44,874 nt of DNA from Actinomycetes bacterium (lineage in GTDB: Bacteria > Actinomycetota > Acidimicrobiia > Acidimicrobiales > Palsa-688), in NCBI GenBank assembly GCA_021850325.1, contig JAJZMF010000037.1:1-44874 (forward strand), read 5' to 3'. A program made the translations under genes and the position numbers. Positions 1 to 44,874 of this stretch are shown here, piece after piece (within the stretch, counting starts at the first letter, position 1; the number at the start of each line of letters is the position of its first letter). A model generated the notes under the pieces. The model saw only the letters and a program-made list of their open reading frames with translations. It was not told the origin of the DNA and did no database searches.

Positions 1-289
1 TGTTGGTGGGGGCCGTCTGCAGGGTGACCTTGATGCTCGGGTTGGCCTTCTCGAAGTCGGTGATGAGCACCTTGCGCAGGTCGGGGCCGCTGGTGGAGAT
101 GGGGCTCGCCCACCACACGATGGTGGTGGTGGCGGCGTGGCCCGCACGCGGTGCGGCCGAGGCACTGGGCCCGGCAGCGACGACACCCATGCCGAGCGCC
201 GCTCCAAGGGAGACCAGTGCGCTGAGGCGTGCCTTCGCTGAGGGGGTACGGGGACGCCCGGCTGGCGTCCGAAGACGGGTTGGCTTCAT
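1..289 (-). CDS. Sugar ABC transporter substrate-binding protein, N-terminal part (runs off the left edge)
   Basis: Only the first 96 codons are in the window. They begin at ATG 289 with a GAAAGGA-like ribosome site about 12 bases upstream. The translation opens with a basic stretch (MKPTRLRTPAGRPR), continues with a hydrophobic signal-peptide core ending near SASAAPRAG, and then gives TTTIVWWASPIS followed by DLRKVLITDFEKANPSIKV. This is the usual first strand and helix of family 1 extracellular solute-binding proteins, which bind sugars outside the membrane and deliver them to ABC permeases. The ATG overlaps the stop of the LacI-type gene by four bases (ATGA), so the regulator and binding protein are probably translationally coupled. 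The partner permeases should lie left of the window. The sugar cannot be named from this fragment, though the xyl genes across the divergent promoter suggest a pentose or xylo-oligosaccharide. Confidence 0.85.
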   Translation of the reverse strand, partial: MKPTRLRTPAGRPRTPSAKARLSALVSLGAALGMGVVAAGPSASAAPRAGHAATTTIVWWASPISTSGPDLRKVLITDFEKANPSIKVTLQTAPTN

Positions 290-1434
290 TTGCTTCTGCT
301 TTCCTTTCTCTGTCGTGCCCCGCTGGCCGGACGGGGAGCGGAGTGCGTCCCGACGCCGGGGGGCAGTGTGCTGGGGGAGGGATGTGCCGGTCGCCCTTCG
401 GCCGTCCCGTGCTTGTCGGGCCGGCGTACCGGGGCGGCGGTGGTCTGACGGACCACCAGGTGGGTCTGGGCGCTCAGGCGCACCGCAGGTGCGCCCTCGG
501 GGCCCATGACCGAGCTCACCAGCTGCTCGGCTATCAGCCGGCCCTGGCCCGGGACGTCCTGAGCCACGGTTGTGAGCTCGAAGTAGGAGGCCATCGGGTG
601 GTCGTCGAAGCCCACCACCGAGACGTCCTCGGGTACTCTCAGGCCCACCCGGTCCAGTGCCTTGAGGGCACCGAAGGCCATCTCGTCCGACTCGGCGAAT
701 ATGGCCGTGGGCAGGCTGCGCCGGCTCAGCAGCTTGACGGTGGCCGAGTAGCCCCCTTCGACCGTGAACGGGCCGTGGGCCTCGAGCTCCGGGCGCACCG
801 TGAGGCCGGCCGATACGAGGGCCTCGCGGTAACCACGGCGCCGGTGGAGCGGCACGGTGAAGTGCATCGGTTCGTTGGGGTCGCCCGAGATGAGGGCGAT
901 GTCCGAGTGGCCCAGGTTGACGAGGTGCTGTACCGCGGTGCGGGAGCTGTCGAGGTCGTCGATGCACACACTGGAGAAGCCTTCGACTTCGGCCCCCACC
1001 ATGTACACCGGCACATCGAGCGAGCGTAGAGCCGCTACCTCCGGATCGGTGAGCGCCAGGGTGACCAGCACCACCCCGTCGACCCGCTTGCGCAGCAGGC
1101 CGGAGGAGAAGTACTGCTGGCGCATCTCAGTGTCCCCGACGTGGTAGAGGAGCAGGTCGAGGCCCGCTTCCCGGACCACCTTCTCCACTCCCCCCAGGAG
1201 CTCGGCAAAGAACCACCGGGTGATGTACGGCATCACCACGGCAATGGTGCCTGTGCGGCCGGTGGCCAGCCGGTAGGCGGCGGGGGACACGCTGTAGCCC
1301 AGGTGCTCGGCCGCCTCCTTTATGCGCGAGACGGTGCCCGCCGAGAGGCCGCCGATCCCCCTGAGCGAACGCGAGACGGTGGACGGTGAGACGCCGGCCA
1401 GCTGCGCGACATCTTTGATCGTCGTCTTGGCCAC
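286..1434 (-). CDS. LacI-family transcriptional regulator (xyl-side)
   Basis: This 382-residue protein has the LacI layout. An N-terminal helix-turn-helix (TTIKDVAQLAGVSPSTVSRS, residues 3-22) and hinge helix near residue 55 precede a periplasmic-binding-protein-like sensor domain (residues 60-335) with GVVLVTLA, ALISGDP and VSVVGFDDHP segments. The start is GTG 1434, directly before the HTH and behind a GGAAGGGGG ribosome site. An in-frame reading 62 codons further upstream is rejected because it has no homologous sequence. After the usual end (HLVVRQTT) there is a polar, proline-rich tail of about 50 residues that looks non-conserved. The gene is first in a unit with the binding-protein gene and is transcribed away from xylA. 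It probably represses both directions and itself, because LacI-type palindromes lie in the shared gap. The effector is unknown; xylose or a xylo-oligosaccharide is inferred. Confidence 0.9.
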   Translation of the reverse strand: MAKTTIKDVAQLAGVSPSTVSRSLRGIGGLSAGTVSRIKEAAEHLGYSVSPAAYRLATGRTGTIAVVMPYITRWFFAELLGGVEKVVREAGLDLLLYHVGDTEMRQQYFSSGLLRKRVDGVVLVTLALTDPEVAALRSLDVPVYMVGAEVEGFSSVCIDDLDSSRTAVQHLVNLGHSDIALISGDPNEPMHFTVPLHRRRGYREALVSAGLTVRPELEAHGPFTVEGGYSATVKLLSRRSLPTAIFAESDEMAFGALKALDRVGLRVPEDVSVVGFDDHPMASYFELTTVAQDVPGQGRLIAEQLVSSVMGPEGAPAVRLSAQTHLVVRQTTAAPVRRPDKHGTAEGRPAHPSPSTLPPGVGTHSAPRPASGARQRKESRSK

Positions 1435-1564
1435 CGGCCGTCCCCCTTCCCGTGCTCGCCGCCTGGCTCCCGGGAGCGTGCTCCCGGTTGGCCAGGCTCT
1501 CAGCGTGACCTGCGGTACCGAGTGCCGGGTGGCGCCCCGGGGGGGCCGGACCTGGCAGCGCCAG

Positions 1565-1593
1565 ATGTTAGTGCTGTGACCCCGGTCATGCAA
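1565..1593 (-). promoter_or_regulatory. Predicted promoter of the lacI-type gene / binding-protein operon
   Basis: On the minus strand TTGCAT (1593-1588) and TAACAT (1570-1565) are separated by exactly 17 bases, a near-consensus housekeeping promoter pointing to the regulator gene. The -35 box shares bases with the palindrome at 1589-1602, so a bound repressor would block RNA polymerase. This fits autoregulation. Confidence 0.6.
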
Positions 1594-1602
1594 GCGGTTG
1601 CG
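1589..1602. promoter_or_regulatory. LacI-family operator O1
   Basis: TGCAAGCGGTTGCG matches the LacI-family core AANCGNTT centred on a CpG, with TGC/GCG arms. It overlaps the -35 box of the leftward promoter. The palindrome is seen in the sequence; which regulator binds is inferred. Confidence 0.65.
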
Positions 1603-1657
1603 CGTGAGCGACCGCGCCATGGCCTCCAGGACCGGAGTTCCCTACGGGTTACACCAG

Positions 1658-1671
1658 TGCAACCGGTTGCC
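1658..1671. promoter_or_regulatory. LacI-family operator O2
   Basis: TGCAACCGGTTGCC contains a perfect 12-bp palindrome, GCAACCGGTTGC (1659-1670). Its centre is 69 bp from that of O1 and it has the same arms. The pair could allow cooperative or looped binding by the LacI protein encoded next door. Confidence 0.65.
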
Positions 1672-1759
1672 GAGCTGGGCCCCGCCGAGCGGCCCACCTT
1701 ACTGACGGGCAGCCGTCGGGGGAGCGGCCGGGGCGTGGGGCCTGTCCTCCTCGAGGCTG

Positions 1760-1788
1760 TTGACCAGTCCCGTGCACGGCCGTATAGT
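1760..1788 (+). promoter_or_regulatory. Predicted xylA operon promoter
   Basis: TTGACC (1760-1765), a 17-base spacer and TATAGT (1783-1788) make a strong housekeeping promoter by eye. Transcription would start near 1795, inside the palindrome at 1787-1801, leaving an untranslated leader of about 85 bases before xylA. Confidence 0.7.
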
Positions 1789-1801
1789 TCAATCGATTAA
1801 C
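1787..1801. promoter_or_regulatory. Operator-like palindrome at the xylA transcription start
   Basis: GTTCAATCGATTAAC is an imperfect palindrome centred on the CG at 1794-1795, unusually A+T rich for this DNA. It begins inside the -10 box and spans the expected +1. Its arms differ from the TGCAA sites O1 and O2, so it may serve a different protein. The ROK regulator encoded as third gene of this operon is the obvious candidate, but this is inference. Confidence 0.5.
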
Positions 1802-1880
1802 AAATGCGGCCCGACCGAACGGCAGCCGCCGCGCCCATCCCGGCAGCCCGCTGCGGGCTGCCTGTCACGAAAGGCCCGCG

Positions 1881-3068
1881 ATGATTGTTGCCCCCAAGCG
1901 CGAAGACCACTTCTCGTTCGGCCTGTGGACCGTCGGCTGGCAGGCCAGGGACCCTTTCGGGGACCCCACCCGGCCCTGGCTGGACCCGGTCGAGTCGGTC
2001 CACAGGCTCTCGGAGCTGGGGGCGTGGGGGGTCACCTTCCACGACGACGACCTCATCCCCTTCGGTGCCGACGAGGCCGAGAGGGAGAAGGACATCCTCC
2101 GCTTCAAGGAGGCCCTGGCCGAGACGGGCATGGTCGTCCCCATGATGACGACCAACCTGTTCACCCACCCGGTGTTCAAGGACGGCGCCTTCACCAGCAA
2201 CGACCGCTCGGTGCGCCGCTTCGCGTTGCGCAAGGTGGTCCGCAACCTCGACCTGGCCGCCGAGCTGGGGGCCGCGACGTACGTGTTCTGGGGAGGCCGT
2301 GAGGGTTCGGAGAGCGATGCCGCCAAGGACGTCCGCTCGGCCCTCGAGCGTTACCGGGAGGCCATTGACACGCTGGCCGAGTACGTGACCGACCGTGGCT
2401 ACGGGATCCGTTTCGCCATAGAGCCCAAGCCCAACGAGCCCCGGGGGGACATCCTGCTGCCCACGGTCGGCTCGGCGCTGGCTTTCATCTCGACGCTGGA
2501 GCACTCGGGGATGGTGGGCGTCAACCCCGAGGTCGGCCACGAACAGATGGCCAACATGAACTTCGTCCATTCGATATCCCAGGCCCTCTGGCAGGGCAAG
2601 CTCTTCCACATCGACCTGAACGGGCAGCGGGGCCCCAAGTTCGACCAGGACCTGGTGTTCGGCCACGGGGACCTGCTCAACGCCTTCTTCCTCGTGGACC
2701 TGTTGGAGAACGGCGGCCCCGGTGGGGCGCCCGCCTACGACGGCCCCCGCCACTTCGACTACAAGCCCCTGCGCACCGACGGGGCGGACGGGGTGTGGGA
2801 GTCGGCACGCGCCAACATGGTGACCTACCTCCTGCTCAAGGAGAGGGCGGCTGCGTTCCGGGCCGACCCCGAGGTGCAGGAGGCGCTGGCCGCCAGCAGG
2901 GTGGCGGAGCTCGCCCAGCCCACCCTGGCCCCCGGTGAGGGCTACAAGGGCCTGCTGGCCGACCGGAGCTCCTACGAGGACTTCGACGTCGAGGCGGTGG
3001 CCAGCCAGTCGTACGGCTTTGTGCGCCTGAGCCAGTTGGCGCTCGAGCACGCCGTCGGGGCCCGCTGA
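1881..3068 (+). CDS. xylA: Xylose isomerase
   Basis: Cytoplasmic enzyme converting D-xylose to D-xylulose, and glucose to fructose as a side reaction. The 395-residue chain is of the actinobacterial type. Every active-site residue falls at the same number as in the well-studied Streptomyces enzyme: Trp16, His54 and Asp57 (in VTFHDDD), Phe94, Trp137, Glu181 and Lys183 ([10 protein letters not shown]), Glu217 and His220 (NPEVGHEQM), Asp245, Asp255, Asp257 and Asp287. Both divalent-metal sites and the proton-shuttle pair are therefore intact. The ATG lies six bases after GAAAGG. It is first in an operon with xylulokinase (9-base gap) and the ROK regulator, under the promoter at 1760-1788. Confidence 0.98.
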
Positions 3069-3077
3069 GGGACGGGG

Positions 3078-4523
3078 ATGGTACTCGTCGCGGGGGTCGA
3101 TTCGTCGACCCAGGCCTGCAAGGTCGTGGTGCGCGACGCCGCCACCGGTGCCCTGGTGCGCCAGGGCCGGGCGGCGCACCCTGAGGGGACCGAGGTCGAC
3201 CCCGCCCACTGGTGGTCGGCGCTCCGTACCGCCCTGGCGGACGCCGGTGGCCTGGAGGACGTGGGGGCTGTGGCCGTCGGGGCGCAGCAGCACGGCATGG
3301 TCTGCCTGGACGAGGCCGGGCAGGTGGTGCGCCCGGCACTGCTCTGGAACGACACCCGGTCGGCGGCTGCCGCGGCCGAGCTGGTGGCCGAGCTCGGTGA
3401 GGGGGAAGTGGGTGCCCGGGCGTGGGCCGAGGCCACGGGCTCGGTCCCGGTCGCCTCGTTCACCGTGACCAAGCTGCGCTGGTTGGCCGAGCACGAGCCC
3501 GGCCCGGCCAAGGCCACCGCCGCGGTGGCACTGCCCCACGACTGGCTCACCTGGGGGCTCCTGGGGCACGGGCCGGGAGCCACCGGGCCCGGTCCGGCAG
3601 GCGCCCTGGACCGCCTGGTCACGGACCGGGGCGACGCCAGCGGCACCGGCTACTGGTCCCCGGCGACAGGGCGGTACCGCATGGACCTCTTCGAGCGGGG
3701 CCTGGGCCACACGGCGGTGGTGCCCAGGGTCCTCGGCCCGGCCGAGGTGGCGGGGACGATGCCCGGCGGGGCGCTCGTCGGCCCGGGCACGGGCGACAAC
3801 GCGGCAGCCGCTCTGGGGGTGGGCGCCGGGCCGGGGGACGTCGTGGTGTCCGTGGGCACGTCGGGGACGGCCTTCGCCGTAGCCGAGCGGCCGACCGCCG
3901 ACCCTACGGGGACCGTGGCGGGCTTTGCCGACGCCACCGGTCACTTCCTCCCCCTGGTGTGCACGCTCAATGCGGCCCGGGTGCTCGACGCTGCGTGCAC
4001 CATCTTGCGGGTCGACCACACCGAGCTGTCCCGGCTGGCCATGCAGGCCCCGCCGGGGGCGGGAGGCATGGTGCTCGTCCCCTACCTCGAAGGCGAGCGG
4101 ACGCCGAACCGGCCCGATGCCACGGGAGCGGTCCACGGGCTGAGGCTCTCCAACGCCACTGCCGCCCACCTGGCCCGGGCGGCCGTGGAGGGGCTGCTGT
4201 GCGGGCTGGCCGACGGTATCGATGCCCTGGTCGAGCTCGGCGTAAGGGTGGAGCGCGTGATCCTGGTGGGCGGCGGCAGCCGTTCGCAGGCCCTTCGGGC
4301 GCTGGCCCCGGCCGTCCTCGGGCACCCGGTGGTGGTCCCGCCCGAGAGCGAGTACGTGGCCGACGGTGCCGCCCGTCAGGCGGCGTGGGTACTGGCCGGT
4401 GGCGACGCGCCGCCCCGATGGGAGGCAGCGAGCGGGCCCACGTACGAGGCCGAGCCCACCCCCGGGGTGCGTGAACGCTACAGCGAGGTCCGTGAGCTCA
4501 CTGCCCGCAGGACCGAAGCCTGA
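3078..4523 (+). CDS. xylB: Xylulokinase (FGGY family)
   Basis: Phosphorylates D-xylulose with ATP to xylulose 5-phosphate, which enters the pentose phosphate pathway. The 481-residue protein shows the FGGY two-domain actin-like fold. Visible features are [10 protein letters not shown] (residues 6-15), [10 protein letters not shown] (66-75, substrate pocket of xylulokinases), LLWNDTRS (88-95), the catalytic aspartate in [10 protein letters not shown] (Asp240), the phosphate loop SVGTSGTAF (258-266) and the C-terminal adenosine motif ILVGGGSRS. The length is typical. It starts nine bases after xylA behind a GGGACGGGG ribosome site. Together with xylA it completes the classical xylose isomerase route. 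Confidence 0.96.
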
Positions 4524-4539
4524 GGGCGGCGAGGGGCCG

Positions 4540-5895
4540 GTGCCTGCCGGGGCCCGGCCCCGCCCCCCCTCGCTGCGCCTGAGCGGTCCCTACCGCCACG
4601 GCGGTCCCCATGCCGCCGCGCACGGGGCCGCCCCACCCGCCCGTCAGGCCTCACTGAGGCGGCACAACCTGGCCCTGGTGCTGCGGGAGGTGGCTGCCGG
4701 CGGGCCGCTCAGCCGGGCGGAGCTGTCCAGGCGCACCGGGCTGACCAAGGCCAGCGTCTCCACCATGGTCGACTCGCTCACGTCCTGCGGCGTGCTCGAG
4801 GAGCTCTCCTCCGAGGGTTCCCCCCGCCCCGGGCCGGGCCGGCCGGGCTCCCCCGTCGGCTTCGGGCCGACCAGCCCGGTCGCCATCGGGCTCGAGGTGG
4901 CGGTGGGCTACACGTCCGCGTGCGTGGTCGACCTGGCCGGCCGTTGCAGCCGCCAAAGCCTGCTGGTGCTGGACAACCGGGCACTGGGGCCGGCCGCCGG
5001 CATGCAGCGTGCCGCCCGGCTCGTGGCCGAGCTGGCGCGTTCGGTCAGGGACCAGGGCCGTCGTCTGCTCGGGTGCGGGCTGGCCGTGCCCGGTGTGGTC
5101 GGGCCCTCCGGGGAGCTGTGGTGGGTGCCCAACATGGCGACCTGGGCCGGCCTGCACCCGGCCCAGGTGCTGGACGATCTGCTCCAAGAGCACATGGGGG
5201 GCGCGGTCCTCACCGGCCCGGGCGGGCTGGTGGCCGACGCCGGGACGCCGGGGGACGGCCTGAGGGCTCTTGCAGTGGGCAATGAGGCCAACCTGGGCGC
5301 CTTGGCCGAGCTGTGGTACGGAGGGCACCGGCACCTGGAAGACTTCCTGCGTGTCTCGGGTGAGGTGGGCGTGGGGGCGGGCATCGTCTCCGGTGGCCGT
5401 CTGCTCACGGGGGCGCGCGGCGCGGCGGGGGAGCTCGGTCACGTGAACGTGGAGCCCGAGGGCCTGCCCTGTGCCTGTGGTGCCCGGGGGTGCCTCGAGC
5501 AGTACGCCGGTCAGGAGGCGATCGTGAGGCAGGCGGGCGCGCCGGGGTACGGACAGGTCCTGGACATGGCGGCACGGGGCGAACCGTCCGCTCTCTTGGC
5601 CCTCGAGGAGGCGGGGCGGGCGCTGGGCCTCGCCGTGGCGGCGACCCTCAACGTGGTCGACGTCCCTACCGTCGTCCTGGGCGGGATCTACGCCGAGCTG
5701 GCGCCGTACATCCAGGCCGCCCTCGCCCGCCAGCTCGCAGAACGGGTGGTAGGAGGCCGCTTCGGCCCGGTGCGCGTCGTAGCGGCCGGTGTGGGCCGCG
5801 AGGCAGCCATGAGGGGCGCCGGCGGTGTGGTCGCCCACCAGGTGGTTGCCGACCCGGCGGCCCATCTGCCCGAACTGCTGGACCGCTCAGCCTGA
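4540..5895 (+). CDS. ROK-family transcriptional regulator (XylR-type)
   Basis: ROK proteins of this length are sugar-responsive DNA-binding regulators. From GTG 4540 the 451-residue protein has a low-complexity lead of about 35 residues and a winged helix (about residues 40-88, with SRAELSRRTGLTKASVSTMV). A ROK ATPase-like sugar domain follows, with CGLAVPGVV, AVGNEANLGALAE, the glycine-rich EVGVGAGIVSGG, and the ROK zinc site GELGH plus CACGARGCLEQ (Cys-x-Cys-x4-Cys). The sugar-kinase aspartate position reads NEAN, fitting a regulator rather than a kinase. It sits 16 bases after xylB in the same operon, so it probably controls xyl expression. The start is uncertain: GTG 4540 has GAGGGG only three bases upstream, but no later start precedes the helix-turn-helix. 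Confidence 0.88.
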   Translation: MPAGARPRPPSLRLSGPYRHGGPHAAAHGAAPPARQASLRRHNLALVLREVAAGGPLSRAELSRRTGLTKASVSTMVDSLTSCGVLEELSSEGSPRPGPGRPGSPVGFGPTSPVAIGLEVAVGYTSACVVDLAGRCSRQSLLVLDNRALGPAAGMQRAARLVAELARSVRDQGRRLLGCGLAVPGVVGPSGELWWVPNMATWAGLHPAQVLDDLLQEHMGGAVLTGPGGLVADAGTPGDGLRALAVGNEANLGALAELWYGGHRHLEDFLRVSGEVGVGAGIVSGGRLLTGARGAAGELGHVNVEPEGLPCACGARGCLEQYAGQEAIVRQAGAPGYGQVLDMAARGEPSALLALEEAGRALGLAVAATLNVVDVPTVVLGGIYAELAPYIQAALARQLAERVVGGRFGPVRVVAAGVGREAAMRGAGGVVAHQVVADPAAHLPELLDRSA

Positions 5896-6004
5896 GCGGC
5901 CCGTCCGGGGCCGAGGGGGCAGGATGGTGGCACCAGGCCGGTGGCGCCGATGGCGGCGCCGGCAGAGGCCCGGGCGGTCCCCCGCCCCGAAGAGGAGGTC
6001 GGAG

Positions 6005-6922
6005 ATGGTCGAGGTGAGGGCCCTGGACGAGCTGCGTGGCCGATTGGGCCCGGTCGGGGTGTGGTTGGCGGTGCTGCGGCCAGCTTCGGCTCATGACGAG
6101 CGGCTGGCAGCGCGCCGGGTGGAGGAGCTCGGCTACGGCTCGCTGTGGGCCGGGGAGACGATCGGGGGCAAAGAGGCATTCGCCCACCAGTCGGTGCTGC
6201 TGGCCGCCACCGAGCACCTGGTGACCGGTACCGGGATCGCCAACGTGTGGGCCCGTCACCCGGCCACCATGGCCGGTGGTGCCGCATCCCTGGCCGACGC
6301 CTACCCCGGGCGCTTCGTGCTCGGGATCGGGGTGAGCCATGCGCCGATCGTCGGCCGCAGCGGCCAGGAGTACTCCAGGCCCTTGGACAAGATGCGCAGC
6401 TACCTGGACGGTATGGACCAGGCGGCAGAGGGCGCCCCCCGGGCGGAGGTCCCTGCCCCGGTGGTGCTCGCCGCCCTGGGCCCGCGCATGCTCGAGCTGG
6501 CCCGGGACAGAGCCGACGGCGCTCACCCTTACTTCGTCCCGAGCGCGCACACCCCCCTGGCCCGGCAGGCACTGGGCCCGGGGAAGCTGCTCGTGCCCGA
6601 ACAGGCGGTGGTGGTGAGCGCTGACGCCTCGGAGGCCCGTCGCCTGGCCCGCCAGCACATGCACATGTACCTGCAGCTCCCCAACTACGTCAACAACCTG
6701 AGACGCCTGGGCTACGGCGACGACGATCTCGGCGGTGGTGGCAGCGACCGCCTGGTGGACGCTGTGGTGGCCTGGGGGGCGCCCGGGGTTGTTGCCGGCC
6801 GGGTGCGTGAGCACCTGGACGGCGGGGCCGACCACGTCCTGTTGCAGCCGCTGGGGGACCTGGGCGACGCTCTGCGCCAGTTGGAGGAGCTGGCCCCGGT
6901 GGTGCTCTCCGGAGGGGCGTGA
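6005..6922 (+). CDS. LLM-class F420-dependent oxidoreductase, MSMEG_4141-like
   Basis: The 305-residue protein is a luciferase-like-monooxygenase TIM barrel. It opens with GPVGVWLAVL, followed by VEELGYGSLWAGET, the strand TGTGIANVWARHP and FVLGIGVSHAPIV. These are the hallmarks of the actinobacterial subfamily named after MSMEG_4141, predicted to use coenzyme F420. The substrate is unknown. ATG 6005 follows a perfect AGGAGG (5993-5998) with a six-base spacer. It lies 109 bases downstream of the ROK gene and directly abuts the Smr gene, so it could be read through from the xyl promoter or have its own. No sugar-specific feature is visible, and its link to xylose metabolism is only positional. 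Cofactor assignment is by family. Confidence 0.85.
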   Translation: MVEVRALDELRGRLGPVGVWLAVLRPASAHDERLAARRVEELGYGSLWAGETIGGKEAFAHQSVLLAATEHLVTGTGIANVWARHPATMAGGAASLADAYPGRFVLGIGVSHAPIVGRSGQEYSRPLDKMRSYLDGMDQAAEGAPRAEVPAPVVLAALGPRMLELARDRADGAHPYFVPSAHTPLARQALGPGKLLVPEQAVVVSADASEARRLARQHMHMYLQLPNYVNNLRRLGYGDDDLGGGGSDRLVDAVVAWGAPGVVAGRVREHLDGGADHVLLQPLGDLGDALRQLEELAPVVLSGGA

Positions 6923-7183
6923 TTGGCGGCCCGGCTCAAGCTGGACCTGCACGACATCTACAACCGGGGCGAGGAGATCGACCGGGCGCTCCGGAAGGTC
7001 ATGGACGAGGCCGTCCGGGTGAAGGCGTCAACAGTGGAGATCATCCCCGGCAAGGGCTCGGGGCAGCTGAAGAAGAGGGTGCTGCGCTTCCTGGAGCAGA
7101 AGGAGGTGAAGGCGCTCTACCACCGGGTGGAAAAGGACTCGGACAACTGGGGGCGGCTCTGGGTGCACTTCCGCTGGAAGTAG
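6923..7183 (+). CDS. Stand-alone Smr-domain protein
   Basis: This 86-residue protein is little more than one Smr (small MutS-related) domain. It contains KLDLHDIYNRGEEIDRAL (the DLH motif), then VEIIPGKGSGQLKKRVLRFL (the GKGSG loop) and a C-terminal strand. Smr domains in MutS2 and similar proteins have nicking or RNA-cleaving endonuclease activity. Both the DLH and the GKGSG elements are present, so catalysis is plausible. The start is TTG, the three bases right after the TGA of the oxidoreductase, with GGAGGGG (6911-6917) in that gene's end as ribosome site. Translational coupling is therefore expected. What it acts on, and why it follows a sugar operon, are not known. Confidence 0.85.
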   Translation: MAARLKLDLHDIYNRGEEIDRALRKVMDEAVRVKASTVEIIPGKGSGQLKKRVLRFLEQKEVKALYHRVEKDSDNWGRLWVHFRWK

Positions 7184-7184
7184 C

Positions 7185-7248
7185 CCCCGGCGCTCAGGAC
7201 CGGGGGCGCTCAGGGCCGGGGTCGCTCAGGGCCGGGGTCGCTCGGGTT
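7185..7248. repeat. 16-bp tandem repeat, four copies
   Basis: Four consecutive 16-base units of the type CGGGGTCGCTCAGGGC occupy 7185-7200, 7201-7216, 7217-7232 and 7233-7248. The first and last are more diverged. The array begins just after the Smr stop and runs across the stop codon of the convergent LacI-type gene (7226-7228), so it sits exactly where two transcripts meet. Confidence 0.8.
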
Positions 7249-8281
7249 CGGTCGAGCCCCGCACCACGAGGGTGCCCTCGTGGTGGCGGGTACCGCCGCC
7301 CACCCGGGCGCCGTCGATCATGGCGAAGAGGTCCTTGACCGCAGTGGTGCCCAGGTGCTCGAGCTCCATGTCCAGGGTGGTGATGGCGGGGTCGGTCTCC
7401 TCGGCGAACACCCTCCAGTTGTCGTAGCCGGTGATGGCCACGTCGTCGGGGACCTTGCGGCCGGTGGCCACGACGGTCTCCAGTACGGTCGCCGCGAGCT
7501 GGTCGGAACCACAGGCGATGGCGTCGACATCGGGCACTGCGGAGAGGATCTCCAGGGTCGCCTGACGGGCCCAGCGTTGTGACCACGGCCCGTAGGCCAC
7601 TTCACCGGCCAGCCTGAGCCCGTGCTCCTCGAGGGTGCGGGTGATCCCCAGCACCCGCTGCTGTACGGCTGTGGCGTGCTCGGGCCCGGTGATGTGGGCG
7701 ACCCGTCCCCGGCCGAGGCCGACCAGGTGCCCGACCACGCTCGCGGCGCCGGCGAAGTCGTCGATGTTGTGCACCACGTCGCGGCTGTTGGTGCTGGGGC
7801 CGTAGACGTAGACGCACGGGATCTTCACCGTGGCGGTTATGGACGGTGACCCGCTCTGGTTGTCGCCCACGATGAGCAGGCCGTCCACATGGCGTTGCCT
7901 GAGCCCCATGGCGAGGTCGGCCAGGCGGTCTACGGCGCCCCGGGCATCGGCGATCATCGCCGAGAACTGCCTCTCCTCGGCTACCGACTGCGCCCCGACG
8001 ACGATGGGCATGGCGAAGCGGTGGACGCCCGGGTCCCGCAGGAGGACCCCGATTATGCTGCCGCGGCCGCTGACGAGGCTCTTGGCCACCAGGTTGGGGG
8101 AGTAGGAGAGCTTCTTGGCAGCGCGCAGCACCCGCTTGCGCGTCGTCTCGGAGATGCGGTCCCGCCCGTTCATGGCCTTGGAGGCTGTGGTGAGAGAAAC
8201 GCCGGCCAGGCGCGCCACCTCGGTCAGGGTGGGGGGCCGGTCCTTCTGCACCCAGCAAGCATAGGCGTCCGTCTGCAGCAC
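7226..8281 (-). CDS. LacI-family transcriptional regulator (glycosidase-side)
   Basis: A 351-residue LacI-type protein: HTH TLTEVARLAGVSLTTASKAM near residues 18-37, hinge (LSYSPNLVAKSL) and sensor domain with IIGVLLRDPG, DGLLIVGDN, HITGPEHA, DAIACGSDQLA and VAITGYDNW. It is transcribed divergently from the GH127-GH31-ABC operon, so local control of that operon is likely. Start choice is open: GTG 8281 leaves 17 residues before the HTH and has GAGG/GGGGG upstream, while GTG 8251 lies closer to the HTH but has no visible ribosome site. The last codons fall in the 16-bp tandem repeat, giving a TEPERPRP tail. The effector is unknown and is presumably the imported oligosaccharide or a product of it. 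Confidence 0.88.
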   Translation of the reverse strand: MLQTDAYACWVQKDRPPTLTEVARLAGVSLTTASKAMNGRDRISETTRKRVLRAAKKLSYSPNLVAKSLVSGRGSIIGVLLRDPGVHRFAMPIVVGAQSVAEERQFSAMIADARGAVDRLADLAMGLRQRHVDGLLIVGDNQSGSPSITATVKIPCVYVYGPSTNSRDVVHNIDDFAGAASVVGHLVGLGRGRVAHITGPEHATAVQQRVLGITRTLEEHGLRLAGEVAYGPWSQRWARQATLEILSAVPDVDAIACGSDQLAATVLETVVATGRKVPDDVAITGYDNWRVFAEETDPAITTLDMELEHLGTTAVKDLFAMIDGARVGGGTRHHEGTLVVRGSTEPERPRP

Positions 8282-8312
8282 CCCCGGACCTCGCCCCGGC
8301 TCCTGGGTGCTG

Positions 8313-8326
8313 GGAAAGCGTTACCG
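8313..8326. promoter_or_regulatory. LacI-type half-conserved operator upstream of GH127 operon
   Basis: GGAAAGCGTTACCG carries the AANCG core of LacI-family sites but is only weakly palindromic. It lies between the regulator gene and the glycosidase promoter and resembles, in inverted form, the site at 8402-8415. It is a candidate auxiliary or autoregulatory site. Confidence 0.35.
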
Positions 8327-8381
8327 CAGCTCCGGGTCCCCTATGGCTCGTACTGTCATCAGACATTGTGAAAACTAGGGC

Positions 8382-8411
8382 TTGACGTGGCGGGTACAGG
8401 TGGGGTAGCGT
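8382..8411 (+). promoter_or_regulatory. Predicted promoter of the GH127-GH31-ABC operon
   Basis: TTGACG (8382-8387), an 18-base spacer and TAGCGT (8406-8411) form a plausible housekeeping promoter ending about 42 bases before the GH127 start codon. The -10 region is covered by an operator-like sequence, as at xylA. Confidence 0.55.
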
Positions 8412-8415
8412 TTCC
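8402..8415. promoter_or_regulatory. Operator-like site over the -10 box of the glycosidase operon
   Basis: GGGGTAGCGTTTCC is an imperfect palindrome centred on CG 8409-8410 (GGTAGC against GGAAAC) with the LacI-type NCGNTT half. It overlaps the -10 box, a normal position for repression. Binding by the divergently encoded LacI protein is inferred. Confidence 0.45.
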
Positions 8416-8453
8416 TCAAACAGGGGGCCGAGGGGGCAAGGGAGGGAGGCCGC

Positions 8454-10616
8454 ATGGAGCAAGTCCGCGCTCAAGCCGATGGCCGTGGCCCGGTAGCAGG
8501 GACGGGGGACGGCCCGGTCAGCCCCACAGGTGGGGCCATGGGCCGCCTGTGGCCGCTCGGCCTGCGTGAGGTGGTGCTGGCCGGGGGCTCGACCCTGGGG
8601 GACTGGCAGCAGCGCAACCACGACCGGACCCTGCCCCACTGTGCCGAGCAGGTCGTGGCCTCAGGGGCACTGCGCAACCTGGAGCGTGCCGCCCGGGGGC
8701 AGCCCGGCGCTGAGCCCCATGAGGGGATGCACTTCTCCGACTCCGACGTGTACAAGGTCCTCGAGGCCCTGGCATGGGACAGCGTGCGGGGAGCGGGCAC
8801 CGCGACCTCGGAGTTCGCCGAACAGGCGTTGGGGCTCATCGAGCGTGCTCAGCGCCCGGACGGCTACCTCAATTCCTGGGCCCAGGGGCAGCGGCCCGAC
8901 CTGGTGTGGAAGGACCTGCGATGGGGCCACGAGCTCTACTGCGCGGGCCATCTCCTCCAGGCCGCGGTGGCCGAACGCAGGGCGGGCTGGGGGGAGCGCC
9001 TGTCGGAGGTGTCCAACCGCCTGGTCGGGCACCTGTTGCAGACGTTCTCGCGGCGTGAGGGCGACGGCGGCCTGGTGGGCGTCTGTGGGCACCCGCTGGT
9101 CGAGACCGCCCTGGTCGAGCACTACCGTTGCACCGGCGATGCCGCAGCCCTGGAGCTGGCACAGCGCCAGGTGGAGCTGCGGGGGCGGCCCGATGTCGGC
9201 TTGCCCACGACGGGCCTGCTGGGCGACCGTCGGTTCCCGCTCTCCTACTTCCTGCACCACGTTCCGGTGCGGGAGAGGACCTCGGCCACCGGGCACGCCG
9301 TGCGTGAGCTCTACCTGCAGGCGGGAGTGGTGGACGTGGCCACCGAGACCGGGGACACGGGCCTGCTCGCGGCGTCCGAGGCCATCTGGGAGGACCTGTT
9401 CAGCAAGAAGACCTACGTCACCGGTGCGCACGGTTCCCGGCACCGTGACGAGTCGATCGGTGACCCCTACGAGCTGCCGAGCGACCGGGCTTACGCCGAG
9501 ACATGTGCGGCCATCGCCAGCTTCCAGTGGAACTGGAGGCTCCTGCTCGCCACCGGCCAGGCCAGGTACGCCCGGGAGATGGAGCAGGTGTTCTGGAACA
9601 CGGTCGCCGGCAGTGTGTCCCGAGAGGGGACGGCCTTCTACTACTCGAACAGCCTCCAGGTGCGCACCGGCCACGACGCCGGTGACGAGGACTCGCCGGA
9701 CCACCGTCTCCCCTGGTACCAGTGCGCCTGTTGCCCGCCCAACCTGGCCCGGCTGCTGGGCAGTATCCAGGCCTACCTGGTGACCAGGGACGGCTCCGGG
9801 CTCCAGGTGCACATGCCCTTCTCCGGGACCATCTCCACCCGGGTCGCCGGGACCGCCGTGGAGCTGGCCCTGCGGACCGGGCACCCCTGGGAGGGTGCAA
9901 CGACCATCGATGTCCTGGGCTGCGACAGTTCGGTCGCCTGGGAGCTCTCCTTCCGGGCACCTGACGGCCAGGGCCCCGGCGAAGTGCTCCTCAGCCTCAA
10001 CGGACAACGTGCCCAAGCCTCGTCGGACGGCGGGTACCTGAGGCTGTCCCGGCGCTGGGCGCCGGGGGACCGGCTGGAGATATCGGCGCCGATGCCGGTG
10101 CGTACCATCGAGCCGCACTGGAGGGCCGACGCCCTGAGGGGTTGCGTGGCTTTCCAGCGCGGGCCCCTGCTGTACTGCCTCGAGGCGCAGGACCTCGACG
10201 GTGGAGCTGCCGTTGAGGACGTCACCCTGGAGGGTACCGGTACGCCGGAGGTCACAGGGGAGGTGCCCGAGGCCCTCGACGGTTACGTCAAGTTCGCCCT
10301 GGTTGCCCGGGGCTCGGGTACCGACGGCCCCCCCCGCCCGCTCTACCGGGACCGGGCCGCCCCGCCGGCCGGGGCCCGCCCCGTGCCTTTGACGCTGGTG
10401 CCCTACTTCGCCCGGGGCAACCGGGAGCTCGCGCCCATGCGCGTCTGGGTGCCCACCGCTCCCGCCGGGGCACCGGCCGACGGCCGTGCGGCAACTGCCA
10501 CCCGGGAGGCAGACAGCGGGGAGACCGAGGTCCCGGGTGCAGGCGTGCCGGGCGCGGAGGCGCCGGCGAACCGGGCCGAACAGACCGCCAGCAGTGTCGT
10601 CACCTCAGAGAGCTAG
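8454..10616 (+). CDS. Glycoside hydrolase family 127, beta-L-arabinofuranosidase type
   Basis: GH127 enzymes (formerly DUF1680) release L-arabinofuranose using a zinc-bound cysteine nucleophile. This 720-residue protein has the family signatures. Glu349 and Cys351 (RAYAETCAAI), Trp421 and the paired cysteines Cys426-Cys427 (WYQCACCPPN) correspond to the Glu-Cys-Cys-Cys zinc site of the characterised Bifidobacterium enzyme HypBA1. KVLEALAW (101-108) and YVTGAHGSRH (321-330) are also typical of the (alpha/alpha)6 barrel. No signal peptide is seen, so it should act in the cytoplasm on imported oligosaccharides. The last 50 or so residues are Ala/Gly/Glu-rich and probably disordered. ATG 8454 lies four bases after GGAGGGAGG. 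It leads an operon with GH31 (9-base gap) and the ABC transporter. Exact linkage specificity cannot be read from sequence. Confidence 0.88.
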   Translation: MEQVRAQADGRGPVAGTGDGPVSPTGGAMGRLWPLGLREVVLAGGSTLGDWQQRNHDRTLPHCAEQVVASGALRNLERAARGQPGAEPHEGMHFSDSDVYKVLEALAWDSVRGAGTATSEFAEQALGLIERAQRPDGYLNSWAQGQRPDLVWKDLRWGHELYCAGHLLQAAVAERRAGWGERLSEVSNRLVGHLLQTFSRREGDGGLVGVCGHPLVETALVEHYRCTGDAAALELAQRQVELRGRPDVGLPTTGLLGDRRFPLSYFLHHVPVRERTSATGHAVRELYLQAGVVDVATETGDTGLLAASEAIWEDLFSKKTYVTGAHGSRHRDESIGDPYELPSDRAYAETCAAIASFQWNWRLLLATGQARYAREMEQVFWNTVAGSVSREGTAFYYSNSLQVRTGHDAGDEDSPDHRLPWYQCACCPPNLARLLGSIQAYLVTRDGSGLQVHMPFSGTISTRVAGTAVELALRTGHPWEGATTIDVLGCDSSVAWELSFRAPDGQGPGEVLLSLNGQRAQASSDGGYLRLSRRWAPGDRLEISAPMPVRTIEPHWRADALRGCVAFQRGPLLYCLEAQDLDGGAAVEDVTLEGTGTPEVTGEVPEALDGYVKFALVARGSGTDGPPRPLYRDRAAPPAGARPVPLTLVPYFARGNRELAPMRVWVPTAPAGAPADGRAATATREADSGETEVPGAGVPGAEAPANRAEQTASSVVTSES

Positions 10617-10625
10617 GAGAGGCAA

Positions 10626-12647
10626 TTGGCAAGGTACACAGCCACTGGGACCGGCTTCACCGTGCTGGAGTCGGGCGAGGTCCTCCGGGTGGACGCCTGG
10701 GGGGAGAGCGGGGCGCGTGTGCGCTCGAACCTGGGGCCGTCGACGACCGAGACCCCGGGCAGTGCGCTGGACGGGCCGGGCGCTCCCGAGGTGGAGGTGG
10801 AGGTCTTCGCGGACCACGCCCGGCTCCGCAACGGCGAGCTGGTCGTGGAGGTGCGCGACAACCCCGAGGACCGCTTCAGCAGGTTCCCGCCGCTGGTCAG
10901 CTTCACGCGTTCGGACGGCACACCCCTGCTCGAAGAGAGCGTCCCCCACTTCACCTCCCCGCCCCAGCGACGCTACCGCCGGGCCGGAGCGGGCGACCTG
11001 TTCAATGCCGAGGTGAGCTTCCAGGCCCATCCCGGTGAGCGCTTCTACGGCTTGGGCCAGCACCAGCACGGCTTGTTGGACCAGAAGGGCGCGGTCGTCG
11101 AGCTCGTACAGCGCAACACCGAGGTCTCCATACCTTTCGTGCTCTCCAGTCGGGGCTACGGCCTACTGTGGAACATGCCCGGCTCCGGGCGGGTCGAGCT
11201 CGGCACCAACCGCACCCGCTGGGCAGCCGACGCCGCCCGCCAGGTCGACTACTGGGTGACGACCGCCGCCTCGCCCGCAGACATCGTCAGCCACTACGCG
11301 GTCGCCACCGGGCTGCCGCCCCGCTTCCCCGAATGGGCTGCGGGCTTCTGGCAGTCCAAACTGCGCTACCGCACCCAGGAGGAGCTGCTGGAGGTCGCCC
11401 GGGAGTACAAGCGTCGCGGCCTGCCCATCTCGGTCATAGTGTGCGACTACTTCCACTGGACCCGTCAGGGGGAGTGGCTCTTCGACCCTGCCGAGTGGCC
11501 CGACCCGGGGGCCATGGTGGAGGAGCTGCGCTCCCTGGGCGTCGAGCTCATGGTCTCGGTCTGGCCGACCGTCAACCCCAACAGTGCCAATTACAAGGAG
11601 ATGGACCAGCGTGGCCTCCTGGTGCGCAACGTCAAGGGGCTGCCCCTGCACATGGCCTTCTGGGACAAGGGCACCGATGGCCAGGTCTTCATCCGCTACT
11701 ACGACGCCACCAACCCCGAGGCTCGTCGCTACATCTGGGACAAGGTGGCCCAGAACTACCTCTCTCACGGCATCCGGGCCTTCTGGCTGGACGCCTGCGA
11801 GCCCGAGATCCTGGCCGACAACAATGACGGTGCCCAGTACTTCGCCGGGGCAGGAGCCGAGGTCCAGGGGGCCTATCCCCGGGACCACGCCCGGGGCTTC
11901 TACGAGGGCCTGAGAGCGGCGGGGGAGGAGGAGCCACTGCTGCTGTGCCGGTCGGCGTGGGCGGGCAGCCAGCGTTACGGCGCGGCCGTGTGGTCAGGGG
12001 ACATCGAGTCCACCTTCGAGGCGCTGCGGGCCCAGGTGGCCGCCGGCATCAACATGGGCATATCCGGCATCCCCTGGTGGACGACCGACATCGGTGGCTT
12101 CAGGAAGGGTGACCCCACCACGGCGTACTTCAGGGAGCTCGTGGTGCGCTGGTTCCAGTACGGCGTCTTCTGTGCGCTCTTCAGGCTGCACGGCGTACGC
12201 GAGCCCGGGCCCCTGGTGGGCTCAGGCCAGACGGGCGCCCCCAATGAGGTGTGGTCATTCGGCGACGAGGCCTACGAGCTGATCTGTCAGCAGATGCAAC
12301 TGCGTGAGCGCCTACGTCCCTACGTGATGGAACAGATGGCCACGGCGAGCTCCACCGGGCTCCCGCTCATCCGGGCGATGTTCCTCGAGTTCCCGGACGA
12401 AGCTGCGGCATGGGAAGTGGACGACCAGTACATGTTCGGGCCCGACATCCTGGTCGCCCCGGTCACGGCCGAGGGCGTCAGGGAGCGGCGGGTGTACCTG
12501 CCCGAAGGGGCGTCCTGGCTGGACGCATGGACGGGCCGGCCCGTGGCGGCGAAGGGCTGGACGACGGCCCCGGCCCCGCTCGAGCGCATCCCGGTCTTCC
12601 TCAGGCAGGGTGGGGCGTTGCAGTCCCTGGCCCTCGACGGCGAGTAG
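10626..12647 (+). CDS. Glycoside hydrolase family 31, alpha-xylosidase type
   Basis: The 673-residue protein has a GH31 N-terminal beta-sandwich (FYGLGQHQHG at 140-149), a catalytic barrel and a C-terminal sandwich. The nucleophile is Asp389 in AFWLDACEPE and the acid/base is Asp459 in AVWSGDIES. The FW-D-EPE form and the hydrophobic VCDYFHW and WPTVNP segments are those of bacterial alpha-xylosidases rather than alpha-glucosidases. There is no signal peptide, so it should be intracellular. Action would release D-xylose from xyloglucan-like or other alpha-xylosyl oligosaccharides, feeding xylA/xylB nearby. Translation starts at TTG 10626, five bases after AGGAGAGG. It is second in the operon. 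The alpha-xylosidase assignment comes from motifs and context; other GH31 activities remain possible. Confidence 0.88.
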   Translation: MARYTATGTGFTVLESGEVLRVDAWGESGARVRSNLGPSTTETPGSALDGPGAPEVEVEVFADHARLRNGELVVEVRDNPEDRFSRFPPLVSFTRSDGTPLLEESVPHFTSPPQRRYRRAGAGDLFNAEVSFQAHPGERFYGLGQHQHGLLDQKGAVVELVQRNTEVSIPFVLSSRGYGLLWNMPGSGRVELGTNRTRWAADAARQVDYWVTTAASPADIVSHYAVATGLPPRFPEWAAGFWQSKLRYRTQEELLEVAREYKRRGLPISVIVCDYFHWTRQGEWLFDPAEWPDPGAMVEELRSLGVELMVSVWPTVNPNSANYKEMDQRGLLVRNVKGLPLHMAFWDKGTDGQVFIRYYDATNPEARRYIWDKVAQNYLSHGIRAFWLDACEPEILADNNDGAQYFAGAGAEVQGAYPRDHARGFYEGLRAAGEEEPLLLCRSAWAGSQRYGAAVWSGDIESTFEALRAQVAAGINMGISGIPWWTTDIGGFRKGDPTTAYFRELVVRWFQYGVFCALFRLHGVREPGPLVGSGQTGAPNEVWSFGDEAYELICQQMQLRERLRPYVMEQMATASSTGLPLIRAMFLEFPDEAAAWEVDDQYMFGPDILVAPVTAEGVRERRVYLPEGASWLDAWTGRPVAAKGWTTAPAPLERIPVFLRQGGALQSLALDGE

Positions 12648-12700
12648 CCCGGGCAACCCAGGCCCCGGCCCCGGCAAACGGTCCAAGAACAGGGGGGTAG

Positions 12701-13696
12701 TTGGCTCGAGTTGGCACCGAACTCCATGAAGCCCCGGGCGACCTGGCTCGCAGCCGGGGGCACGGCGCAGCGCGGGAGGTGAGGCACCTGACGGCCTGGC
12801 GCCGGCACCAGTTGGCCGGTTGGCTGTTCTTGACGCCCGCGATCGCGTACATCCTGTTCGCGTTCGTGCTGCCCATTATCTACAACGTGATGATGAGCTT
12901 CGAACAGACGTCACCGGCCACCATCGGCAGCCTGACGGCACCGTTCGCCGGCTTGGCCAACTACCGCTTCATCCTGGGCGACCCGACCAGCCGGGCAGCC
13001 ATCGTCCACACCTTCGAGTTCACCGCCGGTTCCCTCTTCGGTCAGTTCGTGATCGGGTTCGCCCTCGCGCTCCTCTTCACGCTGCGGTTCCCGGGCAGGA
13101 CCATCGGGCGGTCGCTCATCATCGTGCCCTGGCTCCTCCCCCTGATCGTCACGGGTGTGATCTTCAAGTTCCTGTTCCAGGTCGAGGGCGGAGCGGTCAA
13201 CCAGCTCCTAATGAACGTCGGCCTGGTGCACCATGCCATCGACTGGCTCGACGACCCCCATCTGGCCCTGTGGACCATCCTCATCGCGAATATCTGGCTC
13301 GGCGTACCGTTTTTCACGCTCCTGCTCTACAGCGCGCTCCAGGACGTGCCGCTGGAGGTAAAAGAGGCAGCCCTGATGGACGGGGCGGGCCCGTGGCAAC
13401 GGCTCCGGATGGTGATCGTGCCGATCATCATGCCGGTGATCGAGGTGACGCTCCTCCTCGGCTTCGTCTTCACGGTGAAGGTCTTCGACCTGGTTGTCGG
13501 CCTGACGGGAGGTGGCCCGGCCAACGCCACCCAGCTGATCACGACCTGGTCGTACAACCTGTCGTTCCAGCAGTTCTCGTTCGGCGAAGGAGCTGCGCTC
13601 AACAACGTCCTACTGGTCCTGGCTCTCATTTGTGCACCCTTGTACCTGCTGCTCAGCAGGGGTTCGCTGCGTAGCAGTGCGGGGACGGGCTCATGA
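12701..13696 (+). CDS. Carbohydrate ABC transporter permease, MalF/UgpA type
   Basis: Inner-membrane permease of the CUT1 class. After a hydrophilic lead of about 35 residues there are six predicted membrane helices, starting with GWLFLTPAIAYILFAFVLP. The cytoplasmic EAA loop, which docks the ATPase, is KEAALMDGAGPWQRLRM followed by VIVPIIMP. The TTG 12701 start has AGGGGGG three bases upstream; GTG 12779, just before the first helix, is an alternative. Its stop overlaps the next permease's start by four bases (ATGA). No ATPase gene lies in the operon, so a shared ATPase encoded elsewhere (MsmK/UgpC-like) is needed. The substrate is inferred from the two glycosidases upstream as a xylose- and arabinose-substituted oligosaccharide. 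Confidence 0.92.
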   Translation: MARVGTELHEAPGDLARSRGHGAAREVRHLTAWRRHQLAGWLFLTPAIAYILFAFVLPIIYNVMMSFEQTSPATIGSLTAPFAGLANYRFILGDPTSRAAIVHTFEFTAGSLFGQFVIGFALALLFTLRFPGRTIGRSLIIVPWLLPLIVTGVIFKFLFQVEGGAVNQLLMNVGLVHHAIDWLDDPHLALWTILIANIWLGVPFFTLLLYSALQDVPLEVKEAALMDGAGPWQRLRMVIVPIIMPVIEVTLLLGFVFTVKVFDLVVGLTGGGPANATQLITTWSYNLSFQQFSFGEGAALNNVLLVLALICAPLYLLLSRGSLRSSAGTGS

Positions 13697-14526
13697 ACCG
13701 GCTCCAGAGATCCCCGGCCCTCCGCCTGTTGTGCACTCTGGCTGCTCTGGCGGCGCTGGTGGTGGTGCTCTTCCCCGTGTACGCCGTCATAGTCGGTTCC
13801 TTCGAATCTACCCAGACGCTGTTCAGCGGGACCTTTTACTGGCTGCCCCACCTGCCCACCCTGGCCAACTACCGGACCGTTATCCAGGCCCAGTCCGGCA
13901 ACGTCCTCACGAGCCTCATTGTCGGCCTGGGCACAGCGGTACTGGCCCTGGTGGTGGCCGTGCCGGCGGCGTACGCGCTCTCCAAGTACCGGCTACGGGT
14001 GACCGTGGTGCTGGTCAGTTCGTTGCTCGTCTGCCAGATCGTGCCCTCGATCGTGCTGGCGACATCGCTGTTCATCGTCTTCCACTGGGTACACCTGGTC
14101 AACTCCTACCCGGGCCTCATAATCGCAGACGGGACCTACGCCGTGCCGTTCTCGATCCTGGTGCTGAGAGCCTTCTTCTTCAGCCTGCCGAACGAGGTCA
14201 TGCAGGCGGCCCGGGTTGACGGTGCCTCGGAATGGCAGACCTTCCGCCGCATAGTGGTGCCGCTGGCCCGGTCGGCGGTGGTCACGGTGGCGGTCTTCGC
14301 CTTCCTCAACGGCTGGGGGGACTTCATCTTCGCCCTCACCGTGCTCAGCGGGTCTGGTATAGAACCGATCACGCTCGGTATCTACACCTACCTCGGTAAC
14401 TATTCGACCGACTGGGGCGCAGTCATGGCCTCCGCCGCCTTCGCCATGGTGCCGGCGGGTGTTCTGCTCGTCGTGGCGCAACGCTACATCGCTACAGGTC
14501 TGACGGCCGGTTCGGTCAAGGGCTAG
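13693..14526 (+). CDS. Carbohydrate ABC transporter permease, MalG/UgpE type
   Basis: Partner permease of 277 residues with six predicted membrane helices. The first is LLCTLAALAALVVVLFPVYA. The EAA loop reads MQAARVDGASEWQTFRR followed by IVVPLARS, the typical CUT1 MalG signature. The start overlaps the preceding permease stop (ATGA), so the two subunits are translationally coupled in equal amounts. It functions in the cytoplasmic membrane with the preceding permease and the binding protein encoded 160 bases downstream. Confidence 0.93.
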   Translation: MNRLQRSPALRLLCTLAALAALVVVLFPVYAVIVGSFESTQTLFSGTFYWLPHLPTLANYRTVIQAQSGNVLTSLIVGLGTAVLALVVAVPAAYALSKYRLRVTVVLVSSLLVCQIVPSIVLATSLFIVFHWVHLVNSYPGLIIADGTYAVPFSILVLRAFFFSLPNEVMQAARVDGASEWQTFRRIVVPLARSAVVTVAVFAFLNGWGDFIFALTVLSGSGIEPITLGIYTYLGNYSTDWGAVMASAAFAMVPAGVLLVVAQRYIATGLTAGSVKG

Positions 14527-14540
14527 CCGTCCTGACAGTC

Positions 14541-14566
14541 CCCGGCGCCCCGGGTGGGGTGCCGGG
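14541..14566 (+). terminator. Intra-operon hairpin between permease and binding-protein genes
   Basis: CCCGGCGCCCC and GGGGTGCCGGG form an 11-bp stem with one G-U pair and a GGGT loop, with no following T-run. Lying 15 bases after the permease stop, it could weaken read-through or protect an upstream or downstream mRNA end, giving different levels of permease and binding protein. Function is inferred. Confidence 0.5.
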
Positions 14567-14685
14567 CCGAGACGTTCGTGACTGGGGGTGATAGATGGTC
14601 CCTTTGACGCTGGGATGAGCACTAGGTGCCCCAGCTGCTGGTCGAGTTCGGTTCCTGCTACACATTGGAAAAGGAGAAAACTGCT

Positions 14686-15951
14686 GTGAACCAATCAGCA
14701 ATAAAGTGGCGGCGGGGGCTGGCCAGCCTGGCGGCCGCCACCTGTGCCGTGGTCGGGATGTCCCAGGTGGCGAGCTCCGCCGCGACCAAGATCACCCTGA
14801 CCGAGGAGGACTACTTCAACACCCCTGGCCAGATCGCAGCGCTGGCGAACTACAACAAGCAGTTCGAGGCCGCACATCCCGGGGTGACCATCACAAGGCA
14901 GTACGTGCCTTTTGCCAACCTGGACACCAAGCTGCTCACGCAGGCGGCCGGGCACGACCTGCCGAACCTCCTGGCCGTGGACAACCCGTTCGTCCCCACC
15001 ATGATCACGACCGGCCAGATGGTGCCGCTGAGCACCCTCAAGGGCTTCAGCACTGCCGGCTATTACCCGGCGATCATCAAAGAGGGCTTCTTCAACGGCA
15101 AGTACTACAGCTACCCGGTCGCCGGTGCCAACTCGATCGCCCTCATGTACAACATCCCGATGTTGAAGGCGGCGCACGTGAGCCCGCCCCGGACCTGGGC
15201 CCAGTTGGTGAGCGCGGCCAAGGCGCTCACCACCCCGAAGCGGTTCGGGATCGCCCTGACCTGCGAGGCGGCTGAGGACACCACGTGGCAGTTCGAGCCG
15301 TTCTTCTGGACCAACGGCGGGTCGTTCGCCAAGATCGCCTCGGCGCCCGGGGTGCAGGCACTGAGCCTGTGGAAGCAGCTCGTGACCGACGGGTCCGCCT
15401 CCAAGGCGTGCCTCAACTGGAGCCAGACCCCGGCTGCGACCGGTCAGTTCCTGGCAGGCAAGGCCGCCATGATGGTGAACGGGCCGTGGAACTTCCCGAC
15501 CCTCAACCAGCAGCACTGGTACTACGGCAAGCAGTTCGGGATCGTCCCCGTCCCCGTCCGAGTGCCCGGCCAGCACGTGGTCGTGCCGCTGGGCGGCGAG
15601 GACTGGATGATCAGCAACAGCGGCGGGAACGCTGCCGAGCAGATGGCGTTCCAGTACATCCAGGGCATGCAGACACCGGCCAAGGAACTGCAGCTGGCCA
15701 AGTTGTTCGGCTACCTCCCCGCCAAGATCGCCGTGGCCAAGACCTACCTGGCCCAAGCGGGCCCTGAATGGAAGGTCTACATCGACCAGACTCTCTACGC
15801 CCACCCCCGCACCCTCGGCCTGGGTGTCAAGTACCCCAAGATATCCCAGGCAGTCTGGACAGCCATCCAGGCCGCCCTGTCGGGTACCCAGTCCGTGACG
15901 GCGGCGCTGCAGACGGCCCAGTCCCAGATCACCGCGGTCCTCAAGGGCTGA
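14686..15951 (+). CDS. Extracellular sugar-binding protein of the ABC transporter
   Basis: The 421-residue protein is a family 1 solute-binding protein. A short basic start (NQSAIKWRRG) precedes a hydrophobic signal core ending near QVASSAAT. The mature chain begins KITLTEEDYFNTPGQIAAL and contains the expected domain features (HPGVTITRQYVPFANLD, FFNGKYYSYPVAGANSIALM, GKAAMMVNGPWNFP). A cysteine sits in the signal region (AAATCAVVG) but not in a good lipobox, so anchoring is uncertain. GTG 14686 is chosen because AAGGAG lies nine bases upstream and the signal peptide starts there. The gene comes after rather than before its permeases, separated by 159 bases with a hairpin. Ligand inferred as a hemicellulose-derived oligosaccharide. 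Confidence 0.9.
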   Translation: MNQSAIKWRRGLASLAAATCAVVGMSQVASSAATKITLTEEDYFNTPGQIAALANYNKQFEAAHPGVTITRQYVPFANLDTKLLTQAAGHDLPNLLAVDNPFVPTMITTGQMVPLSTLKGFSTAGYYPAIIKEGFFNGKYYSYPVAGANSIALMYNIPMLKAAHVSPPRTWAQLVSAAKALTTPKRFGIALTCEAAEDTTWQFEPFFWTNGGSFAKIASAPGVQALSLWKQLVTDGSASKACLNWSQTPAATGQFLAGKAAMMVNGPWNFPTLNQQHWYYGKQFGIVPVPVRVPGQHVVVPLGGEDWMISNSGGNAAEQMAFQYIQGMQTPAKELQLAKLFGYLPAKIAVAKTYLAQAGPEWKVYIDQTLYAHPRTLGLGVKYPKISQAVWTAIQAALSGTQSVTAALQTAQSQITAVLKG

Positions 15952-15974
15952 GCCTCCAAGGGCCCCCGGGCCTG

Positions 15975-16016
15975 GCCGCTCACCGGTCCACCAGGCTGCG
16001 GTGGCCGGTGAGCGGC
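15975..16016. terminator. Strong hairpin between convergent genes
   Basis: The 12-base arms GCCGCTCACCGG (15975-15986) and CCGGTGAGCGGC (16005-16016) are perfect, and inside them CCACC pairs with GGTGG around a seven-base loop, giving about 17 base pairs with one bulge. There is no T-run. It lies between the ends of the binding-protein gene and the convergent oxidoreductase gene and would work in both directions. Confidence 0.75.
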
Positions 16017-16032
16017 ACCGGGCCCCAGGCCG

Positions 16033-16962
16033 TCAGACGACAGGGAGCACCTGCTCGGCGAGCAACCTCAGGTGGTCGAGGTCCGCCAGGTCCAGGATCT
16101 GGAGGTAGCAGGTCCCTGCGCCAGCCTCGGCGTAGGCATGGAGCTTGTCGGCAACCTCGGCGGGCGAGCCTGTCAGCCCGTTCTGGCGCAGCTCGTCCGG
16201 TTCCCGGTCGATCGCCCGGGCGCGGCGTGCTACTTCCGCCTCGTCCCGGCCGCAGCAGACCACCTGGGCCGTCGACCACCTGAGGGAGCGAGGGTCGCGG
16301 CCCTGTGCCTCGCAGGCCCGGCGGACCGAGCCGAAGACTTTGCTGACCTCGTCCCGGCCCATGAACGGGGCGTTGAACTCGTCGGCGTAAGTAGCCGCGA
16401 GACGGCTGTTGCGGGGGCCACCACCGCCGCCCATGATGACCGGGGGATGGGGCGCCTGTGCCGGGCGCAGGGGGCTCACCTCCAGTTCCACGGACAGTGT
16501 CCTGCCTTCGTGACGGAAGACAGTGCCCGGCTCGGCTTTCCAGACGCCGTGGAGCACGGCCAACTGGTCCTCCAGGAGGTCGAAGCGTTCACCGACCGGG
16601 GGGAACGGGATGCCGTAGTTGCGGTGCTCCTCCTCGAACCACCCGGCGCCCAGGCCCACCTCCAGGCGCCCGTGGCTCATGTGGTCCACCTGGGCGACGG
16701 TCACTGCCAGCGGCCCCGGCCGCCTGAAGGTGGTCGGCGTGACGAGCGTGCCGAGCCTGATGGTCTCCGTGTCCCGGGCCAGCCCGGCAAGGGTGGTCCA
16801 GGCGTCGGTGTAGGCGGGCAGGCCGGAGGCGGTCCCCATCTTCAGGTAGTGGTCGCTGCGGAAGAAGGCGTCGAAGCCGAGGGCCTCGGCCTCTCGGGCG
16901 ACTACGAGCAACTGGTCGTAGGAAGCCCCCTGCTGGGGCTCGGTGAAGATGCGGAGCTTCAT
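16033..16962 (-). CDS. LLM-class F420-dependent oxidoreductase
   Basis: This 309-residue TIM-barrel protein has the LLM family signatures: KLRIFTEPQQGASYDQL at the start, EAEALGFDAFFRSDHYL, IRLGTLVTPTTFRRPGPLA, the bend GRLEVGLGAGWFEEEH typical of F420-dependent members, and VIMGGGGGPRN in the cofactor phosphate region. The substrate is not predictable; many actinobacterial members reduce activated double bonds or oxidise alcohols with F420. It is monocistronic, convergent with the transporter operon and divergent from the MBL-fold gene. It is a distinct subfamily from the LLM protein at 6005-6922. Start ATG 16962 is directly upstream of the first strand, and no strong ribosome site is seen. 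Confidence 0.87.
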   Translation of the reverse strand: MKLRIFTEPQQGASYDQLLVVAREAEALGFDAFFRSDHYLKMGTASGLPAYTDAWTTLAGLARDTETIRLGTLVTPTTFRRPGPLAVTVAQVDHMSHGRLEVGLGAGWFEEEHRNYGIPFPPVGERFDLLEDQLAVLHGVWKAEPGTVFRHEGRTLSVELEVSPLRPAQAPHPPVIMGGGGGPRNSRLAATYADEFNAPFMGRDEVSKVFGSVRRACEAQGRDPRSLRWSTAQVVCCGRDEAEVARRARAIDREPDELRQNGLTGSPAEVADKLHAYAEAGAGTCYLQILDLADLDHLRLLAEQVLPVV

Positions 16963-17051
16963 TGGCGGGACGTTACACCGCAGGCGCCTGCCGGCCTCGA
17001 GCGCCGCCGGGCACCGGGACCGGGCTGGTCAGCCGGACCACGGCGCCCGGC

Positions 17052-17060
17052 TGGTATAAG
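17052..17060 (+). promoter_or_regulatory. Extended -10 promoter, probably leaderless
   Basis: TGGTATAAG is an extended -10 box (TGN plus TATAAG) ending six bases before ATG 17067. No clear -35 box and no ribosome site are visible. Transcription would start at or within a base or two of the A of the start codon, so a leaderless mRNA is expected. Confidence 0.6.
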
Positions 17061-17066
17061 TGGCCG

Positions 17067-17879
17067 ATGGACCGCGACCTGCCGATCTGCGCAACCTGCG
17101 GAGCCCAGTACGCGGCGCCGCGCGCAGACTGCCCCATCTGCCTGGACGAGCGCCAGTACGTGGGCTGGCACGGCCAGCGCTGGACCACGCTCGGGCAACT
17201 GCAGGACGAAGGGCGTCGTGGCCGGACCGCCGAGGAGGGCCCGGGCGTGACCGGCGTCGGTGCCGAGCCGCCGACGGCGATCGGCCAGCGGGCGCTGCTG
17301 GTGGCTGCACCGAGCGGCAACGTGATGTGGGACATGATCACCTACATCGACGACTTGTTGGTCGACCAGGTCGCCGACCTCGGAGGGGTCAGCGCGATCG
17401 CCATCAGCCACCCCCACTTCTACGGATCGATGATCGAGTGGGCTCACGCGTTCGGTGCCCCGGTCTACATCCATGAAGACGACCGCAGGTGGGCCCCCAG
17501 GCCCGACAGCTCGGTCATCTTCTGGACAGGTGAGACACTCGCCATCGGCGACGGCCTCACCCTGGTCAGGCTCGGTGCCCACTTCGACGGGGGCCAGGTG
17601 CTGCACCGGGCGAGCGGGCCGCATGGGCCAGGCGCACTGTTCTCGGGCGACATCGTCAATGTCTCGATGGACAGGCGCTGGCTCAGCTTCATGTACAGCT
17701 TCCCCAACTACATCCCGGAGCGACCACGCAAGGTGCGCCGGGCTCTCGAGGTGCTCGCCCCGCTGAGCTTCGAAACTGTCTACGGGGCCTGGTGGGGGCG
17801 GGTGGTCCGATGCGACGGTGCCGGAGCCGTGCGCCGGTCGGTCGAGCGGTACCTCGACTTCACCCTTGACGATGGCTGA
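17067..17879 (+). CDS. MBL-fold metallohydrolase-like protein with N-terminal zinc ribbon
   Basis: The 270-residue protein begins with a rubredoxin-like or zinc-ribbon module (Cys8-x2-Cys11 in ICATCG and Cys22-x2-Cys25 in DCPICL). A metallo-beta-lactamase-fold domain follows. The metal motif is ISHPHFYGS (His115, His117), where the usual His-x-His-x-Asp-His aspartate and histidine are missing. Downstream landmarks are GAHFDGG (His172) and the FSGDIV aspartate (Asp195). The protein belongs to a recognisable HPHFY subgroup of MBL proteins of unknown substrate; one metal or none may be bound at the second site. The gene is alone, expressed from an extended -10 that suggests a leaderless mRNA, and is followed by the broken glyoxalase-family gene on the other strand. 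Confidence 0.82.
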   Translation: MDRDLPICATCGAQYAAPRADCPICLDERQYVGWHGQRWTTLGQLQDEGRRGRTAEEGPGVTGVGAEPPTAIGQRALLVAAPSGNVMWDMITYIDDLLVDQVADLGGVSAIAISHPHFYGSMIEWAHAFGAPVYIHEDDRRWAPRPDSSVIFWTGETLAIGDGLTLVRLGAHFDGGQVLHRASGPHGPGALFSGDIVNVSMDRRWLSFMYSFPNYIPERPRKVRRALEVLAPLSFETVYGAWWGRVVRCDGAGAVRRSVERYLDFTLDDG

Positions 17880-17910
17880 GCCCGGGTGTGGCCCCAGCAG
17901 CTCTGTCCGG

Positions 17911-18077
17911 TTACCGAAGGGACCGTCCACGCCCGGACCAGCACCCGCCCTGGCCGCCAGGTGGTCCGGCTTGGGCCTCTCGGTGATGCCGAGCAGCGAA
18001 CCGTAGAACGCTCTGGCCTCCTCCTCGCAGCCCGGAGGCATCGCCAACTGCACGTGGTCGACTGCACGGACTTCCAT
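17911..18077 (-). pseudogene. Truncated, frameshifted glyoxalase/VOC-family gene
   Basis: Starting at ATG 18077, with GGAGG seven bases upstream, the minus strand encodes a clear VOC-family N-terminus: EVRAVDHVQLAMPPGCEEEARAF is split here as EVRAVDHVQLAMPPG then CEEEARAFYGSLLGI, ending at HLAAR. The expected next strand (a GGCW motif) is found only in another frame, reaching a stop at 17911-17913. No further family sequence follows before the end of the MBL gene at 17879. About the last two thirds of the usual 120-130 residues are missing. This is best read as a decayed gene with a frameshift and a 3' deletion. A sequencing error would explain the frameshift but not the missing end. Confidence 0.65.
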
Positions 18078-18214
18078 GGCGCCACCTCCGGCCTGCGGCG
18101 CTGCGCCCGGCAGTCTCACGTTCCCGAGCAGCCTCACGGGATGGTCTACGCCGCAACCCGAACGACCCGCCACCGGCTCTGCTTGCGCAGCGGCGCCACC
18201 GACCAAGTACGAGC

Positions 18215-18868
18215 ATGGACATAGCCCCCGACCATGAGCTGCTGGGCCGGCTCAACACCGACCCGGCGGCGTTCGAGGTCTTCTACCGGCGCCATGTGGA
18301 CCGCGTCGTGCGCTTCTGCACGGCTCGGTCCCGGGATCCGGCCGAGGCGGCCGACCTGGTGGCGGACACGTTCGTTACCGCGCTTGCATCGGCCTCGCGC
18401 TACGACCCCGCCCGCGGCGAGCCAGGGGCATGGCTGTTGGGTATCGCTGCCCGCCTCATCGCCAACAGGCGCCGGCGCAGGTGGCGCGAGTCGATGGCCA
18501 AGGCCAGGGTCGCCGGGCGCCAGCTCCTGGAGCCCGACGACCTCGAGCGCCTCGAGGAGCACATCGACGCGCACCGGTCGACTCCGGCCGTGCTCGATGC
18601 CCTCGAACGGCTCAAGCCGAGATCCCGGGAGGCTCTACTGCTCGTCGGAGTGGACGGCCTGACCCCGGCCGAGGGGGCACGCGCGCTCGGTATCGCCGCG
18701 CCAGCCTTCCGCATGCGCCTGACCGTCGCCCGCCGTGCGCTCGCCAGGGCCCTGCAGGCCGAGGCGGACCAGCCCCTGCACCGCGGCACGCCAGCCGCCT
18801 TCGTGACCCCCACCCCTGCCCCCAATCGGGCGAAGCCCACCATCGTGCTACAGGAGGCCGTCAAATGA
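18215..18868 (+). CDS. ECF-type RNA polymerase sigma factor
   Basis: The 217-residue protein shows sigma region 2 (AAFEVFYRRHVDRVVRFC, then DLVADTFVTALASASRYDP and GAWLLGIAARLIANRRRRR, residues about 17-90). Sigma region 4 (LERLKPRSREALLLVGVDG, then TPAEGARALGIAAPAFRMRL) is about residues 128-175. A proline-rich tail of about 30 residues follows. It would direct core RNA polymerase to a small regulon under unknown stress. Its stop overlaps the next gene's ATG by four bases (ATGA), the common sigma/anti-sigma arrangement. No ECF-type promoter was recognised immediately upstream. Confidence 0.88.
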   Translation: MDIAPDHELLGRLNTDPAAFEVFYRRHVDRVVRFCTARSRDPAEAADLVADTFVTALASASRYDPARGEPGAWLLGIAARLIANRRRRRWRESMAKARVAGRQLLEPDDLERLEEHIDAHRSTPAVLDALERLKPRSREALLLVGVDGLTPAEGARALGIAAPAFRMRLTVARRALARALQAEADQPLHRGTPAAFVTPTPAPNRAKPTIVLQEAVK

Positions 18869-19770
18869 ACACCCGGGTGCCTGCCCATGACCGCTTCGAG
18901 GACCGGCTGCTCAGAGCCATCCTCGACGACTTCGACCATCTGAGCGCCGCAGCACGCCCGCTCCCCGGGCAGAGCCGTAACGTCCGTACGGGCGCGGCCG
19001 TCGCGCTCCCCGCCGCTGCCGCGGTGGCGGCGCTGGCCGCGGTCAGTGCACCGCTCCTGCACCATCCTTCCGGGCAGGCTCCGGCGGCCGGACGGGCTCA
19101 CACGGCGGCAGGAAGTGTGCCGATCGCCGCCCACGACGCCGCTTACGTGGTGGCCCGCACCGAGACGGCCCTATCCGGCACCGGGCGCTACGTCCTGGTG
19201 ACCACCAGCTACGCCCCCGACTCCCAAACGGGGGCCCCCACCGTCTCCAGGTCGTGGGTCGTCACGGGCGGCAACACCGTGAGGAACGAGGTACTGGGCG
19301 CAACCGGCTCGCCGGTGGAGGGCTCGGTCATAACGACCACGCCGAAGGCCACCACAGTCGTGAGCATCGACTACCAGGCCCGCACCTGGAGCACGTCGAC
19401 GCAGCCGGCCCAGGCCTCGTCGGGACCGGGCCCCCTTCCCCAAACGCCGGCCCAGGCGGCGCAGATGCTGCGGTCTCAACTCGGCGCCGGTACCGCCACG
19501 CTGATCGGCCCGGCCACCATCGGCGGCCGTTCGACCGTCGAGATCGAGGTCCGTTCTGCTCAGGGCACGCAGCGGATCTGGGTCGACCCGTCGAGCTACC
19601 TGCCGGTCCAGGAAATCGACACGGCAGCAGGGGTCGCACAGGACAGCCCGCAGGCTGACCGTTCGGACTACCGGTGGCTGCAGCCGACGGCCGCCAACAT
19701 GGCCCTGGTGACGGCCGCTGCTGCCATTCCGAGCAGCTTCAGCGAGGTCCCTCCGGCACCGGCCGGCTGA
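18865..19770 (+). CDS. Membrane-anchored partner of the ECF sigma factor (putative anti-sigma role)
   Basis: This 301-residue protein has a cytoplasmic N-terminus of about 45 residues (FEDRLLRAILDDFDHLSA), one membrane helix (ALPAAAAVAALAAVSAPLL, about residues 47-66) and an extracytoplasmic domain. That domain contains GRYVLVTTSYAPDS, WVVTGGNTVRNEV and IWVDPSSYLPVQEI. The pattern resembles the membrane proteins that commonly follow ECF sigma genes in actinobacteria, where the outer domain looks like a lipoprotein-carrier-like beta structure. No zinc-binding HxxxCxxC anti-sigma motif is present in the N-terminus, so sigma binding is inferred only from the overlap and topology. No signal for regulated proteolysis was recognised. 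Confidence 0.7.
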   Translation: MNTRVPAHDRFEDRLLRAILDDFDHLSAAARPLPGQSRNVRTGAAVALPAAAAVAALAAVSAPLLHHPSGQAPAAGRAHTAAGSVPIAAHDAAYVVARTETALSGTGRYVLVTTSYAPDSQTGAPTVSRSWVVTGGNTVRNEVLGATGSPVEGSVITTTPKATTVVSIDYQARTWSTSTQPAQASSGPGPLPQTPAQAAQMLRSQLGAGTATLIGPATIGGRSTVEIEVRSAQGTQRIWVDPSSYLPVQEIDTAAGVAQDSPQADRSDYRWLQPTAANMALVTAAAAIPSSFSEVPPAPAG

Positions 19771-20099
19771 GCAGCGTCCAGCCACCAGGTGGCGAGCACG
19801 GTGGGCCTGCCCGTCCGCCCTGCTCGCCGGCGCTCGGCGGACATGGGCCCGAAGGGTAAGGGACGCGCCGCTGTGCGGGGCAACGGCGCCACCGATCTCC
19901 ACCCTGCGTTCACCCCACCTTCACGACGGTTGGGTGCGGGCCGTGCTAGCACAAGATGCCTCCCGGCACCGCTACCACATACGGGTGGCGAAAGGCCGGG
20001 AGGCGTCGTCCAACCGCGGTAGCGGTGCGGCGAAGCGGCGTGGTCTTGCCTGGCCGCGGTAGCGGTGCAGGCTCGTTGAGCCCGGACAAAGGAGCCGAG
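19771..20099. other. 329-bp gap with inverted and direct repeats, no gene seen
   Basis: No coding sequence is convincing here. The gap contains a perfect 10-bp palindrome GTGCTAGCAC (19943-19952) and the repeat cluster at 19958-20068, and ends with the AAAGGAG ribosome site (20088-20094) of the next gene. Base composition stays GC-rich. Confidence 0.6.
19958..20068. repeat. Nested inverted and direct repeats upstream of the 89-residue gene
   Basis: The 15-mer CCGCGGTAGCGGTGC occurs at 20014-20028 and again at 20054-20068, 40 bases apart. Its inverted form GCACCGCTACC is at 19966-19976. GCCTCCCGGC (19958-19967) is matched by GCCGGGAGGC (19995-20004), so the first part can fold into a double-armed hairpin. 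The arrangement ends 31 bases before the next start codon and may be a regulator-binding array or leader structure. Confidence 0.7.
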
Positions 20100-20369
20100 A
20101 TGCCGAGGATGATCACAGTGCACGAGGTCGAAGACGTCGCTACCTGGTTGAGCCACAAACAAGCAAGGGCAGAAGCTGTCGAGAGCATAGGCGGGAGGGA
20201 CGTCGTCGACCACGTGGCCCTTGACGGTTCGAAGACGGTGGCCATCACCTATGAAGTCGACGACGTCGACGCGACAATGGCCCGGATGGAAGTCCCGTCA
20301 GCCGAGCTCGAAGCGGAGATGCACCGCCATGGCGTTATCCCGCCGATGAGGGTCTTTGTCGAGAAGTAG
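20100..20369 (+). CDS. Small protein of unknown function (89 residues)
   Basis: ATG 20100 has an excellent ribosome site, AAAGGAG, five bases upstream, which makes this a convincing gene despite its size. The sequence reads PRMITVHEVEDVATWLSHK near the start, then VDHVALDGSKTVAITYEVDD and a MHRHGVIPPMRVFVEK end. Alternating short strands and helices suggest a small alpha/beta (ferredoxin-like or dimeric barrel) fold. No catalytic motif, membrane segment or signal peptide is visible. It is monocistronic and preceded by the repeat cluster. I do not recognise the family. Confidence 0.72.
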   Translation: MPRMITVHEVEDVATWLSHKQARAEAVESIGGRDVVDHVALDGSKTVAITYEVDDVDATMARMEVPSAELEAEMHRHGVIPPMRVFVEK

Positions 20370-20771
20370 CGACGGCAAGGCGGAGCCATGGCGCTCACGG
20401 CAGCATTTGGCCGACCGCAGTGTGCCTCAGGTCATGGAGACGCCAGTGGCCCCAACCGTCGCGGGCAATTGGAGGAAAGCTACGAGCTCGGGCGGTGCGG
20501 ACATCCTGCACCTTGTCGACCTAGCTGATGGCCGGGAGCAGAAGATGGCGGGCATTCTTGTTGGGCGCGCGGACCATCTCGTAGACGTCGCGGCGCCAGC
20601 CCGTCAGAGGGTCAGCGGGCGCCGGTAGGGTCAGGCGCTACACCCCGTCGCGGAAGCGCTTGTGGCCTTTCGCCGCCAGCCGTGTTGCCGAGAACCGTGG
20701 CAGAGGACCAGCCAGGATGGGGAGCAGGACGCTGGGACACCCGCCACGGTGCCTCTGACCTGCGGATCTGC
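20370..20771. other. 402-bp region without an intact gene
   Basis: This stretch between the 89-residue gene and tRNA-Glu holds a possible integrase fragment on the minus strand (20395-20520, perhaps continuing with stops to about 20700). Nothing else was recognised. The plus strand has an open frame at 20356-20628 that has no ribosome site and lies opposite the fragment. Confidence 0.55.
20395..20520 (-). pseudogene. Possible tyrosine-recombinase (integrase) remnant
   Basis: The minus strand reads DGWGHWRLHDLRHTAVGQML and then a stop. The HDLRHT box with a preceding tryptophan is the His-x-x-Arg catalytic box of phage-type tyrosine recombinases. Further upstream the same frame gives GWRRDVYEMVRAPNKNARHL but is interrupted by stops at 20521-20523 and 20638-20640. 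The C-terminal tyrosine region is absent. Its position about 250 bases from tRNA-Glu fits an old tRNA-targeting element. The match is short, so this is tentative. Confidence 0.35.
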
Positions 20772-20847
20772 TGGCAGCCCCAACGGGGTTCGAACCCGTG
20801 TCTCCACCTTGAGAGGGTGGTGTCCTAGTCCACTAGACGATGGGGCC
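20772..20847 (-). tRNA. tRNA-Glu (anticodon CTC), CCA encoded
   Basis: The minus strand folds as a complete cloverleaf. The acceptor GGCCCCA pairs with TGGGGCT (first pair G-U), the anticodon stem CCACC/GGTGG holds loop CTCTCAA with anticodon CTC, and the T arm is CGGGTTCGAACCCCG. Discriminator G and a templated CCA are at 20772-20774. A TAAGAT box (20870-20865, minus strand) lies 17 bases before the 5' end and may be its -10 element. It reads GAG codons. Confidence 0.96.
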
Positions 20848-20968
20848 TCTGATCAGGCCTTCTCATCTTAGCGGGCCCTGTCCCCGGGGCTGCCGGGGGC
20901 CACGGCCCCACGCCGGGGCCCGCTAGCTTCGTCGGCGTAGGCCTGGGCTGGGAGGCTCGAGGAGGAGC

Positions 20969-21505
20969 ATGGCAGATGGTCGGCCGGAGCGGCCGGCGTG
21001 GGCTGGCGTGGCCCCCGCGCAGCACGTTGGGGGGCCGTCGGGCGGTTGGAGCCGGCCGTCGCCCAGGCTGTGGAGGCTGCGCACCTTGGAGGTCTGCGCC
21101 CTGAGCGCGCTGGCGCTGGTCGTGACCCTGGCCGCCGCAGCGGGGTCGGGCGAGGTGGTCGGTGGCCTGGTGGCGGAACTGGTGGGGGAGCTGGTCGCCG
21201 GCACGGTGCTGCTCTTGGTGGCCCGACGCAGGTTCAGGGCGTGGGCGTACCAGGAGCGGGAGGACGACCTGGTCGTCTCGCGCGGGGTGATGTTCAAGCG
21301 CCAGTCGGTGGTCCCCTACGGACGTATGCAGTTCGTCGACGTCACGGCGGGGCCGGTGGAGCGGCTGTTCCGGCTGTCCACTGTGAAGCTGCACACGGCA
21401 GCCGCAGCCAGCGACGCACGCATCCCGGGCCTGGAGCGGGAGGAGGCGGCACGACTGCGGGACCGTTTGGCGGCGCTGGGAGAATCCCGGGCGGCAGGGC
21501 TTTGA
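20969..21505 (+). CDS. Bacterial PH-domain (YdbS-like) membrane protein
   Basis: The 178-residue protein has a hydrophilic Pro/Gly-rich start, two adjacent membrane helices (about residues 42-85, including ALSALALVVTLAAAA) and a bPH2 domain (formerly DUF304). The domain shows VVSRGVMFKRQSVVPYGRMQFVDV (the hallmark of family members following the helices) and ERLFRLSTVKLHTAAA. Members occur in pairs with a longer YdbT-like protein, as here; the role is membrane-associated but not defined biochemically. ATG 20969 follows GAGGAGG. The next gene begins at a TTG overlapping this stop. Confidence 0.85.
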   Translation: MADGRPERPAWAGVAPAQHVGGPSGGWSRPSPRLWRLRTLEVCALSALALVVTLAAAAGSGEVVGGLVAELVGELVAGTVLLLVARRRFRAWAYQEREDDLVVSRGVMFKRQSVVPYGRMQFVDVTAGPVERLFRLSTVKLHTAAAASDARIPGLEREEAARLRDRLAALGESRAAGL

Positions 21506-22998
21506 GCGCTCAGCCCGGTCCCGAGGTGGCTGCAGCCCACGGTCCCGGTGCGTCCGGGGGGCCGTCCGCTGCCTGGCAGCGGTTGCACCCGCTCACCCCC
21601 GTGGTGGCTGCCGGGCGCACTGCCCTGCTGGCGGGCGTCGTAGCCCTGGAGGACCGGGCGCAGAGCCAGGGTTCGAGCCTGGTCCTGATGGGGGTGCTGG
21701 GCGGGGTTGCTGTCCTGAACCTGGTCATCAGCGCCGTCCGCTACCTCGTCACCCGGTGGTCGGTGGGCACGGGGGCCCTGCGCATCGAGACCGGCCTGTT
21801 CACCCGTGACGCCCGTCAACTGCCCCTGGCCCGCATACAGGCCGTGGACGTGGTGCGGCCGTTCCTGGCCCGGGCCTTCGGGTTAGCCGAACTGCGGGTA
21901 CGCCTGGCCGGCTCGAGCCGGTCCGAGGGCCGTCTGGCCTACCTGTCCGAACGGGTGGCGCTCGAGCTCAGGGCCAGTCTGCTGGCGGGGCACCACGGCC
22001 TCGACCTCTCCACGCCCGAACCGGTGGAGAGCCCCGTCACCGCCGTCCCCCTCGGGCGGCTCATCGGCTCGACGGTCCTGTCCGGCGCGATGTTCCTGGT
22101 GGTCGCCCTGGCTCTGGTGGGGACCTTCCTGCTCAGCCGGTCGGCGGCGGCCCGGGGGGCATACTTCGGGACGGTGGCCGTGTACCTCTTCGGTTTCCTG
22201 CGCCGGGCGTGGCAGAGGGTGGCAGAGCAGTACGGGTTCACCATCGGCCTCGCCCCCGATGGCATCCGGGTGCGCCGAGGCCTGCTCTCCACGGTCTCCG
22301 AGACGGTGCCTCTGGCCCGGGTACAGGCCGTGCGCAAGGTGCAGCCCATGGCGTGGAGGCCGTTCGGGTGGTGCCGTCTCGAGGTCGACGTGGCCGGCTC
22401 CCCGGGCAAGGAGCAGGGCACGCGTTCGTCAAAGGTGACCAAGTCCCTCCTCCCGGTGGGCCCCGGGTTGCTCGCGGACTCCCTACTGGTCAGCCTGCTC
22501 GGGCTGCACCAGTTCGAGCTGGGGCGGCCGCCCGGGCGGGCCCGGCTGAAGGCCCCCTTCAGCTACCACTTCCTGGCTGCGGGGGCGCAGGGGGCGCTGG
22601 TGGCCTCGAGCGTCGGCCGCCTGCGCAAGGTGACCACGTGGGTGCCACTGGAGAAGGTCCAGAGCGTGCGCCACGTCCAGGGGCCGGTGCAGAGGGCGCT
22701 GCGCCTGTCCACCGTGCACCTGGACGCGGCCGGCCGCCGCCTGCGTGTGCAGTTCCGCGACCGGGACGAGGCCGAGGCGCGGCAGCTGTTCGAGGCTCTG
22801 GTGGTGGCGTGCCGCCAGGCCCGCCGGAGCGCTTCCATCGCCGCTGCCCGGCCTGCAGTGGGAGGCGATGGCGCACCGGGCGGCACCGGTGCCGGGCGAA
22901 CGGGAGGCGCTCCGGCAGGGCCTGCATCGCCGCTGACCACCGGCCAGCCGGCGCCACCGGTGGCGCACGACGCAGGCCCGGCTCATGACCGTACGTAA
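21502..22998 (+). CDS. Multi-PH-domain (YdbT-like) membrane protein
   Basis: This 498-residue protein carries three bPH2-type modules separated by paired membrane helices: about residues 70-165 (GALRIETGLFTRDARQLPLA then RIQAVDVVRPFLARAFGLAEL), about 240-330 (GIRVRRGLLSTVSETVPLA then RVQAVRKVQPMAWRPFG) and about 375-440 (TTWVPLEKVQSVRHVQGPVQ then RALRLSTVHLD). The tail of about 55 residues is Ala/Gly/Pro-rich. It forms an operon with the single-PH-domain gene; the TTG 21502 start overlaps that gene's TGA, so translation is probably coupled. Start position is the main uncertainty. The two proteins likely form a membrane complex, function unknown. Confidence 0.82.
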   Translation: MSAQPGPEVAAAHGPGASGGPSAAWQRLHPLTPVVAAGRTALLAGVVALEDRAQSQGSSLVLMGVLGGVAVLNLVISAVRYLVTRWSVGTGALRIETGLFTRDARQLPLARIQAVDVVRPFLARAFGLAELRVRLAGSSRSEGRLAYLSERVALELRASLLAGHHGLDLSTPEPVESPVTAVPLGRLIGSTVLSGAMFLVVALALVGTFLLSRSAAARGAYFGTVAVYLFGFLRRAWQRVAEQYGFTIGLAPDGIRVRRGLLSTVSETVPLARVQAVRKVQPMAWRPFGWCRLEVDVAGSPGKEQGTRSSKVTKSLLPVGPGLLADSLLVSLLGLHQFELGRPPGRARLKAPFSYHFLAAGAQGALVASSVGRLRKVTTWVPLEKVQSVRHVQGPVQRALRLSTVHLDAAGRRLRVQFRDRDEAEARQLFEALVVACRQARRSASIAAARPAVGGDGAPGGTGAGRTGGAPAGPASPLTTGQPAPPVAHDAGPAHDRT

Positions 22999-22999
22999 A

Positions 23000-23025
23000 A
23001 AAACCCAGGCGATTGCCTGGGTTTT
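23000..23025. terminator. Intrinsic terminator, bidirectional
   Basis: AAAACCCAGGC and GCCTGGGTTTT form a perfect 11-bp stem with loop GATT, flanked by an A-run on the left and a T-run on the right. It ends the PH-domain operon and also lies just beyond the 3' end of tRNA-Gln on the minus strand. Confidence 0.92.
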
Positions 23026-23041
23026 CTTACGTCCTGCTGAG

Positions 23042-23113
23042 CTCGGGGGGGAGGACTCGAACCCCCAATGACAGGGCCAGAACCTGTAGTGTTGCCGATT
23101 ACACCACCCCCGA
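23042..23113 (-). tRNA. tRNA-Gln (anticodon CTG), CCA not encoded
   Basis: The minus strand gives acceptor TCGGGGG/CCCCCGA, D arm, anticodon stem ACAGG/CCTGT with loop TTCTGGC (anticodon CTG), a five-base variable loop and T arm GGGGG-TTCGAGT-CCTCC. Discriminator is G and no CCA follows. TAGGAT at 23132-23127 on the minus strand, 13 bases before the 5' end, is a likely -10 element. It reads CAG codons. Confidence 0.95.
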
Positions 23114-23187
23114 ACGGGCGACCCACATCCTAGCCGACAGCCGGCCGGGGGTTGCCAGTCCCAGGCGGCCACCCAGGGCCGCCGTGC

Positions 23188-24594
23188 TCAGGCCGGCGCC
23201 CGAGCGGTGGCTGCGGTGTCCTCTTCGCGTGCTCTCTGCAGGGCCGCCTCGACGCGGGCGGTGGAGCGGTTGCGGCCGAGCAGGGACATGGCCTCGAAGA
23301 GAGGAGGCCCGACGGTGCGACCGGTGACCGCCAAGCGGACGGGGGCCTGCGCCTTGCCGAGGTTGGTCACGCCCACCGCTTCTCCGGCGGCGGCCACGGC
23401 CTCCCGGATGCCCTCGGGCCCCCACTCGCAATCGGTGAGGCGCCGGGTGGCCTCACCCAGCAGTTCGGTGAAGGCGGGGGACTGGCGGCGGACCTTGGAC
23501 CATTCGGCCGGGTCAGGCCTGACATCGGCCCTGTAGAGGAAGTCGACCATGGAGTAGACCTCGCTCAGGGTGCGTGCGCGCTCCTGGACCAGGTCGGCGA
23601 TGGGCGACCACCGGCTGGCCAGCCAGTCCTGCGCCCTGTGGACCAGCTCCTCGGGCTTCATGGCTCGCAGGTAGTTGGCGTTGACGTCCGCCAGCTTCTT
23701 CTCGTCGAAGAAGGCGGGGGCGGACTTGACCTGGTCGAGCCGGAACTCGGCCACGAGCTCCTCCTTGCTCAGCACCTCCCGGTCGTTACCGGGCGACCAG
23801 CCGAGCAGGGCCAGGTAGTTCACCATGGCCTCGGGCAGGTAGCCCTCGTCGCGGTAGTCCTCGAGGGCGACCTTGTCCCGGCGTTTGGACAGCTTCTGCC
23901 GGGAGGCGTTCACCAGCAAGGGCAGGTGGGCGAACGCAGGCGGAGGGCCGAGCTGGAGGGCCTCCCAGAGCAGGAGGTACTTGGGTGTGTTGGGCACGTG
24001 GTCTTCGCCCCGCACGACGTGGCTTATGGCCATGTCGCCGTCATCGACCACGTTGGCCAGGATGAACAAGGGCTGGCCGGAGGACTTGCGGACGCTGAAG
24101 TCCTCGATGGCCCGGTTGTCGTAGGAGACCTCGCCCCGGACGACGTCGGACCAGGTCGTGTTGCCCTGGTCCGGTGTGCGGAAGCGCAGGAGCCTCCCGG
24201 GCCCCGGCTCCAAGCCCCGGTCCCGGCAGAAGCTGTCGTAGCCGGGCGGACGGTTGGCCGCCTTGTTGCGGGCCGCCACCTGCTCGGGCGTGCAGTCACA
24301 GGCATAGAGGTGGTCACCCGCCAGGAGCCGGTCGACGGCGTCCTGGTACAGCCCGCCCCTCTGGGACTGGAAGTAGGGGCCCTCGTCCCAGTCGAGGCCC
24401 AGCCAGCGAAGGGCGCGCTCGATGCCCTCGGTGTGCTCCGCCCGGTTGCGCAGGGTGTCGGTGTCCTCGATGCGCAGGACGAAGGTGCCGCCTTGCTGGC
24501 GGGCGAAGAGCCAGTTGAAAAGGGCGGTGCGGGCACTGCCCACGTGGAAGTAGCCGGTCGGGGAGGGGGCCATGCGGACCCTGACGCTGCTCAT
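23188..24594 (-). CDS. gltX: Glutamate--tRNA ligase
   Basis: Cytoplasmic class I aminoacyl-tRNA synthetase of 468 residues. The HIGH motif is in APSPTGYFHVGSARTALFNW (residues 9-28) and the KMSKS equivalent is QKLSKRRDK. DTDTLRNRAEHTE and VVRGEDHVPNTPKYLLLWEA are also family signatures, and the C-terminal anticodon-binding region is helical. It charges tRNA-Glu. In organisms lacking GlnRS, the non-discriminating form also charges tRNA-Gln for later transamidation. The tRNA-Gln gene is the immediate downstream neighbour and tRNA-Glu is 2.3 kb away. Whether this enzyme is discriminating cannot be read here. No strong ribosome site precedes ATG 24594. Confidence 0.96.
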   Translation of the reverse strand: MSSVRVRMAPSPTGYFHVGSARTALFNWLFARQQGGTFVLRIEDTDTLRNRAEHTEGIERALRWLGLDWDEGPYFQSQRGGLYQDAVDRLLAGDHLYACDCTPEQVAARNKAANRPPGYDSFCRDRGLEPGPGRLLRFRTPDQGNTTWSDVVRGEVSYDNRAIEDFSVRKSSGQPLFILANVVDDGDMAISHVVRGEDHVPNTPKYLLLWEALQLGPPPAFAHLPLLVNASRQKLSKRRDKVALEDYRDEGYLPEAMVNYLALLGWSPGNDREVLSKEELVAEFRLDQVKSAPAFFDEKKLADVNANYLRAMKPEELVHRAQDWLASRWSPIADLVQERARTLSEVYSMVDFLYRADVRPDPAEWSKVRRQSPAFTELLGEATRRLTDCEWGPEGIREAVAAAGEAVGVTNLGKAQAPVRLAVTGRTVGPPLFEAMSLLGRNRSTARVEAALQRAREEDTAATARAPA

Positions 24595-24671
24595 CGTGGT
24601 CCCAAGCTACCGGCTCGGGTGCGCGGCGCCCCCACGGGCAGCCGGCTCGCCAACGGCCCGGGGGGCGGGGC

Positions 24672-25625
24672 TCAGCTGGCCAGCAGGTCGCGGGCGTCGC
24701 TGCCCGCGAGGGCCCGGCGCAACTTGGTGAGGGCGTCACGCTCTATGCGGCGGACACGCTCGGCGGTGAGGTCGAGCAGCTCGCCCACCTCGCCCTGGGT
24801 GCGGGGCTCGCCCCGGTCCAGGCCGTAACGAAGCGAGAGCACCCGCCGCTCGTCCTCGGACAGGCGGCTGAGGAACTCATCGATGTGGCCACCGAGCAGG
24901 GCCTGGGCCACGGTCTCGAACGGGGACTGTGCCGAGTGGTTGACCACCAGGTCGCCCAGGCTGGTGTCGCCGTCCTCGCCCACGGCGGCGTCCAGGCTCA
25001 CGGGGTCGCTGTCGTAGTGCAGGAGCTCGGAGAGCGCAGCCTCGTCCAGTTCCAGTGCTTCGGCCAGCTCGGCCAGGGTGGGAGGACGACCGTTCTTGGC
25101 CTCGAGCTCACCCTGGACCCTACGGGCACGACGTATCTCGTCGCCCACGTGGGCCGGGATACGGACGGTGTGCGCCGTGTTCTCTATGGCCCGGCCGATC
25201 GACTGGCGGATCCACCATGTGGCGTAGGTGGAGAACTTGAACCCTTTGCGCCAGTCGAACTTCTCGACGGCGTGGATGAGGCCCAGGTTGCCCTCCTGGA
25301 TGAGATCCGACAGGGGCAGGCCCGACCACTGGTACTTGCGGGCCACCGAGACGACCAAGCGGAGGTTCGAGTTGATGAACCGGGTGGTGGCGTCCTCGCC
25401 GGCGGCTACGGCCTTGCGCAGCTCGCGCTTGCGCCGAGGGCTGACGTCGGTGGCCGTCTCCAGCTCCTCACGGGCGGTCTGGGCCTCCTGGATAACCTGG
25501 CCCAAGCGCATCTCGTCAGCCTTGGTGAGCAACGGGAAGCTCCCGGCCTCATCGAGGTAGAGGCCGAGGAGGTCGGGACCGGCGCCCATGGCGCCCCGGG
25601 CAGTGCGGCGCACGAAATCAGTCAT
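24672..25625 (-). CDS. sigB: Group 2 (SigB/principal-like) RNA polymerase sigma factor
   Basis: The 317-residue protein contains region 1.2 (LGLYLDEAGSFPLLTKADE), region 2 (NLRLVVSVARKYQWSGLPL, then LIQEGNLGLIHAVEKFDW and FSTYATWWIRQSIGRAI), region 3 (RIPAHVGDEIRRARR) and region 4 (LSEDERRVLSLRYGL, then TAERVRRIERDALTKLRR). The long acidic N-terminus of actinobacterial principal sigma factors is missing, which fits the SigB-like group 2 form. ATG 25625 lacks a ribosome site and comes right after a SigH/SigR-type promoter, so the mRNA may be leaderless. Longer in-frame reading to 26147 is rejected, as it runs through promoter DNA. The symbol is by analogy with mycobacterial SigB. Confidence 0.85.
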   Translation of the reverse strand: MTDFVRRTARGAMGAGPDLLGLYLDEAGSFPLLTKADEMRLGQVIQEAQTAREELETATDVSPRRKRELRKAVAAGEDATTRFINSNLRLVVSVARKYQWSGLPLSDLIQEGNLGLIHAVEKFDWRKGFKFSTYATWWIRQSIGRAIENTAHTVRIPAHVGDEIRRARRVQGELEAKNGRPPTLAELAEALELDEAALSELLHYDSDPVSLDAAVGEDGDTSLGDLVVNHSAQSPFETVAQALLGGHIDEFLSRLSEDERRVLSLRYGLDRGEPRTQGEVGELLDLTAERVRRIERDALTKLRRALAGSDARDLLAS

Positions 25626-26007
25626 TGTAACGAAGGTAACGTCCGAGCCGGGAGGTTTGTTCCCAAACTGGGCCGATGTGCCGGACGGCACAAGCGGCTC
25701 AGCTCTAGTCCTACCCCGACGGGCGACTTCTCCAACATCTGCCCTGGCCCTGCGGGCATGTCCCGCCAACCGCCACGCCTGCCCGACGGGTGGTCCCCGG
25801 CCGGGCCCCTCGGTTTCTTCTGCGTTTCTCATAGTACCCGGCCGGGACCGTTCCCGGCACAGCGGCGCCCCGGGTATGTCTAGGGTGGGCCGGAGGTGCC
25901 GGAGGCCCGACCGACCAGTGGGCCGGTCGTGTGCCCTGACCGGCCTCCTCCGGCTGGTTGCCCGTCCCGACCGCCGCCGGAGCGGGCCACGTCTAGCGAG
26001 GTGGACA
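25626..26007. other. 382-bp divergent gap between sigma and aldehyde dehydrogenase genes
   Basis: This gap contains the SigH-type promoter for the leftward sigma gene (25635-25664), a short hairpin with arms GCCGGGA (25841-25847) and TCCCGGC (25852-25858) and the GAGG ribosome site just before GTG 26008. No gene and no clear -35/-10 pair for the rightward gene were recognised. Confidence 0.6.
25635..25664 (-). promoter_or_regulatory. SigH/SigR-type promoter of the sigma factor gene
   Basis: On the minus strand GGGAAC (25664-25659), an 18-base spacer and GTTACC (25640-25635) match the GGGAAT/C-N18-GTT consensus of actinobacterial oxidative-stress ECF sigma factors (SigR, SigH). The -10 box ends nine bases before the ATG, leaving almost no leader. 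Confidence 0.6.
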
Positions 26008-27501
26008 GTGAACGACGAGGTCGCCGTGGGCCAACAGCTCGAACGGGAGCGGGAGGTGCTCGCCCGCGTGCCCCGGGGGCTCCTGATAGGGGGACAGTGG
26101 CGCCCGGCCACAGGGGGCCGCACCTTCCCGGTGCACGACCCGGCCACAGAGGAGGTGATCGCCGAGGTGGCGGACGGGCACGAGGACGATGCCCTGGCCG
26201 CGCTGGACGCCTCGGTGGGTGCCCAGGCGGGGTGGGCGGAGACAGCACCCCGCCGCAGAGGTGAGGTACTGCGCCGGGCCTACGAGCTCATGACCGAGAG
26301 GGTGGACGACCTGGCCCTGCTCATGACCATGGAGATGGGCAAGCCCCTGGCCGAGTCCAAGGCGGAGGTGGCCTACGCGGCCGACTTCTTCCGCTGGTTC
26401 GGGGAGGAGGCGGTGAGGATCAGCGGCGACTACAAGGTGTCCACCAGTGGTGCCAACCGAGTGCTCGTGATGCGCCAGCCGGTGGGGCCGTCGTTGCTCA
26501 TCACCCCCTGGAACTTCCCGGCCGCCATGGTGGCGCGCAAGGTCGGCCCGGCGGTCGCTGCCGGCTGCACCATGGTCCTCAAGCCACCCCAGCTCACGCC
26601 CCTGTCCTCCCTGGCCATGGCCGGCATCCTGGAGGAGGCAGGGCTGCCCCCCGGGGCCCTCAACGTCGTGACCACTTCGCGTGCCAGCGCCGTCTCCGGG
26701 CCGTTGCTCGCTGACAGCCGTCTGCGCAAGGTCTCGTTCACGGGGTCGACCGAGGTGGGCAGCATGCTGATGGCAGGCGCCGCCGCTCACGTGCTGCGCG
26801 TCTCCCTCGAGCTCGGGGGGAACGCCCCCTTCCTGGTCTTTGCCGATGCCGACCTGGACGCTGCGGTGGAGGGCGCCTTGACGGCGAAGATGCGCAACAC
26901 GGGTGAGGCTTGTACGGCCGCCAACCGCTTCTATGTGCACGCTTCTTTGGCCCAGGAGTTCTCCGAACGGCTGGCCCGGGCGATGGCCGCCATGAAGCTG
27001 GGCCGGGGCACCGAGCCCGGCGTGAGGGTGGGCCCTCTTGTGGACGAGGCGCAGCGGGCCAAGGTGACGTCCCTGGTGGAGGACGCCGTCGAGCGGGGTG
27101 CTCGGGTGCTCTGTGGGGCCAGGGCGCCGAGGTCCCGGGGATGGTTCTACGAGCCCACCGTCCTGGCAGCGGTCCCGGAGGGCGCCCAGCTGGCCGGTGA
27201 GGAGATATTCGGGCCCGTTGCCCCCGTCTTCAGCTTCGAGGACGACGAGGAGGCCGTGCGCCTGGCCAATGGCACGCGGTACGGCCTTGTCGCCTATGCC
27301 TACACCCGGGACCTCGGCCGTGCCCTGCGCGTGTGCGAGGCCCTCGAGGTCGGCATGGTCGGGCTCAACCGCGGCCTGGTGTCCGACCCGGCAGCCCCTT
27401 TCGGGGGGGCCAAGGCGTCGGGGATCGGCCGCGAGGGTGGCTCGGTCGGCATCGACGAGTACCTCGAGGTCAAGTACGTGTCGATCGACAAGACCTGGTA
27501 G
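26008..27501 (+). CDS. gabD: Aldehyde dehydrogenase, succinate-semialdehyde type
   Basis: The 497-residue NAD(P)-dependent enzyme has the complete ALDH catalytic set: LLITPWNFPAAMVARKVGPA (cofactor region, with Asn), KVSFTGSTEVG (glycine motif), the general base in RVSLELGGNAPFLVF and the nucleophile in MRNTGEACTAANRF. The Gly-Glu-Ala-Cys-Thr-Ala-Ala-Asn and PFGGAKASGIGREGG features are typical of succinate-semialdehyde dehydrogenases, which oxidise succinic semialdehyde to succinate in 4-aminobutyrate breakdown. Close relatives use other semialdehydes, so the gabD name is provisional. GTG 26008 follows GAGG, with a long upstream in-frame stretch rejected as non-homologous. The 3' end overlaps the convergent rsmE by 32 bases. 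Confidence 0.82.
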   Translation: MNDEVAVGQQLEREREVLARVPRGLLIGGQWRPATGGRTFPVHDPATEEVIAEVADGHEDDALAALDASVGAQAGWAETAPRRRGEVLRRAYELMTERVDDLALLMTMEMGKPLAESKAEVAYAADFFRWFGEEAVRISGDYKVSTSGANRVLVMRQPVGPSLLITPWNFPAAMVARKVGPAVAAGCTMVLKPPQLTPLSSLAMAGILEEAGLPPGALNVVTTSRASAVSGPLLADSRLRKVSFTGSTEVGSMLMAGAAAHVLRVSLELGGNAPFLVFADADLDAAVEGALTAKMRNTGEACTAANRFYVHASLAQEFSERLARAMAAMKLGRGTEPGVRVGPLVDEAQRAKVTSLVEDAVERGARVLCGARAPRSRGWFYEPTVLAAVPEGAQLAGEEIFGPVAPVFSFEDDEEAVRLANGTRYGLVAYAYTRDLGRALRVCEALEVGMVGLNRGLVSDPAAPFGGAKASGIGREGGSVGIDEYLEVKYVSIDKTW

Positions 27502-28258
27502 GCGAGGGCGCCCCGGGCCCGGTGCTCACGTCGTCGGGCTGAGGGCCGGCCCCGGGGGCCGTCTTCCCGGGGGCGGGGGCGACCAGGCCCGCCCGGAGGG
27601 CCGAGAGCAGGACGCCGGCAGCCAGGGCAGCCGTCTCGGCCCGCAGCACACAGGGGCCCAGGCCGACCTGCTCGGTTGCCAGGAGCAGCTCGGCGCTCTC
27701 CCAGCCGCCTTCCGGCCCGACCAGCACGGTCGGGGTGGCCAGGGTCAACGGGGAGCCTCCGGGCACGGCCAGGGCGGCACCCTCGGCGCCTTTTACGAGA
27801 TCGGCCAGCCCCACCGGCCCCTGCACCGAGGGTAGCCATGTCCGCCTGCTCTGCATGGCGGCCTGGCGGGCCACCTCTCTCAGCTTGTCCATGTGGCGGG
27901 GTGCCGCCTCGGCCGACCAGCGGGCGACGCAGCGGGCGCTGGTCATGACCACGATGCGGTCCACCCCTGCTTCGGTGAGCTTCTGGACGGCCCATTCCGG
28001 CCTGTCACCCTTGACCAGGGCAAACCCGACCGTGAGCACCGGTTGGGGCGGGGGCTCCCGGCTCGGGCCGGCCCCGGTCAGCGGCGCCACTCCCGTCCCT
28101 GTCCACTCTCCGGCCAGGGACCCGCCCTGGCCGTCGGAGAGGGTGACCTCTTCGCCCGGCCTCAGCCTCAGGGCCCGCGCCAGGTGGTGCAGGTCCTGTT
28201 CCCGCAGCCGGGGCTGGCGCAGGTCGTCGACAAAGACGTGGGCGACAGCCCGGGCCAC
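27470..28258 (-). CDS. rsmE: 16S rRNA (uracil(1498)-N(3))-methyltransferase
   Basis: RsmE methylates U1498 of 16S rRNA using S-adenosylmethionine and has a C-terminal knotted SPOUT fold after a PUA-like start. Visible landmarks are HVFVDDLRQPRL and HHLARALRLRPGEEV (PUA part), FALVKGDRPEWAVQKLTEAG, then the SAM-binding knot PTVLVGPEGGWESAE and LRAETAAL. The 262-residue length is slightly above average because of a proline-rich tail of about 35 residues that overlaps the end of the aldehyde dehydrogenase gene. GTG 28258 lies 12 bases after the dnaJ stop, so it is in the hrcA-dnaJ-rsmE unit, a common arrangement. Confidence 0.93.
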   Translation of the reverse strand: MARAVAHVFVDDLRQPRLREQDLHHLARALRLRPGEEVTLSDGQGGSLAGEWTGTGVAPLTGAGPSREPPPQPVLTVGFALVKGDRPEWAVQKLTEAGVDRIVVMTSARCVARWSAEAAPRHMDKLREVARQAAMQSRRTWLPSVQGPVGLADLVKGAEGAALAVPGGSPLTLATPTVLVGPEGGWESAELLLATEQVGLGPCVLRAETAALAAGVLLSALRAGLVAPAPGKTAPGAGPQPDDVSTGPGAPSPTRSCRSTRT

Positions 28259-28270
28259 CCGCTGCGACGC

Positions 28271-29419
28271 CTACTTGAAAGCGCTGCGGATGCGCGAGAG
28301 GAAGCCGGCCTCGGCCGGCACCACTTCCTCGCCGCGCTCGGCGGCGAAGCGGCGCAGCAGGTCCTCCTGCGCCGGGGTCAGGTCGGTGGGGGTCTGGACC
28401 TCGATGGTCGCCACGAGGTCACCTCGCCCCCGGCGTTGCAGGTGGGGGACCCCCCGGCCCCGGAGGCGCACCTCGTGGCCGTTGGGGCAACCCGCAGGCA
28501 CCTCGAGCTGCTCGGGGCCCTCCAGGGTCTCGACGCTCAGATGGGCGCCCAGGGCCGCCTGCGCCATGCTGGCGGGCACCGTGGCCCGGAGGTCGTAGCC
28601 GTCCCGGGACAGCACCGGGTGGGGGTGCACCCGCAGGTGCAGGTAGAGGTCCCCCGGGGGGCCACCCCTCACGCCGGCGGCACCTCGTCCGGTGAGGCGC
28701 AGGGTGGAGCCGTCGTCCACTCCGGCCGGTACCTCGACGGTGTAGCTGCGCTCCTCCATGTGCCGGCCCTGGCCGCGACAGTCGGGGCAGGGTGAGGGGA
28801 CTTCCTCGCCCGAACCCCCGCAGCGCGGGCAGGGGCTCGAGGTGACCATCTGGCCGAGAAGCGACTGGCGCACCCGGCGCAGCTCGCCCGCGCCGTTGCA
28901 GGTCGAACAGGTCACGGGCGTCGTCCCGGGCCTTGCGCCGGTCCCCGAGCAGGTCTGGCAGGTGGCCAGGGTGCGCACGCTGACGTCCTTGGACGCACCG
29001 AGGACCGCCTCGGCGAAGTCCAGGTCGACGATGGCCTCCACGTTCTCTCCCGGAGGCGGCCCGGCCCGGCGCCCGCCCGCCCGCCCACCGGCCCCGAACG
29101 GGCCGCCGCCACCGAAGAAGGCGTCGAAGATGTCACCCAGCCCGGCACCGCCGAAGCCGAAGGGGTCACCGGTCGCCCCGGCTCGCTCCCCATCGGGCCC
29201 GAACATGTCGTACTGGCGGCGCTTCTCGGGGTCCTTCAGGACCTCGTAGGCCCGGTTCACGAGCTTGAAGCGCTCCTCGTTGGCCTCGGCGTCGGCAGGC
29301 GACCCGGCATGGCGGTCGGGGTGGAGGTCCCGGGCCAGCTTGCGGTAGGCGCGCTTGATCTCGTCGTCGGTAGCCGTGCGGCCGACGCCGAGGAGGGCGT
29401 AATAGTCTTCTCCGGCCAC
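28271..29419 (-). CDS. dnaJ: Chaperone protein DnaJ
   Basis: Cochaperone that stimulates the DnaK ATPase. The 382 residues have a J domain with HPD (ARDLHPDRH) at the start, a Gly/Phe-rich linker (GDIFDAFFGGGGPFGAGG), four CxxCxGxG zinc repeats (CQTCSGTG, CSTCNGAG, CPRCGGSG, CPDCRGQG) and a two-part substrate-binding C-terminal domain. GTG 29419 begins two bases after the hrcA stop, with AAAGGAG in the hrcA end. Neither dnaK nor grpE is in the window, so this is the second dnaJ type often linked to hrcA in actinobacteria. Confidence 0.96.
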   Translation of the reverse strand: MAGEDYYALLGVGRTATDDEIKRAYRKLARDLHPDRHAGSPADAEANEERFKLVNRAYEVLKDPEKRRQYDMFGPDGERAGATGDPFGFGGAGLGDIFDAFFGGGGPFGAGGRAGGRRAGPPPGENVEAIVDLDFAEAVLGASKDVSVRTLATCQTCSGTGARPGTTPVTCSTCNGAGELRRVRQSLLGQMVTSSPCPRCGGSGEEVPSPCPDCRGQGRHMEERSYTVEVPAGVDDGSTLRLTGRGAAGVRGGPPGDLYLHLRVHPHPVLSRDGYDLRATVPASMAQAALGAHLSVETLEGPEQLEVPAGCPNGHEVRLRGRGVPHLQRRGRGDLVATIEVQTPTDLTPAQEDLLRRFAAERGEEVVPAEAGFLSRIRSAFK

Positions 29420-29421
29420 GT

Positions 29422-30477
29422 CTAGACAGCGCTCCTTTGCCCTCGGTCGCTGTGCTGGCGGCGGACCTCGCCGTCGCTGAGGGCCTTGCTCAGCTTTTTC
29501 GACACGACGGCTACTGCAGCCAAGGCCTGGTCGTAGTGCATCCTGGTCGGGCCCAGCACGCCCACCGTGCCCGCCTGTTGGCCGTCGACCTCGTAGGGGG
29601 CCACGACCACGGAGCACTCGGCCAACTGCACGAGGCCGTGCTCAGTGCCGATGGCGACCGTCAGGCCCCGGTCGAGCACGTCTTTGAGCAGGCTGACGAG
29701 GACGAACTGCTGCTCCAGGATGCCGAGGACGGTGCGGATGGTGCTCACGGCGTCGAAGGCGGCTGCCATCCTGGCCGCACCGCCGACGTAGACCGGTGCC
29801 TGGGCCCCGGTGCCCGGCTCGGGGAGCCTCAGGCTGCCGAGGGCCGCAGCCATCAACGAGTCCACTGCCGGGTCACCGCTGGGCGCGGGCTGGCCCGGCC
29901 TGTCCAGGGAGGAGCCGACCAGGAAGGCGGCTGTCAGAGAGGACGCCATCTCGACCTGGGCCTCGGCCACGTCGTTGGGCAGCTCGACTGCCCGGCGCTC
30001 CACGGCGCCGTTGGCCAGTACGGCTACGGCAAGTGCCAGGCGTGGCGACAGGGCGACCAGCTGCACGGACCGGACGCGGCCCGGCTCGGGGGCGCTCGGG
30101 GCGACGACGACCGCCGCGTAGTCGGTGAGGTGGGACAGAAGGCTGCTCGTCTCGGCCAACGTGCGCTCGAGCTCCCCGTGGGTGCGGTTGAAGAACATCC
30201 TCACCAGCTCGGCCTGCTCAGGGCCGAGGGGTGCGGGCCCGCTCAGCGAGTCGACGAAGTAGCGATAGCCCTTGTCGGTGGGGACACGTCCGGCACTGGA
30301 GTGGGGCTGGAAGAGGAAGCCTTCCTGTTCGAGCACCGCCATCTCGTTGCGAACAGTGGCCGGGGACACGCTGAGGCCCGGGAGCTGGGCCACGTACGAC
30401 GAGCTCACCGGCTGAGCGGTACGTATGTGGCACTCCACGACGGCGCGAAGAATGGCTGCTTTGCGGTCGTCCAACAT
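29422..30477 (-). CDS. hrcA: Heat-inducible transcription repressor HrcA
   Basis: HrcA binds CIRCE palindromes and represses chaperone genes. The 351-residue protein has the N-terminal winged helix (LDDRKAAILRAVVECHIRT, then GLSVSPATVRNEMAVLEQEG and HSSAGRVPTDKGYRYFVD) and the C-terminal dimerisation and GAF-like region (STIRTVLGILEQQFVLVSLL and YEVDGQQAGTVGVLGPTRM). ATG 30477 has no ribosome site; instead a CIRCE-like palindrome ends two bases before it. It heads the hrcA-dnaJ-rsmE unit and is probably self-regulated. Confidence 0.95.
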   Translation of the reverse strand: MLDDRKAAILRAVVECHIRTAQPVSSSYVAQLPGLSVSPATVRNEMAVLEQEGFLFQPHSSAGRVPTDKGYRYFVDSLSGPAPLGPEQAELVRMFFNRTHGELERTLAETSSLLSHLTDYAAVVVAPSAPEPGRVRSVQLVALSPRLALAVAVLANGAVERRAVELPNDVAEAQVEMASSLTAAFLVGSSLDRPGQPAPSGDPAVDSLMAAALGSLRLPEPGTGAQAPVYVGGAARMAAAFDAVSTIRTVLGILEQQFVLVSLLKDVLDRGLTVAIGTEHGLVQLAECSVVVAPYEVDGQQAGTVGVLGPTRMHYDQALAAVAVVSKKLSKALSDGEVRRQHSDRGQRSAV

Positions 30478-30479
30478 GT

Positions 30480-30506
30480 CTGGCAGTCAAGGTTACCGAG
30501 TGCCAG
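30480..30506. promoter_or_regulatory. Variant CIRCE element at the hrcA start
   Basis: CTGGCAGTC-N9-GAGTGCCAG has the CIRCE geometry of two nine-base arms and a nine-base spacer, and keeps most of the consensus TTAGCACTC-N9-GAGTGCTAA. It lies two bases upstream of the hrcA ATG, where a leader and ribosome site would normally be. Confidence 0.7.
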
Positions 30507-30674
30507 CACGTCCCGAGGGACAGGGCACGGGCCGGCCCGTTGCCGGGTGGTCGCCGCCCTCAAAGGCAGGGGTGCCCGAACAGGTGGTTAGGCTGTCGCA
30601 CGGGTGGGAGCTGCGTGAGGACCAACGGCTGAGCGGGCCCGGGCCCGGCAGGCCGGGCGCCCGCCCCGCAAATC

Positions 30675-30689
30675 TGACTAAAGTGGTCA
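30675..30689. promoter_or_regulatory. Palindrome upstream of sat-cysC
   Basis: TGACTAAAGTGGTCA has TGAC and GTCA arms seven bases apart, flanked by A/T-rich bases (AAATC and TAAATT), unusual for this region. It lies 28 bases before the GTG start and may be an Rrf2/CymR-like or other sulfur-regulator site. The binder is not known. Confidence 0.5.
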
Positions 30690-30717
30690 TAAATTGCTCT
30701 GACCTACTGGAGGTAGC

Positions 30718-32442
30718 GTGCCCGACCAGCTGATCAGCCCCCACGGCGGGGCCCTAGTGGACCTGGTGGTGAGCCCGGAGAGGGCGGCCGAGCTGAAGGC
30801 GGCCAGCGCCTCCTGGGCGTCGTGGGACCTGACCCCGCGCCAGATCTGCGACCTCGAGCTCCTGGCCAACGGGGGCTTCTCTCCGCTGCGGGGCTTCCTC
30901 GGCGAGGCCGACTACACCTCGGTTTGCTCCTCCATGCGCCTGGCCGACGGCACCTTGTGGCCCATGCCGGTGACCCTCGACGTGCCCGAGGAGGTGGCAG
31001 CGGCCGCCCCTGTGGGTTCCCACCTGGCGCTGCGTGACCCCGAGGGGGTCATGTTGGCCGTACTGGAGGTGGCCGAGGCCTACCGGCCCGACCGGGCCGC
31101 CGAGGCCCAGGCCGTCTTTGGCACCACCGATGCCACCCACCCCGGGGTGGCCTACCTGATGAGCCGCTCGGGCCCGGTCTACCTGGCCGGGCGCCTCGAG
31201 GTGCTGGTCATGCCCCACCACTACGACTACCGGTCGCTGCGGCTCAGCCCGGCCCAGGCCCGGGCGCGCTTCACCGAGGCCGGATGGGGGCGCATAGTGG
31301 CCTTCCAGACGCGCAACCCCATGCACCGCGCCCACGTCGAGCTCACGCTGCGGGCGGCGCGCCAGGTCCAGGCCAACCTGCTGGTGCACCCCGTGGTGGG
31401 CATGACCAAGCCGGGCGACGTGGACCACCACACCCGGGTCCGCTGCTACCAGGCGGTGATGAAGGGCTACCCCCATGCCACCGCCGACCTGGCCCTGCTG
31501 CCCCTTGCCATGCGCATGGGCGGGCCGCGCGAGGCGGTCTGGCACGCCATCATCCGCAAGAACTTCGGCGCCAGCCACTTCATCGTGGGACGTGACCACG
31601 CCGGCCCGGGCAAGGACAGCACAGGCAAGCCCTTTTACGGGCCCTATGACGCCCAGGAGCTGCTGGCCGCCCACCACGACGAGCTCGGCATCGGCGTCGT
31701 GCCCTTCCAGGCCATGGTCTATGTCGAAGACCGCGACGAGTACATGCCCGTGGACGAGGTGCCCGCGGGCACCCGCACCCTGGACATCTCGGGCACCGAG
31801 CTGCGCCGGCGCCTGGCCGAGGGGCGTGAGCTGCCCTCGTGGTTCACCTACCCCGAGGTGGCCACCGAGCTGCGCCGCTCCTACCCCCCACGCGCCGCCC
31901 AGGGGGTGACGGTGTTCTTCACCGGCCTGTCCGGCTCGGGCAAGTCGACCATCGCCTCCATCCTGCTCACCAAGCTGCTCGAGGAGGGCGGGCGCCCGGT
32001 CACCCTGCTCGACGGGGACCTGGTGCGCAAGCACCTGTCCTCCGAGCTCGGCTTCTCCAAGGAGCACCGCGACATCAACATCCGCCGCATCGGCTGGGTG
32101 GCATCCGAGATCACCAAGAACGGAGGCATCGCCATCTGCGCCCCCATCGCCCCCTACGACGGTGTGCGCAAGGAGGTGCGCTCGATGGTCGAGCCGACGG
32201 GTGGCTTCGTGCTGGTGCACGTGTCCACGCCCCTGGAGGTCTGCGAGGCCCGCGACCGCAAGGGCCTGTACGCCAAGGCCCGTGCCGGCATCGTGAAGGA
32301 GTTCACCGGCATATCGGACCCCTATGAGGAGCCCGCTGACGCCGAGGTGGTCATCGACACCACCGAGGTGAGCGCCGAGGCTGCCGCCCAGCAGGTCATA
32401 CTGCACCTGCAGGCCGAGGGCTACCTGGGCCAGGCGGGCTGA
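30718..32442 (+). CDS. cysC: Bifunctional sulfate adenylyltransferase / adenylylsulfate kinase
   Basis: One 574-residue chain joins two enzymes. The N-terminal ATP sulfurylase (about residues 1-390) has FQTRNPMHRAH (196-206), the nucleotide motif VGRDHAG (290-296) and the MRMGGPREAVWHAIIRKNFG region, and makes APS from sulfate and ATP. The C-terminal APS kinase (about 395-570) has the P-loop GLSGSGKST (403-411), LLDGDLVRKHL and the lid sequence KGLYAKARAG, and makes PAPS from APS. The fusion would channel APS to sulfate activation for assimilation or sulfonation. GTG 30718 follows GGAGG by four bases. It is transcribed alone, preceded by a palindrome that may sense sulfur status. Confidence 0.95.
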   Translation: MPDQLISPHGGALVDLVVSPERAAELKAASASWASWDLTPRQICDLELLANGGFSPLRGFLGEADYTSVCSSMRLADGTLWPMPVTLDVPEEVAAAAPVGSHLALRDPEGVMLAVLEVAEAYRPDRAAEAQAVFGTTDATHPGVAYLMSRSGPVYLAGRLEVLVMPHHYDYRSLRLSPAQARARFTEAGWGRIVAFQTRNPMHRAHVELTLRAARQVQANLLVHPVVGMTKPGDVDHHTRVRCYQAVMKGYPHATADLALLPLAMRMGGPREAVWHAIIRKNFGASHFIVGRDHAGPGKDSTGKPFYGPYDAQELLAAHHDELGIGVVPFQAMVYVEDRDEYMPVDEVPAGTRTLDISGTELRRRLAEGRELPSWFTYPEVATELRRSYPPRAAQGVTVFFTGLSGSGKSTIASILLTKLLEEGGRPVTLLDGDLVRKHLSSELGFSKEHRDINIRRIGWVASEITKNGGIAICAPIAPYDGVRKEVRSMVEPTGGFVLVHVSTPLEVCEARDRKGLYAKARAGIVKEFTGISDPYEEPADAEVVIDTTEVSAEAAAQQVILHLQAEGYLGQAG

Positions 32443-32456
32443 GGCGGCGCTGACCG

Positions 32457-32498
32457 CCGCCGTGGCCACCGGGTACCCGTAACCGGCGGCCACGGCGG
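32457..32498 (+). terminator. Hairpin after sat-cysC
   Basis: CCGCCGTGGCC and GGCCACGGCGG form a perfect 11-bp stem with a 20-base loop that itself contains CGGGTACCCG. No T-run follows. It starts 15 bases after the stop and sits between convergent genes. Confidence 0.65.
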
Positions 32499-32545
32499 TA
32501 CGGCACCTCGGCGCAGGTCGTGCCGGCGCCGGCCCGTGGGCGGCC

Positions 32546-33049
32546 TCACCGGGAGGAGCCGAAGTACTCCGAGCTCTGCCTGTTCCACAGGTTGATGATC
32601 GCTCCCAGGCCGACGCCCCACTCCACTACGCCGAGCAGCATGGAGAGCAGTGGGGCGTGCTGGGAGAGGTTGAGGAGCAGGTCGAGCGTGTTCAGGCTGA
32701 ACAGGGCGCTGCTGACGTTGCGGGCCCAGCGCCGGCCCCGGCCGTTGGCCCACGCCATCCAGAGCCAGAGGCCCACCCCTATCAGGCCCACTACGACCAC
32801 AGCGGCGATGGCTGCGTTGGCCGCGTTGTTGACCTGGGCCTGGGTGTAGTGGGGGTAGGCGCTGCGAATGGCCGACTTGAACTGGCTGGTGTCGGCCAGG
32901 CCGATCACCAGGTTGACCACGCTCAGCGCCGCCCCCGCGTACATGAACTGCATGGCCCTGGTGATGGTGCCCGGACGCGACGGCGTGGTGGGCCACTGTC
33001 CACCTGGTTCGGGGTAGACCGGGTACTGGGGCATGGACGGGTCGGACAT
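32546..33049 (-). CDS. Small membrane protein of unknown function
   Basis: ATG 33049 is supported by AGGAGG seven bases upstream. The 167-residue protein opens with a Pro/Gln/Tyr-rich cytoplasmic stretch (SDPSMPQYPVYPEPGGQ). About four hydrophobic helices follow: FMYAGAALSVVNLVIGLA, AAIAAVVVVGLIGVGLWLW, an amphipathic region near NVSSALFSLNTLDLLL, and LLSMLLGVVEWGVGLG. This layout is common in actinobacterial integral membrane proteins without assigned function. It is convergent with sat-cysC and divergent from the secreted BNR protein, so no operon partner is available. Confidence 0.75.
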   Translation of the reverse strand: MSDPSMPQYPVYPEPGGQWPTTPSRPGTITRAMQFMYAGAALSVVNLVIGLADTSQFKSAIRSAYPHYTQAQVNNAANAAIAAVVVVGLIGVGLWLWMAWANGRGRRWARNVSSALFSLNTLDLLLNLSQHAPLLSMLLGVVEWGVGLGAIINLWNRQSSEYFGSSR

Positions 33050-33168
33050 GGGAGAGCCTCCTAGGGCAGCCCGGCCGGGCCACGACCAGGCAGGCCAACG
33101 ATATACGGCGCTTGCGGCAGCTTCCTCACAAGCTGAAACCGCGGGCCAGGGAGCGGAGTTTAGGAGAC

Positions 33169-34512
33169 ATGACCGAGCGGGCCCCCCTGCCACGCCGCCC
33201 CCCGACGATGGGCCACCAGGTGGTGGGGGAGGCGCCCGGGCGGAGGGCGGTCACCTGCCGAGGGCCCGGACGGGGGCGTGGCTCCGCCCTACTGGCTCTC
33301 GGGGTGCTCTGGGCCGGCCTCGGCCCCTTGCCTGCCCGGTTGGCCGACGCGGCCGTGCCTGCCGTGGAGAGCGTGGCGTCTCCGACGCCGCTGCCAGTGG
33401 TGTTCAGCCCCGGCTCGGTTACCTTCGTGTCGCTGAGCACAGGTTGGGCGCTCGGGACCGTGCCGTGTGCCGGCCCGGGCCGTTGCCTGGCCCTGCGCCG
33501 TACCGTCGACGGTGGCCGGACGTGGTCTGCGGTCACGTTGCCCCAGGGTCTGCTCCAGCAGGTGAACCGCCGCATGGACGGCTACCCGGAGCTGGCTGGC
33601 GGCGCCTCGCTGACCGTACGCTTTGCCGACCTTCGGGACGGGTGGATCTTCGGCGGCGTGGCCCTCAACGGGACCGAACGGGCCGTGCTCTGGTCGACCC
33701 GCGACGGAGGGCGCACGTGGCACAGCCTCTCCTCGCTGCCGGGCATGACGGCCCAAGCTCCGATCTTCGACCTGGAGGCGGCCCGAGGGACCGTGTACGC
33801 CATGGGCCAGTCCAGTTCCACGACGTACGCCGGCGCCGTGCTCGCCGCGTCGCCGGTGCGGACGGACGCCTGGTACAAGATGGCGACACCTCAACTCGGG
33901 TTCCCGGCCGGCGGGGCCAACCCGACCGGGGACATCGTCCTCCAGGGTGGGCGTGGATGGCTCGTGGAGGGCAACGACCGAGGTATCACCGGAAGCGCCC
34001 GGCTGCTGCCCGACGGGCAGTGGGCCCCCTGGTCACCACCGTGCAAAGCGGTCGGCAACAGCTATGCCGTGCCAGCGGCAGCCAACGGGAGCGTGCTCTA
34101 TGTCGAATGCCAGATGGGCGGCTTCGCCTCCCAACTGTCACCCGCCGCTCCCAAAGGCGCAGCGCTCGGCTCCTACTGGCTGTACCAGTCGACGGACGGG
34201 GGCCTGCACTTCCAGCCGGTGACGCAGCTTGGTGCCGGCTTCCCGAAGGCCGGGGCGCAGCAGTTGCCGATCGTCCTGGGCGCCGCTTCGGCACCGGGCT
34301 CGATCTTCGGGGACAGGGGCGGCAACCTGATGGCCAGCTTCGACGGTGGGCACCACTGGCAGGCCGTCTACCACGGGAGCGTCTCCTACGTCGGGTTCAC
34401 CAGCCCGACCCAGGGCGTCGCCATCACCCAGGTGTCCCAGTCGCCCTCCAGCCCGTCGTCGCTGGCGATCACCCGGGACGGCGGCCACCACTGGCAGACG
34501 GTGAGCTTCTAG
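33169..34512 (+). CDS. Secreted BNR-repeat / beta-propeller protein
   Basis: The 447-residue protein has an Arg-rich start and a hydrophobic segment (SALLALGVLWAGLGPLPARL), consistent with export. Repeated propeller motifs follow: TVDGGRTW, STRDGGRTW, STDGGLHF, SFDGGHHW and TRDGGHHW, matching the Ser-x-Asp-x-Gly-x-x-Trp BNR/Asp-box type. Such proteins often serve as extracellular glycan or photosystem-assembly-like scaffolds, and no catalytic residue set can be assigned. ATG 33169 is only two bases after TAGGAG, so a slightly different start is possible. The gene is divergent from the small membrane protein and convergent with lepA. Confidence 0.75.
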   Translation: MTERAPLPRRPPTMGHQVVGEAPGRRAVTCRGPGRGRGSALLALGVLWAGLGPLPARLADAAVPAVESVASPTPLPVVFSPGSVTFVSLSTGWALGTVPCAGPGRCLALRRTVDGGRTWSAVTLPQGLLQQVNRRMDGYPELAGGASLTVRFADLRDGWIFGGVALNGTERAVLWSTRDGGRTWHSLSSLPGMTAQAPIFDLEAARGTVYAMGQSSSTTYAGAVLAASPVRTDAWYKMATPQLGFPAGGANPTGDIVLQGGRGWLVEGNDRGITGSARLLPDGQWAPWSPPCKAVGNSYAVPAAANGSVLYVECQMGGFASQLSPAAPKGAALGSYWLYQSTDGGLHFQPVTQLGAGFPKAGAQQLPIVLGAASAPGSIFGDRGGNLMASFDGGHHWQAVYHGSVSYVGFTSPTQGVAITQVSQSPSSPSSLAITRDGGHHWQTVSF

Positions 34513-34601
34513 GACAGGGCCAGGTCCGCCTCCCCGGCTGCCGGCCCCAAGGCCACCAACCCGGCGGCCGGCAGAGTGGGTGCAGGCTGCCCGATGCCCT
34601 G

Positions 34602-36410
<1,809 letters not shown>

Positions 36411-36517
36411 GGTTCGCAGCTCTCAGTCTTGCCGACGCGGCGCCAGCCCGGGCGCAGCACCGGTCGCCGGCACCCTGACCCGGGTCGGCGCTCCGACGCT
36501 GGTGCAGTGGTGCCGTG

Positions 36518-36531
36518 CCCTGCCGGCAGGG
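36518..36531. repeat. Perfect 14-bp palindrome in lepA-rpsT gap
   Basis: CCCTGCCGGCAGGG lies about 110 bases upstream of rpsT and just before the tandem repeat. It may be a regulatory site or a stable hairpin. Confidence 0.5.
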
Positions 36532-36562
36532 CGGCCACCGGTGAGTGTGGGAACGGTGCCCC

Positions 36563-36618
36563 CCGAGCTGCTCAGTCCGAGCTCCTCAGTCCGAGCTGCT
36601 CCGTCCGAGCTGCTAAGG
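36563..36618 (+). repeat. 14-bp tandem repeat, four copies, upstream of rpsT
   Basis: Four head-to-tail copies are at 36563-36576, 36577-36590, 36591-36604 and 36605-36618 (CCGAGCTGCTCAGT, CCGAGCTCCTCAGT, CCGAGCTGCTCCGT, CCGAGCTGCTAAGG). The last ends in the TAAGG that could be a -10 or ribosome site 11 bases before GTG 36630. Three copies contain the small palindrome GAGCTGCTC. A related AGCTCTCAGTC occurs at about 36419-36429, beside the lepA start. Confidence 0.85.
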
Positions 36619-36629
36619 TGTAACACCCT

Positions 36630-36908
36630 GTGGCGAACATCAAGAGCCAGATAAAGCGTATCCGCACCAACGAGCAGGCCCATGAGCGCAACAAGGCGGC
36701 CAAGTCCGAGGTCAAGACCAGGATAAAGACGGCGCTGCACAGCGCCGAGGCCGGAGCTGCGACGGCGGCCGAGGACGTGCGTGCGGCCGCGAAGCGCCTT
36801 GACAAGGCGGCAGCGCGCGGGATCATCCACCGCAACCAGGCGGCCAACCGCAAGTCGGCGCTCATGCGCCGGGCGGCGGCCAGCCTGAGCGCCACCTCAG
36901 TCGAGTAG
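36630..36908 (+). CDS. rpsT: 30S ribosomal protein S20
   Basis: The 92-residue basic, mostly helical protein has the S20 signatures ANIKSQIKRIRTNEQAHERN, KSEVKTRIKTA and IIHRNQAANRKSALMRR, and is the usual length. It binds 16S rRNA early in small-subunit assembly. It starts at GTG 36630 with AAGGTG nine bases upstream. The promoter region is occupied by the 14-bp tandem repeat. A perfect intrinsic terminator follows. Confidence 0.97.
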   Translation: MANIKSQIKRIRTNEQAHERNKAAKSEVKTRIKTALHSAEAGAATAAEDVRAAAKRLDKAAARGIIHRNQAANRKSALMRRAAASLSATSVE

Positions 36909-36927
36909 CTTCCCGGTAGTCCCGCTC

Positions 36928-36963
36928 AAAAGGGGCCGGCACCATGAGGTGCCGGCCCCTTTT
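36928..36963. terminator. Intrinsic terminator after rpsT
   Basis: AAAAGGGGCCGGCACC and GGTGCCGGCCCCTTTT are perfectly complementary over 16 bases with the loop ATGA. The A-run and T-run make it functional in both directions, serving rpsT and the convergent holA. Confidence 0.95.
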
Positions 36964-37004
36964 GGCGCGCCCTCGAGGCGCTGGGCTGTGGTGCAGGGCC
37001 CCGC

Positions 37005-38042
37005 TCAGCGCCGGCGTGCCCTGGAGAGCCGGCACAGGCGGGCCACCAGCACCTCCAGCACCAGGGTGCCTTCCCAGTCCAACTTCCCCTTGACCGCGAG
37101 CTCAGCGTCGGCCAGAGCGGTGATGGCGTCCCCGGTCCCCGTCGGGCCCAACCGGCGCGCTGCGTCGAGCGCCTTGCGGGCGGGGAACGTGCTTCGTCCC
37201 TTGGGGATGCCGATGGCCTCGGCTGCCTGGGCCTCGGTGGTGACGGTGGGGGACTGCGCCCTGAGCACGTTGCCGAAGTGGCGGTGCAGGACGGCGAGGA
37301 CCACCAACGGGTGACGGGCCCCCGCCTCGGTCAGGCGGTGGAGCACCGTCAGCGCCCTGGCGTGGTCCCCCTGGTCTATGGCGTCGGTCAGGTCCCAGGG
37401 TGGGACGCCCCCGGCCTGGCCGAGATAGGGGGCGACGTCGTCGGGCGACAGGCGGGCCCCGGCGCCGTACGCCGTCTCCAGGGTGCCCAGCAGGGCGTCG
37501 AGGCGGTTCAGGTCCTCGCCCAGGTGGGCCTCGACGAGCGATGCTGCCGCGGGGACGAGAGTGAGCGGGGCACGGGCCAGGTGCTCGGCCACCCAGGCCC
37601 TGGCCTCCTTGGCGCCCACGTCGGTGGTCACCACGACGGTGACGGCTGACTGCCTGAACGAGGTGAGGAACCGGGCCGGCACCTGGCCACCGCCCGTGGT
37701 GAGGACCAGGCGGCTCGTGCCCAACGGAGCACCGAGGTACTCCGTCACGTGCTGGAGCTGGTCGAGGGTGAAGCGGCCGATGTCTCGCACCACCACGACC
37801 CGGCGGTCGGCCAGGAAGGGGGGGGTGCGGCAGGCGTCCACCACGTCGGCCAGGTCGACGTCGTCGCCCGAGCGGTCCTCGACCACCAGGGAGCGCTCCT
37901 GTCCCTCGGCGAGCTCGTCGAGGAGGCGGGTGAGGGCCTGGGAGACCAGCGAGGGGTCCTCGCCGCTCACCAGCCAGGCTGCGGGTGGACCGGGAGCGCT
38001 GTCCTCCGCCCGGCCGGCCGGGCGGCGTGCGGCGGGGCTCAC
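37005..38042 (-). CDS. holA: DNA polymerase III subunit delta
   Basis: Delta is the clamp-loader wrench subunit that opens the beta clamp. The 345-residue protein matches actinobacterial HolA: AWLVSGEDPSLVSQALTRLL (N-terminal), RTPPFLADRRVVVVRDIGRF (strand and helix near residue 70-90), LVEAHLGEDLNRLDALLGTLE and a helical C-terminal collar with LVVLAVLHRHFGNVLRAQ. The usual lack of a Walker P-loop is seen. GTG 38042 overlaps the folP stop (GTGA), so the genes are translationally coupled in the cnoX-folP-holA run. Confidence 0.92.
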   Translation of the reverse strand: MSPAARRPAGRAEDSAPGPPAAWLVSGEDPSLVSQALTRLLDELAEGQERSLVVEDRSGDDVDLADVVDACRTPPFLADRRVVVVRDIGRFTLDQLQHVTEYLGAPLGTSRLVLTTGGGQVPARFLTSFRQSAVTVVVTTDVGAKEARAWVAEHLARAPLTLVPAAASLVEAHLGEDLNRLDALLGTLETAYGAGARLSPDDVAPYLGQAGGVPPWDLTDAIDQGDHARALTVLHRLTEAGARHPLVVLAVLHRHFGNVLRAQSPTVTTEAQAAEAIGIPKGRSTFPARKALDAARRLGPTGTGDAITALADAELAVKGKLDWEGTLVLEVLVARLCRLSRARRR

Positions 38043-38908
38043 GGCCGCACCTCCAGGATGGCCGCCAGCATGTCCCGCACCCGGCGGGTGCCGGCGACGT
38101 CGTGCACCCGGAGCACCCGGCAGCCCAGGCTCAGGCCCAGGGCGTGAGCGGCCGCGCTGGCCTCACGGCGTCGGTCCACCTCCAGGCCCAGCAGGTGGCC
38201 GAGGAAGCCCTTGTTGGAGGCCGACAGCAGCACCGGGTACCCGAGGGCCACCAACGAAGGCGAGGCCCGCAGGAGCGTCAGCGACTGCTCGGGCGTCTTG
38301 CCCAGGTCCAGGCCGGCGTCGACCAGCACCCGCTCGGGCGGGATGCCGTGCGCCCCGGCCCGGGCCGCCCGGTCGGCGAGGAAGGCGGCCACATCGGGGA
38401 CCAGGTCGTCGTAGACCGGGACCGGGTCGGCCACCCGCGGGGCCAGGCGGATGTGGGTGGCCACCACCGACGCCCCGGCCCGTGCCGCCTCGACCAGGTA
38501 CCCGGGGTCTGCGAACCCGCTTATGTCATTGCCCATCACGGCGCCGAGCCGGAAGGCCTCCCGGGCCACCGAGGCCCGCCAGGTGTCGACCGAGACCGGG
38601 AGGTCGAAACGGGCCACCAGGCCCTCCACGGCCGGGAGCAGGCGCTCCATCTCCTCCTGCTCGTCCACCTCCGGGCCCGGCCCGGCTTTGACCGCCCCGA
38701 CGTCGAACAGGTCGGCACCTTCGGCCGCCACCTGTTCGGCCCGGCGCCAGAAGGCGTCCCAGGCCCAAGTGGCACCCTTGTCGAAGAACGAGTCCGGTGT
38801 GCGGTTTATGACAGCCATGACCAGGCCCCGGTACCTGATGTCGTACCGGCGGCCGCCCAGCTCCAGCACCGTAGCGGCGGGACCGGAGCTGGGCGGGGTC
38901 GTCTCCAT
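38039..38908 (-). CDS. Dihydropteroate synthase homologue, FolP2-like
   Basis: The 289-residue TIM-barrel protein has the DHPS framework: MAVINRTPDSFFDKGATW, VSVDTWRASVAREAF, GNDISGFADP, LVDAGLDLGKTPEQS, LLSASNKGFLG and LRVHDVAGTRRV. Key signature residues differ from true DHPS. The first motif has NRTPDSF instead of NVTPDSFSDGG, and the second reads DVGAVKAGPG rather than DIGGESTRPG. These are the marks of the actinobacterial FolP2 group, whose M. tuberculosis member lacks ordinary DHPS activity. A separate FolP1 is expected elsewhere in the genome. The ATG 38908 start is upstream of the first strand. It lies between cnoX and holA. Confidence 0.82.
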   Translation of the reverse strand: METTPPSSGPAATVLELGGRRYDIRYRGLVMAVINRTPDSFFDKGATWAWDAFWRRAEQVAAEGADLFDVGAVKAGPGPEVDEQEEMERLLPAVEGLVARFDLPVSVDTWRASVAREAFRLGAVMGNDISGFADPGYLVEAARAGASVVATHIRLAPRVADPVPVYDDLVPDVAAFLADRAARAGAHGIPPERVLVDAGLDLGKTPEQSLTLLRASPSLVALGYPVLLSASNKGFLGHLLGLEVDRRREASAAAHALGLSLGCRVLRVHDVAGTRRVRDMLAAILEVRP

Positions 38909-38961
38909 GGTCCTGCGAGGCTACCCCGCCCTCCCGCTGCGCAGGCCTGCCTGCGAGCGGC

Positions 38962-39681
38962 TCAGAACAGGCGCGAGGTCAGCGCCTTGCGGTACTCAGG
39001 CACCCTGGGGTCGTCGCCCATCAGCTCCAGCAGGTCGAGGTACTCCTGCTTGGCCGTGGGATCGCCCTTGACCCGTCCCAGGAGGGCATCGAGCTTGGAG
39101 GCCACCTCCCCCAGGTTGTCGGAGGCCGCCTCGCCCACCCGGGCCTGGGCCAGCAGGTGGCGGACCTCGGCCGTCTCCGGTACCCGGCCCAGCAGGGTGA
39201 TCGCCTCCTTGGACCGCTCGGGCGCCCCGTCGGCCACGAGGAGGGTGGCGAGGGCGACTATGGCCTTGGTGTTGGCGGGCTCCAGTTCCAGGGCCTTGCG
39301 CAGGGAGCCCTCGTCGCCGGCGGACAACAGTTCGTCCACCTCACCTCTGGGGGGCGCCACCTCGGTGAGCCACTGACGCACCCGCCCCTCGGGCAGGGCG
39401 CCGATGAAGCCGCTCACCACCTTGCGGTCACGCAGGGCGTACACGGCCGGGATGGACTGCACCTGGAAGGTGGCAGCAGCACGGGGGTTCGAGTCGACGT
39501 CGACCTTGGTCAGGACGACTTCGCCCTGGCGTTCCGAGACCACCTTCTCCAGGACCGGGCCCAGCACGCGGCAGGGGCCGCACCAGGCAGCCCACAGGTC
39601 CACAACGACCGTGGCTTGGGTGGAGCGCTCCAGGATCTCGGTCTCGAAGCTCGCATCGGTTACGTCTATTGCCACTGTCAT
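38962..39681 (-). CDS. Thioredoxin-TPR fusion (CnoX/YbbN-like)
   Basis: The 239-residue protein joins an N-terminal thioredoxin domain (residues 1-105) with active site WAAWCGPCRVLGP and the cis-proline VQSIPAVYALRD to a helical, TPR-like C-terminus (ALELEPANTKAIVALATLL and LLAQARVGEAASDNLGEVA). This is the CnoX/YbbN type, a chaperedoxin in E. coli with holdase and redox functions. The intact CGPC suggests redox activity. ATG 39681 has GGAGG four bases upstream, giving a compact start; the larger in-frame reading upstream is non-homologous. First in the run to folP and holA (53-base gap). Confidence 0.9.
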   Translation of the reverse strand: MTVAIDVTDASFETEILERSTQATVVVDLWAAWCGPCRVLGPVLEKVVSERQGEVVLTKVDVDSNPRAAATFQVQSIPAVYALRDRKVVSGFIGALPEGRVRQWLTEVAPPRGEVDELLSAGDEGSLRKALELEPANTKAIVALATLLVADGAPERSKEAITLLGRVPETAEVRHLLAQARVGEAASDNLGEVASKLDALLGRVKGDPTAKQEYLDLLELMGDDPRVPEYRKALTSRLF

Positions 39682-39787
39682 CTCTCCTCCGGCACGGCCA
39701 AAAGCGGGCCCGTCAGCGCGGGCTGGTAGGTATAGCGTCCCAGGGCGGCCTGACATTCCCGGCCCGAGGGGCGCGCCCCGTACCCTG

Positions 39788-39801
39788 GCACCAGCTGGTG
39801 C
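39788..39801. promoter_or_regulatory. Perfect 14-bp palindrome between cnoX and the PAC2 gene
   Basis: GCACCAGCTGGTGC is a perfect inverted repeat 35 bases before the PAC2 start and 107 bases before the cnoX start. It may be an operator for either direction. No factor is assigned. Confidence 0.45.
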
Positions 39802-39835
39802 TGAGACCTTTGTAGCCGACCATTGGGGTGGCCGT

Positions 39836-40756
39836 ATGACCTTTGTTTCCATCAAGACGTGGCCCCACCTGGACCACCCTGCTCTCGTGCTGGGCCTCGA
39901 GGGCTGGGTGGACGCCGGGTACGCCGCCGCGACGGCTGTCAACGCTCTGCTCGAGTCGGCCCAGAAGGAGCTGGTGGCCACCTTCGACTCCGACTCCCTG
40001 CTCGACCAGCGCTCCCGGCGCCCTCTCCTGCGCATCTCGAACGGCACCCACGGTGGCCTCACCTGGCCCGAGCTCCGCCTGTACGCACTGACCGAGACCG
40101 GGGGGCGCAGCCTGCTGGTGCTGGCCGGGCCGGAGCCCGACTTCCATTGGAGGCAGTGGACGAGCGAGGTGGTCGCACTCGCCCTGAGGCTGGGCACCGA
40201 GATGGTGGTGGGCCTCGGCGCCTTCCCGGCAGCCGTGCCCCATACGCGCCCGGTGCGCCTGACCGCCACTGCTACGAGCCAGGAGCTGGCTGGTCGGACC
40301 GGCTTCCTGCCGGTGACCATGGAGGTCCCGGCCGGTGCGCAGGCCGTCCTCGAGGTGGCCTTCGGCGAGGCCGGCCTGCCGTCGGTCGGGGTCTGGGCCA
40401 GGGTGCCCCACTATGCCGCAGGCACCCCCTACCCGGAGGCGTCGGCCCGCCTGCTGGACGAGCTGAGCGCTCTGACGGGGGCCAGGATCGGCACCGGGGC
40501 CCTGTACGAGGCCGGGGCCAAGGCCAAGGACCAGCTCCAGGCGCTCATCTCGGCCAGTGAGGAGCACATGGCGATGGTGCGCCAGCTGGAGCTGCAGGCC
40601 GACGCCGAGCTGGCCACGCCCCAAGCGGCGCTCACCGACCTGCCCACGGGGGACGAACTGGCCGCGGAGCTGGAGCGTTTCCTGCGCGAGGAGGGCCGGG
40701 AGGGCCAGGGCGAGGCGGGCGCGCAGGGAGAGGGAGGTGGCCCCGGCCCCGGTTAG
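39836..40756 (+). CDS. PAC2-family protein
   Basis: The 306-residue protein has the PAC2 features VLGLEGWVDAGYAAATAVNAL, LLVLAGPEPDFHWRQW, VGLGAFPAAVPHTRPVRLTA and PSVGVWARVPHYAAGTPYP. PAC2 proteins resemble proteasome assembly chaperone 2; the bacterial members are of unknown function. The last 60 or so residues form a Gln/Glu-rich helical and Gly-rich tail (EELERF-type end). ATG 39836 has no obvious ribosome site. The gene is convergent with leuS (17-base gap). Confidence 0.85.
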   Translation: MTFVSIKTWPHLDHPALVLGLEGWVDAGYAAATAVNALLESAQKELVATFDSDSLLDQRSRRPLLRISNGTHGGLTWPELRLYALTETGGRSLLVLAGPEPDFHWRQWTSEVVALALRLGTEMVVGLGAFPAAVPHTRPVRLTATATSQELAGRTGFLPVTMEVPAGAQAVLEVAFGEAGLPSVGVWARVPHYAAGTPYPEASARLLDELSALTGARIGTGALYEAGAKAKDQLQALISASEEHMAMVRQLELQADAELATPQAALTDLPTGDELAAELERFLREEGREGQGEAGAQGEGGGPGPG

Positions 40757-40774
40757 CCGAGGTGCTCGGCGCTC

Positions 40775-43243
40775 TCAGACCACCAGGTTGACCAGGGTGG
40801 GGGGGCGGGCGATGACCTTCCTCGGTTCCCGGCCCTCCATCTGGGCGACGACCTTGGGGCTGGCCAGGGCGGCGGCCACCACCTCCTGCTCGGTAGCGGA
40901 CCGCGAGACCTCCACCCGGTCGCGCAGCTTGCCGTTGACCTGGACGACCAGCACCACCCTGTCCTCGGCCAGCATGGCCGGGTCAGCCACGGGCCAGCGT
41001 TGGGAGTGGACGCGCGCCCCTTGCCCGTGCCGGCGTTCCCACAGCTCGGCCGTCATGTGGGGGGCGAAGGGGGCCATGAGCAGCAGCATGGTGTCGACCG
41101 CCTCCGCCATGGTCTCGCGACGGGCGCCCTCGGCCGACTGGGCGTAGAGGTAGAGCAGGTTGGTGTGCTCACGCAGGGCGGCCACCGCCGTGTTGTACGA
41201 CCAGCGCTCCAGGTCCCTGGTCACCCGGTCGACGAGCTTGTGGCTGGCCTTGACCACCTCCTCGTCGCCGGGCGAGGCGGCCCGGTCGCTACCCTCCGAG
41301 CCCTCCGCCTCGCCCGTCGCCAGGCGCCAGACCCGGTCCAGGAAGTGGCGGCAGCCCTCGATCACCTTGTCGGTCTGCTCGGTCCAGTCGAAGTCGTCAG
41401 CCGGGGGCCCGACGAAGAGGTGGAACACGCGCAGGGCATCGGCGCCCACGGTGTCGAAGTACTTCTCCGGCGCGATCAGGTTGCCCTTGGACTTGGACAT
41501 CTTGGTGCCGTCCATGCGGATCATGCCCTGGGTGAAGAGGCGCTTGAACGGCTCGCGCACCTCGGCCGGGCCCAGGCCGAGGTCGGCCAGGGCCCTGGTG
41601 TAGAAGCGTGCGTAGAGCAGGTGGAGGATGGCATGCTCGATCCCGCCGATGTACTGGTCGACCGGCATCCAGTGCCTCGCCCCGTCCAGGTCCACGGGCG
41701 CGTCCTGGTCCCAGGGGTTGCAGAAGCGCAGGAAGTACCAGGACGAGTCCACGAAGGTGTCCATGGTGTCCGTCTCCCGCTCTGCCGGGCCGCCACAGAC
41801 CGGGCAGGTGGTGAGCAGGAAGCCCTCATGGCTGCGCAGTGGTGACTGGCCGGTCGGGGCGAAGGCCACGTTATCGGGCAGCAGGACCGGTAGCTGGTCA
41901 TCGGGCACCGGCACAGTCCCGTGCTCGGGGCAGTAGACGACCGGGATGGGGCAGCCCCAGTAGCGTTGGCGCGAGACCAGCCAGTCCCGCAGGCGGTACT
42001 GGACGGTCCGTCCCCCCAGGCCTTTGCTCTCCAGGTGCTCGATGGCCCTGGCCTTGGCCACGGCGGTGTCCTCGATGCCGTCCAGCCACTGGCTGTTGAT
42101 GCGCGGCCCCTCCCCTGTGTAGGCCTCGCCTTCCCAGCCCTCGGGGGGCGCCACCGTGCGCACGACGGGCAGCCCGTAGGCCCGGGCAAAGTCCCAGTCC
42201 CGTTGGTCCTCGGCCGGTACGGCCATGATCGCCCCCGTGCCGTAGCCCATCAGGACGTAGTCGGCCAGGTAGATGGGCACCTGCCGGCCGTTGAAAGGGT
42301 TGAGCGCGTAGGAGCCGGTGAATATGCCCCGCTTGTCGAGCGGCGCCTGGGCCGACTGCCTCTCCACCTCGGGCTCCTGGCGGACGCGCTCCACGAACGC
42401 CTCCACTGCCTCGGCCTGTTCCGCGGTGACCAGTTCCGGTACCAGGGGGTGCTCGGGGGCCAGCACGACGAAGGTCATGCCGAAGCCGGTGTCGGGGCGG
42501 GTCGTGAACACCTCGATCCGGGCGTCGGAGCCTGCAACCTGCATCTCGAACCGGGCCCCCTCGGAGCGCCCGATCCAGTTGCGCTGCATGACCTTGACCC
42601 GCTCGGGCCAGTCCAGCTCCTCCAGGTCCGCGAGCAGTTCGTCGGCGTAGGCGGTGATGCGGAAGAACCATTGTTCGAGGTCCTTTTTGACCACCATGTC
42701 ACCGCTGCGCTCGCAGGTGCCGTCGGCGCGCACCTGCTCGTTGGCCAGCACGGTGTTGCACCCCGGGCACCAGTTGACCGGTGCCTGTTTGCGGTAGGCG
42801 AGGCCGGCGTCCAGGAACTTGCGGAAGATGACCTGGTTGAACCGGATGTACTGGGGGTCGTGGCTGCGCACCAGCCGGCGCCAGTCGTAGCTGGAACCGA
42901 GGCGTTCGAGCGAACTGGTCAGCTCGCCTATACGGGCCTCGGTGAAGGGCCGGGGGTGGGTCCCGAGCTTGATGGCCGCGTTCTCCGCCGGCAGGCCGAA
43001 GCTGTCGAAGCCGATAGGGCTGAGCACGGAGTACCCGAGCATGGTGCGCCAGCGGACGTTCAGGTCGCCGAAGGTGTAGTTGCGCACGTGCCCCTGGTGG
43101 GCCGCCCCGCTCGGGTACGGGTACATGCACAGCACGTAGAACTTGGGCCGCGGGTCTTCGTTGCTCACCTCGTACGCGTGCTCCTGTGCCCACCGGCCCT
43201 GCCAGCGGCTCTCCACCTCTTGCGCGTCGTAGGCGTAGCTCAT
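40775..43243 (-). CDS. leuS: Leucine--tRNA ligase
   Basis: Class Ia aminoacyl-tRNA synthetase of 822 residues, a normal bacterial length. The HIGH-like motif is in YPYPSGAAHQGHVRNY (residues about 41-56) and the KMSKS motif is in MDGTKMSKSKGNLIAPEKYF. The CP1 editing domain shows TTRPDTGFGMTF and GYGTGAIMAVPAEDQRDWDFA; the Asp of the editing site is retained, with Glu where many enzymes have His just before it. Two zinc-type cysteine pairs (NWCPGC, TTCPVCGG) are visible. ATG 43243 has GGAG three bases upstream. It attaches leucine to tRNA-Leu in the cytoplasm. Confidence 0.97.
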   Translation of the reverse strand: MSYAYDAQEVESRWQGRWAQEHAYEVSNEDPRPKFYVLCMYPYPSGAAHQGHVRNYTFGDLNVRWRTMLGYSVLSPIGFDSFGLPAENAAIKLGTHPRPFTEARIGELTSSLERLGSSYDWRRLVRSHDPQYIRFNQVIFRKFLDAGLAYRKQAPVNWCPGCNTVLANEQVRADGTCERSGDMVVKKDLEQWFFRITAYADELLADLEELDWPERVKVMQRNWIGRSEGARFEMQVAGSDARIEVFTTRPDTGFGMTFVVLAPEHPLVPELVTAEQAEAVEAFVERVRQEPEVERQSAQAPLDKRGIFTGSYALNPFNGRQVPIYLADYVLMGYGTGAIMAVPAEDQRDWDFARAYGLPVVRTVAPPEGWEGEAYTGEGPRINSQWLDGIEDTAVAKARAIEHLESKGLGGRTVQYRLRDWLVSRQRYWGCPIPVVYCPEHGTVPVPDDQLPVLLPDNVAFAPTGQSPLRSHEGFLLTTCPVCGGPAERETDTMDTFVDSSWYFLRFCNPWDQDAPVDLDGARHWMPVDQYIGGIEHAILHLLYARFYTRALADLGLGPAEVREPFKRLFTQGMIRMDGTKMSKSKGNLIAPEKYFDTVGADALRVFHLFVGPPADDFDWTEQTDKVIEGCRHFLDRVWRLATGEAEGSEGSDRAASPGDEEVVKASHKLVDRVTRDLERWSYNTAVAALREHTNLLYLYAQSAEGARRETMAEAVDTMLLLMAPFAPHMTAELWERRHGQGARVHSQRWPVADPAMLAEDRVVLVVQVNGKLRDRVEVSRSATEQEVVAAALASPKVVAQMEGREPRKVIARPPTLVNLVV

Positions 43244-43350
43244 GGGCTCCCAGGCTACGTGAACTGCCTCCGGGCCACGGCCAGTCGGAGGTGGCGGCCA
43301 GGTGGCCCTGGGGCTGGGGTACCTTGCCTGGTGTGGCAGAGGCGATGACC

Positions 43351-44034
43351 ATGATCACCGTCGGGGTGGGCGGTCGACGCTTCGAGGTGGCGCCCGGCGA
43401 CGTGCTCACCTTCGGGCGCTCGCAGCGCACCACCGTCTGCCTCGACCCGTCGGACCTGGGCATCTCCCGGGTGGCGGGGGCACTGGAGCACGACGCCGGG
43501 GTGTGGTGGCTGGTCAACAGGAGCGCGGTGAGGCCTTTGGAAGTAGTCGACGACGTGGGCATTCGCACCGTCCTGCCACCGGGGCGGCGCTTTGCCGTGA
43601 CCTCTCCGATCACCGTTGTGGTCGAGGGGGCGGCCCGCCGTCATGCCATCACCCTGGACCTGCCCGACGAGGTCGTCCAGAACATGGCCCCCGGGCCCTA
43701 CCCCACGTTGCAGGTGGAGGACAGCCCGACCAGCGCCGCCTCCGACGTCTCCATCACCCCGGCGGACAAGGTGGCGCTCGTCGCCCTGTTCTCGGGCTAC
43801 CTCGAGCCCTTCCCCCGCTACGACCCGCACCCCAAGAGCTACGCCGAAGCTGCCGCACGCCTCGACTGGCCCCGCACGACCCTGGTGAAGAGGGTGGAGT
43901 ACCTGCGCACGCGCCTCACCAACGCCGGGGTGCCGAACCTGCTGGGCGAGAACGCCCTCCAGCACCTGGCTGAGTGGGCCCTCGCCACGGGCCTGGTCAG
44001 CCGTGCCGACCTGTCGCTGCTGCCTCCCCGCTGA
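43351..44034 (+). CDS. FHA-domain protein with C-terminal helix-turn-helix
   Basis: The 227-residue protein has an FHA domain (about residues 1-75) with the core TFGRS, SDLGISRVAGALEHD and WWLVNRSAVRPL, where Gly-Arg-Ser and Asn-Arg-Ser are the phosphothreonine-binding positions. The C-terminal half is helical with a helix-turn-helix-like stretch YAEAAARLDWPRTTLVKRVE, then YLRTRLTNAGVPNLL. It may bind phosphorylated partners of Ser/Thr kinases and DNA. Start choice is open: ATG 43351 has AGAGG eight bases upstream; ATG 43345 and GTG 43333 are alternatives. It is divergent from leuS. The partner kinase is not in the window. Confidence 0.82.
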   Translation: MITVGVGGRRFEVAPGDVLTFGRSQRTTVCLDPSDLGISRVAGALEHDAGVWWLVNRSAVRPLEVVDDVGIRTVLPPGRRFAVTSPITVVVEGAARRHAITLDLPDEVVQNMAPGPYPTLQVEDSPTSAASDVSITPADKVALVALFSGYLEPFPRYDPHPKSYAEAAARLDWPRTTLVKRVEYLRTRLTNAGVPNLLGENALQHLAEWALATGLVSRADLSLLPPR

Positions 44035-44533
44035 AGGCGCCTCGGGCGGGCGCTGCGTTTGGGCGGCGGCTCCGGGCCCAGGTTGCGGAGCGCGCTACCC
44101 GGAGCGCCACTTCCTCGACAACGGGGAGCCCGCCGGGGCCGTGGCCGTGCAGCGACACCTCGGCCCAGCCTGGCAGCGCACCGCGGGGCACATGGACGGA
44201 GGCGGCCAGCCGACCGGAGGGCCCTGTCCCGACGGCCACCTGGACTGTGGTGCCTGCGCCCACGAGGCGCACCACCACCTCTGAGCGTGGTGCGAAACCC
44301 CCAGCACGCAGAAGGGCTGTCCCGCCGGGAGCGGCGCTCCAGGCACCCAGGGAGGGGAGTGCCGCAGTTCCCGGCCCGTGCCCTGGCATGGTGGTGTAGC
44401 CCACCCGCGTGCCGGTGCCCACCCCGCCGGCCGAGGCCAGTCCGAGGGCTCCCGCCGCCAGCACCGCCAGGGCCAGCAGGCGCCATGCCCCCTGCCCCCG
44501 GCGTGCCCGCAGCCGGGCCCCGTTACCCGCCAT
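43997..44533 (-). CDS. Small exported protein of unknown function
   Basis: The 178-residue protein starts with a basic region (RLRARRGQGAW) and a hydrophobic signal core (LLALAVLAAGALGLASAGG), so it is probably secreted or anchored. The mature part includes TALLRAGGFAPRSEVVVRLV and GTGPSGRLAASVHVPRGALPG, a pattern seen in extracellular Ig-like beta-sandwich domains. No cysteine pair or enzyme motif is evident. The 3' end overlaps the FHA gene by 38 bases in convergent orientation. No ribosome site precedes ATG 44533. Unrecognised family. Confidence 0.65.
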   Translation of the reverse strand: MAGNGARLRARRGQGAWRLLALAVLAAGALGLASAGGVGTGTRVGYTTMPGHGPGTAALPSLGAWSAAPGGTALLRAGGFAPRSEVVVRLVGAGTTVQVAVGTGPSGRLAASVHVPRGALPGWAEVSLHGHGPGGLPVVEEVALRVARSATWARSRRPNAAPARGAFSGEAAATGRHG

Positions 44534-44718
44534 GGGAGGTCGTATCGACGCTGCTCCAGGGCGGCATGAGCCGGCCGACCGGATTTGCGGGTATCGCGTG
44601 GCCTCCTGAGTTGACGGTCCGGCGGGTGCCGGTACGTGGCTGGCGACAGGCGGGGTCAGGGGGCGCCGGCGGCGGGCGGGAGCGCCGGTGAGTTCTGCTA
44701 GTGTTGTGTGGACCTCCT

Positions 44719-44792
<74 letters not shown>

Positions 44793-44800
44793 CTCTCGGG

Positions 44801-44828
44801 CCCTCTGGTCCCGCCCTGGCCCAGAGGG
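44801..44828 (+). terminator. Hairpin after tRNA-Ala
   Basis: CCCTCTGG (44801-44808) and CCAGAGGG (44821-44828) form a perfect 8-bp stem with a 12-base loop nine bases after the tRNA. No T-run follows. Likely terminator or processing signal. Confidence 0.55.
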
Positions 44829-44874
44829 GTGGTACGGGTGCCCCGTGACCCCGGTGGTGCGGCGCCTCCGCCCC

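Follow-up and report, generated by a model that had tools for sequence, protein, structure and literature searches.

Two back-to-back operons with probably separate regulators meet in a lacI–xylA intergenic gap of an actinobacterium

The window, by which we mean the whole analysed stretch of 44,874 nucleotides from an actinobacterium of the order Acidimicrobiales, opens with two divergent sets of genes and, between them, an intergenic gap that holds several predicted regulatory sites (table 1). To the left of the gap, the product of lacI1 combines a LacI helix-turn-helix domain (PF00356) with a sugar-binding domain (PF13377) in a Pfam search, and the stop of its gene shares an ATGA (289-286) with the start of the next leftward gene. 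The 96 amino acids of this solute-binding protein that the contig retains are 80% identical to a protein in the same place in the congeneric genome G002 (SBP_bac_1), and the G002 protein is in turn 66-86% identical to proteins encoded behind lacI in four other loci. To the right, the ROK gene is the third gene, following xylAB, with which it is probably co-transcribed; its orthologues also adjoin xyl genes. A preliminary description of this DNA had placed regulators of the LacI and ROK families on the two sides of the gap, and Pfam supports both assignments. A second LacI gene lies nearby, at 7226-8281. In the gap that separates it from a GH127 gene (8282-8453), two AACGCT-type palindromes can be seen by eye at 8313-8325 and 8404-8415; these are perhaps the second LacI's own operators.

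Table 1. Genes, predicted operators and predicted promoters at the left end of the window
Feature	Coordinates	Strand	Basis or remark
Solute-binding protein gene of an ABC transporter, 5' part	1-289	minus	Contig end cuts the gene
lacI1, LacI-family regulator	1434-286	minus	GTG start at 1434; open reading frame and Pfam
Leftward promoter (lacI1 and the next gene)	1594-1566	minus	TTGCAT (1594-1589)-N17-TAACAT (1571-1566)
O1, LacI-type operator (predicted), TGCAAGCGGTTGCG	1589-1602	minus	Minus-strand right half contains the leftward -35 box
O2, second LacI-type operator (predicted), TGCAACCGGTTGCC	1658-1671	minus	69 bp from O1, start to start
Rightward promoter of xylAB-ROK	1760-1788	plus	TTGACC (1760-1765)-N17-TATAGT (1783-1788)
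O3, predicted ROK operator, TATAGTTCAATCGATTAACAAAT	1783-1805	plus	Overlaps the -10 box and the expected start
Third palindrome, TTCAATCGATTAAC	1788-1801	plus	Directly after the rightward -10 box
xylA, xylose isomerase	1881-3068	plus	ATG at 1881; TIGR02631, 682 bits, cut-off 447
xylB, xylulokinase	3078-4523	plus	TIGR01312, 385.8 bits, cut-off 380.25
ROK-family regulator, XylR-like	4540-5895	plus	PF00480 ROK and PF12802 MarR_2 winged HTH (N-terminal); exact start uncertain

Direct reading confirmed the coordinates of the three palindromes and of both promoters that had been described in the gap. O1 and O2 are even palindromes with a central CG, situated upstream of the regulator gene lacI1. When at most one mismatch is allowed, the pattern TGCAANCGNTTGC has four matches in the window (the two sites, each on both strands) compared with 0.43 expected, a number that none of 100 shuffles attained. 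Over the whole genome, single O1-like sites are not in excess (21+17, versus 21+20 for a reversed control pattern); hence it is the pairing of the sites and their conservation, and not the single site, that carry weight. A wider O1-type regulon in the same genome found no support: there was no excess over the control, and seven of the nine places inspected fell inside open reading frames predicted by script. One of these, in G000:C40, falls at the start (5' end) of a frame that appears LacI-like by eye.

The rightward promoter is the sole sigma-70-like match in positions 1-7000 of the window, where 0.1 would be expected, and similar promoters are found upstream of xylA in relatives. The leftward promoter, having three of six and four of six consensus bases in its two boxes, lies under the threshold of the same scan. 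Within the xylA leader, a perfect 10-base inverted repeat (1842-1862) is located just upstream of the ribosome-binding site. An RNA element in this leader was discarded as a candidate, there being no Rfam match in 1400-1950 and an unremarkable fold (z -1.45, with 15 of 200 shuffles equally stable).

The preliminary description had proposed that the gap be compared in relatives, with a lack of conservation of the palindromes speaking against it; in the comparison that we ran, no such lack was found. Nine full-length LacI1 loci with at least 55% identity were available: the window itself, G002 (L061), G004 (L062), G018, two in G022 (L063 and L064), G770 (L065), L066 and a paralogue in the same genome as the window (G000:C36). 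A fragment without the gene start, L089 (68% over 74 residues), stands outside this set. The near-identical pair of palindromes first noticed in the window recurs in all nine, each having two AANCGNTT palindromes upstream of lacI at spacings of 69, 68, 68, 68, 68, 67, 66, 98 and 98 bp. The promoter with its -35 box inside O1, read in the window as TTGCAT-N17-TAACAT, is likewise matched in every locus by a TTG in the right half of O1 followed, at exactly 17 nt, by TAnnnT; when spacers of 8-44 nt were considered in the nine loci, the only additional spacing was 36 nt, in one sequence. Comparison thus provides strong support for the predicted leftward promoter. The paralogue (L237, G000:C36:42613-43734) is 55% identical to LacI1 and has its operators 98 bp apart with the same promoter geometry.

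Among the nine loci, xylA lies across the gap in the window and in G002 only. A tblastn search found no xylA in L062-L066, and the xylA matches of G018 and of the paralogue's genome are on other contigs. The neighbours across the gap elsewhere, as called by script, include DUF4032, an ABC ATPase/sensor kinase, an SDR enzyme, DUF4097 and an alpha-amylase-family enzyme, and the genes upstream of the other lacI loci are divergent in some cases and tandem in others. Because the block formed by O1, O2 and the leftward promoter is maintained where xyl genes do not adjoin it, we read it as the control region of the lacI operon, and the earlier assignment of O1 and O2 to a xyl control region is not supported.

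More distant LacI proteins set the limits of this arrangement. Five homologues at 41-44% identity comprise two with a wider and different pair and three with no sites; in L232 (G001) and L238 (G000:C15), both at 44%, two AANCGNTT sites are 186 and 203 bp apart, and their flanking arms differ, being mostly of a TGGAA type. No AANCGNTT site was present in the scanned stretches of L067-L074 (48-51%), that of L072 being only 116 bp long, and L075 and L076 (44%) have one site each; in the series up to L091, the operator scan covered L061-L076. Judging from these sequences, the 66-69 or 98 bp arrangement is a feature of the close LacI1 group. Paired sites as such are more widespread and therefore not special to that group, as the 44% homologues with their 186 and 203 bp pairs reveal.

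If a LacI tetramer joined O1 and O2 in a DNA loop, as happens in the lac operon, the pairing of the sites in 9/9 loci would be readily understood, as would the narrow spacing class of 66-69 bp (seven loci) with its second class of 98 bp (two loci), and so would the lack of a TAnnnT at 17 nt from O2, whichever strand is read, in all nine. At 10.5 bp per turn, however, these spacings amount to about 6.5 or about 9.3 turns and not to whole turns. In the LacI of E. coli, moreover, the tetramerisation helix is in the C-terminal tail, and in LacI1 the tail is poorly conserved: residues 336-382 of the other eight loci have a mean identity to the window protein of 0.17, versus 0.70 for residues 1-335, and by eye the part after residue 335 is rich in proline, glycine and arginine and has no leucine repeat. 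We therefore treat looping as a tentative idea, with the balance leaning against it.

We think it unlikely that LacI1 coordinates both operons, with O2 or an O1-O2 complex also lowering the transcription of xylA and thereby linking it to the uptake of another sugar. The two members of the genus in which this xylA is present (the window and G002) both retain the juxtaposition of the two operons, and O2 lies on the xylA side of the gap. Nevertheless, O2 is equally conserved at loci without an adjoining xyl gene, and its distance from O3 is not maintained, being 130 bp in the window and approximately 193 bp in G002. The best solved matches of the solute-binding protein of L062, which are maltose- and trehalose-binding proteins, also count against such a coordination.

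The site on the xylA side has a quite different distribution. We examined 41 xylA upstream regions of at most 300 bp from the order and sought the ROK gene in all 41 genomes; two partial xylA copies (G018 C17 and G022 C126), neither of which matches the O3 pattern, were excluded. The O3 element, AGTT-N9-AAC-N-AA, has the consensus TTAAGTTCA-N5-TGAACNAAT with a variable middle, its best dyad axis is at the centre and it overlaps the -10 box. Where a genome carries the orthologous ROK gene, its xylA promoter has the element in 11/11 cases, compared with 0/30 of the others. Leave-one-out scores range from 21.9 to 35.5 in the 11 and do not exceed 5.9 in the 30, and for each of the 11 sites the score was reached by none of 300 shuffles. 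Shuffles of the AT-rich G137 and G167 go as high as 21.1 and 20.7, just below the weakest true site (21.9, in G216). The set of ROK-carrying genomes was drawn from protein searches but fixed when the first sites were already known. Nor are the 11 cases independent, as eight come from one family (f31) and two from the genus of the window, and the sites of G293 and G238 are identical, leaving 10 different sequences.

Within family f31 the ROK gene and O3 occur together in eight genomes, and G137 and G167 are without both; in f53, G280 has both and G314 neither. G137 (L103) and G167 (L104) are small genomes that are nested in the ROK-carrying xylA clade. Ten of the 11 O3 genomes have xylA and ROK demonstrably linked on the same strand; in the exception, G293, linkage is not demonstrated because the ROK gene is on another contig, and in G238 the two genes are also on two contigs but the ROK contig carries the end of xylA. 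The proximity of a ROK gene alone does not predict O3: in G022 (L223, G022:C89) a ROK gene of 35% identity converges with xylA, in G370 (f31, contig C92) a ROK relative of 35% identity lies on the strand opposite to xylA, about 4.9 kb upstream, and neither has O3. These two relatives are likely to represent a different regulator or a different site.

The pattern AAGTTCA-N7-AAC-N-AA is matched in full once per genome, at xylA, in nine genomes; the O3 of the window has one mismatch to it and is the only match in its genome at that tolerance, and G280 has no match with at most one mismatch. Beyond the order, 14 further ROK loci of the phylum were scored with a matrix trained on the order only. 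A strong O3 was detected in two, G595 (31.3) and G453 (36.3), where it is the best match in 12-13 kb and occupies the gap that separates xylA from a ROK gene in divergent orientation; the remaining 12 scored at most 12.7, several of these stretches being without a close xylA. Because G595 and G453 keep the site with the ROK gene placed differently, we conclude that O3 follows the ROK protein and not the gene order. In agreement with this association, as it emerges from the comparison, the recognition helix has K/R-A-T/S in 11 of 12 ROK proteins with O3 versus 0 of 13 without it, a correspondence noted by eye and after the fact.

The preliminary description had distinguished the third palindrome from the other two, and it is indeed of a different type, but its AATCGATT middle is present in the window only and is missing from the other 10 promoters. 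This has a bearing on whether O3 could be a third LacI-family operator through which LacI1 or the second LacI (7226-8281) represses xylA, a reading that we judge to be very improbable. In the window that middle does give O3 a AANCGNTT core, and two LacI genes are nearby. Yet the core is absent from O3 in all 10 other promoters, where the outer arms are kept; the congener G002 reads AACCGATG, and in the others the middle varies freely. In those xyl clusters of further O3 genomes that were inspected, with upstream stretches as short as 0.8 kb, the only LacI-like gene apart from LacI1 in G002 is in G385 (36% identical, approximately 5.9 kb upstream of xylA). The second LacI is an unlikely regulator of O3 because the palindromes seen by eye in its own gap differ. 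With its middle not conserved, O3 was rejected as a LacI site. That the palindromes are simply chance matches in a GC-rich gap can be dismissed: the genome has no surplus of single O1-like sites over the reversed control pattern, but 9/9 loci preserve both the pairing and its placement with respect to the promoter, and O3 separates 11/11 from 0/30.

The two halves of the gap also appear to differ in their past. In a tree of xylA, the window and G002 fall inside an otherwise f31 clade (support 100/97, and 100/96 one step in) and not with the xylA sequences found elsewhere in their own family; this is a single gene tree of 43 of the 47 sequences, without G238 (partial), G396, G094 and G186. Because of this position, and because the other close LacI1 homologues are without adjoining xyl genes, the sequences suggest that the xylAB-ROK cassette was acquired and came to adjoin an already existing lacI-transporter module. 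We give little credence to the further step that the cassette, acquired from another family, has been cross-wired to the lacI operon. If cross-wiring were true, LacI at O2 or in an O1-O2 complex would also adjust xylA, so that another sugar would gate the use of xylose, and the LacI in such a complex would be one that lacks the classical tetramerisation helix. Short of that, TTAAGTTCA-N5-TGAACNAAT may represent an undescribed class of operator for actinobacterial ROK xylose regulators.

We regard it as likely, on the evidence of the sequences compared, that the gap contains two separately regulated operons back to back, with LacI1 repressing leftward and the ROK protein rightward. By binding O1 over the -35 box, LacI1 would repress its own promoter and with it the transporter gene or genes that follow; O2, the conserved second operator, would help in this repression, and a sugar ligand would release LacI1. 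The ROK protein, for its part, would bind O3, covering the -10 box and the start, and repress the xylAB-ROK operon until released by xylose or a related sugar. Comparison shows the sites and how they are conserved, the geometry of the leftward promoter and the link between O3 and the ROK gene; the binding of these proteins to DNA, their ligands and a sign of repression over activation are taken from the two families, and we infer co-transcription. Simple occlusion leaves O2 without explanation. The dual control that had been proposed thus describes the gap as a whole but not xylA itself: on comparison, what appeared to be one such gap falls into two modules, each with a history of its own. The scheme yields a clean pair of predictions, namely that LacI1 binds O1 and O2 only and the ROK protein O3 only.

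Similar combinations of regulators are known elsewhere. In Anaerocellum (Caldicellulosiruptor) bescii, XynR (LacI) and XylR (ROK) bind separate types of operator at xylan and xylose genes, with AANCGNTT-type sites for the LacI protein and an AGTT...AACT inverted repeat for the ROK protein, as in the gap described here; unlike here, those sites are scattered over several loci (PMC12285236). The A. bescii ROK site at xylA, TAGTTTGTTTAATAAACAAACTA, extends over 21 bp from AGTT to AACT (PMC12285236), whereas in O3 these boxes span 17 bp and the inner bases are others; as measured against the A. bescii sites only, O3 and the Firmicute XylR operator are not the same sequence. In Bacillus and the Clostridia, xylAB is likewise under a ROK-type XylR, with an inverted repeat at the xyl promoters, and ROK XylR motifs within the Firmicutes are described as differing from group to group (PMC2873477); the present case has another motif and a ROK gene in third place in its operon.

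Among the Actinobacteria, the XylR of Streptomyces is reported to be a repressor of the xyl operon that is relieved by xylose, and hence resembles our case as an actinobacterial XylR over xyl genes, but there xylA and xylB-xylR diverge from a common intergenic region; neither "ROK" nor "operator" occurs in the main text of that paper (PMC6149001). Rok7B7 of Streptomyces coelicolor, a ROK regulator, affects xylose use, and it is stated that gel shifts detected no specific binding of it to DNA (PMC4856308). A search of the open-licence literature encountered no O3-type ROK motif in print; the motif may be new for the Actinobacteria, and for a group of their ROK xylose regulators O3 offers a concrete candidate operator.

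The leftward half has its closest parallel in a survey of the LacI family, in which autoregulation was found for 72% of the regulators and more than one site before approximately 20% of operons (PMC4052901). The local operons of that survey share with O1 and O2 the even palindromes, the central CG, autoregulation (predicted here) and multiple sites, but its intersite distances peak at 13, 22 and 32 bp, versus 66-69 and 98 bp here (PMC4052901). In comparison with these systems, the gap is a clear new example assembled from familiar parts, a switch of an ordinary kind and not of a new type.
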